A stretch of DNA of 64,000 nt from Clostridia bacterium (GTDB lineage Bacteria; Bacillota; Clostridia; Oscillospirales; Acutalibacteraceae), in contig JAFQVM010000030.1 in the NCBI GenBank assembly GCA_017407995.1, positions 62,001-126,000 of the forward strand, read 5' to 3'. A program made the position numbers and the translations under genes. Under the pieces are notes generated by a model that was given only the letters and a program-made list of their open reading frames with translations, ran no database searches and was not told where the DNA came from. Shown here piece after piece: positions 1 through 64,000 of the stretch (its first letter is position 1; every line of letters begins with the position of its first letter).

Positions 1-104
1 CGCTCTTCCCACTGATAGTTAACCATGTTTACACCGCAATTGGGACATTCTGCACGAACATTCCATGGCATAAGCTTGTGCTGACACTGGGGACATTTTG
101 CCAT
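1..104 (-). CDS. zinc-ribbon protein, N-terminal fragment (runs off window)
   Basis: Only the first 34 or so codons are present; the gene continues past the left window edge. The start begins MAKCPQCQHK and two CxxC knuckles are visible (CPQC near residues 4-7 and CPNC near 20-23), the pattern of a small zinc-ribbon. The ATG is preceded by a GAGGT ribosome site. It is divergent from the dus gene and shares the 100-270 intergenic region with it. Function cannot be assigned from this fragment. Confidence 0.6.
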   Translation of the reverse strand, partial: MAKCPQCQHKLMPWNVRAECPNCGVNMVNYQWEE

Positions 105-200
105 TATTTATACCTCACTTCGGTTTATTTTAAAAAATAACATATTACATACATTTTATATTTTTTTAACCGTTGTGTCAACACACGAAATGTAAATGTG

Positions 201-229
201 TTGAAAGTAACAAATATTTGTGATAGAAT
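201..229 (+). promoter_or_regulatory. sigma-A promoter of dus
   Basis: TTGAAA at 201-206 and TAGAAT at 224-229 are separated by exactly 17 bases, 40 bases upstream of the dus start. Seen directly; activity is inferred. Confidence 0.6.
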
Positions 230-268
230 TAGTGAGATTTGCTATTGCTGTTTCAGGAGGTGTTAACC

Positions 269-1234
269 TTGGATATGAACTTTAAAAAAATGAATACTTC
301 TGCAGCACTCGCCCCTATGGCAGGAGTTGCAGACAAAGCTTTCAGAGAGCTTTGCATGAGCTATGGCGCCGCTTACTGTGTCGGTGAGATGGCAAGTTCA
401 AAAGGCATAAGCATGAACGACAGAAAGTCAGAGGAACTTCTGTCACTCTCTGCAAAAGAGCGTCCCGCTGGAGTGCAGATATTCGGCGACAATCCCGAAA
501 TTATGGCAAATGCAGCACAGATGTGCCTTAAATATAATCCTGATTTTATAGACATAAATATGGGGTGCCCTGCACCAAAGGTTGCAGGAAACGGAGGCGG
601 CAGCGCTCTGATGAAACGTCCCGAACTCGCCGCCGAAATAGTGGAGCACTGCGTCAAAGTATCTCCTGTACCCGTAACGGTTAAAATGCGCTCGGGCTGG
701 GACGATGACAGCATAAACGCAGTACAGCTCGCCACTCTATGTGAACAAGCCGGTGCTGCTGCAATAACAGTTCATGGCCGAACAAGGCAACAGATGTATG
801 CGCCACCTGTAAACTTAGATATTATCACCCAGGTGAAATCAGCCGTCAAAATACCTGTTATAGGAAACGGTGATATAATTGACGGCCCCTGTGCATCTGC
901 TATGATGGAGCAAACCGGATGCGACATGGTAATGGTAGGCCGAGGTGCACTCGGCAGGCCGTGGGTATTCAAGCAAATAAGCGAGTTTTTAAAAAATGGC
1001 ATACTCTTACCTGAGCCGTCTGTTGAAGAGCGTATGGACGTAATGCTTTGCCATATAAGCGCACTTATAGCAAACAAGGGAGATTATATCGGCATCCGTG
1101 AAGCACGAAAGCACTCCGCTTGGTACATCAAGGGGATAAAGGGCGCTGCTTCTTTCCGCCGTGAAATCGGTATGCTCGAGAGCTTTGAGCAGCTCAAAGA
1201 ATTGTCAAAAAAAGTTATAGAATCAACTAAATAA
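269..1234 (+). CDS. dus: tRNA-dihydrouridine synthase (DusB/NifR3 type)
   Basis: Flavoprotein of the Dus family, which reduces uridine in the tRNA D-loop using FMN and NADPH. The N-terminal APMAGVADKAF segment (about residues 15-25), the catalytic cysteine in NMGCPAPKV (Cys near residue 100), VKMRSGW, ITVHGRTRQQ and the phosphate-binding GNGDI and MVGRGALGRPW segments are all present in TIM-barrel order. Length (about 322 aa) fits the family. I prefer the TTG at 269 because AGGAGG at 255-260 lies 8 bases before it; a longer frame from 239 would start upstream of the ribosome site. The gene stands alone between its own promoter and a terminator shared with ftsZ. Confidence 0.92.
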   Translation: MDMNFKKMNTSAALAPMAGVADKAFRELCMSYGAAYCVGEMASSKGISMNDRKSEELLSLSAKERPAGVQIFGDNPEIMANAAQMCLKYNPDFIDINMGCPAPKVAGNGGGSALMKRPELAAEIVEHCVKVSPVPVTVKMRSGWDDDSINAVQLATLCEQAGAAAITVHGRTRQQMYAPPVNLDIITQVKSAVKIPVIGNGDIIDGPCASAMMEQTGCDMVMVGRGALGRPWVFKQISEFLKNGILLPEPSVEERMDVMLCHISALIANKGDYIGIREARKHSAWYIKGIKGAASFRREIGMLESFEQLKELSKKVIESTK

Positions 1235-1237
1235 AAA

Positions 1238-1263
1238 AATCCGCCGTTATACGGCGGATTTTT
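1238..1263. terminator. bidirectional terminator between dus and ftsZ
   Basis: A 10-bp perfect stem (AATCCGCCGT / ACGGCGGATT) with a 3-base loop is flanked by A and T runs on both sides. It sits between two convergent genes and could serve both. Confidence 0.8.
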
Positions 1264-1266
1264 AAT

Positions 1267-2448
1267 TTATCTGTTGTGGTTCGGGAAGCTGTCAAGAATG
1301 ATGCTGAACTCATCGTCCGGATTCTCAATCGGCTTTCTGGGCTGAACAAAATCAGGTTGTCTAATCTCGTCACTCTTTGCCGGAGGAGTAATTCTTGTCT
1401 GCTCGTATTCAGGCTCTGCTTTAGAAGCGTCATCCTGCGCCTCAGCCTTGGGAGCTGCCGACTGTTCTGTGTATACCGCAGACTTCGGCTTATCCTCAAA
1501 ACCTGTTGCGATAACAGTAATCATCATCTCGTCATCCATAGACTCGTCAAATGCGATACCCCAAGTGATATCTGCATCGGGATGTGCCTGCTCCGTAATA
1601 AGCTCTGCTGCACCCTCAACATCGTCAAGGTCAATGTCAGGAGCTGCTGTGAAGCTGATGATAACACCCTTAGCACCTGCAATGGATGTCTCAAGCAGCG
1701 GACTGCTGATTGAGCCCTTTGCTGCCTCTGTAGCCTTGTCCTTGCCCGATGCCTTTGAGAAGCCCATATGAGCATATCCGGCATCTTTCATGATTGTTGT
1801 TACATCAGCAAAGTCGAGGTTAACATAGCCCGGTACCTTGATAAGCTCTGAGATGCTCTTAACACCGTGGAGAAGAACCTCATCAGCCATCTCAAACGCC
1901 TCAGCAAAAGTCATTTTCTGCTCAGTGCGCATAGCCTTAAGCTGCTCGTTGGGAATAACGATAAGGCTGTCCACATTCTGGGCAAGATTCTCTATACCCT
2001 TTTGTGCCTGAGCCTGTCTTTTTCTACCCTCAAACTTGAAAGGACGAGTTACAACACCGACAGTAAGGATACCCATATCCTTAGCTATACGTGCGATAAC
2101 AGGAGCTGCTCCGGTACCTGTTCCACCGCCCATGCCGGCAGTAATGAAAATCATATCTGTACCCTTAAGCACATCGGAAATCTGCTCACGGCTCTCCTCA
2201 GCTGCCTTTTCGCCAACCTCAGGTTTACCGCCTGCACCCTGTCCTCTGGTTATTTTTTCGCCAATCTGTATTTTATGTGTGGCTCTTGAATGTGTAAGTA
2301 TTTGCTTGTCCGTATTAACAGCAATAAATTCTGCGCCCAAAACACCTGAATCTATCATCCTGTTTACAGCGTTTCCGCCGCCGCCGCCAACGCCGATAAC
2401 TTTTATCTGCGTTGTCAGGCCGTAGTCATTTTCGAGTTCAAATGCCAT
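1267..2448 (-). CDS. ftsZ: cell division GTPase FtsZ
   Basis: Tubulin-like GTPase that polymerises into the Z-ring at mid-cell. The glycine-rich nucleotide-binding [13 protein letters not shown] segment (from about residue 19) and the tubulin signature GGGTGTG (residues 107-113) are intact, followed by the T7-loop domain and an acidic linker of about 70 residues. The C-terminal peptide ends in [12 protein letters not shown] rather than the usual IPxFLR-like tail, so its docking partners may differ; no ftsA is present nearby. It is the last gene of the dcw cluster in transcription order but has a 174-base upstream gap with a plausible own promoter. A GGGGG ribosome site precedes the ATG. Confidence 0.97.
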
Positions 2449-2505
2449 TTTTAAACCCCCAACCTTAATATAAAAAGATAATTATCCATATAATTAGATA
2501 AATTG

Positions 2506-2534
2506 ATTTTATCACGGATTAAAATAAATTACAA
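2506..2534 (-). promoter_or_regulatory. candidate ftsZ promoter
   Basis: On the minus strand TTGTAA (2529-2534) and TAAAAT (2506-2511) are 17 bases apart, in the gap between ftsQ and ftsZ. It would let ftsZ be transcribed separately from the rest of the cluster. Confidence 0.45.
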
Positions 2535-2622
2535 GTATAAACAGATAAATTTCATTATTTTATGCCGCTAAAAAACCTTTTTTGTGTAAAACCCCGTCTA
2601 AAACAACTGTACTCGCCCTTTT

Positions 2623-3501
2623 TTAATTCTTTTTGTCGTTTTTTTGCTCAGTTGTATCTTTTTTACTCTCTTTTTCTCTGTCAGGACGGAAATATGCCTC
2701 CTGCAAAACTGTAAGGTTAATCTCACCCGTCTGTGTCGGGTTTATTTCATCCTCATGTTTTACCGCACCCGCTGCAAGTCCGAGCTTTGAAGCAAGGTCC
2801 GTAGGCATTCCTATATGAAGCCTTATTCTGCCGTCGTAAACCAAAGTTACATCCTCAGGGTCAGTTATATCGACCGCTGTGATTTTCCCTTTAAGCTCCG
2901 TCTTTTCAACCTGCGCCAGCAAGTCCTTACACACATCTATGGGCGAAAGCTCGTCCTCTTTCAAATCAAACTCGATTACTTGGCCAAGTTCATACTTTTT
3001 AGCCTTGGGCAATTTTAACTGCATTACCTTTGCCTCAGGTTGTTTTGCGCCTAAATTATCTATCACCTTACCCGAAGAATTTACAAGCAACCATTCATTG
3101 TTTATCTGCAGAGCAAGTTCCGCCTTGCTTTGAACAACGGTAATTGTCATAGTTCCCGGAAGCTTACGCTTTATTGTAACGCTTTCTATATACGGCAATT
3201 TTGTCGTGATGTTTTTCTCAGCCTCGCTCAGGCTTGAAAAAAACATACTCTTTCCCTTTTCAAGCCCCGAAGCTGTCCAAACCTGTTCGGCTGTATATTT
3301 CTTTGTTCCCGAAACAGAGTAGTTATCTATTTTTGCAGACGCAACCGTACCTACGGCAAGCACCGCCAGCAGTATTACCGCAACAAACGGCAGACATACT
3401 ATGGCTATCCTCTTACGGCGACGCCATTTGCTTTTTTTACTCATTTTCTTCTTTTGCGGCGGCGTTTTTCGTGCCGTCTGCGTTCTTTTGTTTTGTTCCA
3501 T
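2623..3501 (-). CDS. ftsQ: cell division protein FtsQ/DivIB
   Basis: Bitopic divisome protein that links FtsL/FtsB-type proteins to the septal synthase. It has a basic cytoplasmic tail (about residues 1-31, rich in Lys and Arg), one membrane span (about 32-55), then a POTRA domain beginning near IDNYSVSGTKKY and a beta domain containing ESVTIKRKLPGT. The C-terminus is a charged Lys/Glu tail. The position between murA and ftsZ matches the usual dcw order. Length of 292 aa is normal for the DivIB type. Confidence 0.9.
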   Translation of the reverse strand: MEQNKRTQTARKTPPQKKKMSKKSKWRRRKRIAIVCLPFVAVILLAVLAVGTVASAKIDNYSVSGTKKYTAEQVWTASGLEKGKSMFFSSLSEAEKNITTKLPYIESVTIKRKLPGTMTITVVQSKAELALQINNEWLLVNSSGKVIDNLGAKQPEAKVMQLKLPKAKKYELGQVIEFDLKEDELSPIDVCKDLLAQVEKTELKGKITAVDITDPEDVTLVYDGRIRLHIGMPTDLASKLGLAAGAVKHEDEINPTQTGEINLTVLQEAYFRPDREKESKKDTTEQKNDKKN

Positions 3502-3512
3502 ACCGACACCCT

Positions 3513-4775
3513 TTATACTGCATTAACTCTGACTATATCCGCTCCGAGCGAACGTAAAAGTTTTTCTATATCCTGACAGCCCCTGTCAATCAACTTGATA
3601 TTCTCTATTTCTGTCAAACCGTCAGCTGCTAATCCCGCTACCACGAGCGCCGCTCCGCCCCTGAGGTCAGGTGCACAGACGTGTGCAGCTTTAAAAGTAT
3701 CAACGCCCTCAACAATCGCTATCTTACCTTCAACATCGATTTTTGCACCGAGCTTGCGAAGTTCATGGACGTGACGGTAACGGTTCTCAAAAATATTTTC
3801 TACAATGACACTTGTACCCTTGGCAAGGCAGAGCATAGACATGACTATCGCCTGAGAATCCGTCGGAAATCCCGGATAGGGCATCGTTCTTATTGTCTTT
3901 ACCCGATTAAGCTTTTTAGGCGCACAAATATAAAGCCTTGATGCACCCGTATCAACACGGCAGCCTGCCTCTTCAAAGGTTGATATAACAGGTGTAATAT
4001 GCGACGGCACAACACCTTTAATTAAAACTTTTCCTCCCGTAACAGCCGCAGCAGCCATAAATGTTGACGCTATTATTCTGTCGGGAATGACAGAGTGTTC
4101 CACCGAATGCAGTTGCTTGACACCCTCTATTACAACTGTTCCCTCGCCTGCTCCCTTTATTTTTGCGCCGCAGTTATTAAGATACACCGCAAGGTCACGT
4201 ATTTCAGGCTCTCGGGCGGCATTAATCAGTACGGTAGTACCCTTTGCCGTAGCTGCCGCTATCATTATATTCTCCGTAGCGCCGACGCTCGGAAAAGAAA
4301 GGACTATCTTAGACCCCTGTAATCTTCCGTTGCAAGAACAGTTTAGCACACCGCTGTCCTCCGTAATAACAGCGCCCATTTTGCGCATAGAGCTTAAATG
4401 CAAATCAATAGGACGAAGCCCTATCTCACATCCCCCAGGCGTAGAGACGCACGCACTGCCAAACCTCGAAAGAAGCGGTCCGAGAAACACAATCGATGAC
4501 CGCATCTCATGCATGAGATGCTGCGGGATATCACATCTGTCAACATCCGTCGAATCTATTACCACTGTTGAATTCTGACGTGATACATGACAGCCTATAT
4601 GTTCTAAAATTTTTATCGCCGCATCAACATCCGTCAGCGACGGACAATTATGTATAACGCTTATACCGTTAACGCTCACTGCCGCCGCCAGAATCGGCAG
4701 GGCACTGTTCTTAGAGCCTTGAAGCTGTACCTCACCCTCGAGTTTGTTTTTGCCCGTGACTCTGATTATCTCCAT
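3513..4775 (-). CDS. murA: UDP-N-acetylglucosamine 1-carboxyvinyltransferase
   Basis: First committed enzyme of peptidoglycan precursor synthesis; transfers enolpyruvate from PEP to UDP-GlcNAc. The Lys22-Asn23 pair (GSKNSALPIL) and the active-site Cys116 in TPGGCEIGLRPID are present, so the enzyme should be fosfomycin-sensitive in principle. The 420-aa length and inside-out barrel repeats fit. It lies 11 bases before ftsQ in the same operon. Confidence 0.96.
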   Translation of the reverse strand: MEIIRVTGKNKLEGEVQLQGSKNSALPILAAAVSVNGISVIHNCPSLTDVDAAIKILEHIGCHVSRQNSTVVIDSTDVDRCDIPQHLMHEMRSSIVFLGPLLSRFGSACVSTPGGCEIGLRPIDLHLSSMRKMGAVITEDSGVLNCSCNGRLQGSKIVLSFPSVGATENIMIAAATAKGTTVLINAAREPEIRDLAVYLNNCGAKIKGAGEGTVVIEGVKQLHSVEHSVIPDRIIASTFMAAAAVTGGKVLIKGVVPSHITPVISTFEEAGCRVDTGASRLYICAPKKLNRVKTIRTMPYPGFPTDSQAIVMSMLCLAKGTSVIVENIFENRYRHVHELRKLGAKIDVEGKIAIVEGVDTFKAAHVCAPDLRGGAALVVAGLAADGLTEIENIKLIDRGCQDIEKLLRSLGADIVRVNAV

Positions 4776-4868
4776 ACCCGCACCCCACTCGACATACTAA
4801 AAATACTCACTGCGTCCTCATCATATGCCAAGCGTAGCGGATGTGTTACTTTAGTATTAAATTTTATA

Positions 4869-5993
4869 TTATGCTATTTCGCAAAGGCAGTCATATATAC
4901 GCTTTGCGGCATCGCTGACAGACATCTGCTTTGCGCCCTCACCCATTGCGTTGAGCCGCTGCGTATCTGCCAACATTGAGTTAATCTCATTTATCAGGCG
5001 TTCGCCTGTCAAATCTTTTTCTTCTATTACTACTGCCGCACCCTTTTCAACAAGAGTCATGGCGTTGTGATACTGATGATTTTCTGCAACATACGGAGAC
5101 GGAATTAAAATAGACGGCTTGCCCAGTGCCTGAATCTCAGAAAGCGTACTTGCTCCCGCACGGTTTATAAATATATCGCAAGCAGACATACAGCGGGACA
5201 TATCATCTATATACTCTCTTATCGTTACATTCTCAAGCTTTTCAGGGTCTACGCCACGGCTTTTAAGCTCATCGCTGACCCATGTGCCGCTGTGTCCCGT
5301 TGCGTGAATAAAGCAGCAATCTCCTGCAGGAGCTTTGGCAGCAATAAGTTCAACTATCGCCTTGTTTATCGGCTCTGCTCCGAGACTTCCGCCTGACGAA
5401 AGGATAAGCGGACGACTGTCCTGACCGAGTTCAGCACGGCTGAAGTCCTTGTCCGCCTTAAAGAAGTCAGCACGGACAGGAAGTCCCGTAAATACACACG
5501 GGTTTTTAGGCTCCAGATATTTTTCGGCTGCCTTGCTCGTGAGCATAACCCTGTCAACCTGCTTTGCAAGAGTCTTATTAGTAACTCCCGGAAAAGCATT
5601 CTGCTCATGAATTGCCGTTGGCACACCGAGTTTTGCCGCCATGCGTATAACGGGTCCGCTGACATAACCGCCAAAACCTATAGCAAGCTCCGGTTTGAAG
5701 TCCTCAATTATCTTCTTTGCCTGACCCGATGACTTTAAAAGTCTTGAAACAGTTTTTATATTATGCTTTATTCCGCCGAGGCTCAAGTCACGGCGGAATC
5801 CGCTTATATCTATCATTTTTATCGGAAAACCTGCCTGCGGAACAAGCTTTGCCTCCATCTTATCCGCTGTGCCTACAAACAGCACCTCTGCAGACGGGTT
5901 TTGCTCCTTAATATATCCAGCAACAGAGAGCGCAGGATTAATGTGTCCGCCCGTACCGCCCGCTGCGATAAGTATTCTTTTAGCTTTTAGCAT
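4869..5993 (-). CDS. murG: lipid II synthase MurG (GT28)
   Basis: Peripheral membrane glycosyltransferase that adds GlcNAc to lipid I on the cytoplasmic face. The N-terminal GGTGGHINPAL loop (residues 12-22), GFGGYVSGPV, HEQNAFPG, and the UDP-GlcNAc-binding GGSLGAEPIN and RAGASTLSE segments are present. Ribosome site GGAGGG is 6 bases from the ATG. Between murG and the upstream ftsW lies a 190-base region with an inverted repeat element. Confidence 0.96.
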   Translation of the reverse strand: MLKAKRILIAAGGTGGHINPALSVAGYIKEQNPSAEVLFVGTADKMEAKLVPQAGFPIKMIDISGFRRDLSLGGIKHNIKTVSRLLKSSGQAKKIIEDFKPELAIGFGGYVSGPVIRMAAKLGVPTAIHEQNAFPGVTNKTLAKQVDRVMLTSKAAEKYLEPKNPCVFTGLPVRADFFKADKDFSRAELGQDSRPLILSSGGSLGAEPINKAIVELIAAKAPAGDCCFIHATGHSGTWVSDELKSRGVDPEKLENVTIREYIDDMSRCMSACDIFINRAGASTLSEIQALGKPSILIPSPYVAENHQYHNAMTLVEKGAAVVIEEKDLTGERLINEINSMLADTQRLNAMGEGAKQMSVSDAAKRIYDCLCEIA

Positions 5994-6057
5994 AAAAATC
6001 CCTCCGATAAGGTGTTTTCTGTTCTCCGCAATCTGCGGCCTGCTTCTTTATCTTTGT

Positions 6058-6190
6058 AGCAGATTGAGAGAAATTGTGCAGGGCAAGGCTTGAGGTTCTG
6101 TACGTGAGGGCGCGTACATTGTGTACGTAACCGAACGGACAGGTTCTCGTAACGCAGCCATGCGCAACTTTCTCCGCAAGCTGCGACTAC
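6058..6190. repeat. imperfect inverted-repeat element between ftsW and murG (MITE-like)
   Basis: The left end (GCAGATTGAGAGAAATTG at 6058-6075) and the complement of the right end (GCAGCTTGCGGAGAAAGTTG, 6166-6185) match with few mismatches, forming terminal inverted repeats about 30 bases long. The centre has a second inverted repeat of GTACGT/ACGTAC type. The right end touches the ftsW stop codon. It is GC-richer than its surroundings. Whether it is dispersed in the genome cannot be seen here. Confidence 0.55.
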
Positions 6191-7428
6191 GTTTTTTGGA
6201 TTTTTGAGTACCTAGATACCCCCAACACCATTCCCATTTCAGCAAGCAGGATAACAAGTGAGGTTCCGCCATAGCTGAAAAACGGCAGGCTGATGCCTGT
6301 GTTTGGTATGAGGTCAGACACAACGGCAATATTAAGCGCTGTTTGAAGTCCAACCTGGAAAACGATACCCATAACGAGCAGAGATGAAAATGTATCTTTT
6401 GCACGCATTGCGATAACAAAGCCTCTCCATACAAGCAGTACAAAGAGAAGAATAATAAACGCAACACGGATAAATCCGAGTTCTTCGCAGACTATTGCAA
6501 AAACGAAGTCGTTCTGCGGTTCGGGCATATACAGATGCTTTTGGCGGGAGTTTCCGAGTCCCAGTCCGAAAAGTCCGCCTGAGCCTATGGCATAAAGCGA
6601 CTGGTTAGTCTGCCAGCGTGCGCCCTGCGGGTCGTAGTCCTTATCAAGCCATGCCACAATTCGCTGACCGGCGTACTTTTCAAGTATTTCAGGGTATGTC
6701 ACGAGAATAATCACACCTAAAACACCCACAACCACAATTGGTATATACCACTTAATGTTTATTCCCCCGAGGAACGTCATCACCAAGCCTATGGCGAGGA
6801 TAAGAATTGTTCCCGAAAGGTGGTTTTCCAGATAGACGAGTACACATATGCTCAAAATGACTATCATATACGGAATCATCATTTTCCAATCGGAATATAT
6901 CGCCTTTTTTCTGCGCTCCATACTCCATGCACAGTACATGATTATTGCAATTTTAGCAATCTCAGAAGGCTGGAACGTTGTAAAGCCGAGACTAAGCCAA
7001 CGCTTGAACTCCTCTTTTCCGGGTATCTCAACAGGAAAAATGAGAACAAGAACCAACAAGACATACGAAACCAACAAGACCGCAAACGATATGTCACGGT
7101 AGAAATCATACCTTATCTTTGATATGACATACATCGCAACAAGACCTATAACCGCAAATACCAGCTGATTTTTTATATAGTAATAAGGATTGTTTTCAAC
7201 CGATGCTGATGAATCATACAGAGCATTTACATAGCTCGCCGAAAACATCATAACAAGCCCTATTGTAAGGAGCGCTACAACAAGCAGAAAAAACGTTATA
7301 TCAAAGCTGCCCTTTGCAAGATAGTCCTTAGGCTTTCTTAACGTCAAAAAAGGAAAATACTGTCTTCTAAGGCTTGAGACATTTAAACCGCTTCCGCTTT
7401 GCGTATTTGTTCTCGTGTTTTTATTCAT
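6187..7428 (-). CDS. ftsW: SEDS peptidoglycan polymerase FtsW
   Basis: Polytopic glycosyltransferase that polymerises lipid II at the septum together with the class B PBP encoded upstream. About ten hydrophobic spans follow a 40-residue cytoplasmic tail; the FVFAIVCEELGF and PNTGISLPFFSYGG segments are diagnostic of the FtsW/RodA/SpoVE family. AAAGGAGG lies 6 bases before the ATG. Its last codons and stop overlap the edge of the inverted-repeat element, so the C-terminus (SKIQKT) may have been set by that insertion. SpoVE is an alternative name; context favours FtsW. Confidence 0.93.
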   Translation of the reverse strand: MNKNTRTNTQSGSGLNVSSLRRQYFPFLTLRKPKDYLAKGSFDITFFLLVVALLTIGLVMMFSASYVNALYDSSASVENNPYYYIKNQLVFAVIGLVAMYVISKIRYDFYRDISFAVLLVSYVLLVLVLIFPVEIPGKEEFKRWLSLGFTTFQPSEIAKIAIIMYCAWSMERRKKAIYSDWKMMIPYMIVILSICVLVYLENHLSGTILILAIGLVMTFLGGINIKWYIPIVVVGVLGVIILVTYPEILEKYAGQRIVAWLDKDYDPQGARWQTNQSLYAIGSGGLFGLGLGNSRQKHLYMPEPQNDFVFAIVCEELGFIRVAFIILLFVLLVWRGFVIAMRAKDTFSSLLVMGIVFQVGLQTALNIAVVSDLIPNTGISLPFFSYGGTSLVILLAEMGMVLGVSRYSKIQKT

Positions 7429-7463
7429 GTGCAGCCTCCTTTCTGAGCTTTATGTAACAAGAA

Positions 7464-8501
7464 TTACAGAGCATAGCCGCCAAAATACATTATAGCCACC
7501 GCCGCAGCTCCGCCAATTGCATTGACAATTGAGAAAACTGCAACTATCTTTTTCTCTTTCCATCCGCACATCTCAAAATGATGGTGAATTGGAGCCATTT
7601 TGAATATACGCTTACCGTGTGTGAGCTTATAGTAACCTATCTGAAGAACATCAGATGCACCCTCGATAACATAAACGATTCCCGATAGCAAAAGTATTAT
7701 CGGGCAATTGAGCGCATATGACGTAGCAACTACCATACCGCCAAGGAACATGGAGCCTGTGTCGCCCATAAACACTTTTGCAGGGTTGCGATTCCAGAAA
7801 AGGAAGCCGATACATCCGCCTATAAGCAGGCTCGCCATGAGCGAGATTCCGAAAAGCTTATGCATATACGCAATAGCGCAAAGTGATACGCCGCAAGTAA
7901 TGGTAACGCTTGAGCAAAGTCCGTCTATACCGTCGGTGAAGTTTACAGCGTTAATTGCACCGTATATTACAACAAAACCGAAAATCCAGAAGAATATTCC
8001 CATTTCAATATTGCCGACAAAGGGAATAAACATATAGGGATTCTGGCTCATGCCGAGATAGAGACTCAAAAGATATGAAAGAATAACAACTGCCTGCAGA
8101 ATAGTTTTCTGTTTCTCAGTAAGACCGAGATTGCGCTTTTTGACAACCTTTATATAGTCATCGGCAAAACCAATGAGTGCTACACCCAAAGCAAAAAGAA
8201 GTCCGCTGAAAAACTTTGTGTAAAGCTCGCTCTTAACAGTCAAGCCCTGAGCAAGTATATCGCCACCCATCACTTTGTCTGTAATAAGCGTTACAGCCGC
8301 AGCAACAACTACGCCGATGATAAACATTATGCCTCCCATCGTAGGAGTTCCCTGCTTCTTCTCATGCCACTTGGGACCGATATCAAGTATAGTTTGCCCG
8401 AATTTAAGCTTGTGAAGCCACGGAATGACCGCAAAGCCCAAAACAGCTGTGACAAGGGCAGCAGTAACTGCGCCCAATATAATTGCAGCGATAGTATTCA
8501 T
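7464..8501 (-). CDS. mraY: phospho-MurNAc-pentapeptide transferase
   Basis: Integral membrane enzyme that makes lipid I from UDP-MurNAc-pentapeptide and undecaprenyl phosphate. Visible signatures: GTPTMGG, the double-Asp GFADDYIKVVKKRN, NAVNFTDGIDGL and the C-terminal MAPIHHHFE. About ten spans, 345 aa. It lies 19 bases after murE and 35 bases before ftsW. Confidence 0.97.
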   Translation of the reverse strand: MNTIAAIILGAVTAALVTAVLGFAVIPWLHKLKFGQTILDIGPKWHEKKQGTPTMGGIMFIIGVVVAAAVTLITDKVMGGDILAQGLTVKSELYTKFFSGLLFALGVALIGFADDYIKVVKKRNLGLTEKQKTILQAVVILSYLLSLYLGMSQNPYMFIPFVGNIEMGIFFWIFGFVVIYGAINAVNFTDGIDGLCSSVTITCGVSLCAIAYMHKLFGISLMASLLIGGCIGFLFWNRNPAKVFMGDTGSMFLGGMVVATSYALNCPIILLLSGIVYVIEGASDVLQIGYYKLTHGKRIFKMAPIHHHFEMCGWKEKKIVAVFSIVNAIGGAAAVAIMYFGGYAL

Positions 8502-8520
8502 TGTTTTTCATCTCCATGCT

Positions 8521-9960
8521 TTATTCGGGAGCAGCCAGTATTTTTCTGACTTCTTCCCGTTCGTCAAACGGCAGTTTTTCATTGCCGATTATCTGATATT
8601 TTTCATGACCCTTGCCCGCAAGAATTACCGTATCTCCCGCTCTTGCTTTTTTTAGTGCAAGTGCTATGGCTTTTCTTCTGTCTATCTCAACAAGCACACG
8701 GCTTTTTGCCTTGCCGACACCTTTTAGAACATCGTCTATTATGCTCTGCGGGTCTTCTGTTCTTGGGTTATCCGATGTGACTATTACAGTATCGGCATAC
8801 CGACACGCAACTCCGCACATCAGCGGTCGCTTCAATTTATCTCTGTCGCCTCCGCAGCCAAAAAGAACAATAAGCTTACCTCTACAAGTTTCACGCAAGG
8901 CTCGAAGCACATTTTCAAGTCCGTCAGGAGTGTGAGCGTAATCTATGAGTATGTCAGCTTCGCTGTTGCAGTCAACCTTTTCGAGTCTGCCGCATACACC
9001 CTGCGCCATTAAAAGGGCACTGCTGACATTCTCAGGCGGAACACCTGCCTCAAGCGCACAGACAGCCGCCGCCATAGCATTATAGACAGAGAATATACCG
9101 GGAGAACCGAGCTCTATATGAACAATTCGTCCCTTTGAAACAAGCTCAAAGCTTACCGAACAGTTTTCAAGTGAAATATTTTTCGCCGTATAATCGGCGC
9201 AATCGAGCACAGCAGAATAGGTTACAACCTCACCCTTACAAGCTGAGACTATATCTTGTGCGTGCGGGTCATCAAGATTCACTACAGCTTTCTTTGCACT
9301 GCCAAAAAGCTTTTTCTTTGCTTTAAGATAATCCTCAAATGTCCCATGATAGTCCAGGTGGTCCTGCGTGATATTGGTGAACACCGCTATATCAAACTCT
9401 ATGCCCGACAGACGTCCCTGCTGGAGTGCCTGAGATGAAGCTTCCATCACGCACCCTACACAGCCCTGGTTCACCATTTTTCCAAGCATATCATAAAGCT
9501 CGGGAGGCTTCGGAGTTGTCAGTTCAGGTGCTGTCTCCTCATCACCGAGAATATTCTGCACCGTTCCCAAAAGACCGCAGCGCATAGAGTAGGGTTCCAA
9601 TATATCACGTACAAGACAGGCAGTCGTAGTTTTTCCGTTGGTGCCTGTAATGCCTATCATCCTTAATTTTCGCTCCGGATGATTCCGTAGCGCCGCACAA
9701 AGAGCTGCATATGCTGCTCTCGAATCCTTAACTAACAGTTCATTTGAGACACCTGTCGGATGCTCTGCAACAACTGCCTCAGCTCCGTTTTCAACAGCTT
9801 CTTGCGCCGCTGTATGACCGTCAAAGCTACGGTGACGAACACAGACAAACAGCGTCCCGCTCCGAATAAGCCTTGAATCATCTGTCACATTATCTATTTC
9901 AACATCTTTAGTATACTGTCCCTTATATTCCACTTCCCGCAGTAACTCGGAAAGCTTCAT
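8521..9960 (-). CDS. murE: UDP-MurNAc-tripeptide synthetase (meso-DAP adding)
   Basis: ATP-dependent ligase adding the third stem residue. The P-loop GITGTNGKTTT is at residues 103-113, the Mur-ligase central domain follows (TNITQDHLDYHG), and DNPR at 397-400 is the motif that selects meso-diaminopimelate rather than lysine. Length of 479 aa is normal. It is the only Mur ligase in this cluster; murC, murD and murF must be elsewhere. Confidence 0.95.
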   Translation of the reverse strand: MKLSELLREVEYKGQYTKDVEIDNVTDDSRLIRSGTLFVCVRHRSFDGHTAAQEAVENGAEAVVAEHPTGVSNELLVKDSRAAYAALCAALRNHPERKLRMIGITGTNGKTTTACLVRDILEPYSMRCGLLGTVQNILGDEETAPELTTPKPPELYDMLGKMVNQGCVGCVMEASSQALQQGRLSGIEFDIAVFTNITQDHLDYHGTFEDYLKAKKKLFGSAKKAVVNLDDPHAQDIVSACKGEVVTYSAVLDCADYTAKNISLENCSVSFELVSKGRIVHIELGSPGIFSVYNAMAAAVCALEAGVPPENVSSALLMAQGVCGRLEKVDCNSEADILIDYAHTPDGLENVLRALRETCRGKLIVLFGCGGDRDKLKRPLMCGVACRYADTVIVTSDNPRTEDPQSIIDDVLKGVGKAKSRVLVEIDRRKAIALALKKARAGDTVILAGKGHEKYQIIGNEKLPFDEREEVRKILAAPE

Positions 9961-9980
9961 AGCACAATCCTTTCAATGCG

Positions 9981-12332
9981 TTAATCCGTAAGGTCGGTTA
10001 CGCCTGTATTTGATTTGAAGTATACCGTTACGGTCGTTCCGTAATCAACACTCTCGCCGACACCAATGCTCTGTGAATATGACACAAGCTCGGAATTCAC
10101 AAGAGTATTGCCGGAAATCTTGACATTTAATCCCGAAGCGGCAGCCCTTTGGTTGACTTGGGTCAGAGTAAGATTTGTGAAATCGGGAACTGTTGTTTTT
10201 GTGTCTACAGGTCCGCCGTCAGTGTATAGTACTACAACACCGCCCTGCGGTATGGTCTGATACGCACCCGGCAGATGACTGACAACCTTATCTCCGTTAC
10301 CGATAACCTTATATGAAAAGCCCTTTGATTTGAGCTCCTTTACCGTTTCTGTTACATTTTTGCCTTTGTAGTTTGAGAGCGTTGTATCAAGGTTTTTAAG
10401 CTCACTCTCAGTATACTGCGGCTCAACATTCATGTATTTCAAAGTGTTCTCTACAACCTGCGCAGCAACGGGGGCCGCAATCTGACCACCTTGAATCTGA
10501 CCGCCGTGAGGCTCATCTATTGTTATTATAACCGCTATTTTTGCGTCATCCGCAGGAGCAAAACAGCCATAAGATGCGACGTGCTCACCTGGTTTGCTAA
10601 GTTTCTGAGATGTACCGGTTTTTCCCGCAACACGGTAGCCGATAACATATCCGTTTTTAGCTGTACCTTCATTAACAACTTTACGCATCATCTCTGCTAC
10701 AGCAGCAGAGGTTTCAGCAGATATAATCTGTCTTCTGACTGTCGGCTGAGTTTCAGAAATAACATTTCCGTTTTCGTCGAGAGTCTTTGCAACAACATAG
10801 GGCTGCATAAGCTTTCCGCCGTTTGCAATAGCCGAAAGTGCAGTTACCATCTGTATAGGTGTTACCTGGAAAGACTGACCAAATGAGCTTGATGCAAGGT
10901 CGACTATCGTCATGTTACTCAGCGGATGGTATGTGACTCCCGCTACTGGTTTCGCCTCTGCAGGAAGGTCTATACCTGTTTTCTCTGTGAATCCGAATGC
11001 TTCGAAATATTTAAAGAAGTTGTCAACACCCAAACGCTGACCCATAGTTATGAAATATGAGTTGCAAGACTTTGTAAGGCCGCCTGTCATATCAAGCGTT
11101 CCGTGAACTGTATGGTTATTACAGTGGTATGTTCTGTTTGCTATATGTATACCGCCCGGAACACAGCTCACTGTCGTCGACGGGTCTGCAACACCCTGGT
11201 CAAGCGCCGCACATGCGGTTATGGTTTTGAAAACAGAACCCGGCTCATACGTGTCGCTTATTGTGACATTTCTGATATTGTCATAGAAAACATTAAGCTC
11301 GGCATTCTCCATATCCTCTTGCTTACCTTGCTCTATTTCCTCCGCTGTAGGAGTTTTTCCTGACTCCTCATACTTGGCTGCACGCTTAGCCTGCAGCTCC
11401 TCGAACTCCGCCTGGACATCCTCATCCGAAACATCTCTCGGAGAGTTTAAATCATAGTCATCCTTGGTTGCCATAGCCAGGATAGCTCCTGTCTGCACAT
11501 CCATGACTATTCCGTTTGCGGAGGCGCACTTATTATCTATATAAGCCTGTTCAAGTGCGTTTTCAAGATAACGCTGAATATTTTCATCAACAGTCAGTAC
11601 AATATTTGTTCCCTGCTGTGCATCGTACACCGTTTCATACTGGAGCGGCATAGCTTCACTATTAGCATTCTTAGCCGTAACTATTCTTCCGGGGATACCC
11701 GTCAGAATGTCATCATAGTAAAGCTCAACGCCCGCCTGACCTGTATCGCTGCCCTCGGTAAAGCCGATAAGATGGCTCGCCAGACCGTTATTCGGATAGT
11801 AGCGCTTAACATCCGGGTCTATACCAACCATCGTTTTGACGTAGGCTTTTCGGGTATAATCTTCGCCCGTAGCCTCATCTTTCACAACATATGTATAAGA
11901 TGTCTCAAGAAACTCTGAAACCTTTTCCTTTAAATCATACTCAATTCTGCGCTTGATAACAAGATAACGGTATTTATCCATCTTAAGCTTTTTCATAAGA
12001 CTGTCGCCGTTAATATCAAGCATTTCGCTCAGGTCGTTGCAAAGCTTGCCTCGAACCTCGTCATTGGGAACACTGTGCGGGTCTATAAACACAAGCCAGA
12101 CCGATGCGCTTTGAGCCATAATATTTCCGTTTGCATCATAAATAGTACCACGCTTTGCAGGTACCTCTGTGTCATAAAGCTGATTTTCTTCAGCCTTTGA
12201 TTTATAGTAATCCGCCTCAACTATCTGGATACGGACAAGATTTCCTATGCAAAAAAGAAAAGCCACAACAACAATCACAACGATAAACATTGAGCGTGCT
12301 GTCAGCGTTTTTCTCGGCGACCATTTTGCCAT
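9981..12332 (-). CDS. class B penicillin-binding protein with PASTA domains (FtsI/SpoVD type)
   Basis: Septal transpeptidase. One N-terminal membrane span (about 11-33), a PBP dimerisation domain, and a transpeptidase domain with SVFK (Ser366 nucleophile), SCN (422-424) and KTGT (571-574). Two PASTA repeats follow (about 645-705 and 710-775), as in SpoVD and some PBP2B proteins. A charged Glu/Lys-rich insertion (about 305-345) lies just before the active-site serine. With only one class B PBP gene here, vegetative and sporulation versions cannot be told apart. Located directly after ftsL in the dcw operon. Confidence 0.92.
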   Translation of the reverse strand: MAKWSPRKTLTARSMFIVVIVVVAFLFCIGNLVRIQIVEADYYKSKAEENQLYDTEVPAKRGTIYDANGNIMAQSASVWLVFIDPHSVPNDEVRGKLCNDLSEMLDINGDSLMKKLKMDKYRYLVIKRRIEYDLKEKVSEFLETSYTYVVKDEATGEDYTRKAYVKTMVGIDPDVKRYYPNNGLASHLIGFTEGSDTGQAGVELYYDDILTGIPGRIVTAKNANSEAMPLQYETVYDAQQGTNIVLTVDENIQRYLENALEQAYIDNKCASANGIVMDVQTGAILAMATKDDYDLNSPRDVSDEDVQAEFEELQAKRAAKYEESGKTPTAEEIEQGKQEDMENAELNVFYDNIRNVTISDTYEPGSVFKTITACAALDQGVADPSTTVSCVPGGIHIANRTYHCNNHTVHGTLDMTGGLTKSCNSYFITMGQRLGVDNFFKYFEAFGFTEKTGIDLPAEAKPVAGVTYHPLSNMTIVDLASSSFGQSFQVTPIQMVTALSAIANGGKLMQPYVVAKTLDENGNVISETQPTVRRQIISAETSAAVAEMMRKVVNEGTAKNGYVIGYRVAGKTGTSQKLSKPGEHVASYGCFAPADDAKIAVIITIDEPHGGQIQGGQIAAPVAAQVVENTLKYMNVEPQYTESELKNLDTTLSNYKGKNVTETVKELKSKGFSYKVIGNGDKVVSHLPGAYQTIPQGGVVVLYTDGGPVDTKTTVPDFTNLTLTQVNQRAAASGLNVKISGNTLVNSELVSYSQSIGVGESVDYGTTVTVYFKSNTGVTDLTD

Positions 12333-12387
12333 ATCCTTCCACCCTTTCCATTCTTTTACTGCTGAATAAAATTCCTTATAAAATGTC

Positions 12388-12417
12388 CAAAAAGGGCAGA
12401 CCTCAATCCGCCCTTTC
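12388..12417 (-). terminator. terminator-like hairpin between ftsL and pbp
   Basis: On the minus strand AAAGGGC and GCCCTTT arms with a 12-base loop are followed by TTTTTGG. It lies inside the dcw operon, so it may act as a partial terminator that sets the ratio of upstream to downstream transcripts. The stem is short. Confidence 0.4.
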
Positions 12418-12470
12418 TTTTGCAGTTGAGCATGTAAAATATATGCTGCCCAATGCTCGTACTATTCGCC

Positions 12471-12947
12471 TTAGTCGGGTTTATCCTCTGCGCCCTCATA
12501 ATAAATCACAGAATCACCGTCGGTCACTTTTATGTAGGTAATCTGCGAGTTGCTGCTCTTTACCATTCCCAAACGGTTGACTGCGTAATTCTCTATCTCT
12601 TCCATGGTCATCTTCTGAGCAAGCGCACTCTGAAGACGTACGTTCTCACTCTTCTGCTGGCTGAGAGTAGTCAATGCTGCCTCTTCCTCAAGAGCCAGTA
12701 CCATCAGTTGAGCTCTGGAAAGCAAAACCGAGCCGACAAGAGCAAGCAGGACTACTGCTACAACAACAATTTTTGCTATTCTTTTATTCGATTCACGAAT
12801 CTCAGCCCTGATTTCAGCCTGAGTTTTCGGTTTCTGTTTTACAACCCTTTGAGGACCGACAGCCTTTTTCTTAGGCTGTTGCTGTGGCGCACGCTGCGGC
12901 TCAAAAAGTTCAAACTTATAGGCTTCGCTGCCCTTATAATCTGCCAT
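12471..12947 (-). CDS. ftsL: cell division protein FtsL-like
   Basis: Small bitopic protein of the FtsL/DivIC septum-initiator group. A 58-residue basic, Gln/Lys/Pro-rich cytoplasmic tail is followed by one span (about 59-77) and an extracytoplasmic coiled coil (EEEAALTTLSQQKSENV region) with a C-terminal NRLGMVKSSNSQITYIKV segment typical of the family. Position between rsmH and the PBP gene is the standard one. Sequence conservation in this family is low, so the name rests on topology and place. Confidence 0.85.
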   Translation of the reverse strand: MADYKGSEAYKFELFEPQRAPQQQPKKKAVGPQRVVKQKPKTQAEIRAEIRESNKRIAKIVVVAVVLLALVGSVLLSRAQLMVLALEEEAALTTLSQQKSENVRLQSALAQKMTMEEIENYAVNRLGMVKSSNSQITYIKVTDGDSVIYYEGAEDKPD

Positions 12948-12983
12948 ATCTGCCTTCCTTTCCCTTAATTTTTATACACAAAA

Positions 12984-13913
12984 CTATCTTTTTCTTTCAA
13001 TTACCCTTAGTCTTGCACTTCTGCTGCGAGGATTTTCTTCTATCTCCTCGTCAGTCGGCGCAAGAGCTTTTTGCGGCAAGGCTCCTCTGCTCTCTTTGCC
13101 GCACACACAAACCGGAAATTCCGGCGGACACGTACAGCCCTCGCAAAGTGATGCAAAAGTCTGTTTGACAGCTCTATCCTCCAACGAGTGGAATGTGATT
13201 ACCGCAAGTCTGCCACCGACATTCAGACTTTCAAACATATCAAGCAACGCCTGAGAAAGCCCGTCCAGCTCTCCATTGACATAAATCCTCAATGCTTGAA
13301 AAGTTCTTCGTGCGGGATGACCTCCCTCACGTCGTGCAGCTGCCGGAATTGCCGACTTTATAATATCCGCAAGTTCCAATGTTGTTTCTATCGGCTTTAT
13401 CTGCCTTTGGCGAACTATCGCTGAAGCTATTCGTGGAGCAAATTTCTCCTCGCCGAATTTGTATATTATCTTTTGAAGCTCCTGCTGCGAGAGCGAATTC
13501 ACAGCATCCGCTGCGCTCATGCCCTGCATCGACATTCTCATGTCAAGCGGTGCATCTGAGTGGAACGAAAACCCTCTTGATGCATCATCGAGCTGATGGG
13601 AGCTTACACCAAGGTCGGCGAGTATGCCGTCAACTCCCGATATACCAAGTGATTCGGTTATTCCTTTTATATTAAAGAAATTGTCGTTTACTATTGTAAT
13701 ATTCTCTCTGCCTTCAAAACGGCCTGTAAGCGTCTGAATAGCCTGAGGGTCACGGTCAATAGCGATAAGACGTCCGTTTGCCGAAAGCCTGTCCGCAACC
13801 GCCGAGCTGTGACCGCCGCCGCCGGCAGTACAGTCAACATAAATTCCGTCCGCCTTTATATTCAGCGCAGCTATCGACTCCTCAAACAAGACGGGTATAT
13901 GTTTAAAATCCAT
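12984..13913 (-). CDS. rsmH: 16S rRNA m4C1402 methyltransferase
   Basis: SAM-dependent N4-methyltransferase (MraW) acting on C1402 of 16S rRNA. The SAM-binding YVDCTAGGGGHS segment, GILADLGVSSHQLD, and FHSLEDRAVKQTF are family signatures. The C-terminal SRSARLRVIER tail is also typical. A 4-Cys cluster (CEGCTCPPEFPVCVC) is the usual clostridial insertion. Second gene of the dcw operon. Confidence 0.96.
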   Translation of the reverse strand: MDFKHIPVLFEESIAALNIKADGIYVDCTAGGGGHSSAVADRLSANGRLIAIDRDPQAIQTLTGRFEGRENITIVNDNFFNIKGITESLGISGVDGILADLGVSSHQLDDASRGFSFHSDAPLDMRMSMQGMSAADAVNSLSQQELQKIIYKFGEEKFAPRIASAIVRQRQIKPIETTLELADIIKSAIPAAARREGGHPARRTFQALRIYVNGELDGLSQALLDMFESLNVGGRLAVITFHSLEDRAVKQTFASLCEGCTCPPEFPVCVCGKESRGALPQKALAPTDEEIEENPRSRSARLRVIERKR

Positions 13914-13940
13914 ATTAGCTGCCTTTCGTAACGTTTCTCA

Positions 13941-14378
13941 TTAGAGAGTGAGCATCTCAATCCACGCCGGCGGATTGCTCTCAAACTCAGCCATTGTAGC
14001 TTTCCAAGTATCAGGATTCCAAATTTCAACTCTGTTTCCCACGCCCATTATAAGCGCTTCTTTCTGAAGTCCTGCTTTTTCGCAAAAGTCCTGCGACAAA
14101 GTTATTCTTCCCTGCTTGTCCGCAACTGTACGCTTCTTGGTGCTGTTCGCAATTCTTTCAACCAATGCAAGGTCGCTGCCGCTGCAGACCTGACGGAGAT
14201 TTTCAAAATACTTGTCCCACTCAGAAGTAGGATAAACAACGATACAGTTTTTGCTTCCCGGAGGTGTGCATACAACAAACTCCGTCCCAAGCTCATTTCT
14301 ATACTCGGCAGGCATAAATACACGGTTCTTCTGGTCGAGCGAATGCACATAGCTATTTTCGAATTTGTAAATATTCAT
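13941..14378 (-). CDS. mraZ: transcriptional regulator MraZ
   Basis: DNA-binding regulator of the dcw cluster with two AbrB-like half-domains; the N-terminal SLDQKNRVFMPAEYR and internal VADKQGRITLSQDF segments are the two matching copies. I start at the ATG at 14378, giving MNIYKFENSY and 145 aa (normal family length); a longer frame from 14426 would read through the putative operator. First gene of the operon, preceded by a strong promoter and by GTGG-type direct repeats. Confidence 0.95.
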   Translation of the reverse strand: MNIYKFENSYVHSLDQKNRVFMPAEYRNELGTEFVVCTPPGSKNCIVVYPTSEWDKYFENLRQVCSGSDLALVERIANSTKKRTVADKQGRITLSQDFCEKAGLQKEALIMGVGNRVEIWNPDTWKATMAEFESNPPAWIEMLTL

Positions 14379-14408
14379 GCGCTTTGCCCCCTTTTTTGAA
14401 GATTTTTG

Positions 14409-14455
14409 TGTTTCATCCACCACCAAGCGCCACTAATTCACCTTGATTCCCCACC
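14409..14455 (-). promoter_or_regulatory. candidate MraZ operator (GTGG direct repeats)
   Basis: Between the -10 box and the mraZ start the minus strand carries GTGGGG, GGTGAA, GTGGCG and TGGTGGTGG units at 8-13 base intervals. MraZ proteins are known to bind closely spaced GTGG-type repeats in this position; the spacing here is irregular, so this is a candidate only. Confidence 0.45.
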
Positions 14456-14484
14456 ATTATAACCTAAAAAAAATGATTGCGCAA
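14456..14484 (-). promoter_or_regulatory. dcw operon promoter
   Basis: Minus-strand TTGCGC (14479-14484) and TATAAT (14456-14461) with a 17-base spacer containing a T run. It is the only strong promoter seen upstream of the eleven-gene cluster. Confidence 0.7.
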
Positions 14485-14596
14485 TACCTTAACCGTAAAA
14501 AACAGTAAAATTACGCAATCTTTTTTTGAAAAATATTAATTTTTTTACCCAACACACCATATATTGTATGTTGGGCAAAACAGAATTTAAAAATAA

Positions 14597-15334
14597 TTAT
14601 TCAGCGTCGTCAGCATTCTCCCAGTTGTGCCATACAGCCTGAACATCATCATTATCCTCGAACATCTCAAGCATCTTACTCATGTTCTTGATATCATCCT
14701 CACTGGTAAGTGCTGTATAAGTTGACGGAACGTACTCAATTTCAGCTGAGAGGAAAGTGTATCCCTTATGCTCAAGGTCCTCACGAATAGCGCTGAAATC
14801 AGCAGGCTCTGTGCGCACATCAAAAACGCCGTCATCTGTAAGGAAATCGATTGCACCCGCCTCAAGAGCATCCTCCATCAGCTTCTCCTCATCAACATCC
14901 TCTTTTTCAATAACTATAACACCCTGACGGGAGAACATAAACGAAACACAGCCGGACTGACCCATGTTTCCGCCGTACTTATCAAAGTAATGGCGCATCT
15001 CACCCGCAGTTCTGTTACGGTTATCTGTAAGAGTTTCAACGATAACGGCAATGCCTGACGGACCGTAGCCCTCATAAACTATCTCCTCATAGTTATCAGC
15101 GTTACCGTCACCCGCAGCCTTTTTGATTATACGTTCTATATTATCGTTGGGAACGTTATTTGCCTTAGCCTTTGAGATAACATCCTTAAGCTTCGAGTTG
15201 GACGCAGGGTCGGGACCGCCCTCACGAACAGCTACTGCTATCTCACGTCCTATTTTTGTGAATATCTTAGCACGCTGATTATCTGTCTTTTCCTTTTTCC
15301 TTTTAATGGTGCTCCATTTTGAATGTCCTGACAT
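14597..15334 (-). CDS. yebC: YebC/TACO1 family protein
   Basis: Members of this family bind ribosomes or DNA; recent work links one branch to relief of ribosome stalling. The diagnostic N-terminus [14 protein letters not shown] and the [19 protein letters not shown] segment are present, followed by [19 protein letters not shown]. Length 245 aa is normal. The ATG at 15334 is the only usable in-frame start, but the ribosome site is 34 bases away across a hairpin (see the regulatory entry). Monocistronic between terminators. Confidence 0.95.
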
Positions 15335-15376
15335 ATAGCCGCATACACCGGCAAAGCCGTGTACACGTCCCTCCTT
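15335..15376 (-). promoter_or_regulatory. hairpin between ribosome site and start of yebC
   Basis: The minus strand reads AAAGGAGGG, then AC, then an arm GTGTACACGGC, loop TTT, arm GCCGGTGTATGC, then GGCTAT and the ATG. The arms pair over 11 bp with one bulged G and two G-U pairs. Linear spacing of GGAGGG to ATG is 34 bases, too long; with the hairpin formed it is 8 bases, which is ideal. No other ribosome site or in-frame start is present. Confidence 0.6.
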
Positions 15377-15450
15377 TGAATTTCGATAACGGCTTATTAT
15401 ATAACGAAAAGGCAGCTTGTGTCAAGTATTCATGCCGCCTTAAATAAAGA

Positions 15451-15478
15451 GAACCCCACACCTAAGGATGTGGGGTTT
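15451..15478 (-). terminator. terminator after the GPH transporter
   Basis: AACCCCACA / TGTGGGGTT arms with an 8-base loop, just beyond the transporter stop codon on the minus strand and upstream of yebC. Confidence 0.75.
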
Positions 15479-15487
15479 AATTTTAAT

Positions 15488-16993
15488 TTACAGCCATGCT
15501 ACATCCGCCAGTGCGGGGTCCTCCTGCATTGCCTGTGCAACTGCAGAACGCCTCTCAAGCAGTTCATCATACATGATTTTACGTGTCGCATCATCAATCG
15601 GATAGAACAACTTTGGTATAACGCCAAGTGCACCGGTGATTATCGGAACGCCTGTTCCCAGAGCAAACAGCCACCACTTAGCTCTGTCTGACTGTGTGCC
15701 TAACAACTTGCCCTGCTCATAACCAATTTTCGCAAAGATAAAATTCTTTACCGAATCCATCAAACGACCCTGTATCTTAGAAACCAAACCCTGAGCAACA
15801 CCCGTCATGGCCTCAACACGGTATCCGTTCTTCCACTCACAGTAATCCATAGCTTCATTCGTGAGCTCATCGGGAATAACATGCCTTATACCATATACGC
15901 ACATCTCAAATATTTCCTCTATCGCCATAGTAGGTATCATCACTGAGCGCTTCATAAAGTTATTCTTAAATGAGCCGAGTGCAAAGACAACCAGCCAACA
16001 AGCATCAGTCCACAAATCCTCAAATACCCAAAGTGACTTTGACGAAAATCTCCTTCTAAGCGGTGCAACAAAAGAATAACTGATATTGAGTATCGGATAA
16101 GCCGGAATACCTACTATAGTCTGGAGCGATGCGCTTCCAAGAACATCTATGTAGTAGTCCGACCGACTCTGTCCTATACCAAATCCCGCCAAGAAATTAG
16201 ACAAGGTTATAAGCAAAATAGGTTTGTTGTTAAGAATCGCCCTAAAGCCCTGTCTTATGCTCGGACGTTCGACAGACTGTACAACCCTTTCACGTGAGAC
16301 CATATAGAACCAGAATGTTGCCCCCGCCGAAAGTATGCTTGTCGCAAGACCCATGCCTATAAACACATTACTCAGTTCCCATTTGACAATGTTGTTGCGT
16401 ACCAAGTCAAGCAGAACACCCATTGCCATTTCAGGTATCTTTTCACCCAAAAAGCGTGAGAAGAACTTCGCAAGTGAGATAAGCCGCACCCTCTCATTTG
16501 GGTTTGGCGTTATCGTAGACAACAATCCCGTCTGCGATATCGAAATAAAGGTTCCTGCTGTTTCATTAATAACGCTAAAAGCAAAATAATAAATCAGCTT
16601 TGGCAGATATGTACCCGCTGTATTTGGGAAAATCAGCGGCATAAACCAATATAACGCTCCGAAAATCGTAAGCGGAATCTTCATCCAGATAAGAAACGGC
16701 CTGAATTTTCCCCAACGGGTTCTTGTGCGGTCAACAAAAACACCGATAATCGTATCGTTGATTATGTCCCATGCACCTGTAAACAGATTGACTACACCCG
16801 CAATGTTGAAATCAATGTTTACAACGTCCCAGATAAATCTGTTGCTGTACTTTCCGATTGAAAAGCTGTCCGCATAGTCCTGCATAATGTAAGCCGCAGT
16901 CTCTTTATTGCCGACATAACGCCTGGTATAGTCAACCTTAGGTGTAACCGCCTGTTCTTCAGCCGAAACTTGATCTATTCTGTTCGGCTCCAT
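15488..16993 (-). CDS. GPH/MelB-type MFS transporter
   Basis: Polytopic membrane transporter of the glycoside-pentoside-hexuronide:cation symporter group (MFS_2). About twelve hydrophobic spans; the GAWDIINDTIIGVFVDRTRTRWGK region matches the conserved loop 2-3 segment (DxxxDxxxGxxxDRTRTRWG) and RPFLIWMKIP follows. The 501-aa length is slightly long because of a charged C-terminal tail. Substrate cannot be told; no sugar hydrolase lies next to it. Transcribed alone from its own promoter. Confidence 0.85.
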   Translation of the reverse strand: MEPNRIDQVSAEEQAVTPKVDYTRRYVGNKETAAYIMQDYADSFSIGKYSNRFIWDVVNIDFNIAGVVNLFTGAWDIINDTIIGVFVDRTRTRWGKFRPFLIWMKIPLTIFGALYWFMPLIFPNTAGTYLPKLIYYFAFSVINETAGTFISISQTGLLSTITPNPNERVRLISLAKFFSRFLGEKIPEMAMGVLLDLVRNNIVKWELSNVFIGMGLATSILSAGATFWFYMVSRERVVQSVERPSIRQGFRAILNNKPILLITLSNFLAGFGIGQSRSDYYIDVLGSASLQTIVGIPAYPILNISYSFVAPLRRRFSSKSLWVFEDLWTDACWLVVFALGSFKNNFMKRSVMIPTMAIEEIFEMCVYGIRHVIPDELTNEAMDYCEWKNGYRVEAMTGVAQGLVSKIQGRLMDSVKNFIFAKIGYEQGKLLGTQSDRAKWWLFALGTGVPIITGALGVIPKLFYPIDDATRKIMYDELLERRSAVAQAMQEDPALADVAWL

Positions 16994-17062
16994 AGTATCC
17001 CTCTCCTTTCCGATAATATCCTTTTGTATATTTTATATATATTCGCACTTTCATTTATAATA

Positions 17063-17092
17063 ATTTTATCATATATTATCAGTAAATGTCAA
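17063..17092 (-). promoter_or_regulatory. promoter of the GPH transporter
   Basis: Minus-strand TTGACA (17087-17092) and TAAAAT (17063-17068), spacer 18. Confidence 0.55.
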
Positions 17093-17105
17093 CGATATAA
17101 AAAAT

Positions 17106-17135
17106 ATCCCTGCAGAGCAAAAGCTCCGCAGGGAT
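17106..17135 (-). terminator. terminator of the two-repeat PrcB-like gene
   Basis: 13-base arms ATCCCTGCAGAGC / GCTCCGCAGGGAT (one mismatch), loop AAAA, followed on the minus strand by a T run. Confidence 0.8.
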
Positions 17136-17166
17136 AAGTTTAATTATAAGTTAATAAATCAACTTA

Positions 17167-18033
17167 TTAAGAAGCAACTACATTAACGCTTGTAACATTC
17201 TTGTCGACAGCAACAATTATATCCTTATAGGTCATAACTGTTGCACCGACATCACCTTCTTTTTCAAGAGTATAATACACGTTCAGCACGCTGCCCGCTT
17301 TATTGGCACTCACCGAAGCAAGCTTGACATTTGAATTGGGAAGTGATATTCCGCAAACAACAAGGGATTTTGTTTCAAAAAACGCTTTAGTATAAACATC
17401 ATCTGCTCTTCCGAGATTGCAGGCCTTCCAATCCTCGTAGCTTGAAATTATAACATATGATTTATTATAATTATAGTCCATCACTTCAATAGAGCTGGTT
17501 GCAACTCTAATATCGCTTGAAATATCCTCTACATTCTCAATAGGAGATTGGCAAGGTTGAAAATTAACTTTAGTAACATTCTTGCCAACAGTAACAATTA
17601 TATCCTTATAGGTCATAACTGCTGCACCTATATCAGATTTTTCTTTAACAGTATAACCCAAGTACAGCGTATCACTTACTTTTATAGCATTAACATAAGT
17701 AAGCTTAACATTTGAACCGGGCAATGATAAACCACAAACAGCAAGTGAATTTGTTTCAAAAAATGCCTTGGTATAAATTTTGTCACTTTTTCCAAGGCCG
17801 GTGGCTTTCCATGCATCATAGCTTGAAATTATAACATATGATTTATTATAATCATAGTTCATGACTTTAGTGCTGCTTGTTGCAACTCTAACGTCATCCG
17901 AAAAAACTTCTATCGAATAGCTCGGAGTTACAACAACAGGAGGTTTTGTAGGCTTCTCCTCAGGCGGTGTATAGCCGGGAATCAAAGCCATGAAAAATGC
18001 CATAATTGCTGCAATGATTTTTGCTAACAACAT
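17167..18033 (-). CDS. membrane-anchored protein with two PrcB-like repeats
   Basis: Unnamed envelope protein of 288 aa. The N-terminus (LLAKIIAAIMAFFMALIPG) is a single hydrophobic segment likely to anchor it or act as an uncleaved signal, followed by a Pro/Lys linker. Two homologous repeats of about 110 residues follow (about 48-160 and 175-287), each with VATSS, YVIISSY-DWKA, YTKAFFE, SLVVCG and MTYKDIIV...KNVT blocks. These blocks resemble the PrcB C-terminal domain, a small secreted beta domain of unknown general role. It has a paralogue next door at 18180. No operon partner; own promoter and terminator. Confidence 0.7.
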   Translation of the reverse strand: MLLAKIIAAIMAFFMALIPGYTPPEEKPTKPPVVVTPSYSIEVFSDDVRVATSSTKVMNYDYNKSYVIISSYDAWKATGLGKSDKIYTKAFFETNSLAVCGLSLPGSNVKLTYVNAIKVSDTLYLGYTVKEKSDIGAAVMTYKDIIVTVGKNVTKVNFQPCQSPIENVEDISSDIRVATSSIEVMDYNYNKSYVIISSYEDWKACNLGRADDVYTKAFFETKSLVVCGISLPNSNVKLASVSANKAGSVLNVYYTLEKEGDVGATVMTYKDIIVAVDKNVTSVNVVAS

Positions 18034-18075
18034 GATAAAATCTCCTTTTTATTATGCTATAACATAATTATTTTT

Positions 18076-18105
18076 TGTATACTATAAATTTAAAAAATAT
18101 GTCAA
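18076..18105 (-). promoter_or_regulatory. promoter of the two-repeat PrcB-like gene
   Basis: Minus-strand TTGACA (18100-18105) and TATACA (18076-18081), spacer 18. Confidence 0.55.
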
Positions 18106-18130
18106 TATTTTAATTAAAAAAGTAAGGAAT

Positions 18131-18153
18131 CTGCAGAGCAGTTTGCTCTGCAG
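18131..18153 (-). terminator. terminator of the three-repeat PrcB-like gene
   Basis: Perfect 10-bp stem CTGCAGAGCA / TGCTCTGCAG with a 3-base loop, then TTACTTTTTT on the minus strand. The stem sequence is shared in part with the terminator at 17106, in line with gene duplication. Confidence 0.75.
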
Positions 18154-18179
18154 TAATAAATCTTGTCAACAACTAACTA

Positions 18180-19439
18180 TCATGAGGTATGGTCGTAAGA
18201 CGTAACTACAACAGATGTAACGTTTTTATCAACGGGAACGATTATATCTTCATAGCTGACAACTGTTGCACCTAAATCACCACGTGACTCGAGAGTATAA
18301 CTGAGATTAAGGGTTGTGTTTTCTGTTCTTTCATGGCTTCCCCATACTCTACCTATATAAACGCTTGAGTTGCCAAGCAAAACTCCGGACACAACAAGAG
18401 ATTTTTCCTCGAAGAACGCCTTATCATATGTTGTATCGTTCTTACCAAGACCGCATGCTTTCCAAGCTTCATAAGTGGAAATTATAACATACTCTGATGA
18501 AGTATAACTATAATCCATAACCTCAGAGCGGCTTCTGACTATCTTAATTGTGTTAACAGGAATTGTTTTATACACACGCTCATCAGAGCTTATTGTAGTA
18601 TCAACTTTTGTTATATTCTTACTTACAGGAACAAGAATTATATCAAAACCATATTCGCCAAAACCAAAAAATGAGTCAAGAATACTATATTCTACTTTCA
18701 AAACATTACCACTTTCAGCAGTAGAAATTACTTCAAGAATCATGTCATTGGCATCTGTAACTTCGATAGCCGCAAGAGAATACTTATTGAAGAAAGCTTT
18801 ATCATACTTTGCGGTTTTAGTATCCGAGTAACCGGGAACATAGTTCTTCCAATCTTTATATGTCGAGAATACAGCAGGCTTATCATCACCCAAGGTAATA
18901 GATTCCGTTTCCATGCAGTGGATAATCTCAACTGCCTTAAGTTCCTCATCGCTTACTTCAACAGCTCTTGCATCAGAACTAAGAGTAGCTGATATTCGAG
19001 TGACATTCTTGCTAACGGGAATAAGCACTGCATCACAGCTAATCTCAAGTAATCCCATTTCTTTTACAAGAGCAATTTCATAGTTTACAAAAACTGTGCT
19101 GCCACTTTCATAAGCAGATTTTACTTTAGCTCCATATCTCCAGTCACAGTCAGAACAAACCTCGATAACAGCAAGTGAATTGTTCTTAAAAAACTCGCTA
19201 CCGTATTTTGTGCTCTCAGCTCCGACATCGGATGCCTTCCAAGCATCATATGTTGTGAACACGAAAGATTCTTCATAACCGAGGAAAGCCTCAACGTCAA
19301 CAACCTCAATGGTGTCCAAATCAATTTGCACCTTTTGAACAGGCGGGTCTACAGGCTTCGGCTTTTCCGGATTATAACCGGGAATAAGTGCCATGAAAAA
19401 TGCCATAATTGCTGCAATGATTTTTGAAATAATGAACAT
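18180..19439 (-). CDS. membrane-anchored protein with three PrcB-like repeats
   Basis: Paralogue of the 17167 gene, 419 aa. The N-terminal hydrophobic segment shares KIIAAIMAFFMALIPGY with its neighbour, followed by a Pro/Lys linker. Three repeats of about 120 residues follow (roughly 40-155, 165-285 and 295-415), each carrying an F/I-STY--WKA or DWKN block, a Y-KAFF block and a closing IIVPV-KNVT block. The third repeat is closest to those of the neighbour, the first two are more diverged. GGAGG precedes the ATG. Role unknown; secreted or membrane-tethered is inferred from the N-terminus. Confidence 0.7.
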   Translation of the reverse strand: MFIISKIIAAIMAFFMALIPGYNPEKPKPVDPPVQKVQIDLDTIEVVDVEAFLGYEESFVFTTYDAWKASDVGAESTKYGSEFFKNNSLAVIEVCSDCDWRYGAKVKSAYESGSTVFVNYEIALVKEMGLLEISCDAVLIPVSKNVTRISATLSSDARAVEVSDEELKAVEIIHCMETESITLGDDKPAVFSTYKDWKNYVPGYSDTKTAKYDKAFFNKYSLAAIEVTDANDMILEVISTAESGNVLKVEYSILDSFFGFGEYGFDIILVPVSKNITKVDTTISSDERVYKTIPVNTIKIVRSRSEVMDYSYTSSEYVIISTYEAWKACGLGKNDTTYDKAFFEEKSLVVSGVLLGNSSVYIGRVWGSHERTENTTLNLSYTLESRGDLGATVVSYEDIIVPVDKNVTSVVVTSYDHTS

Positions 19440-19484
19440 TAATTTTCCTCCTTATGGTACTTTTTTGTTTTTTAATGCCATTAA

Positions 19485-19513
19485 ATTATACATATGCAAC
19501 CAATATTTGTCAA
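19485..19513 (-). promoter_or_regulatory. promoter of the three-repeat PrcB-like gene
   Basis: Minus-strand TTGACA (19508-19513) and TATAAT (19485-19490), spacer 17: a perfect consensus. Confidence 0.7.
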
Positions 19514-19546
19514 TATTAATATTTCAAAAAACAATTATAAAAGCAT

Positions 19547-19582
19547 AAAGAACCGACAGAGTAATAACTCTGTCGGTTCTTT
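19547..19582 (-). terminator. terminator of the ctsR-clpC operon
   Basis: 16-base perfect arms (AAAGAACCGACAGAGT and its complement) with loop AATA, right after the clpC stop codon. Confidence 0.85.
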
Positions 19583-19584
19583 TA

Positions 19585-22074
19585 TTATGCATCATTTTCG
19601 GGTTGTTCAACAGATTCAACTTCTTGTTCAAGCACCTTGAAAACAAACATTCCGTCTTCAACTGTGCAGATATATTTTCTGCCTGCCGTTATCTTCTTCT
19701 CAAGCATCTCTTCAGAAAGCTTATCTTCTATCTGCTGCTGGATTGCACGTCTGAGCGGTCTGGCTCCGTAAATCGGGTCAAAGCCCGCATCGGATATTTT
19801 TTCAATCGCCTCGTCTGTAAACTCAATGTCTATATCGAGCTGTGCAACTCTTGTCTTTAGTCCGTCAAGCATTCTGCTTGCAATCTCACGGATATCCGGC
19901 TTTTCAAGCGAGTGAAAGACGATAATATCATCAACACGGTTCAGGAATTCAGGTCTGAATACATTTTTGAGTTCTTTCATGACCAGCTCTCGAATACGCT
20001 CATAACTCGGAGCTGCGCCGCCGTCCTCGCCAAAACCGAGAGACTTTGCACCGCCTGAAATCAGCTTCGCACCGACATTCGACGTCATAATGATAATACA
20101 ATTTTTAAAGTCCACACGTCTGCCCTGCGAATCGGTAAGAATACCGTCATCGAGAATCTGCAGCAGCATATTGAAAACATCGGGATGTGCTTTTTCAATC
20201 TCATCAAACAGTATTACACTGTACGGTCTGCGACGAACTTTTTCAGTAAGCTGTCCGCCCTCGTCATAGCCGACATAACCCGGAGGCGAGCCTACAAGAC
20301 GAGAAACCGTGTGCTTCTCCATATATTCGGACATATCAAGTCTTATCATTGCGCTTTCATCGCCGAAAAGCGAACTTGCAAGAGCCTTGCAAAGCTCCGT
20401 TTTTCCGACACCTGTAGGGCCAAGAAAGATAAATGAACCGGTCGGACGTTTTGGGTCTTTCAGACCGACACGTCCTCTGCGTATAGCCTTTGAAACAGCG
20501 CTGACCGCCTCATTCTGTCCGACTATTCTGCGATGAAGCTCTTCCTCCATACGAAGAAGCCGCTCACTCTCCGCCTGCGTTAATTCAACCACAGGTATAC
20601 CCGTCCATGAGGATACAATTTCCGCTATTTCATTTGAGCTTACTTCACCAACCCTCTTGCTGGAGTTCTCCTGCCATTGCTGTTTTTCTGCCTCCAGCTT
20701 GTCGCTGAGTTCCTTCTGTTCGTCACGTATCTGTGCCGCCCGCTCGAATTCCTGAGCATTCACTGCAGCATCCTTTTCCTCTGCCAGCGCTTTGAGCTTA
20801 TCCTCGAGTTCCTTTAAATCCGGCGGTGCGGTAAACGCACGCAAACGCACCTTTGATGCCGCTTCATCTATAAGGTCGATAGCCTTATCAGGAAGATATC
20901 TGTCACCTATATATCGAACAGACATCTTGACCGCCGCATTTATGGCATCATCAGTTATTTTCACCTTATGGTGTGCCTCATATTTATCACGTATACCCCT
21001 GAGTATCTCAACAGCCTCTTCTTCACTGGGTTCACCCACCGTTACAGGCTGAAAACGTCTTTCAAGAGCAGCATCTTTTTCAATGTGCTTTCTGTACTCC
21101 TCAAGAGTAGTGGCTCCTATGACCTGCATCTCACCTCTGGCAAGTGCAGGTTTGAGTATATTGGCCGCATCTACAGCGCCCTCGGCAGAGCCTGCACCGA
21201 TAAGAGTATGAAGTTCGTCTATAAACAAAATCACGTCGCCGGCTTTTGTAACCTCTTCAATCGCCGATTTTATACGTTCTTCAAAGTCGCCTCGGTATTT
21301 AGTGCCTGCAACCATACCCGTAAGGTCAAGCGAAACAATACGCTTATCTTTTAAGGTTTCGGGCACCTCACCCGTAGCAATTTTGAGCGCCAATCCCTCT
21401 GCGATAGCCGTTTTACCTACACCGGGCTCGCCTATCAGACACGGGTTATTTTTTGTACGGCGGCTGAGTATCTGAATGACACGTTCAATCTCTTTTTGTC
21501 TGCCTATAACCGGGTCAATTCCGCCGCCCACGGCTAGAGCTGTCAAATCTCTGCCGTACTGATTCAGCGTAGGCGTATCTTTGCGTTCGGCAGTCGCAGA
21601 GCCGCCGTCCACAGATGCGTTTCCCTTTGAATTTGATGAGCCGAGTGCCTTAAGCAAATCTTGCAAAATCTCCTGCGGGGATACGCCAAGACGTGCCATT
21701 ATGGATGTCGCAGCACCTGAGCCCTCTTTAATCAATGCGATGAGCAGGTGCTCGGTGCCCACATAACTATGATTCATCATGCGTGCCTGCGCCATGGCGC
21801 TATCAATTATATTTTTACATCTGGGAGTAAAGTCGTTAGGTGTCAGAACCGTAGGCACCCCCAGACCTACCATATTTTTTATCGCATCTTCTACCTTTCC
21901 GGCAGTAAGCTTTTTGTTGCTCAATACTGCATAGGCTATCCCGCCATTCTGAGTAAGAAGTCCCAAAAGAAGATGCTCGCTTCCAATAAATGTATGGCCT
22001 AAATTTTCTGCGCACTCGATGGATGCGTTGAGTGCAGAGTTGGCCTTCTCTGTAAATCCGGTAAACTTATACAT
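19585..22074 (-). CDS. clpC: AAA+ chaperone ClpC
   Basis: Hexameric unfoldase that feeds ClpP and works with the McsA/McsB arginine-phosphorylation tag. Two Clp-N repeats (about 1-145), AAA domain 1 with [13 protein letters not shown], a middle domain with a UVR-like segment ([15 protein letters not shown]), AAA domain 2 with [13 protein letters not shown] and a C-terminal D2-small domain. I start at the ATG at 22074 ([10 protein letters not shown]) because AAAGGA is 9 bases upstream; the ATG at 22083 abuts it. About 829 aa. Last gene of the CtsR operon. Confidence 0.96.
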
Positions 22075-22166
22075 AAAACTCATTCCTTTCTGTGGGCTTG
22101 CGAGAGTATACTAATATGAGTTTTACCAATTAGAAAATCAAATATAAACTGCCCCTGTTTTTATTT

Positions 22167-23183
22167 TTAAAACTCGCACAAAGCCTCTCGCACTGTATCG
22201 GCACGAACGCAGTCACGCTGCGAAGCATCGAGTGCCTTACCCTGCGCCGCATTTATGGTTGCAGGCTGCATGCTGACTGTAAGCTCGTTTATCTTTTCAA
22301 TAGGTATATCAAGTATTCCTCTGGCTGCACCCAGTCTTACAAGTGACATCAAATCCATAAACTCACCCGAACTTAAAACACGTGCATTTTTCAGCACTCC
22401 GAGTGCTCTGTAGATTTTATCCTCTTCAACTATGTTACTGCAAAGACGCTGAGCTGCCGCTCTCTCCTGCGTTACAAGCTGGCGTGTAATTGACTGAAGA
22501 TTCTCTATAGCTGCTCGTTCGGTTATACCAAGTGTTATCTGATTGCTAAGCTGATAGATATCTCCTCTCGGTTCACTGCCCTCTCCGTATGCACCACGCA
22601 AAGTAAGTCCCAGCTTGGAAATTGTTGAACTGAGCACAGCAAGCTGTCCGCTTCTCCTCAGAGCCGGCAGATGCAGCATAACCGATGCTCGCATTGCGGT
22701 ACCCAAATTCGTCGGACACTGTGTTAAATATCCGAGTCTGTCGTCAAATGCATAGTTCAGTTTCTTGTCAAGGATAGAATCAATCTTATCGGCAAGAACA
22801 TAGCAGTCCATCAGTGCTAAGCCCGATTTCATAACCTGCAAGCGGATGTGGTCCTCTTCGCACAGCATGATACTGACCGTCTCATCCTCAGTCAAAAGAA
22901 GCGACCTGCCATCTCTCGAAGAGGCAAACTCAGGACTTATAAGATGTCGCTCTGCCAAAGATATGGCTTGTTCTCTGCTCAAAGACTGCATTTCAATATA
23001 ATGCAGAGCTGTTTCATGTTCGTCCGTCAACAGAGCATTTTTCACTTGCTCGTTAACCCTGCGTTTCCCCTCTGAATCCAGTCTTCCCGGAAACGGATAT
23101 TCCTCAAGGTTTCTCGCAAGACGTACACGTGTACTCATTACAACGTCGCCCTGTTCACCTTTTTCGATATACCATTTACTCAT
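22167..23183 (-). CDS. mcsB: protein-arginine kinase McsB
   Basis: Phosphorylates arginine residues of damaged proteins and of CtsR, marking them for ClpCP. The phosphagen-kinase signature CPTNLGTAMRASV is present, and the phosphoarginine-binding RDxxRA motif appears as QRDCVRADT near the C-terminus. The start at 23183 overlaps the mcsA stop (ATGAGTAA), with GGAGG 8 bases upstream inside mcsA, a sign of translational coupling. 338 aa, normal length. Confidence 0.95.
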   Translation of the reverse strand: MSKWYIEKGEQGDVVMSTRVRLARNLEEYPFPGRLDSEGKRRVNEQVKNALLTDEHETALHYIEMQSLSREQAISLAERHLISPEFASSRDGRSLLLTEDETVSIMLCEEDHIRLQVMKSGLALMDCYVLADKIDSILDKKLNYAFDDRLGYLTQCPTNLGTAMRASVMLHLPALRRSGQLAVLSSTISKLGLTLRGAYGEGSEPRGDIYQLSNQITLGITERAAIENLQSITRQLVTQERAAAQRLCSNIVEEDKIYRALGVLKNARVLSSGEFMDLMSLVRLGAARGILDIPIEKINELTVSMQPATINAAQGKALDASQRDCVRADTVREALCEF

Positions 23184-23694
23184 GCTTCTCGCCTCCTTCA
23201 AGTTCCTTTATCTTGTCACGAAGCTGTGCCGCAAGCTCAAAATTCTGCGTTTTAATAGCCTCTTCCATCTTCGATTTAAGCTCTTCAACTTCACTAACAG
23301 AATTCTCCTGCTCGTTTACAGGCTCGACGGTTGAAGCAATTTTTCCGTTATGATGAACCTGCCCGTGAATACGCTGTATCGAGGGCTTGAGTTCATTATA
23401 AAAAGTTTTGTAACATTCCGCACAACCCACACGTCCGTCACGCACGATATCATTAAACGAATAGCCGCACTTGGCACAGCGTGTAACCTTTCTCGGAGTG
23501 TTCAACGAGTGAACGGCATCGCCAAAGAAATTACCGAACAAACCCGAAATGTTAAACCCAAAGCCCGAAAAAGCATCGCCGTATCCGAGATGCTCAGCAC
23601 ACTCGGAGCAAAGGTGACGCTCGGCAGTATCACCGTTTATAACCTGTTTTATATGAGTGGTGGCTTCATTCTTACCACAGTTTTGACACAACAT
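23176..23694 (-). CDS. mcsA: McsA, activator of McsB
   Basis: Zinc-binding partner of McsB. Four CxxC knuckles are seen (CQNC near residue 3, CSEC near 29, CAKC near 73, CAEC near 90) and a C-terminal UVR domain (MEEAIKTQNFELAAQLRDKI). 172 aa. Overlaps mcsB by 8 bases. Confidence 0.95.
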   Translation of the reverse strand: MLCQNCGKNEATTHIKQVINGDTAERHLCSECAEHLGYGDAFSGFGFNISGLFGNFFGDAVHSLNTPRKVTRCAKCGYSFNDIVRDGRVGCAECYKTFYNELKPSIQRIHGQVHHNGKIASTVEPVNEQENSVSEVEELKSKMEEAIKTQNFELAAQLRDKIKELEGGEKHE

Positions 23695-23708
23695 AAAAAT
23701 TCCTCCTT

Positions 23709-24161
23709 TTAACCATTCATGTGAACAAGCAAAAGCTGTTTGAATATCGATGCTCTTGCGGCATCCCTGAACTCAAACGGCACCGGACGAAGCGCTGAAT
23801 CCGAGGCAGCACACAAGATAAGACTCGCTGTACCCGTATCAAGAATACCCGTATTGCTTAGATTCATCACATGAGCACGTGCGGTGTTCTCGTCAAGCCT
23901 GTCACCAATAGAATTCACAACGTGCATGAGCATTCGGTGCGGGTCCATAGTAACTCGGCGAATTCTAATATATCCGCCGCCGCCTCTTCGGCTTTCTACA
24001 ATATATCCCTGCTCCGGTGTGAAACGTGATGCAATTACATAATTTATCTGACTCGGTACGCAGCCCAAACTCTGCGCCAACTCATTTCGCTGTATCTCCG
24101 TTGTTCCGTCGTCATTGAGCATATCCAAAATCATCCTTGCTATCTCATTGCTTAGGCTCAA
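23709..24161 (-). CDS. ctsR: heat-shock repressor CtsR
   Basis: Winged-helix repressor of clp genes whose tetraglycine wing senses heat. Conserved CVPSQINYVIASRFTPEQGYIVES is followed by the RGGGGYIRI wing. I choose the TTG at 24161 because GAGG lies 8 bases before it; the GTG at 24170 touches the ribosome site. First gene of the operon and repressed by its own product, as shown by two CtsR boxes at its promoter. Confidence 0.95.
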   Translation of the reverse strand: MSLSNEIARMILDMLNDDGTTEIQRNELAQSLGCVPSQINYVIASRFTPEQGYIVESRRGGGGYIRIRRVTMDPHRMLMHVVNSIGDRLDENTARAHVMNLSNTGILDTGTASLILCAASDSALRPVPFEFRDAARASIFKQLLLVHMNG

Positions 24162-24202
24162 CTCATACACCTCTTTTCTTTAAACTCGTCTTCAGTTTTG
24201 TC

Positions 24203-24221
24203 TTTGACTTTCCTTGACCTT
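24203..24221 (-). promoter_or_regulatory. CtsR operator, downstream box
   Basis: Minus strand AAGGTCAAGGAAAGTCAAA: two heptads with a 10-base period as in the CtsR consensus (RGTCAAA-NAN-RGTCAAA), between the -10 box and ctsR. Confidence 0.75.
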
Positions 24222-24227
24222 GATATA

Positions 24228-24256
24228 ATTATAAAAACTTTGACCTATACTGTCAA
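24228..24256 (-). promoter_or_regulatory. promoter of the ctsR operon
   Basis: Perfect TTGACA (24251-24256) and TATAAT (24228-24233) with a 17-base spacer that itself contains TAGGTCAAAG, a CtsR half-site. Confidence 0.85.
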
Positions 24257-24257
24257 A

Positions 24258-24274
24258 GGTCAGAAAAGGTCAAA
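24258..24274 (+). promoter_or_regulatory. CtsR operator, upstream box
   Basis: Plus strand GGTCAGAAAAGGTCAAA, again with a 10-base period, directly upstream of the -35 box and in the opposite orientation to the downstream box. Confidence 0.7.
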
Positions 24275-24326
24275 AGCTGTTTTCAATGCTCAAATTTTAA
24301 AAATAAATTAATTTACCTCTTTTTTC

Positions 24327-24557
24327 CTACTGTTTTCTTGAGTTTTCTTTAATTTGCTTTATTTTTGATTTAGTTTTAGAGCTTTTATACGCATTAAAAT
24401 CAGGAACTACGGCAGAATCACACATATCATATGGCGTCTCCACCAGAAAGCCGTCCTCATCGTAATACTCCGCATCATCGTCGTATCCGTTTGTCTTTCT
24501 TCCAAAGCTAAAAAACATGAGAGCACCCCCGAAAAACATTAAGACAGTTGCTGTCAA
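24327..24557 (-). CDS. small hypothetical protein, probable N-terminal anchor
   Basis: Unrecognised 76-aa frame. If read from the TTG at 24557 it has an N-terminal hydrophobic stretch (VLMFFGGALMFFSFG), an acidic Asp/Glu/Tyr-rich middle and a Lys-rich tail. No good ribosome site precedes the TTG or the ATG at 24539; GGGGGTG lies 5 bases before an ATG at 24518, which would give 63 aa without the membrane segment. It is divergent from the Cys-rich peptide gene and 156 bases upstream of ctsR. Confidence 0.45.
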   Translation of the reverse strand: MTATVLMFFGGALMFFSFGRKTNGYDDDAEYYDEDGFLVETPYDMCDSAVVPDFNAYKSSKTKSKIKQIKENSRKQ

Positions 24558-24603
24558 AAATAGTTTATGCCAAAGGTGCTCAATTATAATAAAAAATTAT
24601 TGT

Positions 24604-24632
24604 AACCCAATTTGACATTGGGTCATAGTATA
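24604..24632 (+). promoter_or_regulatory. sigma-K-like promoter of the Cys-rich peptide gene
   Basis: AACC at 24604-24607, a 16-base gap, then CATAGTATA at 24624-24632 matches the sigma-K pattern mACm-N16/17-CATAnnnTA. No sigma-A promoter is seen. The motif is short, so chance matching is possible; the spore-coat-like product makes it more likely. Confidence 0.45.
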
Positions 24633-24775
24633 GTGATGAAAGCAGTGCAATGCAGCAAAGAAACAGAACAACCGGCACAGCTAAAGAAAACTTTTTTGCA
24701 AAACTTATCCTCAGGCTGAGCTAATATCTGCCGACCACTCTTTCACTAAGTACATGTACAAAGGAGGGTAATCTA

Positions 24776-24925
24776 ATGGGTTGCGGAAACAATTGGTGCA
24801 TTTTCCTTATCATCATCCTTCTGCTCTGCGGTGACAACGGCTGTGGATGTGGCTGTAACAACGGCTGTGGCGTCTCCAGAAATACAGACTGTGGATGCGG
24901 CTGCAACAACGGCTGTGGTTGCTAA
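24776..24925 (+). CDS. Cys/Gly-rich small protein, spore-surface-like
   Basis: A 49-aa product with 12 cysteines. It starts MGCGNNWC, continues with a hydrophobic IFLIIILLLC run and ends in alternating Cys-Gly-Asn repeats (NGCGCGCNNGCG twice). AAGGAGGG lies 7 bases before the ATG. Such Cys-Gly repeat peptides occur among spore coat/exosporium cross-linking proteins of Clostridia; that assignment is by composition only. The GC-repetitive sequence is clearly coding on this strand (all stops avoided, repeat in codon register). Confidence 0.65.
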   Translation: MGCGNNWCIFLIIILLLCGDNGCGCGCNNGCGVSRNTDCGCGCNNGCGC

Positions 24926-24939
24926 CATCAACCGAAAAC

Positions 24940-26049
24940 TTAGCTGATATTCAGCACAAGTAACCGAGCTGCCTCTTCAGGAGTTAGTCCTCCCGGGGAG
25001 GCAGCAAAATTTTTAGGTATTGCGTCCTCCCAGCGCTCAGCAAATTTCTTAGCCTGTTCCGCTGATATAATAATATCTTTTGTAACGCTTAAAGCTTTTA
25101 AAACACGAATAATTTCATCTTTATCAGAATCCAGCAATTTTTCAAGCTCATACAACTTCTCAGGAGCGTAAACTGAAGCACGCTCAAAAAATGCCGGCAA
25201 AAATGCTGCGCAGGCCTGACCGTGAGGCACACCGTAATTCTCAGTCAGCACATATCCCAACGGATGCGGAAATGCTGTTCCGCAGGTGTTGATGACAAGT
25301 CCCGCATATAATGAGCCATAATACATACTCTCAATTAGATTTTCATCACAATCATCACCATTTGCAAAACTGCAAAGCCCACTCCATATAAGAGGTAGTC
25401 CTTTTATCGCAAAAATTTTTACTGATTCCTGCATTTTAGGAGCAAACCAACCTTCAACCGCATGAGAAAATGCATCAAGACCCGTAGATATTGCAACACT
25501 TCTCGGCATTGATGCTGTATACCGATGGTCGGCAAAGACAAGCTTAGCATAACAATCCACTCCGGAAATGCTCTTTTTTCTTCCGGTTGCATCATTAGTA
25601 AGCACACTCACACCTGTAACCTCACTGCCGGTTCCCGACGTTGTTCCGACCAACGCCACCGGTAAAGGCGAATACTTATAAGTACGGATATATATATCTT
25701 CAGGTTTAAGGTCAGGATTTGCAGCATAGATGGCAACCGCTTTTGCCGCATCAAGAACAGAGCCTCCGCCTATACCAAAAATGAAATCTGCGTTGATTTC
25801 ATTTGCTGTTTTGCCTGCTTCATGACAGACCGAAAGCAATGGATTAGGCCCTACCTTTGAAAATATTTCGTATTCTACACCTATTTCTTTAAGCACTTTC
25901 TCTGCATCATCAAGTGCACCACTTAGCCGTGCAGATGAACCACCTGTTAATATTAAGCATTTGTTTCCAAGACTCAAAAGCTCAACTGCATTCTTAAGCA
26001 ATGCATCCTTACCCCAAAAAACATTTTCAGGCATATGAGTGTTGTTCAA
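24940..26049 (-). CDS. iron-containing alcohol dehydrogenase
   Basis: Group III alcohol dehydrogenase. GIGGGSVLDAAKA (NAD-binding), TTSGTGSEVTG, and the metal-ligand region HAVEGWF and HPLGYVLTENYGVPHG are visible. Such enzymes interconvert aldehydes or butanal and alcohols; the substrate is not predictable. Start is uncertain: GAGG is 8 bases before the TTG at 26049, whereas the ATG at 26034 has no close ribosome site. Convergent with the Cys-rich gene. Confidence 0.88.
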   Translation of the reverse strand: MNNTHMPENVFWGKDALLKNAVELLSLGNKCLILTGGSSARLSGALDDAEKVLKEIGVEYEIFSKVGPNPLLSVCHEAGKTANEINADFIFGIGGGSVLDAAKAVAIYAANPDLKPEDIYIRTYKYSPLPVALVGTTSGTGSEVTGVSVLTNDATGRKKSISGVDCYAKLVFADHRYTASMPRSVAISTGLDAFSHAVEGWFAPKMQESVKIFAIKGLPLIWSGLCSFANGDDCDENLIESMYYGSLYAGLVINTCGTAFPHPLGYVLTENYGVPHGQACAAFLPAFFERASVYAPEKLYELEKLLDSDKDEIIRVLKALSVTKDIIISAEQAKKFAERWEDAIPKNFAASPGGLTPEEAARLLVLNIS

Positions 26050-26082
26050 ATCCCTCACCTCAAAAACTTCCTGTTAATTTAA

Positions 26083-26106
26083 AAGCGCCGTCTTTTGACG
26101 GCGCTT
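26083..26106 (-). terminator. terminator of the LexA-controlled gene
   Basis: AAGCGCCGTC / GACGGCGCTT stem, TTTT loop, followed by TTTTAAAT on the minus strand. Confidence 0.8.
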
Positions 26107-26122
26107 ACCTTTTCTATGTACT

Positions 26123-26404
26123 TTAAGCAACTCTGCTTGAGCCCTTTCTCGACGGAGTGGGCGATGTTGTCTGAGCAACCTGAACCTTTGCAACCTCTGC
26201 ACGGCGCTGTACGTTAACAGTTTCCTTCTTAAACATATTCTTTGTATATTTATTGGTGCGGAGGAAGCGGGCTATGCTGCGGGCAAGCTTATCTTCGCAT
26301 ACCTCTTCAAAAGCAATAACCTTTTTCTCAAATATAAAACCAACAACAACGAGTGCAACAGCTACGATTTCAAGCACTGATACAAGTACAAAAGCAGTCG
26401 TCAT
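26123..26404 (-). CDS. LexA-controlled small membrane protein
   Basis: 93-aa protein starting MTTAFVLVSV at the ATG after GAGGAGG. One N-terminal span (about residues 4-28), then a basic amphipathic stretch (about 45-70) and a Ser/Thr/Pro-rich tail. I do not recognise a family. The promoter carries a near-perfect LexA palindrome plus a weaker one, so the gene is very likely SOS-induced. In Bacillus and other Gram-positives the SOS division inhibitor (YneA type) is also a small single-span protein, so a checkpoint role is a reasonable hypothesis, but no LysM domain is visible here. Confidence 0.65.
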   Translation of the reverse strand: MTTAFVLVSVLEIVAVALVVVGFIFEKKVIAFEEVCEDKLARSIARFLRTNKYTKNMFKKETVNVQRRAEVAKVQVAQTTSPTPSRKGSSRVA

Positions 26405-26433
26405 TTTTGTTTCCTCCTCTATCAAAAATCTCG

Positions 26434-26445
26434 GAACATTTGTTC
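26434..26445. promoter_or_regulatory. LexA (DinR) box
   Basis: GAACATTTGTTC, a palindromic GAAC-N4-GTTC core just downstream of the -10 box of the small membrane protein gene. Confidence 0.75.
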
Positions 26446-26456
26446 TCTATGTCTTT

Positions 26457-26484
26457 ATTATAGCACAAATATTCGGTTTGTCAA
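26457..26484 (-). promoter_or_regulatory. promoter of the SOS small membrane protein
   Basis: Minus-strand TTGACA (26479-26484) and TATAAT (26457-26462), spacer 16, bracketed by LexA-like boxes. Confidence 0.75.
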
Positions 26485-26495
26485 TACAAATGTTC
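26484..26495. promoter_or_regulatory. second, weaker LexA-like box
   Basis: ATACAAATGTTC followed by G: one half-site (CGAAC on the minus strand) is intact, the other has two mismatches. It overlaps the -35 box. Confidence 0.5.
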
Positions 26496-26648
26496 GATTT
26501 TTTTGAAAATTTTTACACAATCCTGCCCAAATGGCTGTAAAAGCAGCAAAACATTCTTTTACGACTGCATTCTATCACAACATATGCTAAAAGTCAACAG
26601 AAAAAACACAATAAGTTGAATTTTAATAAATTTAAAATTTTATAAACT

Positions 26649-27290
26649 TTATACAACTTTTTCACTTGAAACAGTTAAATCTCCTGTTTCTTTCAAATTT
26701 TCTTCCATTAAACGCTTAACTTCGTTATATAATTTTTCGGTCGCTTCCTCGACAGTCATATCCTTTGCAGAAAACGGCTCACCAAAACGAGTAATAAGAT
26801 TTTTACTTCTGAACTTATAATCTCCGGTTACGCCGAACGGAACTATTATGGCATCAGCTTTTTTTGCCAGCGCTACTGCACCGGGCTTAAACGGAAGCAT
26901 AAATTCATCTGTCTTATTTCTTGTTCCTTCAGGGAAAATACCTACTGCTCCGTTTCCCTTTAAAACACGCAGAGCTGACTTCATAGCCTCAAAATCTGTA
27001 CCACTGCGATTTACGGGTATACAACCCACAAATCTAAAAAACGGAGCAAGCTTGCCTTCAAAATATTCACGCTTAGCCATATAACTTATAGGACGTTTTG
27101 TAACAGCAATAGTGCTGCACTGGTCATACACATGTATATGATTTCCCGCAATAACAATAGGTCCTGTTTCAGGTATCTTCTCTTTGCCGATAATCTTCGG
27201 TGAATAATAAAACTTAAACAGCGGCCTTATAAAAAACATTACCAATTTATAGCCGAATGTGGACGGCTCTTTTTTCTTTGTCTTTTTCAT
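26649..27290 (-). CDS. plsC: PlsC-type acyltransferase (first copy)
   Basis: 1-acyl-glycerol-3-phosphate acyltransferase family. The H-x4-D catalytic motif (GNHIHVYDQC) and the glycerol-phosphate-binding FPEGTRNKTD are present. 213 aa with a basic N-terminus and a hydrophobic helix near residue 15. Followed at 28 bases distance by a second PlsC-like gene upstream in the same orientation, so the two form an operon. Direct substrate not known; phosphatidate synthesis is the family role. Confidence 0.85.
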   Translation of the reverse strand: MKKTKKKEPSTFGYKLVMFFIRPLFKFYYSPKIIGKEKIPETGPIVIAGNHIHVYDQCSTIAVTKRPISYMAKREYFEGKLAPFFRFVGCIPVNRSGTDFEAMKSALRVLKGNGAVGIFPEGTRNKTDEFMLPFKPGAVALAKKADAIIVPFGVTGDYKFRSKNLITRFGEPFSAKDMTVEEATEKLYNEVKRLMEENLKETGDLTVSSEKVV

Positions 27291-27317
27291 TTTCTCTTTC
27301 TTCTCCCATAAAATAAA

Positions 27318-27908
27318 TCAGTTTCCTGACAGTGCGTTGCTCACACACTCCATCAAGCGTTTGTTTTCCGCAATCAAATCGTCGTTCTCAATGCTCATTG
27401 GCGGATAGAATATGACTTTTACTCCCCTGTCAAAAATCTTATACTTTCCTTTTATAACAAACGGTACTATCTGTGAATCGGTATCAGATGCCATTTTTAC
27501 TGCACCGAGCTTAAACGGCATTATAACATCATCAGTCCTGTTTATTGTGCCCTCAGGAAAAATACCGATTATTTTATCATCTTTTAATGTATCTCTTGCG
27601 GCTGACAAAGCATGTGCGTCCTTTGTTCTTCTGTTGACCGGAATTGCTCCAAGCCCTCTGAAGAAGAACGCAAACACACCCTTAAACAGCTCGTCCTTTG
27701 CCATGAAGTGCACGCATCTTTTCGTAGAGGCTGCAAGCAAAAAGCAATCCAGATTGTTCGTATGATTTCCCGCAAGTACAACTCGTCCGGTCGTAGGAAT
27801 ATGCTGTTTGCCTATTATTGATGGTTTGTATAAAAGCTTGAACAGCCCCACCAAAAACGGGCGCAGTATCCTATACAAAACCGGTTCGCCTGACTTCTTC
27901 TTTTCCAT
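27318..27908 (-). CDS. PlsC-type acyltransferase (second copy)
   Basis: Paralogue of the downstream gene: GNHTNNLDCF (H-x4-D) and FPEGTINRTDD are intact. Start at the ATG at 27908; the longer frame uses a TTG before the AAAGGA site. About 196 aa. The two copies share the IGKxxIP and PVNRR/S-GTD or TKD blocks but are well diverged, so they probably differ in acyl chain or acceptor. Confidence 0.82.
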   Translation of the reverse strand: MEKKKSGEPVLYRILRPFLVGLFKLLYKPSIIGKQHIPTTGRVVLAGNHTNNLDCFLLAASTKRCVHFMAKDELFKGVFAFFFRGLGAIPVNRRTKDAHALSAARDTLKDDKIIGIFPEGTINRTDDVIMPFKLGAVKMASDTDSQIVPFVIKGKYKIFDRGVKVIFYPPMSIENDDLIAENKRLMECVSNALSGN

Positions 27909-28010
27909 TTTCTCATTTCCTTTCAAACCATATAAAAAACAACGTACTGAGCATATTGCGCCCAGTTCGAAGTATTTTTGACTCTCTCAAAATCCCCTAA
28001 CAGAAAATCC

Positions 28011-28232
28011 TCACTTGCGCCTGCTGCTTCGCACAATTTTGGGTATACCCACCGCTGCAACTGCTGCAACAGCCGCACACGATATGGCCGCAATAGCAGG
28101 GGTCTTGACCGTTCTTCGGTCCACAACTGTATTAGAGCAAATGTCAATTATCCTTTTCGACATCTCATCACTTATATCCACCGTTTTCATCACTCTGACA
28201 TATTCCTGGATATACTTTTGATTAGACTTCAA
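28011..28232 (-). CDS. small membrane protein, candidate sigma-factor partner
   Basis: 73 aa from the TTG at 28232, which overlaps the stop of the ECF sigma gene and has GAGAGGGG 7 bases upstream. The N-terminal half is charged (SDEMSKRIIDICSN), followed by one Ala/Val-rich span (AIAAISCAAVAAVAAVGI) and a basic tail. Tight overlap with an ECF sigma gene and the one-span layout suggest an anti-sigma or sensor role; there is no zinc-binding HxxxCxxC motif. Family not recognised. Confidence 0.6.
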   Translation of the reverse strand: MKSNQKYIQEYVRVMKTVDISDEMSKRIIDICSNTVVDRRTVKTPAIAAISCAAVAAVAAVGIPKIVRSSRRK

Positions 28233-28731
28233 ACGAATCACCCCTCTCAAATTCCATTTTCAAAGAATTTCTCGCATACTGCAGACGTTTTCGTATCGCC
28301 GCCGGAGTTGCTCCTGTTATATCGGAAATCTCCTTTATTCGATAACCCTCTATATAATAAAGGTCCATGACAATCTTGTACTTTGGCGGAAGCTCCATTA
28401 TAGCCTCCATAATTCCTACATCTTTGTCATTGACACCTATATTTTTGACCTCGTTAATATCGACTGTCGCATGACGCATCCTAAATCGCAAAGCATTTTT
28501 ACAAATATTGGTCGCTACACGAATAAGCCACGCCTTGCGATGCTCCTCCGAGCTGAATGCAGGTGCCTTTGTGAAATACTTAAGAAACGTCTCTTGTACA
28601 GCATCCTCTGCGTCCGCTTCGTTACACAGCAAGACAAAACATATACGAAAAAGCATTTTGCTGTATTTTTCAACAACAAACTCTATATATGCCGAATCAT
28701 CTGTATTTTTATTTTTCTTTCCCTTTTGCAT
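28222..28731 (-). CDS. ECF-type RNA polymerase sigma factor
   Basis: 169 aa. Region 2 (EFVVEKYSKMLFRICFVLLCNEADAEDAVQ zone) contains the DAEDAVQETF core, and region 4 (IMELPPKYKIVMDLYYIEGYRIKEISDITG) ends in the helix-turn-helix TPAAIRKRLQYARN. Typical of extracytoplasmic-function sigma factors. Co-translated with the small membrane protein downstream. Its target promoters are unknown; the tiny-peptide region lies directly upstream. Confidence 0.88.
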   Translation of the reverse strand: MQKGKKNKNTDDSAYIEFVVEKYSKMLFRICFVLLCNEADAEDAVQETFLKYFTKAPAFSSEEHRKAWLIRVATNICKNALRFRMRHATVDINEVKNIGVNDKDVGIMEAIMELPPKYKIVMDLYYIEGYRIKEISDITGATPAAIRKRLQYARNSLKMEFERGDSFEV

Positions 28732-28911
28732 AAAGTTGCCTTTCCCACAAAGATAAGCACAACATTACCTGTATATAAAACACTTTGCAACTGTACTTTG
28801 TGATATTTTTATTTATTAATTTTTTATTAACAGAGATTTCCTTTGTTAAGCAATCAAAACATTAATAGTACATCAAATTATATCACAAAAGTCAAGCCAC
28901 TATAGTTATAA

Positions 28912-28950
28912 AAAAGCAGTACGGCAGAAAAAATCTGCCGTACTGCTTTT
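28912..28950 (-). terminator. terminator after amphipathic peptide gene a
   Basis: 17-base perfect arms beginning AAAAGCAGTACGGCAGA, 5-base loop, T run on the minus strand. Confidence 0.9.
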
Positions 28951-28961
28951 CCAAAAACAAA

Positions 28962-29078
28962 TTAGGCGAAGAGGCCGAGAATAAAATCAAATACTGCGCT
29001 AACGATTTCCTTTGCCTGTGTTGCTACTTCTGCAAGGTTAAGAATTTTCTCAACAAAAGCGAAAATTGTCTCAAGCAT
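28962..29078 (-). CDS. tiny amphipathic peptide a (38 aa)
   Basis: Starts MLETIFAFVEKILNLAEV and ends VFDFILGLFA. Acidic residues fall at a heptad-like spacing (E3, E10, E17, E24, D31), giving an amphipathic helix with a net charge of about -3. AGAGGGG lies about 10 bases before the ATG. It is a one-gene transcript with a perfect promoter and a strong terminator, which argues strongly that it is real. Its C-terminus (VFD-...-G-L/I-FA) matches that of the peptide at 39060. Resembles phenol-soluble-modulin-like peptides in general character only. Confidence 0.75.
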   Translation of the reverse strand: MLETIFAFVEKILNLAEVATQAKEIVSAVFDFILGLFA

Positions 29079-29132
29079 TTTATGTAACCCCTCTCTTCAT
29101 TGTCATGAAAACTATCGTGTTTCATCGGCTTT

Positions 29133-29161
29133 ATTATATCATTTTTGCATTTTAGTGTCAA
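29133..29161 (-). promoter_or_regulatory. promoter of peptide a
   Basis: Perfect TTGACA (29156-29161) and TATAAT (29133-29138) with a 17-base spacer. Confidence 0.8.
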
Positions 29162-29224
29162 TTTCTTACATTCTTAAAAAGAAATATAGTCATTAACAAT
29201 CCCTAAACAATTTATAAAATATAA

Positions 29225-29260
29225 AAAAGGAACTCCGCCGAAAATCGACGGAGCCCCTTT
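29225..29260 (-). terminator. terminator of the tiny-peptide operon
   Basis: Imperfect stem of about 15 pairs (GGAACTCCGCCGA / TCGACGGAGCCCC) with an AAA loop and T-rich tail, downstream of peptide b. Confidence 0.7.
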
Positions 29261-29319
29261 TGGTAGAGTATGAATAAGAAAAGTTTAGATGTGTTCAAAA
29301 ACCAATGTGTATAGCTGAA

Positions 29320-29481
29320 TCAGAAAATCAGCGAAAAGAAACCTTCAACAGCATTGAAAACAGCAAGTGCTGCATCCATAATCACAGTCTGAACTGCATT
29401 GCCTGCAGCTTCGGGAAATATAACTTCAATCAAAACCATCAACGGCACAAGCGGTAAAAACGGACCATAAAACCAAAGCAT
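29320..29481 (-). CDS. tiny membrane peptide b (53 aa)
   Basis: Begins MLWFYGPFLPLVPLMVLI and ends NAVEGFFSLIF. The GPFLPLVPL motif is identical in peptide d. The second half (about residues 30-53) is an amphipathic helix that resembles the C-termini of the 28962 and 39060 peptides. AGGAGG lies 6 bases before the ATG, overlapping the end of the preceding gene c, so translation is coupled. No signal cleavage site or charged leader is seen. Function unknown. Confidence 0.7.
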   Translation of the reverse strand: MLWFYGPFLPLVPLMVLIEVIFPEAAGNAVQTVIMDAALAVFNAVEGFFSLIF

Positions 29482-29492
29482 AAAGTATCCTC

Positions 29493-29594
29493 CTAATTCA
29501 AAAGACCAAGTTTAAACAAAATAGCTCCAAAAAGACCTGCACATATCCCATATACAGGCCATAGCCACGCAAGCAAAACCTGAAATATTGTCAT
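29493..29594 (-). CDS. tiny membrane peptide c (33 aa)
   Basis: Starts MTIFQVLLAWLWPVYGIC and ends FKLGLLN; almost wholly hydrophobic with a single span. AAAAGGAG lies 8 bases before the ATG. Spaced 11 bases from peptide b and 15 bases from peptide d. Similar in build to the peptide at 31903 (Leu-rich start, aromatic-Pro-Val core). Function unknown. Confidence 0.65.
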   Translation of the reverse strand: MTIFQVLLAWLWPVYGICAGLFGAILFKLGLLN

Positions 29595-29609
29595 TTTAAA
29601 ATTCTCCTT

Positions 29610-29765
29610 TTATTTCAAAATAAAGTTTAGAATACCATCAAATCCAGAGCCCAGATAATATGCTATACTTAAAATAGATGCCTGCACAGGCTCGCCAATT
29701 GACTCGGGTAACATCTCCAAAGCAAAAAGCAGAGGAACGAGCGGTAAAAACGGACCAAAAAACAT
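29610..29765 (-). CDS. tiny membrane peptide d (51 aa)
   Basis: Begins MFFGPFLPLVPLLFALEM: a paralogue of peptide b by the GPFLPLVPL block and by the short acidic link after it (LPESIGEPVQ against FPEAAGNAVQ). Ends DGILNFILK. AAAGGAGGAG lies 5 bases before the ATG. It follows the exported protein gene e by 21 bases, so all are in one transcript. Confidence 0.7.
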   Translation of the reverse strand: MFFGPFLPLVPLLFALEMLPESIGEPVQASILSIAYYLGSGFDGILNFILK

Positions 29766-29786
29766 ATTTTCTCCTCCTTTTATATC

Positions 29787-30818
29787 TTAAAAAAATCTTT
29801 GCTTAATATAACGATAAATATAATACGGAAGCATAAAAGGCTCAACTATAGCCGGAAGTATTATAAATGCCGTTATGAAAAAGATTGTAAAGTTTGCATA
29901 AGCAAAAAAGGCTTTAACCTTTTCCATAAATGTCGGCAATTTTAAAAGCAAAAGCTTTTCCGATGATACTATCGCCTTACCGTCAGCATCAACTATCTCC
30001 GCTCTCATGTAGAGCTCACCACTTTTAATATTGGGGAACGCCAGCTCCTCAACTATATATTCTCCCGTAGGTATTTCACCGACCTTGGTTTCTTTGCCGT
30101 TTGCAATGGCATACCATATAATCTTTTTTGCCTCAGGGTCGGATGAATAATAGTGTGTAACTATATCAATATCTTCATAATCCACTTCAACCAACTCACA
30201 GAAAGCCTTCGGCTCTTCACCGTTATAATAAAGCTCCTCAAAATCGCCTATGGGAACATTACCAAATGCAGCGCCCGACATCAAAGTTCTATCAACGGGT
30301 TTATTATTTTCATCATAAACTAACGTACAAGTTTTCATCTTGACTTGTCGCCACTCATTTTCTGTGCCGGCATAGCAATAAGCAAGATGTTGTCCGGGAA
30401 TTCGGTTTCCCTTTATTTCCCAAAAAATACTTCCCTCATAAAACTCCAAGCTTTTAGGAAGATTGATTTTATAATATTTTGAAGGTTCTTTACCGGCAGA
30501 CTTGTCGCCCACATAAAAAGCTTGACGCCCAATACTTGTGACTCCCTCTTTAACGGTAATAACATCAATTCTGTCATAATACTTGTACCAAGCCGGAAGC
30601 TTTTTTTGAGCTGTCGTCACCGAATACCAATCCATTTCTCCCTCGCCGCCGATGACAAGTTCACCGTCATCGTAGAGAGTCCATGTAAGATTTTCACCCT
30701 GTGCACCGCAAAAACCTGAATCAACAACATCTCTTGCTGCCGCAAATACGCTTGCAGGAACAATCGAAAACAGTATAACTGCACACAAAAAAACTGATAA
30801 AATTCTTTTTATTTTCAT
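29787..30818 (-). CDS. exported protein with BspA-like N-terminal region and C-terminal membrane anchor (e)
   Basis: 343 aa. Signal peptide MKIKRILSVFLCAVILF...ASVFA is followed by a region (SGFCGAQGENLTWTLYDDGE, then L-I-GEGEMDWYS) of the kind that opens BspA-like leucine-rich repeat proteins, with one LRR-like VKEGVTSIGRQAFY unit, an Ig-like stretch (about 215-285) and a C-terminal span (about 305-330) ending in a basic YRYIKQRFF tail. So it should be held in the membrane with its bulk outside. It is framed by tiny peptide genes on both sides. Shares its first residues and ribosome site (AAGGAGAAATAAAA) with gene g. Confidence 0.7.
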   Translation of the reverse strand: MKIKRILSVFLCAVILFSIVPASVFAAARDVVDSGFCGAQGENLTWTLYDDGELVIGGEGEMDWYSVTTAQKKLPAWYKYYDRIDVITVKEGVTSIGRQAFYVGDKSAGKEPSKYYKINLPKSLEFYEGSIFWEIKGNRIPGQHLAYCYAGTENEWRQVKMKTCTLVYDENNKPVDRTLMSGAAFGNVPIGDFEELYYNGEEPKAFCELVEVDYEDIDIVTHYYSSDPEAKKIIWYAIANGKETKVGEIPTGEYIVEELAFPNIKSGELYMRAEIVDADGKAIVSSEKLLLLKLPTFMEKVKAFFAYANFTIFFITAFIILPAIVEPFMLPYYIYRYIKQRFF

Positions 30819-30908
30819 TTTTATTTCTCCTTTTATATGTCGTTGTGTATCTTCGCTAATTCACAAAACCAGTAATTGATATAATAAATCTTAATATAAT
30901 CTCAACGA

Positions 30909-31046
30909 CTAAAAAATGCTCTGTATTGCTGTTTTGAGCAAATCCCAAATTACCTCCGGTTGAGTCTTAAGTGTTTCTATGACCGCCATCGCCGGACAAA
31001 CTGCAAACCATAAAAACAAATCACGTAAAGCTAAAAGAATTTCCAC
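30909..31046 (-). CDS. tiny membrane peptide f (45 aa, GTG start)
   Basis: Reads from a GTG 9 bases after AAGGAGG. Begins (M)EILLALRDLFLWFAVCP and ends DLLKTAIQSIF. First half hydrophobic, second half an amphipathic helix, the same two-part plan as peptides b and d. Lies between exported genes g and e. No family recognised. Confidence 0.65.
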   Translation of the reverse strand: MEILLALRDLFLWFAVCPAMAVIETLKTQPEVIWDLLKTAIQSIF

Positions 31047-31060
31047 GGTTATTTTCCTCC

Positions 31061-31609
31061 TTATATTTTAGAAATGAGCTTTCTGATACCATAATAGATA
31101 TAAACCGGTAAAAATATAATTTCAGAAATACAACCAAGTAAAACATACACGGTAAAAAGACCTAACAGCGGCGCTGATGCTATGGCTTCTTCAAAAAAAT
31201 CTTTAATCTTTCTGCCAAGAGGTCTGGAATCGAGCACCTTAATCGTCACAAAATCTTTAGCAATTATATTACCTCTTGAGTCCACTATCTCGACACGAAT
31301 CCAACAGTCACCTACCGAAACAGCCTTGACCCTCGCACCGACTTTAAATCCTGTTTCGCTGTCGGTTACATACTCATATTCACAGTATTTGGCTGCTGTC
31401 CATACTATCTGGGCATCCTCATATCCGCCCAAACTGTAGTCTATATAAATCTCTGTGGTTTCTCCCCGTTTTATTTTGTCTTTTCCGTCAATCTTAATTT
31501 CCACATAAGGAGTTGCATTCCCCGTGTTAGCCGCAAAAGCAGACATCGGAATTGCAGTAAACAAAATTGCTACACACAAAAAAACCGATAAAAATCTTTT
31601 TATTTTCAT
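31061..31609 (-). CDS. exported Ig-like protein with C-terminal membrane anchor (g)
   Basis: 182 aa. Signal peptide MKIKRFLSVFLCVAILF...MSAFA is nearly the same as in gene e, then one Ig-like/BIG-like domain (about 34-130; GDCWIRVEIVDSRGNIIAKD) and a C-terminal span (about 145-172) ending in basic YYGIRKLISKI. Same architecture as e but a shorter ectodomain. AAGGAGAAATAAAA before the ATG is identical to that of e, pointing to duplication of the 5' part. Confidence 0.7.
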   Translation of the reverse strand: MKIKRFLSVFLCVAILFTAIPMSAFAANTGNATPYVEIKIDGKDKIKRGETTEIYIDYSLGGYEDAQIVWTAAKYCEYEYVTDSETGFKVGARVKAVSVGDCWIRVEIVDSRGNIIAKDFVTIKVLDSRPLGRKIKDFFEEAIASAPLLGLFTVYVLLGCISEIIFLPVYIYYGIRKLISKI

Positions 31610-31902
31610 TTTTATTTCTCCTTCTTAAGTAATACATCTGTTTGCGTAAAGCAAGCCCTGCTTAATTCCGCCAAACGAACAAATCAATAACGGTATATAA
31701 AAAGTCCCCGTCGCAACGGAAAAAGTTTGCGTTGGTTTAACAAAAAAAGAGAAAACATTTTCCAAAAGACTTTATCAAATAGAAATTTAAATAATATAAT
31801 TGAGCGTAAATCTTTAGGCTATTTCTCATTGAAGTAAATAATACATATATCCATTATCCCAAAGCAATATTAAACCAATTCCGGTTACTTCCGAATCAGA
31901 AG
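31610..31902. other. gene-poor stretch between gene g and peptide l
   Basis: About 290 bases with no convincing gene. Minus-strand frames without ribosome sites give hydrophobic pieces (for example VATGTFYIPLLICSFGG around 31650-31700), so decayed peptide genes are possible. No terminator or promoter consensus was found. Confidence 0.4.
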
Positions 31903-32016
31903 TCAGTGAGGAAAAAGAATATCGTAAATCATTAGCGGCCATCCCGCTATCATAGCCCATACCGGTCCCAGAGTATAACCCAACAGCAGATACAGATCCC
32001 AAAGTATTTTTTCCAT
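31903..32016 (-). CDS. tiny membrane peptide l (37 aa)
   Basis: From the ATG at 32016: begins MEKILWDLYLLLGYTLGP and ends MIYDILFPH; a single hydrophobic helix with several Trp. ATAGGAGAG lies about 11 bases upstream. A 70-codon frame in another register overlaps it but has a TTG start inside the ribosome site and hydrophilic, low-complexity content, so I prefer this frame. Similar in size and composition to peptide c. Confidence 0.55.
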   Translation of the reverse strand: MEKILWDLYLLLGYTLGPVWAMIAGWPLMIYDILFPH

Positions 32017-32053
32017 CTTTTTCAATCTCTCCTATCAATATATTTTTAATCTT

Positions 32054-32173
32054 TTATCCTAAAAAGCGCATGAGAATTTCAAACATTTCAGTAAGACCAC
32101 TCCAAGCCAAAAGTCCTGTTCCAACTATAGGAGTTGCTATTGTCAAGTATAACAAAGCTCCTATCTCCTGAAA
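32054..32173 (-). pseudogene. truncated copy of peptide j
   Basis: The frame FQEIGALLYLTIATPIVG matches FQEIAALLYLTTVTPIAG of the intact peptide at 32678 and continues in parallel to the C-terminus, but an in-frame TAA replaces the first seven codons. A TTG with AGGAG 9 bases upstream could give a 33-aa product, so residual expression is possible. The break coincides with the end of the decayed gene at 32088-32504. Confidence 0.6.
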
Positions 32174-32504
32174 TTAAGATGAGTTCCGCAATTATCAGTT
32201 CCTTGCTGTTAAAATCAACTGCTGTTGCAATAGAAATTAAAATATTCTCCCCACTACTTCCACTAATTTGGAAATAATCGATGTTACCATAGGCCTCAAC
32301 TGAGGCAAAACCTGCAAAATCATCTCTAGTACTACCGATGACAACATCATTATTACCGCTGAAACCAATGTCATTACCTCCTTCATCTGCGTTATAGTCA
32401 TTAATTGTTATTTCTCTATGACCAATTGTATGGGCGACATAGATATCTGCCCCATCTTCATAATTGTACTCTGAATGAAAAATATTATATCCGTAAACAC
32501 TGTC
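32088..32504 (-). pseudogene. start-less open frame, decayed exported-type protein
   Basis: A 138-codon open frame without any start; the codon before it is TAA (32505-32507). The product is acidic and Gly/Asn/Asp-rich (HSEYNYEDGADIYVAH, NDIGFSGNNDVVIGS), like a piece of an extracellular beta-rich protein. Its last 29 codons run over the truncated peptide gene in another register, so the frame end is secondary. I do not recognise the parent protein. Confidence 0.4.
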
Positions 32505-32520
32505 TTATTCGCCTTTGAAG

Positions 32521-32643
32521 TTACAGCCATTGAAACAAAGCCTCAAAAATCTGAATTATCCAACTCGGAATAGCTATCGGTAAGGCTATCAAAGGCAGTA
32601 CCACGAACATATAAAATGCCATTGTAAATGTCTGTAAGTCCAT
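32521..32643 (-). CDS. tiny membrane peptide i (40 aa)
   Basis: Begins MDLQTFTMAFYMFVVLPL and ends IIQIFEALFQWL; one hydrophobic helix with prolines, then an amphipathic end. GGGGAAAAGGAT precedes the ATG. Follows peptide j by 34 bases. The next downstream frame is decayed. Confidence 0.65.
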   Translation of the reverse strand: MDLQTFTMAFYMFVVLPLIALPIAIPSWIIQIFEALFQWL

Positions 32644-32677
32644 ATCCTTTTCCCCTTAACATTTTGTTATATGTTTT

Positions 32678-32815
32678 TTACATCCATTGGGTTATAAAAT
32701 ACCAAGCTTGCATCAAACCGCTGTAAACCAAAAGCAACCCTCCTGCTATCGGTGTTACTGTAGTAAGATATAACAGCGCTGCTATCTCTTGAAACGCTAA
32801 CAAAATCCAGCTCAT
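32678..32815 (-). CDS. tiny membrane peptide j (45 aa), first gene of the array
   Basis: Begins MSWILLAFQEIAALLYLT and ends AWYFITQWM. AAAGGGAGG lies 5 bases before the ATG. It has a truncated paralogue at 32054. Just upstream are a 7-codon frame ending on the j start (ATATGA) and a long hairpin, so expression may be controlled at the leader level. No family recognised. Confidence 0.7.
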   Translation of the reverse strand: MSWILLAFQEIAALLYLTTVTPIAGGLLLVYSGLMQAWYFITQWM

Positions 32816-32853
32816 ATTTTCCTCCCTTTATTCATAACTTCTTTCCCCTTAAA

Positions 32854-32889
32854 CAACTTGGAGATTCACTGCACTGAATCTCCAAGTTG
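32854..32889 (-). promoter_or_regulatory. leader hairpin with GTGCAG loop, upstream of peptide j
   Basis: A perfect 15-bp stem (CAACTTGGAGATTCA and its complement) closes a GTGCAG loop on the minus strand. No T run follows, so it is not a standard terminator. Upstream lies GGAGG, 8 bases, then GTG-CAG-AAA-GGC-TTT-AAT-TGA, a possible 6-residue leader frame. A second hairpin with the same loop is at 34085-34110. Confidence 0.6.
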
Positions 32890-33025
32890 AGTCGGCTTCA
32901 ATTAAAGCCTTTCTGCACAAAAATGACCTCCAAAACTAAACTCTGATTTTCACCAACCTTCCCTTTAAATATTTTCCCTTGCAAATATACAACACCCAAA
33001 ACATCCAAAAAGAGGACAAAAAAAT

Positions 33026-33054
33026 AACAGCTCTTGCTTTTAAGCAGAGCTGTT
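33026..33054 (-). terminator. terminator of the second sigma/anti-sigma pair
   Basis: AACAGCTCT / AGAGCTGTT arms with an inner GCTT/AAGC extension, followed by TTTTTTT on the minus strand. It separates the sigma pair from the peptide operon. Confidence 0.85.
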
Positions 33055-33097
33055 AACAGTTATTATAATGGTTAAAAAATCTGTTCTATTATATTCC

Positions 33098-33436
33098 CTA
33101 TAACATGTTCATTTTTACAGGAGAGCAAACCTCAAAAATTGCCGCAGAAAGACTGTCTATCTTCTCAGCGAAAAAATCAACAACGGATTCTCTAACAGAG
33201 CTTATACTCATCAGCACCGAAATTAAAATTATAGCTACAGCAATAATTGTTAAAACGGTACCCTTCGTTTTTGAAAACGAGTGCGTACTGTCATACTCCA
33301 CCCTCTCAAAATAGCTTTCCATTTTCTTATTAAATTCGTCCGAAAACTCATACTCTATTTCGTCTTCATTGGGTATATCCGCAAACTCCTCAGATGTAAC
33401 TTCCCTAAACGCTTTTTTCGCTTCATCCCTTGTCAT
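33098..33436 (-). CDS. single-span membrane protein, probable anti-sigma factor
   Basis: 112 aa from the ATG at 33436 (MTRDEAKKAFREV), which overlaps the end of the sigma gene and has GAGGAAAG just upstream. Acidic cytoplasmic N-terminus (about 1-65), one span (about 70-88, TVLTIIAVAIILISVLMSI) and a short outer tail. The layout, overlap and order match sigma/anti-sigma pairs. A longer frame from 33628 would run through the sigma gene and is rejected. Confidence 0.7.
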   Translation of the reverse strand: MTRDEAKKAFREVTSEEFADIPNEDEIEYEFSDEFNKKMESYFERVEYDSTHSFSKTKGTVLTIIAVAIILISVLMSISSVRESVVDFFAEKIDSLSAAIFEVCSPVKMNML

Positions 33437-34007
33437 CTTTCCTCGTAACACCTCCGTTAACAGTAAGTCTGTCAATAAGCATACTTTTGCCTCTGACAAG
33501 CTGTTTCTTAACAGTATGTATGTTTCTGTACAAAAGCTCAGCAACTTCGGGAACCGACATTTCAAGCACAAAATGAAGATACAAAACCTCTTCATACTTT
33601 CCGTCAAGACTGCGGATTGCATCAACAAGCTCCTGATATGTCATTTTATCACAGATAGCGTCTAAAAAACTACTGTCGTTCAAATCTTCCTCTTTACTCA
33701 GAACAATATCATTATCCTGAAGCAGGACGTATTTCTTCCTATCCCTCTTCATGTTCAAAGCCCTGTTTTTCGTAGCTTTGAGCAGATAATTCTTCATATC
33801 CTGTTCGTTCGTTATTGTCTGCAGAACACGAAGATGTTTTTTTGCAATAACGTAAAAAACATCATGAACTGCATCCTCCGCATCCTCTCTGCTTTCAAGG
33901 ATTGACATTGCAAGCGTAACCATCTGTTTTCTGTGAGAAAAATACACTCTTTCAAACAGACGCTGATAAACTTCATTGCCAATCAAACTCAAATAAAGTG
34001 CTAACAT
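33423..34007 (-). CDS. ECF-type RNA polymerase sigma factor (second)
   Basis: 194 aa from the ATG at 34007 (MLALYLSLIGNE), with GAGAGGAG about 10 bases upstream. Region 2 is seen at ESREDAEDAVHDVFYVI, region 4 at YLHFVLEMSVPEVAELLYRNIHTVKKQ with its helix-turn-helix. Related in type to the 28222 sigma factor but clearly divergent. Overlaps its membrane partner by 14 bases. Confidence 0.88.
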   Translation of the reverse strand: MLALYLSLIGNEVYQRLFERVYFSHRKQMVTLAMSILESREDAEDAVHDVFYVIAKKHLRVLQTITNEQDMKNYLLKATKNRALNMKRDRKKYVLLQDNDIVLSKEEDLNDSSFLDAICDKMTYQELVDAIRSLDGKYEEVLYLHFVLEMSVPEVAELLYRNIHTVKKQLVRGKSMLIDRLTVNGGVTRKDDKG

Positions 34008-34046
34008 TTTTATTTTTCTCCTCTCTTTTCCCACTGTATACAACAC

Positions 34047-34118
34047 TTAAAAGAAGAAAACCGAGTACATTTTCAGACAATCTTTTTGAGTTTTCTGCAC
34101 AAAACTCAAATTTTTCAA
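34047..34118 (-). CDS. possible 23-codon frame upstream of the second sigma gene
   Basis: A TTG lies 6 bases after AAGGAGG, the best ribosome site in this stretch, and opens a 23-codon frame (starts KNLSFVQKTQ after the initiator, ends YSVFFF) stopping 39 bases before the sigma start. A GTGCAG-loop hairpin lies inside it. It could be a leader peptide coupled to the sigma gene, or merely the remnant of one. A longer frame in another register overlaps it. Confidence 0.3.
   Translation of the reverse strand: MKNLSFVQKTQKDCLKMYSVFFF
34085..34110 (-). promoter_or_regulatory. hairpin with GTGCAG loop upstream of the second sigma gene
   Basis: A perfect 10-bp stem TTTGAGTTTT / AAAACTCAAA closes a GTGCAG loop on the minus strand, the same six-base loop as the hairpin ahead of peptide j. 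Confidence 0.5.
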
Positions 34119-34144
34119 TCTGCACCTCCTTACATATGAAAAAA

Positions 34145-34175
34145 AGACGCTGACTTTTCATAAAAATCAGCGTCT
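34145..34175 (-). terminator. terminator of tRNA-Gly
   Basis: GACGCTGA / TCAGCGTC stem followed by seven T on the minus strand, immediately after the tRNA. Confidence 0.85.
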
Positions 34176-34180
34176 TGAGA

Positions 34181-34256
34181 TGGAGCGGATGACGAGGCTC
34201 GAACTCGCTACCTCCACCTTGGCAAGGTGGCGCTCTACCAGATGAGCTACATCCGC
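34181..34256 (-). tRNA. tRNA-Gly (GCC)
   Basis: 76 nt cloverleaf with acceptor GCGGATG/CATCCGC, anticodon arm CCACC-TTGCCAA-GGTGG (anticodon GCC), T-arm with GTTCGAG and an encoded CCA end. Confidence 0.97.
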
Positions 34257-34269
34257 AACTGCAAGAGAG

Positions 34270-34298
34270 ATTATAACAAAGGTGTTTGCTTTTGTCAA
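34270..34298 (-). promoter_or_regulatory. promoter of tRNA-Gly
   Basis: Perfect TTGACA (34293-34298) and TATAAT (34270-34275), spacer 17. No separate promoter is seen for the sigma gene downstream, so read-through may contribute there. Confidence 0.85.
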
Positions 34299-34336
34299 GG
34301 GCAGAAAGCGATTTTTTATCACTCTTTTTATTTTTA

Positions 34337-34368
34337 TTGCGGACGGCAAAATATTATGCCGTCCGCAA
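34337..34368. repeat. inverted repeat downstream of the MATE gene
   Basis: 11-bp perfect arms TTGCGGACGGC / GCCGTCCGCAA, 10-base AT loop. It lies just after the MATE stop codon but lacks a T run on that strand, so termination is uncertain. Confidence 0.5.
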
Positions 34369-34378
34369 TAAACCATTA

Positions 34379-35743
34379 TTATTTTCCAAGCCGTCTGTAC
34401 TCAACGGCAAACATTACAGAGGTTACGCACACAGCGATAAAATCCGCAATCGGCTCAGCAATAAACACCCCAAGCACAGGATTGGATGTGATGATATGCG
34501 GCATTATAAATATCAGCGGAATCAAAAGCAGAACTTTACGCAAAAGAGCAAGAAAAACCGAAGTCTTTGCATTGCCGAGTGCTATAAACGTCTGTTGGCA
34601 AGCTATCTGTATACCGAAAAGGCAAGCCGCCGCCATATACACACGCATGGACCAGCTCGAAAACTCCGCCAGTGCTGCATTGTTTGTAAATATACCTATA
34701 AATACCTGCGGAACAAGCATCGCAATCAGCCAAAGCGACCCTGAATATATCAAAGACGTTTTAAGCAAAAGCTTAAATGTGCTTTTAACCCTATCAATAT
34801 TGCCCGCACCGTAATTGTAGCTTATTATCGGCTGTGCACCTTGTGTCAATCCCTGAAGCGGCAACAGTGAAAACTGCATAACACTGCTCAGTATGGTCAT
34901 TGAGCCGACAGCTATATCTCCGCCGTATTTCAGCAGACTTGTATTAAAACTGACAGACAATATGCTCTCGGTAAACATCATAATAAACGGCGACACACCC
35001 AGAGCAACACACGGTAGAATTATCTTACCACTGAGTAAAAAATTCTTGGGTCTTATCTTAAGGACAGTTCTCTTGCCTGTCAAAAATATCAGTATCCACG
35101 CACAAGAAACTGCTTGAGAGATAATAGTAGCCAGTGCAGCACCCTTTACACCCATATTAAAGCCAAAGATGAATATCGGGTCAAGCACTATGTTACACAC
35201 AGCACCTATTGCCACTGTTATCATACCAATCTTTGCAAAACCCTGAGCGTTAATAAACGCATTTAGTCCAAGTGCCAACTGCACAAACACTGTACCCAAA
35301 GAATATATTTTCATATAATCCCATGCATATACTATAGTATTATCGCTCGCTCCGAAAAGCATCAAAATATCACGGCCGAAAAATTGAATAACAGCCGTTA
35401 ATATCACAGCGATGATAACGAGCATAGCAGTACAGTTGCCAAGAATTTTTTCAGAAATTTCAGGCTTGCCTTTGCCCATCATTATAGATGCTCTCGGTGC
35501 TCCGCCCATGCTGACAAGTGCTGCAAACGCAGACACCGCCATAATAAGCGGCATAGTAACACCAACACCCGTCAATGCATCGGGACCCACATTCGGTATG
35601 TGCCCGATATACATTCTGTCAACCAGGTTGTACAGCAGATTTATAATCTGCGCAAGTATCGCAGGCAGTGCCAGCTTAAAAAGCAAACTACCTATTTTAT
35701 CTCGCCCTAAATCTGCTTCTTGTTTAGTTTTTTCTCTTCCCAT
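34379..35743 (-). CDS. MATE family efflux protein (first)
   Basis: 454 aa, about twelve membrane spans in two similar halves, typical of multidrug and toxin extrusion (MatE) proteins. NLVDRMYIGHIPNVGPDALTGVGV and QGLTQGAQPIISYNYGA are family-like segments at the start of each half. Uses a cation gradient; the substrate is unknown. GGAGG 5 bases before the ATG. Transcribed towards tRNA-Gly. Confidence 0.9.
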   Translation of the reverse strand: MGREKTKQEADLGRDKIGSLLFKLALPAILAQIINLLYNLVDRMYIGHIPNVGPDALTGVGVTMPLIMAVSAFAALVSMGGAPRASIMMGKGKPEISEKILGNCTAMLVIIAVILTAVIQFFGRDILMLFGASDNTIVYAWDYMKIYSLGTVFVQLALGLNAFINAQGFAKIGMITVAIGAVCNIVLDPIFIFGFNMGVKGAALATIISQAVSCAWILIFLTGKRTVLKIRPKNFLLSGKIILPCVALGVSPFIMMFTESILSVSFNTSLLKYGGDIAVGSMTILSSVMQFSLLPLQGLTQGAQPIISYNYGAGNIDRVKSTFKLLLKTSLIYSGSLWLIAMLVPQVFIGIFTNNAALAEFSSWSMRVYMAAACLFGIQIACQQTFIALGNAKTSVFLALLRKVLLLIPLIFIMPHIITSNPVLGVFIAEPIADFIAVCVTSVMFAVEYRRLGK

Positions 35744-35769
35744 AACAGCCTCCGTCGGGATAAGTTTTA

Positions 35770-35798
35770 AACGCCGAAGTGCAATACACTTCGGCGTT
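35770..35798 (-). terminator. terminator of the rpsF-ssb-rpsR operon
   Basis: 12-base arms AACGCCGAAGTG / CACTTCGGCGTT with a 5-base loop, followed by TTAAAACTT on the minus strand. Confidence 0.75.
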
Positions 35799-35828
35799 AA
35801 TTGCTATTAATTAGCGACAGTCTCTTTA

Positions 35829-36074
35829 TCAGTCGCTTGTGTAAGGCAGAAGAGCTACGTGACGTGCACGCTTGATAGCAGTTGTAAGCTCTCTCTGATG
35901 AGCAGCACAGTTACCTGTTACTCTTCTGGGAAGAATCTTTGCTCTGTCAGAAATATACTTATGAAGCTTATTTACGTCTTTGTAATCTATAGTCTCAACC
36001 TTATCAACGCAGAAAGCACATACCTTCTTGCGGCCCTTGCGGTTGGGTCTTCTATCGTTCTTCTCGTATGCCAT
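35829..36074 (-). CDS. rpsR: 30S ribosomal protein S18
   Basis: 81 aa, basic, with [18 protein letters not shown] (zinc-type Cys pair), [18 protein letters not shown] and [12 protein letters not shown], all S18 signatures. Binds S6 in the 30S platform. Last gene of rpsF-ssb-rpsR. Confidence 0.97.
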
Positions 36075-36106
36075 TAGTATAACCTCCTTTTCATATCAGG
36101 CTAAAA

Positions 36107-36553
36107 TCAAAACGGGAGATCGTCACTTATCGGAATCTCTTCAAAATCGTCTGCTCCGCCTGTGGCAAAAGATGCCGCCGGCTGAGTCCTTGCAGGCTGC
36201 TCAAAGCCCTGGCGTGCACCGGTTCCGGTCTCCGCCTTTGAGCCGCAGAAGCTAACCTCATCTGCAACGATTTCAAATGCCGTACGCTTGTTTCCGTTAC
36301 TGTCCTCATATCTGCGTGTCTGGATTGAACCCCTGACAGCAATCATGGAACCCTTCTGGAAATAACGTGAAACGAACTCTGCAGTTTGTCTCCACGCTAC
36401 CACATTGATAAAATCGGTCTGCCTGTCCTCGCCTGATTTCTGGAAGCGGCGGTCAACCGCAACAGTAAAGGTGGTCACAGCTATACCTGTGTTAGTGGTG
36501 CGCAGCTCGGGGTCGGCAGTAAGCCTACCCATAATGATAGCAGTATTAATCAT
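36107..36553 (-). CDS. ssb: single-stranded DNA-binding protein
   Basis: 148 aa. OB-fold with MINTAIIMGRLTADPELR and TDFINVVAWRQTAEFV, a flexible Gln/Ala/Thr linker and the acidic tip ISDDLPF used to recruit repair proteins. Placed between rpsF and rpsR as usual in Firmicutes. Confidence 0.97.
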   Translation of the reverse strand: MINTAIIMGRLTADPELRTTNTGIAVTTFTVAVDRRFQKSGEDRQTDFINVVAWRQTAEFVSRYFQKGSMIAVRGSIQTRRYEDSNGNKRTAFEIVADEVSFCGSKAETGTGARQGFEQPARTQPAASFATGGADDFEEIPISDDLPF

Positions 36554-36566
36554 CTTAATTTCCTCC

Positions 36567-36854
36567 TCACTTCTTTACTACGAGTGAGCGAAGCACGCCG
36601 TCCGTAATCTTAACAATACGGTAGAACTCCTCAGGGAATTCCGGTGCAGCACTAAAGTTGAACAGAGCGTAGTATCCCTCCGGCTCGTCATCGATAGGAT
36701 ATGCAAGCTTACGCTTACCCCACTCATCAATGCTATCCAGAGTGCCGTTCTCCTCAACAAGAGCCTTGAACTTCTCGATGAGAGCCTGTACTGCCTCTTC
36801 ACCGTTCTTGACGGAGAAAACCATCATTGCTTCGTAGCTGTTGTTTGCTGACAT
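36567..36854 (-). CDS. rpsF: 30S ribosomal protein S6
   Basis: 95 aa, with YEAMMVFSVKNGEEA, WGKRKLAYPIDDEPEGYYAL and the C-terminal RIVKITDGVLRSLVVKK. AAGGAGG 8 bases upstream. First gene of the operon; its leader contains two hairpins. Confidence 0.97.
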   Translation of the reverse strand: MSANNSYEAMMVFSVKNGEEAVQALIEKFKALVEENGTLDSIDEWGKRKLAYPIDDEPEGYYALFNFSAAPEFPEEFYRIVKITDGVLRSLVVKK

Positions 36855-36880
36855 TCTAAAGCACCTCCTTTTGGTCTCTG

Positions 36881-36920
36881 GCTGCGGTGCATCCGCAGCA
36901 AGGATAGTCGCATTATGCGA
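36881..36920 (-). promoter_or_regulatory. rpsF leader hairpins, candidate S6:S18 binding site
   Basis: On the minus strand GTCGCATAATGCGAC is followed by GCTGCGGATGCACCGCAGC (stem GCTGCGG/CCGCAGC), about 20 bases before the rpsF ribosome site. Known autoregulatory rpsF leaders present a CCG element to the S6:S18 dimer; the CACCGC part of the second hairpin is compatible with that, but I cannot confirm the full motif. Confidence 0.4.
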
Positions 36921-36929
36921 CGTCTAAAT

Positions 36930-36958
36930 ATTTTATCAGCGTTTATGCAATTTGTCAA
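36930..36958 (-). promoter_or_regulatory. rpsF operon promoter
   Basis: Minus-strand TTGACA (36953-36958) and TAAAAT (36930-36935), spacer 17. Confidence 0.75.
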
Positions 36959-36977
36959 CATTTTTTTACACTTTTTC

Positions 36978-37006
36978 TTGCTCTATTTTCATTACAATGT
37001 TATATT
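36978..37006 (+). promoter_or_regulatory. birA promoter
   Basis: TTGCTC (36978-36983) and TATATT (37001-37006), spacer 17; divergent from the rpsF promoter. Confidence 0.55.
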
Positions 37007-37037
37007 AGATGTACAGTTATTTTAAGGAGTGCAAAAT

Positions 37038-37835
37038 ATGACATATGCACAAAAAACTGCCGGTTTTCTCGCACACAGAAAATACGGCATAACAGCTTTT
37101 GAAACAATTGATTCAACCAACCTCGAAGCCAAAAGACAAATATCAACAGGCGTAAATGATGCTCACGTCATTATAGCCGACTCTCAAACCGACGGCCGTG
37201 GCAGAATGGGAAGAAGCTTCTTCTCACCTGCCGGCTCAGGTATATATATATCGTATATAAAAGAACTGCCCGAAAACACAGAGAATCTCCCCCTGCTCAC
37301 TTCTTTTGCAGGAATTGCCGTGTGCAATGCCATCGAAAGTATGCTTCCCGATTCCGCTCCACAATGTAAAATCAAGTGGCCAAACGACATCTATATAAAA
37401 GCAAGAAAAATCTGCGGCATTCTCACATCGCTCGTAACCGATACAAAATCTAACAGGATAAGCCATGCAATTGTCGGAATAGGTATAAATGTAACTTCTG
37501 CACGCAATGATTTTCCCGAGGAGCTGTGGCTCAAGGCAGGTTCTATACTCTCGCAGACCAACATAAAACTTGAACCGGAAGAAGTATGCGCAAAGCTCAT
37601 AACAGAATTGGACAAACTCTTCTTTGAAGAGCAAATCCTCAACAAAAAACAACCAAACCTTATCGAAACTCTGCGCACCCGTTCGATGACTATCGGTCAT
37701 GACGTCGAATTCAATTGTGACGGTCAAAGACTTATGGGACGAGCAACAGATATCAACACCGACGGGTCTCTGCTGGTCACAGGCAATTTCGGACAAAAGA
37801 ATGTCAGCTCCGGCGAGGCAGTTGTCTTGATTTAA
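37038..37835 (+). CDS. birA: biotin-[acetyl-CoA-carboxylase] ligase
   Basis: Attaches biotin to carboxylase carrier domains via biotinyl-AMP. IDSTNLEAK, the DGRGRMGRSFFSP glycine-rich loop, IKWPNDIYI and GIGINV are the biotin-ligase signatures. There is no N-terminal helix-turn-helix, so it is a class I enzyme, not a repressor. Start at the ATG at 37038, 8 bases after AAGGAG; 265 aa. Confidence 0.95.
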   Translation: MTYAQKTAGFLAHRKYGITAFETIDSTNLEAKRQISTGVNDAHVIIADSQTDGRGRMGRSFFSPAGSGIYISYIKELPENTENLPLLTSFAGIAVCNAIESMLPDSAPQCKIKWPNDIYIKARKICGILTSLVTDTKSNRISHAIVGIGINVTSARNDFPEELWLKAGSILSQTNIKLEPEEVCAKLITELDKLFFEEQILNKKQPNLIETLRTRSMTIGHDVEFNCDGQRLMGRATDINTDGSLLVTGNFGQKNVSSGEAVVLI

Positions 37836-37884
37836 CGCACATGGTATTTAATAAAATCAAAAGATACTCCTTTCCAACTTCGTC

Positions 37885-37913
37885 TTGACAAAAACAGCTC
37901 CGTTTGCTAAAAT
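37885..37913 (+). promoter_or_regulatory. promoter for the tRNA-Ser region
   Basis: TTGACA (37885-37890) and TAAAAT (37908-37913), spacer 17, about 50 bases before the partial tRNA copy and 240 before the intact tRNA. No promoter is seen directly before the intact gene. Confidence 0.6.
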
Positions 37914-37958
37914 AACAGAGCTGTAAGCAGCACTCTGCTGACAGCAAAATAAATATAC

Positions 37959-38094
37959 GGAGACGTATCGAAGTGGGGACGTTTGCGAGCGCTGCCGGTG
38001 GCAGATGAAGCGAGCAAAAAGGAGTGGCAGCGGTCGAAATTTTTGCACGGCAGTGCAAAAAAATTTCGGGTACCGCAACAGGACATAACGGGGC
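37959..38094 (+). pseudogene. partial tRNA-Ser copy, interrupted
   Basis: The 24 bases at 37953-37976 are identical to the start of the intact tRNA-Ser with its leader (38146-38169). The next D-loop bases (CATAACGGGGC) reappear only at 38084-38094; in the intact gene they follow after one base. There is no 3' half, so it cannot form a tRNA. Confidence 0.7.
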
Positions 38095-38151
38095 TCCACG
38101 TTCAAAAAATTAAATATTACGTTAATCTTGGTACACCAAGTTAACATATAC

Positions 38152-38240
38152 GGAGACGTATCGAAGTGGTCATAACGGGGCGCACTCGAAATGCGTTAGC
38201 CCTAACGGGCTCGTGGGTTCGAATCCCACCGTCTCCGCCA
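38152..38240 (+). tRNA. tRNA-Ser (CGA)
   Basis: 89 nt with acceptor GGAGACG/CGTCTCC, anticodon arm CGCA-CTCGAAA-TGCG (anticodon CGA, reads UCG), long variable arm GCCC-TAAC-GGGC, T-arm GTGGG-TTCGAAT-CCCAC, discriminator G and encoded CCA. Confidence 0.97.
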
Positions 38241-38279
38241 AAAAAACATAGGAGCGAGAATTTTCTCACTCCTATGTTT

Positions 38280-38840
38280 TTATCGTTTTATCACTGCCTT
38301 TATTGCACTGTTCATGACTGTTTCCATAAACTCAGCAACTCTCTCGGTTGGCTCTTTCATTCCGTAAATTATCCAACAGTCTAAAACACCAAAAGCACCG
38401 TTATCTAAAAACGCCAAGAGCCAATTATGCTCCTCCTGAGGCAAAACTGAAAAATTATACCTAAATGTTTCCAACAGCTCTGTGTATAACTCCGAAACCA
38501 GTTTGTTTCTAAAAAAAGCATCGCCATTCTCGGAAAGCAGAACACAATACAAATCGATATCCGATTTCATAACCTCAAGCATTTCCACCAAAGTTTTTTT
38601 GGTCCCCTTCTTTTTTGACTGGTTTACACTCTTTTTTAATTCATTTATCAACTCAGCCTCTATTTTTTCAACCAAATCTTCAACATTGTTGTAATGCTTA
38701 TAAAAAGTTGAACGGTTTATCTGTGCAGTATCGCAGATTTCCTTAACACTTATTTTGCTGATGTGCTTATTTTTCATCAAATCAATCAGCGTCTTTTTTA
38801 TCATCATCTTTGTGTATCTCACACGAGCATCTACTGCCAT
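38280..38840 (-). CDS. TetR-family transcriptional regulator
   Basis: 186 aa from the ATG at 38840 (MAVDARVRYTKM), preceded by AAAAGGTG. The N-terminal helix-turn-helix reads ISVKEICDTAQINRSTFYKHY, the TetR signature; the C-terminal half is a ligand domain of the TetR_C type found in many Firmicutes. It is divergent from peptide k and the bile salt hydrolase. Its perfect promoter overlaps a palindrome, which suggests self-repression and control of the divergent peptide gene. Confidence 0.88.
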   Translation of the reverse strand: MAVDARVRYTKMMIKKTLIDLMKNKHISKISVKEICDTAQINRSTFYKHYNNVEDLVEKIEAELINELKKSVNQSKKKGTKKTLVEMLEVMKSDIDLYCVLLSENGDAFFRNKLVSELYTELLETFRYNFSVLPQEEHNWLLAFLDNGAFGVLDCWIIYGMKEPTERVAEFMETVMNSAIKAVIKR

Positions 38841-38929
38841 AAAATCACCTTTTATTGCACACTTTCCTAAAAAGTGTCTATTAAACATCAAAATTTGTCA
38901 AAATGACGGTTGATTTCCTTGTATCGGCA

Positions 38930-38958
38930 ATTATACTTTAATTAGGTAGTATTGTCAA
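38930..38958 (-). promoter_or_regulatory. tetR promoter
   Basis: Perfect TTGACA (38953-38958) and TATAAT (38930-38935), spacer 17, on the minus strand. Confidence 0.8.
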
Positions 38959-38969
38959 CATTATTGTTG
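38956..38969. promoter_or_regulatory. candidate TetR operator
   Basis: Palindrome CAACA-TTAT-TGTTG overlapping the -35 box of tetR, in the intergenic region shared with peptide k. Confidence 0.45.
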
Positions 38970-39059
38970 GTTTTGTTGTTTATTGCAATTCAGGCATGAA
39001 TCACATCCCTCATCGGATGTTTCATACATACATCTTAAAAAGCAAGGAGGTTGGAAACC

Positions 39060-39221
39060 ATGGATTTTGCTCAGATTATAGAGCTCATCAAAAAGGCTAT
39101 TGAGGTCATCAAGTCAATCGCTGAGTTTGTTGAGACGACCGGAATCGTTGATAAGGTCAAGGAATACGCTCCTGTTGTCTTTGATGCAATCAAGGACTTT
39201 GTTGGCGGAATTTTTGCCTAA
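39060..39221 (+). CDS. amphipathic peptide k (53 aa)
   Basis: Starts MDFAQIIELIKKAIEVIK and ends AIKDFVGGIFA. Charged and hydrophobic residues alternate in a helical pattern almost from end to end (6 Lys, 9 Asp/Glu, net about -3). AAGGAGG is 8 bases before the ATG and a strong terminator follows, so it is an independent short gene. The C-terminal VFDAIKDFVGGIFA resembles AVFDFILGLFA of peptide a at 28962. No signal peptide, no Cys. Role unknown; a membrane-active or secreted peptide is plausible. Confidence 0.75.
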   Translation: MDFAQIIELIKKAIEVIKSIAEFVETTGIVDKVKEYAPVVFDAIKDFVGGIFA

Positions 39222-39270
39222 TGTTTCCCAGAGTATCGATTAAGTTACTTAATTTGTATCTCAACTAAAA

Positions 39271-39306
39271 AGAAGACTTACTCTTATGAGTAGGTCTTCT
39301 TTTTTT
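39271..39306 (+). terminator. terminator of peptide k
   Basis: 13-base arms AGAAGACTTACTC / GAGTAGGTCTTCT (one G-T pair), TTAT loop, T run to 39306. Confidence 0.85.
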
Positions 39307-39336
39307 GCGTCTATGTGTCTTATTAAAAAATATTGG

Positions 39337-39342
39337 TATACT
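39337..39342 (+). promoter_or_regulatory. extended -10 promoter of the bile salt hydrolase gene
   Basis: TGGTATACT (extended -10 with TATACT at 39337-39342) lies 31 bases before the start; no good -35 box. Confidence 0.45.
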
Positions 39343-39372
39343 AAAATCAAAATATATTACGGAGGGATTTTA

Positions 39373-40347
39373 ATGTGTACTGCTGCAACTTATAAAACAA
39401 AGGACCACTATTTCGGAAGAACTTTGGACTGGGAGTCATCCTTCAACGAGAACGTTACTGTTACTCCAAGAAACTTTACGTTCAAATTCAGAAAAGTTGA
39501 TGAGCTTTTAACGCATTATGCAATAATAGGAGTCGCAGTCGTATCACAAGATTATCCTATGTATTTTGATGCCACAAACGAAAAAGGTCTTAGTATGGCA
39601 GGCCTGAATTTTCCCGACAACGCCGTTTACAAAGCTCCTGTTGACGGCATGGATAACATTGCTCCGTTTGAGTTCATCCCATGGATTCTCGGACAATGTT
39701 CTGATGTCAGCGAAGCTGAAATGATGCTAAAAAAAATAAATCTTGTTGATATAAATTTCAGCAACGAGTTTCCGCTTTCGCCTCTGCATTGGATAATCGC
39801 AGACTCTGAGCGTTCAATCACAGTTGAGCCGTTAGAAAGCGGATTGAAGGTATATAACAATCCCGTAGGCGTACTGACGAACAACCCGCCATTTGATTTT
39901 CATATGTTGAACCTATGTCACTATATGGGTGTATCAAAAAATGAACCCGAGAACAGGTTTTCCGAAAAGCTTTCTCTTTCGCCATACAGTCGAGGCATGG
40001 GTGCCGTCGGTCTGCCGGGTGACTTATCATCCGCTTCCCGTTTTGTCAAGGCAACTTTTACTAAAATGAACTCTGTTTCAGATGACACCGAAAAAGAAAG
40101 CATCAGCCAGTTTTTCCACATACTCAGTTCTGTTGAACAGCAAAGAGGCTGTGTAGACATGGGCGATGAAAAATATGAAATTACACTCTATACCTCATGT
40201 TGCAACACAAACAAAGGCATATACTATTACACGACCTATGAAAACAGACAGATATCAGGAATAGATATGCACAAAGAAAACTTAGACGGCGATAAATTGA
40301 TTTCTTACCCCATGATTACAACTCAGCAGATTAACATTCAAAATTAA
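39373..40347 (+). CDS. bsh: bile salt hydrolase (choloylglycine hydrolase)
   Basis: Ntn-hydrolase that cleaves the amide of conjugated bile acids. The start is the ATG at 39373, after GGAGGG, so that after Met removal Cys2 becomes the N-terminal nucleophile (MCTAATY). Equivalents of the known catalytic residues are Cys2, Arg16 (FGRTLD), Asp19, Asn79 (AGLNFPD), Asn170 (VLTNNPP) and Arg223 (SASRFVK). LPGDLSSASRF and YTSC-...-KGIYYYTTYEN are characteristic of bile salt hydrolases rather than penicillin V acylases. 324 aa, no signal peptide, so cytoplasmic. The upstream in-frame ATG at 39286 lies inside the terminator of peptide k and is rejected. Confidence 0.9.
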   Translation: MCTAATYKTKDHYFGRTLDWESSFNENVTVTPRNFTFKFRKVDELLTHYAIIGVAVVSQDYPMYFDATNEKGLSMAGLNFPDNAVYKAPVDGMDNIAPFEFIPWILGQCSDVSEAEMMLKKINLVDINFSNEFPLSPLHWIIADSERSITVEPLESGLKVYNNPVGVLTNNPPFDFHMLNLCHYMGVSKNEPENRFSEKLSLSPYSRGMGAVGLPGDLSSASRFVKATFTKMNSVSDDTEKESISQFFHILSSVEQQRGCVDMGDEKYEITLYTSCCNTNKGIYYYTTYENRQISGIDMHKENLDGDKLISYPMITTQQINIQN

Positions 40348-40379
40348 AAAAGACGGAATGAATAATCATTCCGTCTTTT
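40348..40379. terminator. bidirectional terminator between bsh and cysK
   Basis: 14-base perfect arms AAAAGACGGAATGA and complement, ATAA loop, between convergent genes. Confidence 0.9.
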
Positions 40380-40386
40380 CATTTTA

Positions 40387-41316
40387 TCACTCTGAAAACA
40401 TCGGCGAAGAAAGGTATCTCTCACCTGTATCGGGCAGGAGAGCAACGATTACCTTTCCCTTGTTTTCGGGACGTTTTGCAAGCTCGGTTGCAGCGACAAC
40501 GGCCGCACCCGAAGATATACCCACTAAAACACCTTCGCTTCTGGCAACAGCTCTTCCTGCCTCAAAAGCCTCGTCGCTGCCGACAGTTATAATTTCATCA
40601 TAGATATCGGTGTTAAGCGTCTTTGGTACGAAGCCCGCTCCTATGCCCTGGATGCCGTGAGGTCCAGACTTTCCCCGTGAAAGAACAGGTGAATCGGACG
40701 GCTCTACAGCCACTATTTTTACATTCGGATTCCTTGACTTGAGATACTCACCCACTCCCGAAAGAGTTCCGCCAGTTCCTACCCCTGCGACAAAAAAGTC
40801 AACCTCTCCGTCCGTATCATTCCATATCTCAGGTCCGGTGGTGAGTCTGTGTGCCTCAGGGTTTGCCGGATTGGTAAACTGACCCGGAATAAAACTGTCG
40901 GGAGTAGCATCGGCAATTTCCTGTGCCTTATCGATAGCTCCCTTCATACCTTTAGCACCCTCAGTCAGCACAAGTTCTGCGCCGTAGGCTTTGAGCAGAT
41001 TTCGTCGTTCGACACTCATTGTATCCGGCATAGTAAATATAACCTTGTATCCCCTTGCAGCCGCAACACATGCAAGACCTATACCCGTATTGCCGCTTGT
41101 GGGTTCAATAATCACAGCCCCGGGCTTGAGAGCTCCGCTCTTCTCGGCATCATCAATCATGGCTTTGGCTATTCTGTCCTTTGCGCTGCCTGCAGGATTA
41201 AAATATTCAAGCTTTGCAAGTATTGTTGCTTCAAGCCTGTTCTGCTCCATATAGTTTGTCAACTGCAAAAGAGGTGTCCCGCCTATAAGGTCAGTTACCT
41301 TATTATATATTTTCAT
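40387..41316 (-). CDS. cysK: cysteine synthase A (O-acetylserine sulfhydrylase)
   Basis: PLP enzyme making cysteine from O-acetylserine and sulfide. The PLP lysine lies in [14 protein letters not shown], the substrate loop is [10 protein letters not shown] and the phosphate-binding loop is [12 protein letters not shown]. 309 aa. Directly downstream (1 base) of the methyltransferase gene, so co-transcribed. Confidence 0.95.
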
Positions 41317-41317
41317 G

Positions 41318-42478
41318 CTATTTCTCCTCTATAATACCGTCAGTTTCAAGAAGTCTCAAGAATGTCGGGTCTAAATTAAATTCTGCTATCAGACTTTTTA
41401 CTTCGGCAAGATATTTTTTGTCAGTATGATTTGAGTTTCGTCGCACAGCTCGGATAAGAATATTCTTCGGCGTATGCTCAAGGTCTACAAACTCTAAGAG
41501 TTGTGTTTTGTACCCACATACCTCAAGCAAATTGGCTCTGACAGCATCCGTCATCAACGCCGCTGTACGCTCTTTTATTATGCCGTAGCGTATCAGAACG
41601 CCAAAGTTATCACTCTTTATTTGAGCGTTCAATTCGTGCTGACAGCACGGAACAGAAAATATGAGTTTTGAGTTCCATTTAACTGCGTTATAAAGCGCAT
41701 AGTCAGTTGCTGTATCACACGCATGAAGTGTTACAACAATGTCAATATCGCCGTCGGGAGTGTAGCCGTTTATATCCCCAAGCTCAAAGTTCAACCCATC
41801 ATAGCCGTACTTTTTGGCCGCCGCAGAACATTTTTCTATAACATCCTTTTTAAGGTCAAGCCCTGTCATTCTCACCTTCAGGCCCTTTATCTCAGTCAGA
41901 TAGTAATAGAGAATGAATGTAAGATATGACTTTCCGCAGCCGAAGTCAATAACCCTAAGTTCATCTTTCGGTTTCACTTTCGAAACCTCATCGTCTATCA
42001 TCTCAACAAAACGGTTTATCTGACGGTACTTATCCTGCATAGAGCTTACTACCCTGCCGTCAGCGGTGAACACACCCATATCACGCAGCGGAGCAATGTC
42101 AGCACCCTCTTTGAGAATATAGTTCTTCTCACGGTTGTGTGCAGTTTTCACCTGCACGGCACCTACGGCCGCCCTGTGTGAATAAAAAGGTTTACCCTTG
42201 GCGCTTACCCTTATCATATGCTCACGCTTCGAGTCCCATGAATTAAGCTGGCGAAACTCATTGGTGATTGATTTTTCTACAAATTCAAGTGCCGCACTGC
42301 GTTCTAAAGTTGAATGAAAAACCTGTTTTTCGGTATACTTCTCCACACGGTATTTATCCCCTGAACGCTCTATTACTATACGGCGGTATTCGCCAACCCC
42401 CTTGACAGGGTTGCTCAGAATACACTTGTTCACATCTTCGTTAAAAGCAGCGGCAACAAACTGCACCGCATTATTCAT
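41318..42478 (-). CDS. SAM-dependent methyltransferase (Methyltransf_32-like)
   Basis: 386 aa. The C-terminal half holds a Rossmann methyltransferase fold with [19 protein letters not shown] (motif I), [11 protein letters not shown] (motif II) and [15 protein letters not shown], plus a PCCQHELN segment. The N-terminal 150 residues form a separate basic domain. This build matches the RNA-directed Methyltransf_32 group of Firmicutes; substrate unproven. I start at the ATG at 42478 because GGAG is 9 bases upstream. Operon with cysK. Confidence 0.78.
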
Positions 42479-42546
42479 AAAAACCAACTCCATAAAAAAC
42501 TACAGAATAATGATATCTTAAATACGCTCCGTTTGCAAGCGGGGGA

Positions 42547-42575
42547 TTGACAAAACTTTCGCCGTCTTATAAAAT
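42547..42575 (+). promoter_or_regulatory. promoter of the UPF0200-like kinase gene
   Basis: TTGACA (42547-42552) and TAAAAT (42570-42575), spacer 17. Confidence 0.75.
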
Positions 42576-42616
42576 ATATAATTGTTAAAGCATAAAAATT
42601 ACGGAGGTTAACTTCA

Positions 42617-43183
42617 ATGGTATTAGCTGCTGTAGGTAAAAACGGAACAGGTAAGGATTTCTTCCTTGAGTATGTTGCAAAGAAATACGGTTTCCCGATG
42701 ATTTCAATCGGTGATGTCGTGCGTGAGCTTGCTACAAAAGACGGTCTCGAGCTTACTCGTGACAATCTTCATGCAACCAGCAAAAAATATATGGGTGAAT
42801 TCGGTCAGACCTTCTTCCCCGAGATGATAGTCAAAAAAATCAAAGAGTCTGACAGTCCCGATTTCCTTGTATCAGGCATTCGTCCTCCCTCAGACATCGA
42901 GGTTTTCAAAAAGGCTTTCGGCGATGATTTTATTCTTGTTGACGTTGTTATAAGCGACGACGAAGTCCGCTACCAGAGAATGCTCGCAAGAGGCTCTGAG
43001 CGTGACGGCAAGAGCGTTGAGAAGCTTCGTGCAAACGACGTTCACGAGGAAGAGATTTTCCACACCAGCGAGAGCGAGAAGATGGCTAACTACATCATCA
43101 AGAACGACGGCGGTGTTGAAGATTTCTACGCAGCTGTTGACAATTTCTATGAGACAGTTCTCAAAGAGAAAATCGGCAAGTAA
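42617..43183 (+). CDS. UPF0200-like P-loop kinase (dephospho-CoA-kinase related)
   Basis: 188 aa. P-loop GKNGTGKD (7-14), then MISIGDVVRELATKDGLELT and a mid-protein VSGIRPPSDIEVFK and ARGSERDGKS lid-like region. The order and wording match UPF0200 proteins, better known from archaea, which are related to dephospho-CoA kinase and nucleoside-monophosphate kinases. Substrate unknown. Strong own promoter, ACGGAGG site and terminator make it a one-gene unit. Confidence 0.7.
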   Translation: MVLAAVGKNGTGKDFFLEYVAKKYGFPMISIGDVVRELATKDGLELTRDNLHATSKKYMGEFGQTFFPEMIVKKIKESDSPDFLVSGIRPPSDIEVFKKAFGDDFILVDVVISDDEVRYQRMLARGSERDGKSVEKLRANDVHEEEIFHTSESEKMANYIIKNDGGVEDFYAAVDNFYETVLKEKIGK

Positions 43184-43195
43184 ATAAAACAAATT

Positions 43196-43229
43196 ACCCG
43201 CTCACACAAATGTGTGAGCGGGTTTTATT
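43196..43229 (+). terminator. terminator of the UPF0200-like gene
   Basis: 12-base perfect arms ACCCGCTCACAC / GTGTGAGCGGGT, AAAT loop, tail TTTTATTTTT. May also serve mltG on the other strand. Confidence 0.9.
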
Positions 43230-43231
43230 TT

Positions 43232-44245
43232 TCAGCTTTCTATTCCTGCTTTCTTGAGATTTTCGAGATGCTCCTCATACGTCTCGGCGTAGTAATAGTT
43301 AGCATTTTCATCGTGGCAGAAGTAGAGATACGGCACATCTGCGGGATTAAGAGCAGCGTTTATTGTCTTCATGCCGGGGTTGCAGATAGGCCCTGCAGGA
43401 AGTCCGCTGCATTTGTACATATTATAAAGACTGTTGTATCTGTTGATATCGCCTGTTAGATAAGGCTTAACCTTATCTTCTATGTAGTATATACCCGAAT
43501 CCATCTGCAGCTTCATGCCTGCTTCAAGTCTGTTATAAATAACAGCAGCAATTTTTGAAACCTGGGATGCATTTGAGCCTTCTTTTTCTATAATGGATGC
43601 GACAGTCAGAATCTCATCCATCGAATAGCCCATAGCCTTTGCCTTTGAGCGATGCGATGATGTTATCTGACTCTCAGCCACCCGAAGAAAACGGCCTATA
43701 GCATCCTGCGGTCTTTCGCCCTTATAGAAGTCATAGGTGTTTGGGAAAAGATATCCCTCGAGCTTAAAGGCACGTGTTTTGTTCGGACGTGCGGCAATAA
43801 GCGGATAGTAGCTGTAATCATAGCTCTGCGAAGTACTCATAAGCTCATCAAACGAGCACACTCCGTTAGCCTCAAGTCTTTTGAAAACCTGAGTTAGAGT
43901 AAAGCCCTCAGGAATTGTTATACGCACGGTCTCACGCTCGGCGGAACCGCTGCTGCCTGGCGTTTCGGGAGCCTGTTGTGAATCGTTTAGCTTTTCGGTA
44001 GTCCCCTGCGAATTTTCAGATTTCTGAGTATCCTGTGAACTGTTACTCTGCTGTTTTAACGTAGTCTCGTCACCATTATCAGGTGTATAGTTATTTTCGC
44101 TCTCTCCATAAATCTGGACAAGCTGGGTAGTATCTGCTCCAGAAATTCCAGTTGTATCATTATCATCTTTTCCGCTGCAGGCGGCAAGGCTAATGACAGC
44201 AGCCGCTGCAAGTACAGATGAAATTATTCTTAAACGCATTTTCAT
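43232..44245 (-). CDS. mltG: MltG-type lytic transglycosylase, lipoprotein (first)
   Basis: Endolytic murein transglycosylase family (YceG). 337 aa: lipoprotein signal with SLAACSG box (Cys near 23), a long Thr/Ser/Gln-rich linker to about 105, then the YceG domain: IPEGFTLTQVFKRLEANGV, TRAFKLEGYLFPNTYDF, the catalytic Glu in SIIEKEGS, and GLPAGPICNPGMKTINAALNP. Most MltG proteins have a membrane helix; a lipid anchor is a variation shared by its paralogue at 47434. Confidence 0.88.
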   Translation of the reverse strand: MKMRLRIISSVLAAAAVISLAACSGKDDNDTTGISGADTTQLVQIYGESENNYTPDNGDETTLKQQSNSSQDTQKSENSQGTTEKLNDSQQAPETPGSSGSAERETVRITIPEGFTLTQVFKRLEANGVCSFDELMSTSQSYDYSYYPLIAARPNKTRAFKLEGYLFPNTYDFYKGERPQDAIGRFLRVAESQITSSHRSKAKAMGYSMDEILTVASIIEKEGSNASQVSKIAAVIYNRLEAGMKLQMDSGIYYIEDKVKPYLTGDINRYNSLYNMYKCSGLPAGPICNPGMKTINAALNPADVPYLYFCHDENANYYYAETYEEHLENLKKAGIES

Positions 44246-44310
44246 AAAAACACCTCCGTCATGATATTATATCTCATACACAAATCCATGTCAAACCGTG
44301 TCACAACCAA

Positions 44311-44339
44311 TTGCAAAGGACAGTATTCGGTGATATAAT
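44311..44339 (+). promoter_or_regulatory. promoter of the second MATE gene
   Basis: TTGCAA (44311-44316) and TATAAT (44334-44339), spacer 17. Confidence 0.7.
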
Positions 44340-44368
44340 ATGCGAAACGACTTTCAGGAGGTGTCACC

Positions 44369-45715
44369 ATGCTTGTCCGTGACAAAAATTTTTACCGCTC
44401 ATTTTTCTCTATGTCACTGACTATCGCTTTGCAGAATCTCATTGTCTACGGTGTCAACCTTGCAGACAATATAATGCTCGGCGCTTACAGCGAGACAGCT
44501 CTAAGCGGCGTGGCGATTGCCAATCAAATTCAATTTTTACTGCAGATGGTCGTAACAGGCACCGCTGCAGGAATGGGCGTTATCGCATCTCAGTACTGGG
44601 GCAAGAAAGAGACAACTCCGATAAAACGCATTTTTGCGGTATCCTTCTGGATAGGTCTGTTTTTAAGTCTTTTAATGGCTGCCGCCGTCCTTGTCGCTCC
44701 CCGCAGCATAATGGGGCTGCTCACAAACGAGCCTGCCGTAATCCCTGCCGGTATTGAGTATCTGAAAATTATGGCTTTCTCATACGGTATTTTCGCCATT
44801 TCAAATGCACTGCTCGGAGTTATGCGAAGTGTCGAGACCGTTAAAATCGGATTTTATATATCTCTTTGCACTCTTTTTATCAACATCTTCTTAAATTACG
44901 CTCTTATCTACGGCCACTTCGGATTCCCCGAACTCGGAGTGAGGGGTGCTGCATATGCGACACTCACGGCACGAATCGTTGAGTTTATAGCCTGTATAAT
45001 CTACTGTAGATTTATTGATAAAAAACTGCATCTTCGTCTTAAAGATATCTTCATCATAGAGCGAAGCTATATCCGTGACTTTTTCAAGGCGGGACTGCCG
45101 CTTATGCTCTCAAACATATCATGGGGAATTGCAATGTCAGTTCAGACCGCTATTCTCGGCAGACTCGGCGCATCAAGTATAGCGGCATCGAGCATAGCCC
45201 AGACTCTCTTCCAATGCGTAAGCGTAATGGCATATGCAACGGGCAATGTATCTGCTGTTATGACAGGAAAGGCCGTAGGCAGCGGCAACTTGAAGAGAGT
45301 AAAAGAGGGCGCAAAGACAATGCAGATACTCTATATTTTCATCGGTCTTTTCACTTCTTTGTTACTGTTTTTAACCCGCAGCCCTGTCATTTCGCTCTAT
45401 GACGCAACCAAACAGACACAGGAACTTGCAAACACATTTATACTTATTCTCTGCGTCACCTGTATCGGCACATCGTACCAGATGCCGGCACTCACGGGTA
45501 TTGTTTCAGGCGGTGGCGACACAAAATTCGTGCTGATAAACGATATTATTTTCATGTGGTGCGTGGTACTTCCGCTTTCAGCACTTTCAGCCTTTGTTTT
45601 TGATTTCCATCCCGCAATCACATTTATGCTGCTTAAATCAGACCAGGTACTAAAATGCTTTGTTGCGATATTCAAAGTCAACAGGTTCAAGTGGATAAAG
45701 GTTCTTACAAGATAA
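44369..45715 (+). CDS. MATE family efflux protein (second)
   Basis: 448 aa with about twelve spans. GVNLADNIMLGAYSETALSGVAIANQ at the start and the matching segment of the second half (ILGRLGASSIAASSIAQ) are MATE features. Not closely related to the 34379 copy. Substrate unknown. CAGGAGGTG precedes the ATG; single-gene unit. Confidence 0.9.
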   Translation: MLVRDKNFYRSFFSMSLTIALQNLIVYGVNLADNIMLGAYSETALSGVAIANQIQFLLQMVVTGTAAGMGVIASQYWGKKETTPIKRIFAVSFWIGLFLSLLMAAAVLVAPRSIMGLLTNEPAVIPAGIEYLKIMAFSYGIFAISNALLGVMRSVETVKIGFYISLCTLFINIFLNYALIYGHFGFPELGVRGAAYATLTARIVEFIACIIYCRFIDKKLHLRLKDIFIIERSYIRDFFKAGLPLMLSNISWGIAMSVQTAILGRLGASSIAASSIAQTLFQCVSVMAYATGNVSAVMTGKAVGSGNLKRVKEGAKTMQILYIFIGLFTSLLLFLTRSPVISLYDATKQTQELANTFILILCVTCIGTSYQMPALTGIVSGGGDTKFVLINDIIFMWCVVLPLSALSAFVFDFHPAITFMLLKSDQVLKCFVAIFKVNRFKWIKVLTR

Positions 45716-45716
45716 A

Positions 45717-45750
45717 AAAACGGACGGCTTGAAATTCAAGCCGTCTGTTT
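45717..45750. terminator. bidirectional terminator after the second MATE gene
   Basis: CGGACGGCTTGAA / TTCAAGCCGTCTG arms flanked by A and T runs, between convergent genes. Confidence 0.85.
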
Positions 45751-45751
45751 T

Positions 45752-46435
45752 TTATTTAAGATGTGTTGTATCATTTATGTACTCAAAGACAATATCGCCG
45801 TAAGGGTTAGTGCCCTCTTTATAGAAGATAATACGTGTGATTCCCGTATTGTAAAAGCTGATATCAAATTTTGGCATATTGTTTTTAAAGCCCATTATCA
45901 GAAACACTATGAAAGTTATAAAAGCCGCATGGCTGACAGCAACAACCTTTTCGCCGTTTTTATATTTTTCTCTCAGGTACTCGATTACCTTTTCCGCCCT
46001 TTCAAACAGTCCTGCTTCATCGTCATGTGAATTGCAGCAGACAAGCGGATGCATCGGGTCAACACCGTCAGCGAGCTGAGCACTCGGACAAAATTCACGT
46101 ATCTCCTCTATACCCACACCGCTATATTCCGAAGAAACACCGACTTCCGTAAGCTGCGGAAGAACATTGAGCTTTTTCTCTCCGTTTTGAGCTTTCATTA
46201 TCTCACTCGCAGTCCTCGCAGCACGCAACAGACCACTCGAATAAAAAGCGTCAAAATCAATCTCAGCGAGATGTCTGCCTGCCGCCTGCGCCTGAGATAT
46301 ACCCAACTCGGTCAAGACAGGGTCATTGGACTCCTTAAGCGTAAGATTATCTCTGCCGTAACCCGCATTGCCTTGGCTTTGACCGTGGCGGATAAGATAA
46401 AGGTCAAGTTCTATAATCGGCTTTTGTTTTTCCAT
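45752..46435 (-). CDS. histidine phosphatase family protein
   Basis: 227 aa, phosphoglycerate-mutase-like fold. The LIRHGQSQGN motif carries the phospho-accepting His, the second His is in AVSHAAFITF, and an Arg-rich GLLRAARTASEIM helps bind phosphate. The substrate is not predictable. Start at the ATG at 46435 after GGAGGG; the longer frame begins before the ribosome site. Confidence 0.88.
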   Translation of the reverse strand: MEKQKPIIELDLYLIRHGQSQGNAGYGRDNLTLKESNDPVLTELGISQAQAAGRHLAEIDFDAFYSSGLLRAARTASEIMKAQNGEKKLNVLPQLTEVGVSSEYSGVGIEEIREFCPSAQLADGVDPMHPLVCCNSHDDEAGLFERAEKVIEYLREKYKNGEKVVAVSHAAFITFIVFLIMGFKNNMPKFDISFYNTGITRIIFYKEGTNPYGDIVFEYINDTTHLK

Positions 46436-46499
46436 AATACCCTCCGAAGTGCTGTTTTTTAGATTATAAAGCTTTTTATAACTGTTGTCAAAACATAAT

Positions 46500-46538
46500 A
46501 ACAGCACCCGCCAAGAAAAAATCTCAACGGGTGCTGTT
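46500..46538 (-). terminator. possible terminator of the XRE regulator gene
   Basis: 11-base arms AACAGCACCCG / CGGGTGCTGTT with a 17-base loop; no clear T run. Confidence 0.45.
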
Positions 46539-46552
46539 TAACTTTAAATCAA

Positions 46553-47197
46553 TTATTTATCAGCTTTTGCAAGCTTTTTCTTCTTTGCTGAGCTTGCCAA
46601 CATTCCGATAACCATTCCCACTGCAGAAATTAATCCGCCAACAGCTATCATTTCAAAATCAGGTATGTTAAATTTATCAAAACGAACACTGTTTGCCATT
46701 TTGAAAGTGGCATACTCAGCAATCATATACATTGCTCCAAAGAAAAGTATCATAAGCCATTTATAGTTCGACCAACTTTCGTCCTTTCCTATAAGAAGCG
46801 AGATAACAAATGTAGTAACGGGTAAAATCAAGAAAAATACCGCCAACGAGTATACCGCCCCATCAGGGTCAATACCAAACCAAAATGCAAGTATGGATGC
46901 TACCCAAATTACAAGGTATGCAACTATCTGTATCACCTTTGAAAATTTCTCTCTGCTTCTAACCGTGTCTGTACTCTCTTTCAAATGATTAATCATGTTT
47001 TTGTCCTCCTTTAATAATTCATCAAGGCTGACAGAATACAGGTCGCTTAAATTGATTACGCTGACAATATCGGGGTATGATTTATTGTTCTCCCAATTCG
47101 ATATTGTCTGGCGGCTGACACCTATTTGCTCTGACACAAACTCCTGAGTCATGCCCGCTTTCATTCTCGAATTTTTAAGCTTGCTACCCACTTCCAT
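46553..47197 (-). CDS. XRE-family regulator with membrane domain
   Basis: Helix-turn-helix of Cro/CI type at the N-terminus (MTQEFVSEQIGVSRQTISNWENNK) followed by a linker and four to five hydrophobic spans (about 90-205) and a Lys-rich tail. Such membrane-tethered XRE proteins are common in Clostridia and probably sense envelope state; the ligand is unknown. I choose the ATG at 47197; an ATG at 47203 is equally close to the AAAGG site. No target is evident next to it. Confidence 0.8.
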   Translation of the reverse strand: MEVGSKLKNSRMKAGMTQEFVSEQIGVSRQTISNWENNKSYPDIVSVINLSDLYSVSLDELLKEDKNMINHLKESTDTVRSREKFSKVIQIVAYLVIWVASILAFWFGIDPDGAVYSLAVFFLILPVTTFVISLLIGKDESWSNYKWLMILFFGAMYMIAEYATFKMANSVRFDKFNIPDFEMIAVGGLISAVGMVIGMLASSAKKKKLAKADK

Positions 47198-47365
47198 CCT
47201 CATCAACCTTTCTGTCTTCATTTTATATCAAAGGAGATAAAAGTCTATCAAATTGCTTTTACATCAACAATTTTTCTTTGTCAAAATTCTTTTACATTGG
47301 TACTTTTCAGCACAAAACCTTAAAATGTTTGCTCTATTCCCCTATCTATTGCTGCAAATATAAAA

Positions 47366-47391
47366 GGCAGCCACGATAACAGCGGCTGCTC
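47366..47391 (-). terminator. terminator of the second mltG gene
   Basis: GCAGCC / GGCTGC stem with an 11-base loop, then CTTTTATATTT on the minus strand. Confidence 0.55.
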
Positions 47392-47433
47392 TTTTCTTTC
47401 TGAATCTCAACTGTCATCAACATTATAACAAGC

Positions 47434-48471
47434 TTATTCAGCGGTTTTAAGTCCCGCCGCAATAAGATTTTGCTCATGTTCCTCCGGTGTGCCGGCATAG
47501 TAATACTTTCCGTCTTTATCAACACAGAAGTAGAGATAGTCAACACCTGCAGGATTGAGCGCCGCTGTTATAGCATCAGACCCCGGACAGCATATAGGGC
47601 CTGCGGGAAGTGCTGCACAGCTATTAGTATCATAGTAATTATTATACTGATTCAGAACAGTCTCATCCTGTGTTTGAAGATAGGGTTTTACAGAAGTGTC
47701 AATATATGCAATAGTCGATTTCATTTCAAGCTTCATGCCCTGTGCAAGTCTGTTATGTATTATCGCCGATACTCTTGTCATATCAGCGGTATTGGTACAC
47801 TCTCTTTGAATAATCGATGCTATTGTTATTACGTCATCAATGGTATATCCACGGCTTGCAATCTGATTGCGCATATAGGTAGTGATGCTGCTCTCCATGC
47901 TCCTAAGAAGCTTTCCGATTGCATCCTCAGGCTTTGAGTTTACTGTAAAATTATATGTTCCCGCACGCAGATACCCCTCAAGCTTAAACGCTCTGGTGGT
48001 CTTCTTTTGAGCCTCTATAAGAGGATAATATGTAAAATCAAAATTCTGAGCGGTATTCATAAGACTGCTGAATGAGGCTACACCGCTGGCATCAAGAATA
48101 GCAAACGCATCAACCATCGTGGCTCCCGCAGGAATTGTTACAGACACTGTCTTTTTAGGTGCCGCAGATGTAGTTTCTTCAGCCTTTGTCGGATTGTTCT
48201 GTGCCTTTGTTGTTTCGGCGTTCAAAATGTTGCTCTCTACATGCTGCAATAACGGATTGCTCAGATTATTCTCAGTCGTGCCCTGAGTGTCACTTTCAAT
48301 CTCACCGCTTACAACCGGTACTTCGATTGTACCCGGATACGTATAATTGTGTGTTGTGTACTCCGTGGATTCATCCGAGCCGTCTGCACCGCCTCGTGAA
48401 CACGCAAAAAAGCCCGACAGCACACAAAGCACCAGGCAAACACATATCAATGTTCTTATTGGCTTTTTCAT
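47434..48471 (-). CDS. MltG-type lytic transglycosylase, lipoprotein (second)
   Basis: Paralogue of the 43232 gene, 345 aa from the ATG at 48471. Lipoprotein signal with GFFACSRG, Thr/Ser-rich linker, then the YceG domain: IPAGATMVDAFAILDASGV, TRAFKLEGYLRAGTYNF, catalytic Glu in SIIQRECT, and ALPAGPICCPGSDAITAALNP. Closer to its neighbour than either would be to a canonical membrane-helix MltG, so local duplication is likely. Confidence 0.86.
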   Translation of the reverse strand: MKKPIRTLICVCLVLCVLSGFFACSRGGADGSDESTEYTTHNYTYPGTIEVPVVSGEIESDTQGTTENNLSNPLLQHVESNILNAETTKAQNNPTKAEETTSAAPKKTVSVTIPAGATMVDAFAILDASGVASFSSLMNTAQNFDFTYYPLIEAQKKTTRAFKLEGYLRAGTYNFTVNSKPEDAIGKLLRSMESSITTYMRNQIASRGYTIDDVITIASIIQRECTNTADMTRVSAIIHNRLAQGMKLEMKSTIAYIDTSVKPYLQTQDETVLNQYNNYYDTNSCAALPAGPICCPGSDAITAALNPAGVDYLYFCVDKDGKYYYAGTPEEHEQNLIAAGLKTAE

Positions 48472-48518
48472 TTCAAAATCCCTTTCGTGCATTTAAATGT
48501 CAATGCTCTATGTTTCTC

Positions 48519-49223
48519 TTATTCCCCGAACGGAATCTGCACAAACCGTTCGCAGACAACAAATCTTACAAAGTTGACCGCTTTTTCGCCGTCAAAGGTC
48601 CATCTGGTGAGTTCTGCCACACGTTCGCCGTTTTTAAGTTTTAACTGAGAACGTTCATTTTTATCAGCCTCACGCAGAACAATGCGCATATCCACACGTT
48701 CAACATTAACACCGTCGCTGCTGAGTATCGCATGAGCCAGCGATATTTCAGGTTTTAGAACTTTAACTATATCGTACAGCTCTTTTGTAAAATAGCTGTC
48801 CTCCATAGCTACCGCCTCGCCGCCTGCCAGACGCAGTCTGCTGATTCTGCCAACGGTCATATCAGTGTCCCAATGCTCAAGCAACTCCCCCGACGGTCTT
48901 TCAAGGCCCGAAGATATCACAACATTTCTGATTTCAAGACCCATTTTCTCAAGTGAGTAAGTAAACGAAATTATAGGTTCAAAAGGCGACAGACGCTTTT
49001 TGGCACACACAAAAGTTCCGACTCCATGCCGTTTGTAAATTACGCCCTCATGCTCAAGCTCCATTAGTGCTGCACGCACAGTGGCCCTGCCGACAGAAAG
49101 AGCTTCCATAAGCTCTTTCTCCGTAGGAAGCTTTGAATCAGGAAGATATTTGCCTGAATCTATCATCGCCGTTATATAGTTTTTAACCTGCAGATACAAC
49201 GGCAGCCGACTCAGACCCTCCAT
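48519..49223 (-). CDS. GntR/HutC-type regulator
   Basis: 234 aa. N-terminal winged helix (SKLPTEKELMEALSVGRATVRAALMELEHEGVI) and C-terminal UTRA ligand domain (from about residue 85). HutC-type members usually bind sugar phosphates or small metabolites. Divergent from the glycerol-3-phosphate dehydrogenase-like operon, whose promoter region holds a perfect palindrome suited to such a dimer. Confidence 0.9.
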   Translation of the reverse strand: MEGLSRLPLYLQVKNYITAMIDSGKYLPDSKLPTEKELMEALSVGRATVRAALMELEHEGVIYKRHGVGTFVCAKKRLSPFEPIISFTYSLEKMGLEIRNVVISSGLERPSGELLEHWDTDMTVGRISRLRLAGGEAVAMEDSYFTKELYDIVKVLKPEISLAHAILSSDGVNVERVDMRIVLREADKNERSQLKLKNGERVAELTRWTFDGEKAVNFVRFVVCERFVQIPFGE

Positions 49224-49284
49224 AACTCAAAAAACCTCGCTTTCAATAAGGTCATACTATCGCATTTTAATCTTTTTTCGATAC

Positions 49285-49313
49285 TTGACACTATTTTAAT
49301 ATAATGGTATAAT
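49285..49313 (+). promoter_or_regulatory. promoter of the flavoprotein operon
   Basis: Perfect TTGACA (49285-49290) and TATAAT (49308-49313), spacer 17. Confidence 0.85.
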
Positions 49314-49323
49314 TTTGTCAAGA

Positions 49324-49341
49324 TGTTCGGACAACCGAACA
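49324..49341. promoter_or_regulatory. GntR-type operator palindrome
   Basis: TGTTCGG-ACAA-CCGAACA, 7-base perfect arms, starting about 10 bases downstream of the -10 box; a roadblock/repressor position. Confidence 0.65.
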
Positions 49342-49367
49342 AGATTTTTATTTCGGAGGAGCTAAAA

Positions 49368-51086
49368 ATGGCTGACAGGCTCAAGAAGGTACAAAAGGCC
49401 CTTATAAAAAAAGACTTCACCGGTATTGAATGTACCGAAGTGCGAAACTGCATCCGTCTTGAAGGCGAAATGGACAATTGGACTGATATTGTCAAAGCAG
49501 GAAGAGCAGCCGCAAAATTCGGATACAAAGGTGTGCTCAACGACATATCTTTAAAGGGTTTTACCGAGCCTGCAATCAGAGCACCTAAAATCTCCGACCA
49601 TTCCCTTGAGGGAACAACACCTGATGTTATGATAATCGGCGGCGGCGTTATAGGTTGTTCCATAGCCAGAGAGCTTACACGCTACCAGCTAAACGTTCTG
49701 CTTGTTGACAAAGAGAGCGATGTAGCCATGCAGGCATCCTCAAGAAACGATGGAATGATTCACCCCGGCATTGCTTCGCATCCCGGAACGCTGAGAGGTG
49801 AAATGAACGTTCGTGGAAATGAGATGTATACGCAAATTTGCGATGAACTCTCAATCCCGTTTGAGCGTTGGAGCAATCTCATTCTGTATTCGGAGCACTT
49901 TTTCGGATTTGCATCACGCTTCGTCTTTGCACGCAGACAGCGCCTGCTCGGAGTTGAAGGTCACAGAGTCAACCTTAAAAAGCTTCACGAAATCGAACCA
50001 AATATCACAGATAAAGCTATCGGTGCATTCGAATTTCCCTCTTCAGGTGTGCTGTCTCCCTATAAACTGACGGTTGCTTTTGCAGAAAACGCCGTCGAAA
50101 ACGGGGCTAAAGTTTCACTCGACACGATAGTTACAGGCATGGACGTTGAGCAGGGTAAAATTACAGCCGTACACACAAACAGAGGAACCGTCCGACCCAA
50201 AGCTGTCATAAACGCCGCAGGTACATTCTGTGACAAGATAGCTCAGATGGCTGATGACCGTTTCTTCACTATACATCCGAGAAAAGGACACCTTGCAATA
50301 CTTGACAAGAAACAAGGACCGCTCGTCCAACGTTCAATGGGTCTTATAGGACTATCTCAGGCTTTCTCAGACACCAAGGGCGGCGGCGTAATGAGAACGA
50401 TAGACGGCAACGTTCTTGTAGGCCCTGATGCTTTCGAACAGCCGTACAGAGAGGACTTCTCAACTAAGCGTGAAAACATAGACAAGATGCTCGACAAGCA
50501 TCTGCCGCTTATAAAAGGATTTTCAAAAGCCGACGTTATTACATATTTCGCAGGAGTGCGTGCGGCAACCTATGAAGAAGAATTCATTATTGAGGGCTCC
50601 GAAAGAGTACAGAACCTCATCCACGCAGCAGGCATTCAGTCCCCCGGACTTGCAAGCGCACCCGCAATAGCAGAGGAAATAACAAAGATAACAATTGACC
50701 GTCTCTCAAAAGTAATGGACGTTCATAAAAATGATAAATTCAATCCACGCCGTAGGGTAACCCCCGTCATGGCTAAACTCTCGCTCGAAGAAAAGCAGGC
50801 AGCAATCGAAAAGAATCCCGATTACGGTATTGTGGTTTGCCGTTGCGAGGGAATAAGTCGTGGTGAAATTATAGATGCCATAAATTCACCAATTCCCGCA
50901 ACATCAATAGATGCAATTAAACGTCGCATAAGACCCGGAATGGGAAGATGTCAGGGAGGATTCTGTATGCCGCTTATAACAGGTATCATCTGTGAGCAGA
51001 CAGGAATGAAGCCATCCGAAGTCACCAAGAGCGGTGAAGGCTCTCAGCTTCTTTTTGAGAAAGATGGGGTGAATGTCAATGCTTAA
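49368..51086 (+). CDS. FAD-dependent glycerol-3-phosphate dehydrogenase-like protein
   Basis: 572 aa from the ATG after GGAGGAG. An N-terminal 70-residue domain resembles BON (IECTEVRNCIRLEGEMDNW), then a DAO-type FAD domain (MIIGGGVIGCSIARELTRY; SSRNDGMIHPGIASHPGTLR; HPRKGHLAIL), and a C-terminal BFD-like [2Fe-2S] domain with CRCEG and CQGGFCMP. This matches the anaerobic GlpA-type enzymes of Clostridia that oxidise glycerol-3-phosphate to dihydroxyacetone phosphate. First gene of a four-gene operon; overlaps the next. Confidence 0.85.
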   Translation: MADRLKKVQKALIKKDFTGIECTEVRNCIRLEGEMDNWTDIVKAGRAAAKFGYKGVLNDISLKGFTEPAIRAPKISDHSLEGTTPDVMIIGGGVIGCSIARELTRYQLNVLLVDKESDVAMQASSRNDGMIHPGIASHPGTLRGEMNVRGNEMYTQICDELSIPFERWSNLILYSEHFFGFASRFVFARRQRLLGVEGHRVNLKKLHEIEPNITDKAIGAFEFPSSGVLSPYKLTVAFAENAVENGAKVSLDTIVTGMDVEQGKITAVHTNRGTVRPKAVINAAGTFCDKIAQMADDRFFTIHPRKGHLAILDKKQGPLVQRSMGLIGLSQAFSDTKGGGVMRTIDGNVLVGPDAFEQPYREDFSTKRENIDKMLDKHLPLIKGFSKADVITYFAGVRAATYEEEFIIEGSERVQNLIHAAGIQSPGLASAPAIAEEITKITIDRLSKVMDVHKNDKFNPRRRVTPVMAKLSLEEKQAAIEKNPDYGIVVCRCEGISRGEIIDAINSPIPATSIDAIKRRIRPGMGRCQGGFCMPLITGIICEQTGMKPSEVTKSGEGSQLLFEKDGVNVNA

Positions 51087-52332
51087 ACTCAACTACGACG
51101 TAATCGTTCTCGGCGGAGGTCCAGCAGGTCTTGCAGCCGCAATCTCAGCTCACAAAAACGGTGCAAAAGTTTTAGTTATTGAACGTGAAAAAAAGCTTGG
51201 CGGAATCCTCAAGCAATGCGTACATGACGGTTTCGGGCTTATCTACTTCGGCGAGCGACTTACAGGCCCTGAATATGCAGGAAAATTTATAGGTGAATTT
51301 TTATCACTCGGAATTGATTATAAAATAAATGCATTCGTCACAGATGCAAAAAAAGACGATGACGGTTTTGAAATAACCGTTCAGAGCGCAGAAGGTATGC
51401 TCTGCTGTTCAACAAAAGCGGTCGTAATCGCCTGCGGATGCAGAGAGCGCACCTCTCGCCAGGTGTTCATCCACGGCGACAGACCAGCAGGAATATACAC
51501 CGCAGGTACTGCACAGTACTATGTAAACATTCTCGGCCAGATGCCAACCAAGCGCTGTGTTATTCTCGGCAGCGGCGATATCGGTATGATAATGGCACGC
51601 AGACTTACTCTTGAAGGTGCGAGCGTCGAGGGAGTATACGAGATAAAAGATACCCCTGCAGGTCTTGCAAGGAACGTGCATCAGTGCTTAAGAGACTTTG
51701 ATATTCCGCTTCACCTCTCAACTACCGTTACAAACGTATACGGAGAAAAACGAGTTGAAGCCGTAGAAGTATGTAAGGTTGACAAAAACATGAACCCCAT
51801 ACCTGAAACAGCCAGAAGAATTGAGTGCGATGCGCTTATACTGTCGGTCGGACTTCTGCCCGAAAACGAGGTTGCTCAAATGTTGGGAGTTCATCTTGAC
51901 CCCGCCACAAAAGGTGCAGTCGTCGACCAAACACTTATGACAAATGTCCCAGGCGTGTTTTCGTGCGGAAATGCTCTGCATGTAAATGACCTTGTGGACT
52001 ATGTGTCACGTAGCGGTGAGGATGCAGGAAAATCAGCAGCCGAATACTGTAAAAATTTATCAACAACGAGCAAAAAGATTCCCGTTGAATACGACAAATC
52101 AAAGTTTTTATATGTTGTCCCCCAACATTACAGCATTGATTACGACGCATCAATGACAATATATTTCAGAGCCAGAAGCGAATTCAAAAACCAAAGGGTA
52201 TGTGTGCGCAGCGGAAATGTTGAACTGATAAACAAAAAGTTCAGAAACCTCACACCGTCAGAAATGGAAGTGTTGACGTTAAAAGAAACAAACGCTGTCG
52301 GCGACAAGATAACAATTACGATGGAGGATTGA
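51079..52332 (+). CDS. NAD(P)/FAD-dependent oxidoreductase, GlpB-like partner
   Basis: 417 aa. Rossmann FAD site VIVLGGGPAGLAAAISAHKNG, a GGILKQCVHDGFGL segment, a second nucleotide site VILGSGDIGMIMARRLTLEG and a C-terminal GVFSCGNALHVNDLVD FAD segment. In related operons this protein accepts electrons from the GlpA-like subunit. Start at the ATG at 51079, overlapping the upstream stop by 8 bases; an ATG at 51073 is too close to the ribosome site. Confidence 0.85.
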   Translation: MLKLNYDVIVLGGGPAGLAAAISAHKNGAKVLVIEREKKLGGILKQCVHDGFGLIYFGERLTGPEYAGKFIGEFLSLGIDYKINAFVTDAKKDDDGFEITVQSAEGMLCCSTKAVVIACGCRERTSRQVFIHGDRPAGIYTAGTAQYYVNILGQMPTKRCVILGSGDIGMIMARRLTLEGASVEGVYEIKDTPAGLARNVHQCLRDFDIPLHLSTTVTNVYGEKRVEAVEVCKVDKNMNPIPETARRIECDALILSVGLLPENEVAQMLGVHLDPATKGAVVDQTLMTNVPGVFSCGNALHVNDLVDYVSRSGEDAGKSAAEYCKNLSTTSKKIPVEYDKSKFLYVVPQHYSIDYDASMTIYFRARSEFKNQRVCVRSGNVELINKKFRNLTPSEMEVLTLKETNAVGDKITITMED

Positions 52333-52336
52333 TAAT

Positions 52337-52690
52337 ATGAGCTCAACCGAAATAGTCTGCATCGTCTGCCCCAACGGATGCCGTTTAACTGTTTCTCAAA
52401 GTGACGGCGAGATAAGTGTACAGGGCGCCACCTGTAAAAAGGGTATAGACTTTGCAAAAACAGAACTCACAGCACCAACAAGGTCTCTCACATCAACAGT
52501 TGACACCGTCTTTTCCGATATGCCCCGCCTGCCCGTAAAAACCGAGGGCGAAATACCCAAAGACAAACTGCTCGATGCCATGAAGATAATACGCAACACA
52601 AAAGTCACAGAACGTCTTAAAACAGGCGACACCGTAATCAACGACTTATTTGGCACAAAAGTAATTGCCACTGCAGATATGAACATATAA
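52337..52690 (+). CDS. DUF1667 protein
   Basis: 117 aa. Cys pattern CIVCPNGC near the N-terminus and a further Cys at about 33 (GATCKKGIDFA), followed by a SLTSTVDT segment; this is the DUF1667 layout. The family is nearly always encoded after GlpA/GlpB-like flavoproteins, probably as a small metal- or Fe-S-binding subunit. 4 bases from the previous stop. Confidence 0.85.
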   Translation: MSSTEIVCIVCPNGCRLTVSQSDGEISVQGATCKKGIDFAKTELTAPTRSLTSTVDTVFSDMPRLPVKTEGEIPKDKLLDAMKIIRNTKVTERLKTGDTVINDLFGTKVIATADMNI

Positions 52691-52703
52691 CGGAGGAAAT
52701 ATT

Positions 52704-54437
52704 ATGAGCAAGAAAAACAAAGCTTTTATTCCCGACTGGTACCATGAGAAAGCACCTGAGAAATCATACCGTTCGATTCTCAAATGGGGTGACCCCGAAG
52801 CCTTTAAAGCTCCCAACTCAAAGCTCTATGAGCTGATGAAAGAAACCTTCGACATGACCGATGAGGACTTCAAAGAAAAGAAAGAAATGGGACTTGAAGA
52901 GGTCGATTTTGATATTCCTTGCAAATTAAGCGAAGAGCAGTTAGCCGCTTTTGAAGCAATCCTCGGCAAAGAAAATATCAGCACCGACAACTATGACCGT
53001 CTAAGCGTTGCCTACGGCAAGACCATGGTCGACCTTATGCGACTTCGCAAACACATTGTCGAAAATCTTCCCGATGTTGTGCTCTATCCCAGAAATAGGG
53101 AGGACATAATTCAAATTGTAAAATACTGCTGTGAGCAAAAAATCCCGGTATACGTATATGGTGGCGGCTCCTCTGTCACACGTGGTGTCGAGCCCGTTTG
53201 CGGCGGTGTTTCTCTCGATATGAGGAAGAACTTTAACAAGGTAATATCATTTAGTGAGCGCAATCAGACAATAACCGTCGAGGCTGGTATGAGCGGACCG
53301 AAACTCGAACAGACTCTCAACGATGCAGTAAAACTTTTCGGCGCCAAAAGAGCCTACACCTGCGGTCACTTCCCGCAGAGCTTTGAATACTCATCTGTCG
53401 GCGGCTGGACCGTCACCAGAGGTGCAGGTCAAAACTCCAGCTACTACGGAAAAATTGAAGATATCGTCATAAGCCAGGAATATGTCACTCCCGTTGGAAT
53501 TATCAAGAGTGACGAGTTCCCCGCAAATGCAACAGGTCCGTCAATCGATGAAATTATGATGGGCAGCGAGGGCACTTTCGGTATTCTTACCCATGTTACC
53601 CTCAGAATCTTCAAGTATATGCCCGAAAACCGCAAGAAGTTTTCCTACGTTTTCAAAGATTGGCAGAACGGCGTCGACGCCGCAAGAGAAATCATGCAGG
53701 GCGAATTCGGCTACCCGTCTGTTTTCCGTCTTTCCGACCCCGAGGAAACCTCTGTCGCCTTCCGTCTTTACGGTGTTGCCGACACAGTCATTGACAAGCT
53801 CCTTGTCGCAAGAGGATACAAGGACGGCGAGCGTGTTCTCATGCTTGGCTGGAGTGAAGGCGAAAAGAACTTCAGTAAGAACGTCGCCAAACAAATTGAC
53901 AAAATCTGCAAGAAACACGGTGCTATGTATACAACGAGCCTTGTAACAAAGGGTTGGGAACATGGCCGTTTCAGAGACCCGTACCTCAGAGAGGATATGG
54001 GCGACTACGGTCTCATGCTCGACACACTTGAATGCTCCGTCAACTGGGATAACTTCATGTCGGTATATGAGAATGTACGCAAATTCTGTAAGAGCAGACC
54101 CAACACCATCTGCATGACACACATGTCGCACTTCTATCCGCAGGGCGCAAACCTCTACTTTATCTTCGAGGCAAAGATGAGTGAAATTGATGAGTACCTT
54201 GAATATCAGGGCGGTATCATGGACAACATTCAGAAATACGGCGCCGCCATGAGCCACCACCACGGTATAGGAAAGATGACTGCTCCGTGGCTCGAAGCTC
54301 AGATAGGCAAAAACGAGATGGCGATTTACCGCACACTCAAACGCCATTTCGACCCCGACAATCTTATGAATCCAGGCGGAACTTTGGGATTAGACCTGCC
54401 CGAAGACCAGAAGCGAGATTTTATAAACGAAAAGTAA
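52704..54437 (+). CDS. FAD-binding oxidase, alkylglycerone-phosphate-synthase-like
   Basis: 577 aa. PCMH-type FAD domain with VVLYPRNREDIIQIVKYC, YGGGSSVTRGVEP and HFPQSFEYSSVGGW..TRGAGQNSSYYGKIEDI; C-terminal HHHG cluster (AMSHHHGIGKM) and a HFDPDNLMNPGGTLG ending. The FAD and HHHG segments are those of alkylglycerone-phosphate synthase, which makes ether lipids from acyl-DHAP. Being co-transcribed with a DHAP-producing enzyme supports a glycerolipid link, but an oxidase of glycerol-3-phosphate or a 2-hydroxy acid is possible. Confidence 0.78.
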   Translation: MSKKNKAFIPDWYHEKAPEKSYRSILKWGDPEAFKAPNSKLYELMKETFDMTDEDFKEKKEMGLEEVDFDIPCKLSEEQLAAFEAILGKENISTDNYDRLSVAYGKTMVDLMRLRKHIVENLPDVVLYPRNREDIIQIVKYCCEQKIPVYVYGGGSSVTRGVEPVCGGVSLDMRKNFNKVISFSERNQTITVEAGMSGPKLEQTLNDAVKLFGAKRAYTCGHFPQSFEYSSVGGWTVTRGAGQNSSYYGKIEDIVISQEYVTPVGIIKSDEFPANATGPSIDEIMMGSEGTFGILTHVTLRIFKYMPENRKKFSYVFKDWQNGVDAAREIMQGEFGYPSVFRLSDPEETSVAFRLYGVADTVIDKLLVARGYKDGERVLMLGWSEGEKNFSKNVAKQIDKICKKHGAMYTTSLVTKGWEHGRFRDPYLREDMGDYGLMLDTLECSVNWDNFMSVYENVRKFCKSRPNTICMTHMSHFYPQGANLYFIFEAKMSEIDEYLEYQGGIMDNIQKYGAAMSHHHGIGKMTAPWLEAQIGKNEMAIYRTLKRHFDPDNLMNPGGTLGLDLPEDQKRDFINEK

Positions 54438-54449
54438 AAACATAAAACT

Positions 54450-54484
54450 CACGGGACAGGAAACATTAAGTTTCCTGTCCCGTG
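54450..54484 (+). terminator. terminator of the flavoprotein operon
   Basis: 15-base perfect arms CACGGGACAGGAAAC and complement, ATTAA loop, then TTATTTGTT. Confidence 0.9.
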
Positions 54485-54503
54485 TTATTTGTTAATGAAC
54501 ATA

Positions 54504-55595
54504 TTAAACCGATACGTTTTGTGTAATGTCTTTTTTCTTGATTTCTATTTTGATTTCCTTGGGTTTGAAAACCACAGAGTCAAGCTTTGCCATCGCTTTA
54601 TCGAACAAAATAGAAAGAAATACAGTTGTTATAAAGCACATACAGAAGAAATTAAGATTGTTATTTGCAAAGCCCAAACGGTTAAACACACTCATCGGTA
54701 TTCTTTGAAGAATGTAGATACTGAAAACGTGCTTACCAAGAGATTCGAGAATAGTGTTTCCGATTTTGAGTTTCATAGAAACAAGCACTATAAGTATCAT
54801 GAATGCGCATGCCCACACCCAGTAAATTGGTAGACCGAGCGCTTTATATTTTTGTCCAGTAACATACATTCCCAAAACAATGCAGAGAACTAAGAAATAC
54901 ATTATATTGTTTTTAGCAACAAATTTGTCTATCGCATTCTTAAAATATGCATACCACATACCAAGCGGGAAGAGTATAAGTGTATTGTAGCAATACGTCG
55001 GTCTTCCCAGCTTTATAAAAACAAACGTCAGCAAAACTGTCAGCGCTGTCATAGAACATAATGCAAGCACTTTTGATTTTCTAAAAATCAAGAACGATAT
55101 AATCATCAGAATGTAAAGACTTAGTATCGCCGTTATGTACCAGGTTTCGTTGCCTATCCCCTTCCAAGTCGTCAATGCAATTAAAAAATCTTTAAATGTA
55201 TATTCTCTGCCAATTGCAAGATTTACCAATGCATACAACAATATAGCTATATCAAAATGTAAAAGAAGCGACAAAAACCTATTTTTAAAAAGTCCTTTAA
55301 TGTAGGGTGTTCCTTTTTTAAAGACAGAGCACATCATTCCGTAACCCGAATAGAACAAAAAGGTCACAACAACCAGCTGACCGAGATAGCCTTTCAAATC
55401 TGTCCACGCCCTATCTGTCGGTCCGTTAAGTGACATATATTGTGAAATATGGCTCATAAACACAACAACCACAAATATGCCGTTTATCGAGCCCGTGGTT
55501 TCTTTAGACATATAATCTCGGTTAAATTCACCGGGTTTAGAAAACTTTGCACCATACAGAAAAACAAATACAGCTGCAACAAGAACATATACCAT
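54504..55595 (-). CDS. acyltransferase 3 family membrane protein
   Basis: 363 aa, about ten spans. The opening YVLVAAVFVFLYGAKF, TTGSINGIFVVVVFMSHI (the position of the conserved His) and YSGYGMM are typical of membrane acyltransferase 3 proteins that O-acetylate cell-surface sugars. Start at the ATG at 55595 with GAGG 8 bases upstream. Divergent gene order: convergent with the flavoprotein operon. Acceptor unknown. Confidence 0.8.
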   Translation of the reverse strand: MVYVLVAAVFVFLYGAKFSKPGEFNRDYMSKETTGSINGIFVVVVFMSHISQYMSLNGPTDRAWTDLKGYLGQLVVVTFLFYSGYGMMCSVFKKGTPYIKGLFKNRFLSLLLHFDIAILLYALVNLAIGREYTFKDFLIALTTWKGIGNETWYITAILSLYILMIISFLIFRKSKVLALCSMTALTVLLTFVFIKLGRPTYCYNTLILFPLGMWYAYFKNAIDKFVAKNNIMYFLVLCIVLGMYVTGQKYKALGLPIYWVWACAFMILIVLVSMKLKIGNTILESLGKHVFSIYILQRIPMSVFNRLGFANNNLNFFCMCFITTVFLSILFDKAMAKLDSVVFKPKEIKIEIKKKDITQNVSV

Positions 55596-55662
55596 ACTGT
55601 CATCCTCTTTCCAATAGGATGACAACATTATATCACGAATAAAATCTGCAAGCAACAAAAAT

Positions 55663-55686
55663 CGGCGGCAAGAATCCTTGCCGCCG
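55663..55686 (-). terminator. terminator of the htrA gene
   Basis: CGGCGGCAAG / CTTGCCGCCG stem, AATC loop, ATTTTTG tail on the minus strand. Confidence 0.85.
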
Positions 55687-55699
55687 CTTAATTTTAATC

Positions 55700-57190
55700 T
55701 TAATTTCCAAATGGATTGATATACTGTTCAAAACCTGTCGTTTCCTCAACAGATGAGCTGACTGTTCCCGAATCTTCAACCAGCTTTACTTTAACTTTAA
55801 ATTCTGAAATCTTGTAGTTATTTGAAATTCTGCAAAGGGTCAAAGTCAGAGTATCGCCGACTTTTCCGTTGTCTATCATCTCAAGAAGCACGTCTGCAGT
55901 AGTCAAATCTTTGCCGTTGACCGCAATTATCAAATCGCCTACCTGTGCCTCTGTATTGGCAAGGTCGCTGTCAGGATTGATATCTGCAATTATCAATGAG
56001 CCTGCAGGCAGTCCCTTTATCTGCACTATCATGTTATACTGCTGACTTGAGCTGTTTGAATAATATGAAATTCCGAGCTTCGGACGGTTGGGAACTCTAC
56101 CGTAAGCAATAAGGTTGTCAATTATCTCCTTAGCTGAAGAAATCGGTATTGCAAAGCCCATGAGCTCATAGTCACTGTCTGTTATCTTCAGTGAATTTAT
56201 GCCAATGACCTGTCCGTACGAGTTAATGAGCGCACCACCGGAGTTTCCGGGGCTTATCGCAGCAGAGTGCTGCAAACACTCCATAGAGTAGCCAATTTCA
56301 CTGCTGACAGGCCTTGAAATTGCGGAGACCATTCCGTGAGTGAATGAACCAAAGAACTCCATACCGCCGGGATTGCCCAGTGCATACACGGTCTCGCCGA
56401 CCTTGAGTTTGTTCGAGTCGCCAAACTCAGCAGCAGTAAGTCCTGTAGCCTTTATCTTAAGCACTCCGATATCCGTACGCACATCGTATCCGACTATCTC
56501 GGCATCATACTGGGTGCCGTCATGGAGCTGAACAACAGCCTTGACACCGCTTCCGCTGATTACGTGTGCACATGTGATTATATAGGTGTGCTTACCGCTC
56601 GAGTCTTCACCCATGATAATTCCTGAGCCCTCGCCTGATGCAGCGCTGGAATGCTGACTGTAAACCACTATGCCTACATTGCTCGACTGTACTTTTTCAT
56701 ATATCTGCGTCGCAGTAAGGACGCCTTTCTCAGAAACATTTTGGGTGTCAGGCGTATCGCTTATATTAAGAGCCGCATCGCCTGTTACATTATCCGTATC
56801 GGATGTGCCGATGCCTGTTCCCGAATTTTCATCCTTTGTCGCCAACATATATCCCGTAATGCCTATTGCAATTATGACTATCAAAGCAAGAATGAAAAAG
56901 AAAATCTTTATACCCTTTTTCTTTGCGCCTTTCTTCTTTGAAGTCTGTGGCGGAACAGTATAAACCGTATTTTGAGTATATGCGGTGTTCTGAGCATCCG
57001 AATACGACGTTTGCTGCGCAAAAAACGGGTCGGCGCTGTAAACGGTATCAGGCTCTAACGGCTGAGTATTCTCCGTGTCCGATTCCTGAGGCTGGCTGTT
57101 ATCAGTCTCATTATCGACAGCCTCTTCAAAATCTTGAAACTCTACCTCAAGGTCATTGTTATTATCATAGTTATTGTTGTCATTGTTCAT
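55700..57190 (-). CDS. htrA: HtrA-type serine protease with PDZ domain
   Basis: 496 aa from the ATG after GGAGGG. A 90-residue Asn/Asp/Gln-rich cytoplasmic tail, one span (about 94-117), a trypsin-like domain with His209 (ITCAHV), Asp240 (VRTDIGVL) and Ser317 (SPGNSGGA), and one C-terminal PDZ domain (about 400-470; NPDSDLANTEAQVGDLI). Membrane-tethered quality-control protease acting outside. Located just downstream of a two-component system, which often controls htrA. Confidence 0.93.
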   Translation of the reverse strand: MNNDNNNYDNNNDLEVEFQDFEEAVDNETDNSQPQESDTENTQPLEPDTVYSADPFFAQQTSYSDAQNTAYTQNTVYTVPPQTSKKKGAKKKGIKIFFFILALIVIIAIGITGYMLATKDENSGTGIGTSDTDNVTGDAALNISDTPDTQNVSEKGVLTATQIYEKVQSSNVGIVVYSQHSSAASGEGSGIIMGEDSSGKHTYIITCAHVISGSGVKAVVQLHDGTQYDAEIVGYDVRTDIGVLKIKATGLTAAEFGDSNKLKVGETVYALGNPGGMEFFGSFTHGMVSAISRPVSSEIGYSMECLQHSAAISPGNSGGALINSYGQVIGINSLKITDSDYELMGFAIPISSAKEIIDNLIAYGRVPNRPKLGISYYSNSSSQQYNMIVQIKGLPAGSLIIADINPDSDLANTEAQVGDLIIAVNGKDLTTADVLLEMIDNGKVGDTLTLTLCRISNNYKISEFKVKVKLVEDSGTVSSSVEETTGFEQYINPFGN

Positions 57191-57345
57191 GCAATAACCC
57201 TCCGAAATATCTTCGTTTAGCAAGATAACTCTTGCCACTGTATATATTTTGCACCAATGATATTACGATTTTTTGAACTGAGCGTAAAAACTTTAACTTT
57301 CATATTTTGTTTTTTATATGTTAAAAAATACGCAAGCTCGACTTT

Positions 57346-58881
57346 TTATCCTAACGGCAGCCAGAAAACAAACTGGGTAAAGTTGTTTTCTTCGCTGTGA
57401 ACAGTGATTTGACCGCCATGCATATCGATAATCGTCTTGACGATATACAATCCCAGACCAGCTCCCTTAACATCAAAGCTTCTGGATTTATCGGTCTTGT
57501 AAAAACGCTCAAACACTTTGCCTATTTCTTCTTTGGAAATTCCTTTGCCGCTGTTCTTAATTGAAACTATTGTCTTTTCTGAATCCGCCTTTAGAGCAAC
57601 CTCAATATATCCGCCCTTTTCGGTGAACTTCACGGCATTGTCTATAAGATTATAGATAACCTGGTTTATCATATCCTCATCAGCATAGATATTAAGGCTT
57701 CCTATATTGTCAAGGCCTCTAATCTCGATGGACTTTTCCTCAATTACACGTTCAAAGCCCAAAAGGGTTTTAAATATCATGGCGGAGATATCAAATTTCT
57801 TTGCATTGATATCAAGCTGACCCGCCTCAATCTTCGACATATTGAGCATACTCGTAACAAGACGTGAAAGTCTCTTGACCTCGTCAGAGACTACACGCAG
57901 ATAGTATTTACTCTGCTCGTGGTCGATAGTGCCGTCAAGTATGCCATCGATAAATCCGCCTATGGTGGTCATCGGAGTTTTAAGCTCATGCGATACGTTT
58001 GCAACAAAGTTTCGTCTGGAGGATTCAATTGCAGAAAGTGCATTCGCCATTGCGTTGAACGCCGTTACAAGCTCCTCAACCTCATCCTCGTCAAAACGGC
58101 GAAGTTTTCGTTGGTACGGCACAGATATTCGGTGACTGAAGTCGCCGTTTGAATACTGCTTTGCGGCAGCCGACATCTCACGCAGAGGTTTCGTCATCTG
58201 GTACGTCAAAACATAGGTAGAAACAAATGCTATAGCCAATGCGAGCAATGCCGAGAACATAAACATCTTAAGTATACCCTTAATTGGCTCATGAAGCGAA
58301 TCGGTATCCTGTGCCGCCACAACAACACCGACCATTTTGCCCGAAGCAATAACAGGCTCAACACTTACAAAGTGCGATGACTTATATACTCCGCCCAAAT
58401 TGCCCGTGCTTGAAAATCCACCCTTTGCGGCCCGTTCAAGCACCGTTTTTGGAACTGTATAGCTGCTGTGGACTATACAATCGCCCGTATACAAAAGAAG
58501 GTCAGGCTGCCATATCTCTTTACAGTAGAGTACCTTGCCGTTTGCATCACAGACATATATATCTGCATCTATAGCTCCCGAAAGCTGCGCTATGGTGCTG
58601 CTTATAAGCATCATCGAATAACTGTCATTCTTTTCAAAGTAACCGCCCTCAACAAGTCTCGAAGAGGTCTGTGCTACATTTTTAGCATTCTGGGAAAGCA
58701 GAGTCGTTTTCTCTGTTGCCCAGTTTTGCGCAACAAATATCAAAAGAGCACTGCCGAGGATTGTAAAGCTTATGAAAATAATAATCGTTGTTATATAGAA
58801 AAAACGATGAAACAGTCCTGAGCGTTTAGTCCTCGACTCTTTCTTTTTAAAATTAAATTTTTTCTTCTGCGGCTTATCCAT
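57346..58881 (-). CDS. sensor histidine kinase
   Basis: 511 aa from the ATG at 58881 (an AAGGA site is upstream inside the preceding gene). Two spans (about 30-52 and 205-227) enclose an extracellular sensor domain, then HAMP, a dimerisation domain with phosphorylatable His298 (NVSHELKTPM) and an ATPase domain with N-box (IYNLIDNAVKFT) and G boxes (GAGLGLYIVK). PhoR/WalK-like arrangement. Pairs with the response regulator just upstream; signal unknown. Confidence 0.92.
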   Translation of the reverse strand: MDKPQKKKFNFKKKESRTKRSGLFHRFFYITTIIIFISFTILGSALLIFVAQNWATEKTTLLSQNAKNVAQTSSRLVEGGYFEKNDSYSMMLISSTIAQLSGAIDADIYVCDANGKVLYCKEIWQPDLLLYTGDCIVHSSYTVPKTVLERAAKGGFSSTGNLGGVYKSSHFVSVEPVIASGKMVGVVVAAQDTDSLHEPIKGILKMFMFSALLALAIAFVSTYVLTYQMTKPLREMSAAAKQYSNGDFSHRISVPYQRKLRRFDEDEVEELVTAFNAMANALSAIESSRRNFVANVSHELKTPMTTIGGFIDGILDGTIDHEQSKYYLRVVSDEVKRLSRLVTSMLNMSKIEAGQLDINAKKFDISAMIFKTLLGFERVIEEKSIEIRGLDNIGSLNIYADEDMINQVIYNLIDNAVKFTEKGGYIEVALKADSEKTIVSIKNSGKGISKEEIGKVFERFYKTDKSRSFDVKGAGLGLYIVKTIIDMHGGQITVHSEENNFTQFVFWLPLG

Positions 58882-58888
58882 TTGAAAA

Positions 58889-59578
58889 TCATTCCTTGGT
58901 TTCAAACTTGTAGCCTACGCTCCAGACCGTCTTGAGTTCCCACTTGTCCGAAACACCCTCAAGCTTTTCACGAAGACGCTTTACATGCACGTCAACCGTA
59001 CGTGAATCTCCGTAATAATCGAAGCCCCATACTTCGTCGAGAAGCTGGTCTCTTGTAAATACCCTGTTCGGATTGCTTGCAAGATGAAAAATGAGCTCAA
59101 GCTCTTTGGGCGGAGTATCCACACGCTTTGAATCTACCCAAAGCTCATAGTTTGTAAGATTGATACGAAGCTTATCAAATTCGACCTGCTTAATCTCGCT
59201 CGATGAGCCTCCTGATGTTCTTCTGAGAACTGCCTTTACTCTCGCCAAAACCTCTTTGGCATCAAAGGGCTTTACTACATAGTCGTCAGCACCAAGCTCC
59301 AAGCCGAGAACTTTATCAAAAGTTTCGCTCTTTGCCGTAAGCATAATTATCGGCTTGTCGGAAAGCTTGCGGACCTCACGGCAAACCTGCCATCCGTCAA
59401 GCTTCGGCAGCATTATATCAAGCAGCATTAAATCAGGCTGAAACTCACTGAAAGTTTTAACTGCACTTTCGCCGTCATGTGTTATTGATACCGTATATCC
59501 GTCCTTTTCAAGATAGAGTCTGAGAAGTTCACAGATATTAGCATCATCATCAACAACAAGAATTCTTTCGTTTGCCAT
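58889..59578 (-). CDS. OmpR/PhoB-type response regulator
   Basis: 229 aa. Receiver domain with phospho-acceptor Asp54 (DLMLLDIMLP), acidic DDD at 10-12 and conserved Lys in YVVKPF; C-terminal winged helix with PPKELELIFHLA and the recognition region SRTVDVHVKRLREKLE. GGGGGAG precedes the ATG. In one operon with the kinase, 7 bases apart. Confidence 0.95.
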   Translation of the reverse strand: MANERILVVDDDANICELLRLYLEKDGYTVSITHDGESAVKTFSEFQPDLMLLDIMLPKLDGWQVCREVRKLSDKPIIMLTAKSETFDKVLGLELGADDYVVKPFDAKEVLARVKAVLRRTSGGSSSEIKQVEFDKLRINLTNYELWVDSKRVDTPPKELELIFHLASNPNRVFTRDQLLDEVWGFDYYGDSRTVDVHVKRLREKLEGVSDKWELKTVWSVGYKFETKE

Positions 59579-59741
59579 ACTAATCTCCCCCTTATAGAGT
59601 GCATAAAATAAACGCTACCCTACTCATTTTCTTTATTATAAACCATTTTAAAACGGATGTTGTGAATGGCAAAATAACATTTTGTTACAAAATTTCTTTT
59701 TTATTCACATTTAGAGTGCGAGCATATCGGGTTTGACGCCG

Positions 59742-60215
59742 TCATCTTATTGATTTTAAAAGTCCGCCCTTTTCAATTATATTCTTAATAAACGGCGGGA
59801 AAGGCTCAGTCTGATAGCTCTCATTTTTGCTCAGATTTTTGATGACACCGCTGCCAAAATCTATCTCCAGCTCATCGCCCTGAGATATCCTGTCACATTC
59901 GGCGCACTCTAAAATCGGCAGACCGATATTGAGCGCATTACGGTAGAATATGCGTGCAAAGCTCTTTGCGATAACAGCAGAAACTCCCGATGCCTTTATA
60001 GCTATTGGCGCATGCTCACGTGAAGAGCCGCAGCCAAAATTATATCCTGCTACGATTATGTCGCCTGTTTCCACCTTGTTAACAAAATCCGCATCTATAT
60101 CCTCCATACAGTGCGCAGCCAGCTCCTTTTCATCAAAGCTGTTGAGATATCTTGCGGGGATTATTACATCTGTATCAACATTATCGCCAAAAACATATGC
60201 CTTAGATTTGCTCAT
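59742..60215 (-). CDS. leuD: 3-isopropylmalate dehydratase small subunit
   Basis: 157 aa, the short archaeal/clostridial type. [13 protein letters not shown] at the start and [19 protein letters not shown] are the aconitase swivel-domain signatures. With LeuC it isomerises 2-substituted malates. 4 bases from leuC. In this operon with cimA it may also serve citramalate dehydration. Confidence 0.94.
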
Positions 60216-60219
60216 GATA

Positions 60220-61479
60220 TTATTCCTCCGGTACTGTTATGTAGCCCTTTATTGCACTTGCAGCAGCAACATCCGGACTCGCAAGTATAACTTCGCTTGT
60301 GGGGTCGCCCATACGGCCGACAAAATTACGGTTAGTGGTTGAAACGGCACGCTCGCCCGCTGCCAGAACACCCATGTGACCGCCCAGACACGGACCGCAG
60401 GTAGGTGTACTGAATACACCGCCTGCTTCAACAAATATTTCAGCAAGTCCCTCACGTATACAGTCAAGATATATCTTCTGCGTTGCAGGAATCACAATAA
60501 GTCTTACACCGCTTGCAATTTTCTTACCCTTGAGAACTGCAGCCGCACGGCGCATATCCTCCATTCTTCCGTTGGTGCAAGAGCCGATAACGCACTGGTC
60601 TATATAAATTTTCTCGCCGAGCTCGTCAACAAACTTCGTATTTGACGGGAGGTGAGGCAGTGCAACAATAGGACGAAGAGATGAAAGGTCGATTTCAATA
60701 GTTTCATCATATTCGGCATCATTATCAGCCTCAAATACAACAGGCTGACGCTCTGTTCTGCCGTTTACGTATTCAAGAGTTTTATCGTCAACAGGGAATA
60801 TACCGTTCTTTGCGCCGCACTCGATTGCCATGTTAGCAATTGCAAAACGGTCATCCATGGAAAGAGCTGCAACTCCCTCACCGCAGAACTCAAGTGAACG
60901 GTAGAGTGCACCGTCAACACCGATTTTTCCGATAAGATAGAGAATTACATCCTTACCGCTGACGTTTTTCGGCAACTCACCTTTAAGCACAACCTTGATA
61001 GCAGACGGCACTTTAAACCACGCAACTCCGCCTGCCATACCGGCTGCCATATCCGTAGAGCCGACACCTGTTGAAAATGCTCCGAGAGCGCCGTATGTAC
61101 AGGTGTGAGAGTCCGCACCTATAGCACAGTCACCGGGGATAACAAGTCCCTGTTCCGGTAGCAACGCATGCTCTATACCCATTGCGCCTACATCAAAAAA
61201 GTTCTTGATTTTCTGCTCACCTGCAAAAGCTCTTACCTTCTTACAGTTGCCCGCAGATTTTATATCTTTATTTGGTGTGAAGTGGTCCATTACAAGAGCT
61301 ATTTTCTCTGTATCAAAAACCTTATCAAAACCGAATTTCTGAAATTCCTGTATAGCAACGGGAGCAGTAACATCATTGCCGAGCACCAAATCAAGTTTTG
61401 CACTGATTAGCTGCCCCGCACGCACACTTTCAAGCCCAGCATGGGCAGCAAGTATTTTTTGAGTCATGGTCATTGCCAT
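60220..61479 (-). CDS. leuC: 3-isopropylmalate dehydratase large subunit
   Basis: 419 aa, [4Fe-4S] aconitase-type subunit. Cluster cysteines lie in CVIGSCTNG and in [13 protein letters not shown]. Start at the ATG at 61479, 8 bases after GGGAG. Follows cimA by 12 bases. Confidence 0.94.
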
Positions 61480-61491
61480 ATATATCACTCC

Positions 61492-63078
61492 CTATAAAAT
61501 TTCATTGACAAGTTTATACTCTATTGAGTCCACGAGTGCTATCCAGCTCGCCTCAATAACGTCCTGCGATACGCCTACCGTAGTCCAGATATCCGCCCCG
61601 TCGGTAGAGGTTATCAAAACACGCACGCTCGCAGCAGTAGCATCTTTCGGTTCCATAACCCGAACCTTATAGTCTATAAGTTTAAGTTCGCTCAGGCACG
61701 GATAAAACTCTTCAAGAGCCTCTCTTAACGCCGTATCAAGAGCATTAACGGGACCGTCACCGTCAGAAGCGGCAATCTTCACCTTGCCGTTGACGCTGAG
61801 CTTTATTGTAGCTGTCGCACTGTGGTTATTGTCATAAGGCAGCTCATCGAGCACCTTGTAACTGATAAGGTCGAAAAACGGCTTATACTTTCGGACAAGC
61901 CTGTGAACAATCAGCTCAAACGAAGAGTCTGCGCCCTCAAACTGATAGCCCTCATACTCTTTTTGCTTTAATATATCAAGAAGCTCCGAAACCTGCGGAG
62001 ATTCACGGTCAAAATCAGGATAAAGCTTCTGTATCTTTTTAAGCACCGCCGCACGTCCTGTAACCTCAGACAGCAGAAAACGTCTGCGATTACCTACAGA
62101 CTCGGGGTCTATATGTTCAAATGAACTGCGAATTTTCAACACTCCGTCTGCATGCATACCCGCCTTGTGAGCAAATGCGCTGCGTCCTACAAACGGTACA
62201 TTCTTATGCAGCGTGACATTCGCAATTGAAGCTATCTTTATAGCCGAAGACGTCAGATTTTTAAGGTTCTCCTGTGGTATGCACTCATAGTCGGACTTAA
62301 TCTGCAAATTAGGTATTATAGAGGTAAGACTTGCGTTTCCGCTGCGCTCGCCGAAACCTATAAACGTACCCTGAACATGCCTTGCTCCGCTTTTTACCGC
62401 CATCAAAGTACACGCAGTCGCCATATCCGAATCATTATGCGTATGTACACCTATCATACTTTCAGGGAAAAGTCCGCAAACTTCACTTGTAACCGCTCCC
62501 ACAAAATCAGGAAACGAACCACCGTTTGTATCGCACAACGTAAGGCAGTCTGCTCCTCCTCTATGAGCAGCTTTCAGGCACTCAACCGCATAGCCGTCAC
62601 CGTCAGACCAGCCGTCAAAAAAGTGTTCTGCATCAAATATTACATACTTGCCGTTGTCTTTAAAGAATCTGCAGGTCTCCTCAATCATCAAAAGATTTTC
62701 TTCAAGAGTTGTCTGAAGAACTTCTTCAACGTGCAAAGCTCTGCTCTTTCCGACTATCGACACACAAGGTGTGTACGCTTTCAGAAGCATAGCACAAGAA
62801 GCATCTTCCTCAACGGATATACCCTTTCGTCTTGTTGAGCCGAATGCCGAAAGCTTTGAGTTATTGAGTTTAAGCCCTGCGGCACGTTCGAAAAATTCCA
62901 TCTCACGGGGATTGGATGCGGGATTTCCTGCTTCAATTATAGAAACACCTATCTCATCAAGCGCACGCACTATCTCAATCCTATCGTTGACAGAGAAAGA
63001 TATACCCTCACCCTGTGCGCCGTCACGCAGAGTGGAATCAAGCATTTGTATAAATTTTCCGGTACCGTTGTTAAGCAT
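61492..63078 (-). CDS. cimA: (R)-citramalate synthase
   Basis: 528 aa, DRE-TIM enzyme condensing acetyl-CoA with pyruvate to start isoleucine synthesis without threonine. MLDSTLRDGAQGEGISFS, the HTHNDSDMATA metal site and GFGERSGNASL are present; the C-terminal third is a LeuA-type allosteric domain (from about residue 400). Length and the RDGAQGEGISFS wording fit CimA better than LeuA. Directly before leuC and leuD, which supply the next step. Confidence 0.9.
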   Translation of the reverse strand: MLNNGTGKFIQMLDSTLRDGAQGEGISFSVNDRIEIVRALDEIGVSIIEAGNPASNPREMEFFERAAGLKLNNSKLSAFGSTRRKGISVEEDASCAMLLKAYTPCVSIVGKSRALHVEEVLQTTLEENLLMIEETCRFFKDNGKYVIFDAEHFFDGWSDGDGYAVECLKAAHRGGADCLTLCDTNGGSFPDFVGAVTSEVCGLFPESMIGVHTHNDSDMATACTLMAVKSGARHVQGTFIGFGERSGNASLTSIIPNLQIKSDYECIPQENLKNLTSSAIKIASIANVTLHKNVPFVGRSAFAHKAGMHADGVLKIRSSFEHIDPESVGNRRRFLLSEVTGRAAVLKKIQKLYPDFDRESPQVSELLDILKQKEYEGYQFEGADSSFELIVHRLVRKYKPFFDLISYKVLDELPYDNNHSATATIKLSVNGKVKIAASDGDGPVNALDTALREALEEFYPCLSELKLIDYKVRVMEPKDATAASVRVLITSTDGADIWTTVGVSQDVIEASWIALVDSIEYKLVNEIL

Positions 63079-63082
63079 AAAA

Positions 63083-64000
63083 TCATCCTTTTACAGAAAA
63101 CTTGAAGCTCGTTCTGCTTTTAAACTCTTCACCCGCTGCATATACGCAGTTGGGAAATTCAGGTCTGTTGGGCGAATCGGGATAGTACTGCGTTTCCAGA
63201 CAAAAGCCTGCATGCTTACCCATCTTTGTATCTCCCTTGCCCGGTACGTCCTCAAGAAAATTACCTGTGTAGAGCTGAACACCCGGCAAATCCGTAAACA
63301 TCTCCATATATCTTCCGCTTTCAGGGTCATAAACAGCTGCGGAGGCCTCGCCTGCAATATTATCAAGGCAGAAGTTATGGTCGTAACCGTTTCTGCAGTT
63401 TACAAGCTGTTCATCGTTATCCAATATATCTCTGCCGATAGCTTTCATCTCTCTGAAATCAAAAGCTGTGCCCGTAACATCACGAAGCTCACCTGTCGGT
63501 ATACTGTCGGTATCAATGGGAGTATATCGGGAAGCTCTGATGAAAAGCTCCTGTGAAAGCACGTCCTTGCGGTCAAATCCGCCAAGGTTAAAATACGCAT
63601 GGTTAGTGAGATTTATGGGCGAAGCCTCTGTGCAGGAAGCCTTATAGTCTATCGAAAGCTCGTTATCATCGCTGAGAGTATATATAACCTCTGCCGTCAT
63701 AACCCCCGGGAATCCGTTTGAACCCTCAGGACTTGTATAAGCGAGAGAAAGAGCGTTATCACCCTTAATCTCTGCAGTCCATACAGCATGAGAAAACTCT
63801 CCGCCGCCGTGCAGACAGGTTATACCCTTCTCATTTTTTGTCACACTGTATTCCTTACCGTCCACGGTGAAACGCCCGTCGCAGATACGGTTTGCATACC
63901 TGCCGACAATCATACCCTGATAGTCGGTACGCTCAACGTGACCCTCTATATCATCAAAACCAATAAGTATATCTTTAAAATTACCGTTCCTGTCGGGTGC
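63083..64000 (-). CDS. galM: aldose 1-epimerase, cut by the window end
   Basis: C-terminal 306 codons of a mutarotase. GRYANRICDGRFTVDG, LHGGGEFSHAVW, NLTNHAYFNLGG (catalytic His) and GVQLYTGNFL are present. The frame is open to the last base of the window; typical proteins have about 340-350 residues, so roughly 40 are missing. It ends 4 bases before cimA; the shared operon with an amino-acid pathway looks fortuitous. Confidence 0.92.
   Translation of the reverse strand, partial: APDRNGNFKDILIGFDDIEGHVERTDYQGMIVGRYANRICDGRFTVDGKEYSVTKNEKGITCLHGGGEFSHAVWTAEIKGDNALSLAYTSPEGSNGFPGVMTAEVIYTLSDDNELSIDYKASCTEASPINLTNHAYFNLGGFDRKDVLSQELFIRASRYTPIDTDSIPTGELRDVTGTAFDFREMKAIGRDILDNDEQLVNCRNGYDHNFCLDNIAGEASAAVYDPESGRYMEMFTDLPGVQLYTGNFLEDVPGKGDTKMGKHAGFCLETQYYPDSPNRPEFPNCVYAAGEEFKSRTSFKFSVKG

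What the first reader, a model, noticed from the sequence alone, without database searches (positions are those of the whole stretch)
28962..32815. Array of tiny hydrophobic peptide genes interleaved with two anchored exported proteins
Seen directly: at least eight short frames (33-53 codons, plus a truncated one) on one strand, each with its own ribosome site, most 10-35 bases apart, read in one direction with two signal-peptide proteins that end in a membrane span and basic tail. Peptides b and d share GPFLPLVPL; j and the 32054 remnant share FQEI-ALLYLT--TPI. None has a leader-peptide cleavage motif, Cys, or a modification enzyme nearby. Inference: a multi-component membrane peptide system (leaderless bacteriocin-like, membrane-modulating or surface-complex subunits). 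I do not recognise it as a described family.
Basis: partly seen in the sequence, partly recalled or inferred. Interest (0 to 1): 0.85.

Follow-up and report, generated by a model that had tools for sequence, protein, structure and literature searches.

The report
Tiny membrane-peptide genes with surface proteins
A few related, uncultured gut bacteria carry a shuffled row of genes for very small membrane peptides packed between surface-protein genes; several of the peptides are conserved proteins of no family that we could find described, and they may be parts of one membrane structure.

Summary
The array is real. The minus strand of 28941-32830 holds 6 ATG-started hydrophobic frames with ribosome sites, against a mean of 0.06 and a maximum of 1 in 300 shuffles. 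Similar loci occur in other species. Peptides b and d belong to a family (my name: F1, MFFGPFLP-VP) found in 7 of 45 genomes of the genus at E<1e-20 and in one further genus. In these 8 genomes F1 lies in one run of genes with exported proteins that end in a membrane tail; the other peptides differ. Changes are frame-specific and purifying: F1 pN<pS in 45 of 45 pairs. Peptide k resembles the membrane tail of such an exported protein (0 of 20000 shuffles). Peptide i is probably spurious; a is a separate orphan unit. Libraries give the peptides no family above cut-off. They do not look like cationic leaderless bacteriocins. Best reading, inferred: a modular membrane assembly whose subunits come with or without an exposed domain.

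The parts
32678..32815 (-). peptide j (45 aa); perhaps of one family with L031 6627-6734
   Evidence: ATG with AAAGGGAGG upstream; own remnant copy E 4e-7; the likeness to L031 is weak
32521..32643 (-). peptide k (40 aa), free-standing likeness of the C-terminal membrane tail of g-type exported proteins
   Evidence: phmmer E 6e-4 and 6e-3 to the L050 g protein in two renderings, 0.011 to L051 g; SW 68, 0 of 20000 shuffles; weak ribosome site AAGGGG
32124..32501 (-). open stretch, read as remains of a larger protein; frame i (32237-32368) lies in another frame of it and is probably not a gene
32054..32173 (-). truncated second copy of peptide j (FQEIGALLYLT...)
   Evidence: stop codon directly before FQEI, no start
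31903..32025 (-). peptide h (37 aa from ATG 32016, 40 aa from TTG 32025)
   Evidence: 78% identical to L050 1890-2006 in G051; pN 0.12, pS 0.32
31061..31609 (-). protein g, 182 aa: signal-peptide-like start, one Ig-like module (by look), membrane tail
   Evidence: profile shares the membrane-proximal module with e (hhalign prob 98.9); six relatives aligned from six other array loci
30909..31046 (-). peptide f (45 aa, GTG start)
   Evidence: AAGGAGG 9 bases upstream; no relative found in the fetched loci
29787..30818 (-). protein e, 343 aa: signal-peptide-like start, cap related to BspA/LRR_5 proteins, Ig-like module, membrane tail
29610..29765 (-). peptide d, family F1
   Evidence: AAAGGAGG 7 bases upstream; family alignment A3
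29493..29594 (-). peptide c, family F3 (MTIFQ-A-LWP)
   Evidence: AAAGGAG 9 bases upstream; relatives in L031 and L050
29320..29481 (-). peptide b, family F1
   Evidence: AGGAGG 7 bases upstream; alignment A3
29225..29261 (-). intrinsic terminator behind the array
   Evidence: 17-pair stem and T run
29133..29161 (-). consensus sigma-70 promoter of peptide a, TG before the -10
   Evidence: 12 of 12
28962..29078 (-). peptide a (38 aa, net -3), separate transcription unit, orphan
28913..28949 (-). terminator of peptide a
   Evidence: 17-base stem arms, loop 3, T run

Best explanation
The locus encodes a modular membrane assembly on the cell envelope. Shown: several families of 32-58 residue hydrophobic peptides without signal peptides are co-directional and interleaved with exported-looking proteins that end in a membrane tail; the families that could be compared are under purifying selection; their set changes from genome to genome around a recurring F1 peptide; and one free peptide (k) resembles a tail beyond chance. 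Inferred: peptides and tails insert in the membrane and pack against each other, so that one hetero-oligomeric bundle carries Ig-like and LRR-type domains outside the cell, the free peptides being subunits without an outer domain that set the size, spacing or specificity of the assembly. What the outer domains bind is not known; BspA/LRR_5 and Ig-like domains suggest binding of a surface or a polymer in the gut.
For: Co-occurrence in the 8 F1 genomes. Purifying selection: pN<pS in F1 45 of 45 pairs, F2 6 of 6, F3 6 of 6, F4 3 of 3, F5 1 of 1, F8 1 of 1, F10 1 of 1. k against the g tail of G051: 0 of 20000 shuffles. e and g share the Ig-like and tail module. L049 10556-10867 reads as a signal peptide plus short linker plus tail without an outer domain, a possible intermediate form. 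31 of 38 array peptides are acidic overall, with conserved Pro and Glu inside hydrophobic stretches in F1 and F2, which I take to fit packing better than attack on membranes.
Against: Of 760 peptide-tail pairs only k stands out: the highest real z is 7.5, and ten shuffled sets reached 3.2 to 6.0; pairs above z 4 number 10 in the real set, 0 to 8 in the shuffled and 2 in the reversed set, so the rest may be chance. A relative of F4 exists alone in ten genus genomes, away from such exported proteins as far as the fetched flanks show, so that family can act without them. Co-location could be mere gene capture. F1 is absent from 38 of 45 genomes of the genus at E<1e-20 (many are incomplete), so the function is dispensable.
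Confidence: 0.42

Rival explanations
1. Secreted or self-acting membrane-active peptides (leaderless multi-peptide bacteriocin or modulin-like surfactants), with the exported proteins as immunity or surface partners.
For: Multi-peptide leaderless bacteriocins with 3-4 peptides exist (PMC6131525, passages); no leader is visible; the repertoire varies between species; peptide a and the solitary F4 peptide of the own genome look singly transcribed by their promoter-like sites and terminators; an ABC transporter gene lies 1.5 kb from the G008 array on the other strand.
Against: Of 38 array peptides measured 31 are acidic, 3 neutral, 4 basic (net -6 to +2); hydrophobicity is high; no transporter gene seen inside the arrays; sequences are conserved rather than diversifying.
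Confidence: 0.17
2. A capture site: unrelated small membrane proteins and surface proteins gathered by recombination, each with its own function, not one machine.
For: Gene content and site differ between genomes; 4 genomes share one chromosomal slot, others use other sites; decayed pieces in the window; other genes in the runs, such as an M28-like peptidase that 5 of its 9 genomes hold without F1 and proteins of 145, 200, 201 and 283 residues.
Against: Most genes in the runs are of one type, tiny membrane peptides or tail proteins; the same families recur together (F1 and F2 neighbours in 4 loci; F3 next to g in 2); k-tail likeness.
Confidence: 0.24
3. Small chaperone- or regulator-like membrane proteins that help insertion, folding or turnover of the tails of the exported proteins.
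For: Tight spacing in one direction; small membrane proteins of other bacteria act on larger membrane partners (recalled), and one F8 peptide has a weak sub-cut-off likeness to AcrZ, a pump-associated small protein (E 0.026, 14.6 bits against a cut-off of 26.2); the tails carry no LPXTG-like motif.
Against: The number (ten in L031) is larger than I would expect for accessory factors.
Confidence: 0.13
4. Type I toxin-like peptides with antisense RNA control.
For: Length and hydrophobicity fit.
Against: PMC6563280 (passages) gives a charged C-terminus, lysine-rich in C. difficile phage homologues, and an antisense RNA; here most C-ends are hydrophobic (F2 ends in charged residues); promoter-like sites in the region are not in clear excess (23 found on both strands, shuffle mean 17.9, sd 5.0); a run of many does not fit.
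Confidence: 0.04

Closest known systems
Multi-peptide leaderless bacteriocins (aureocin A70 kind; that example recalled)
   Same: several leaderless hydrophobic peptides in a row, each with its own ribosome site
   Different: here mostly acidic, very hydrophobic, no exporter gene seen inside the run, interleaved with exported anchored proteins
BspA-type LRR_5 surface proteins
   Same: L031 8104-8940 and L059 9323-10147 carry LRR_5; e's cap matches solved LRR proteins
   Different: e has a short outer domain, Ig-like module and membrane tail, in a run of membrane peptides
Small subunits of membrane complexes (KdpF, CydX kind; recalled)
   Same: single-span microproteins encoded next to larger membrane partners
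   Different: many families per run with shuffled content; no known enzyme complex
Phenol-soluble modulins (recalled)
   Same: leaderless, amphipathic; peptide a comes closest
   Different: array peptides carry conserved Pro/Glu in hydrophobic stretches and lie in runs with surface proteins

Membership tests
Leaderless bacteriocin | net cationic peptide of low to moderate hydrophobicity | tested here: not met
   32 of 39 peptides measured are acidic, 4 basic; family property from PMC6131525 passages
Leaderless bacteriocin | no leader peptide, active from formyl-Met | tested here: inconclusive
   no leader seen in the sequence; activity not testable
Leaderless bacteriocin | dedicated export or immunity genes nearby | tested here: inconclusive
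   none inside the arrays among the genes scanned; in G008 an ABC transporter gene lies 1.5 kb away on the other strand; not every flanking gene was scanned
Type I toxin | membrane span followed by charged C-terminus | tested here: not met
   most C-ends hydrophobic, e.g. ...FAFIF...QSIF; the F2 members are exceptions
Type I toxin | antisense RNA gene overlapping | tested here: inconclusive
   four plus-strand promoter-like sites of at least 10 of 12 in 4 kb, total not clearly above shuffles
BspA-type LRR_5 protein (protein e) | LRR_5 match by curated score | tested here: not met
   no Pfam match for e above cut-off; but the e profile matches solved LRR proteins 4h09 (E 1e-12) and 4gt6 (E 1e-8) over part of its length
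Sortase-anchored surface protein | LPXTG-type motif before the span | tested here: not met
   no [LIFVN]PxT[GNAS] in the last 60 residues of 19 tail proteins; NCBIfam gave g a sub-cut-off likeness (E 0.008, 16.7 of 47 bits) to an LPXTG family over its first 45 residues only
Phenol-soluble modulin | secretion by a dedicated exporter and surfactant activity | not testable with these tools
   recalled family; no assay

The most novel reading that the evidence does not exclude
A new kind of envelope assembly built combinatorially from interchangeable membrane modules of about 30-50 residues, each present either free (a peptide) or fused to an exported domain (a tail), with a recurring F1 core and a repertoire that species reshuffle, so that the surface of the cell changes by swapping gene cassettes.
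Probability: 0.28. Interest if true: 0.9.

Novelty: categorically new. Interest (0 to 1): 0.7.

Why it matters
Genes under 60 codons are often left out of annotation (general knowledge), so runs made mostly of such genes are easily missed. Here conservation between species shows that several families in such a run are coding and recur with the same kind of surface protein in gut Clostridia. If they build one assembly, it would be a new way to anchor and diversify surface proteins without sortase, and a concrete test case for what lineage-specific membrane microproteins of gut bacteria do.

Tried and rejected
Mobile element: no relative of peptide d among 72,556 plasmid or 50,697 phage records, and none confirmed in viral contigs (53 stretches matched a pattern). 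Defence system: PADLOC gave nothing for 8 proteins. Peptides as tails in general: profile comparison of F1 with the g family was negative, F4 with e negative, F1 with F2 and F1 with F4 only weak. Tail likeness of h and others: not above the shuffled sets, so only k is claimed; the profile contains k, so its hit there is by construction. RNA elements: no Rfam match above its gathering score in 27900-34500 except a tRNA. ECF sigma factors on both sides of the window array as its regulators: I did not recognise such genes beside the other F1 runs in the gene lists, but did not scan for them, so this is left open. XRE-type genes lie divergently before or within the run in L049, L051 and L059, and before the M28-like gene in L104 and L105, whose genomes have no F1; I saw none beside the window array.

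Limits of the counts: the borders were drawn by me around the frames, so its comparison (30 same-strand and 1 opposite frame in 30.4 kb, against 25 on both strands in 427.9 kb) is tilted in favour; 9 of those 25 are solitary F4 genes that I had searched for and 2 are further array peptides in L050. One search left out F6, F7, F9, F10 and single peptides; F10 was added. Alignment A1, used, held peptide d without its first Met. The scan used one exact nine-residue pattern, so more distant relatives could be missed. F1 was sought in the 45 held genomes of the genus and a sample of 398 of the family. Pfam was run on 14 of the array peptides or solitary relatives, NCBIfam on 15, not on every one. 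Of 8 genomes with the Gfo/Idh gene (14 searched) I looked at 7. Signal peptides and spans were judged by eye.
Full report
WHAT IS THERE. On the minus strand of 28913-32815 lie, in order of reading, peptide j, peptide k, a decayed stretch with a truncated j copy, peptide h, exported protein g, peptide f, exported protein e, peptides d, c and b, a terminator, and then peptide a as a separate unit. Counting only ATG-started frames of 30-60 codons with at least five bases of ribosome-site match and mean hydropathy of 0.7 or more, the minus strand of 28941-32830 holds 6 (b, c, d, h, i, j); 300 dinucleotide shuffles gave a mean of 0.06 and a maximum of 1; the rest of the window (60 kb, both strands) holds 4. 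One of the 6, i, I reject below.

Peptides c and f each have a cysteine. Peptide a is not part of the array: a 17-pair terminator precedes it, it has a perfect consensus promoter and a terminator of its own, and a search of 45 genus genomes gave, besides itself, only four matches at E 0.23-0.43. The frame at 32237 (i) lies across an open 126-residue stretch in another frame that resembles part of a 1329-residue frame in G008 (E 4e-4, 43% over 64 residues) and has no Pfam match. I read this as the remains of a larger protein, and i as probably spurious. The stretch overlaps the start of the truncated second j copy.

THE SAME KIND OF LOCUS ELSEWHERE. A search with protein e in 40 relatives gave 29 genomes with some match, most of them covering only the first third; matches in other genomes over some 290-320 residues were four (G002, G006, G008, G013). 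Beside those of G006 (L031) and G008 (L032) lie further runs of small frames; beside that of G002 (L030) one, of family F4; beside that of G013 (L033) I saw none in the part of the list shown. L031 holds ten small frames and three exported tail proteins. The family of b and d, F1 (M-FFGPFLP-VP-LLE-LPE-IG-P-Q), was then sought in all 45 held genomes of the genus: 7 have it at E<1e-20 (own, G006, G008, G041, G048, G049, G051), an eighth only at E 0.1. A sample of 398 genomes of the family gave 3, of which one (G279) is of another genus; 2 of 135 genera. A scan of a collection of 84,980 species with one exact F1 motif confirmed 6 loci, titled Clostridia or Oscillospiraceae bacterium; four titles name deer or sheep colon or rectum as source, two name none. 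In the 8 F1 genomes F1 lies in the same run of genes as one or more proteins with a signal-peptide-like start and a membrane tail. F2 (5 of 45 genus genomes at E<1e-10) neighbours F1 in L031, L032, L049 and L050; in G050 a stretch like F2, without a clear start codon, lies before an exported protein and F1 is absent. Window c is F3, with relatives in L031 and L050. Window h is 78% identical to a peptide in L050. For window f no relative was seen in the fetched loci. Window j has its own truncated copy and only a doubtful relative in L031.

CODING EVIDENCE. In every pair compared, nonsynonymous differences per site are fewer than synonymous: F1 45 of 45, F2 6 of 6, F3 6 of 6, F4 3 of 3, F5 1 of 1, F8 1 of 1, F10 (h) 1 of 1 and the solitary F4 genes 45 of 45. 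Pairs within a family are not independent. Control frames: read one base off, F1 gives 28 of 45, solitary F4 9 of 45, F2 6 of 6, F3 4 of 6, F10 1 of 1; two bases off, F1 1 of 45, solitary F4 7 of 45, F2, F3 and F10 none. So the weight lies with F1 and F4; the small families alone would not prove the frame. Peptides a, f, j and k have no sound pair to test.

ANATOMY. The 39 peptides measured have 32-58 residues, net charge from -6 to +2 (32 acidic, 3 neutral, 4 basic) and hydropathy maxima of 1.1 to 2.9 over 19 residues. Conserved Pro and Glu sit inside the hydrophobic stretches of F1 and F2. Protein e consists of a signal-peptide-like start, a cap whose profile matches solved LRR proteins (4h09, E 1e-12) and a PHROG of unknown function (E 2e-7), an Ig-like module and a tail; g is the Ig-like module and tail alone; the two profiles match over 147 columns (prob 98.9). 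Ig-like is my reading of the sequence; no library named it. Tails fall into kinds. One kind, F-x-FIILP-x-P-x-P, is seen in window e and in the g proteins of G048, G051 and G041, and peptide k aligns with it. k against the G051 g tail scores 68; none of 20000 shuffles of k reaches it (best 58), and the highest z of the real set (7.5) exceeds the maxima of ten shuffled sets (3.2 to 6.0) and of the reversed set (4.6) (the call does not name the pair, which was k with the G051 tail). k against G048's g tail is at the edge of the null (z 6.1), against window e and G041's g tail within it. So one membrane module seems to occur free and fused. A possible intermediate, signal peptide plus linker plus tail, is L049 10556-10867.

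EVOLUTION. In G006, G049, G051 and G048 the array lies between a GH92 glycosidase and a Gfo/Idh gene (the Gfo/Idh gene of G049 by likeness only); in G006 a DUF362 gene and a radical SAM gene lie in the slot as well, the latter ending 97 bases from the array on the other strand. The content differs in all four. Beside the orthologous Gfo/Idh gene of 7 further genomes, the window's own among them, the gene lists show no array. An M28-like gene (sub-cut-off in Pfam) is in 9 of 45 genomes, in the run in 4 (G006, G041, G048, G051) and without F1 in 5. F4 has a solitary relative (MLAIIAFLSDIP-YIAE-ISKLTGAD) in the window's own genome and nine other genus genomes, once in a further genus of the family and doubtfully in another family (3 of 394 genomes of the order including the own). 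Four of these lie just behind an RNA pseudouridylate synthase gene.

MECHANISM. See Best explanation. Shown: conserved coding families, recurrent union of peptides and tail proteins, modular change, k-tail likeness. Inferred: membrane insertion, mutual packing, a shared assembly. Not known: what the outer domains bind.

COMPARISON. Passages of PMC6131525 and PMC6563280 were read for the features of leaderless bacteriocins and of type I toxins; the peptides differ from both in charge. Of PMC11364881 I read passages, which say that only 6.1% of small protein families were assigned a conserved domain. Text searches for microproteins with surface proteins and the like showed no description in the rows listed (20, 12, 10, 6 and 6 rows of larger sets), and five F1 and F4 motif strings occur in no paper of the library. 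The library holds open-licence papers only, without supplements here.

VERDICT. A real, lineage-restricted family of gene runs; its peptides match no family in the libraries searched; function inferred only.

Noticed in passing
window 39060-39221 (+): Another frame with a strong ribosome site (AAGGAGGT), 53 residues, MDFAQIIELIKKAIEV...KDFVGGIFA, faintly like peptide a (E 0.46), just upstream of a choloylglycine-hydrolase-family gene (39286-40347).
   Followed up: partly
L099 6712-6864 (own genome C9) and L094-L098, L100-L102, L108: Solitary 48-53 residue microprotein family MLxIIAxLSDIPxYIA-ISKLTGAD in ten genus genomes, some with a promoter-like site and terminator of their own; related to array family F4; no match above cut-off in the libraries searched for the members tried.
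   Followed up: partly
window 24776-24925 (+) and L032 9782-9934 (+): Cys/Gly-rich 49-50 residue peptide beginning MGCG beside an iron-containing alcohol dehydrogenase-like gene in both genomes, with the block inverted relative to the array.
   Followed up: no
window 28011-28731 and 33098-34046 (-): Two ECF-type sigma factor genes, each followed by an overlapping small gene with a hydrophobic stretch, flank the array.
   Followed up: no
L049 6335-6673, L051 5967-6191, L059 7593-7817, L104 7644-7982, L105 515-739: XRE-type (HTH_3) regulator genes divergent from an array gene or from the M28-like gene.
   Followed up: partly
L032 5501-5587 and 5634-5720 (+): Tandem near-identical 28-residue frames MAVFAAIVITLTVTT-VLIAKDDSP upstream of the G008 array.
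   Followed up: no
window 32855-32888: A 14-base perfect inverted repeat (AACTTGGAGATTCA) upstream of peptide j, without a clear T run on the minus strand.
   Followed up: no
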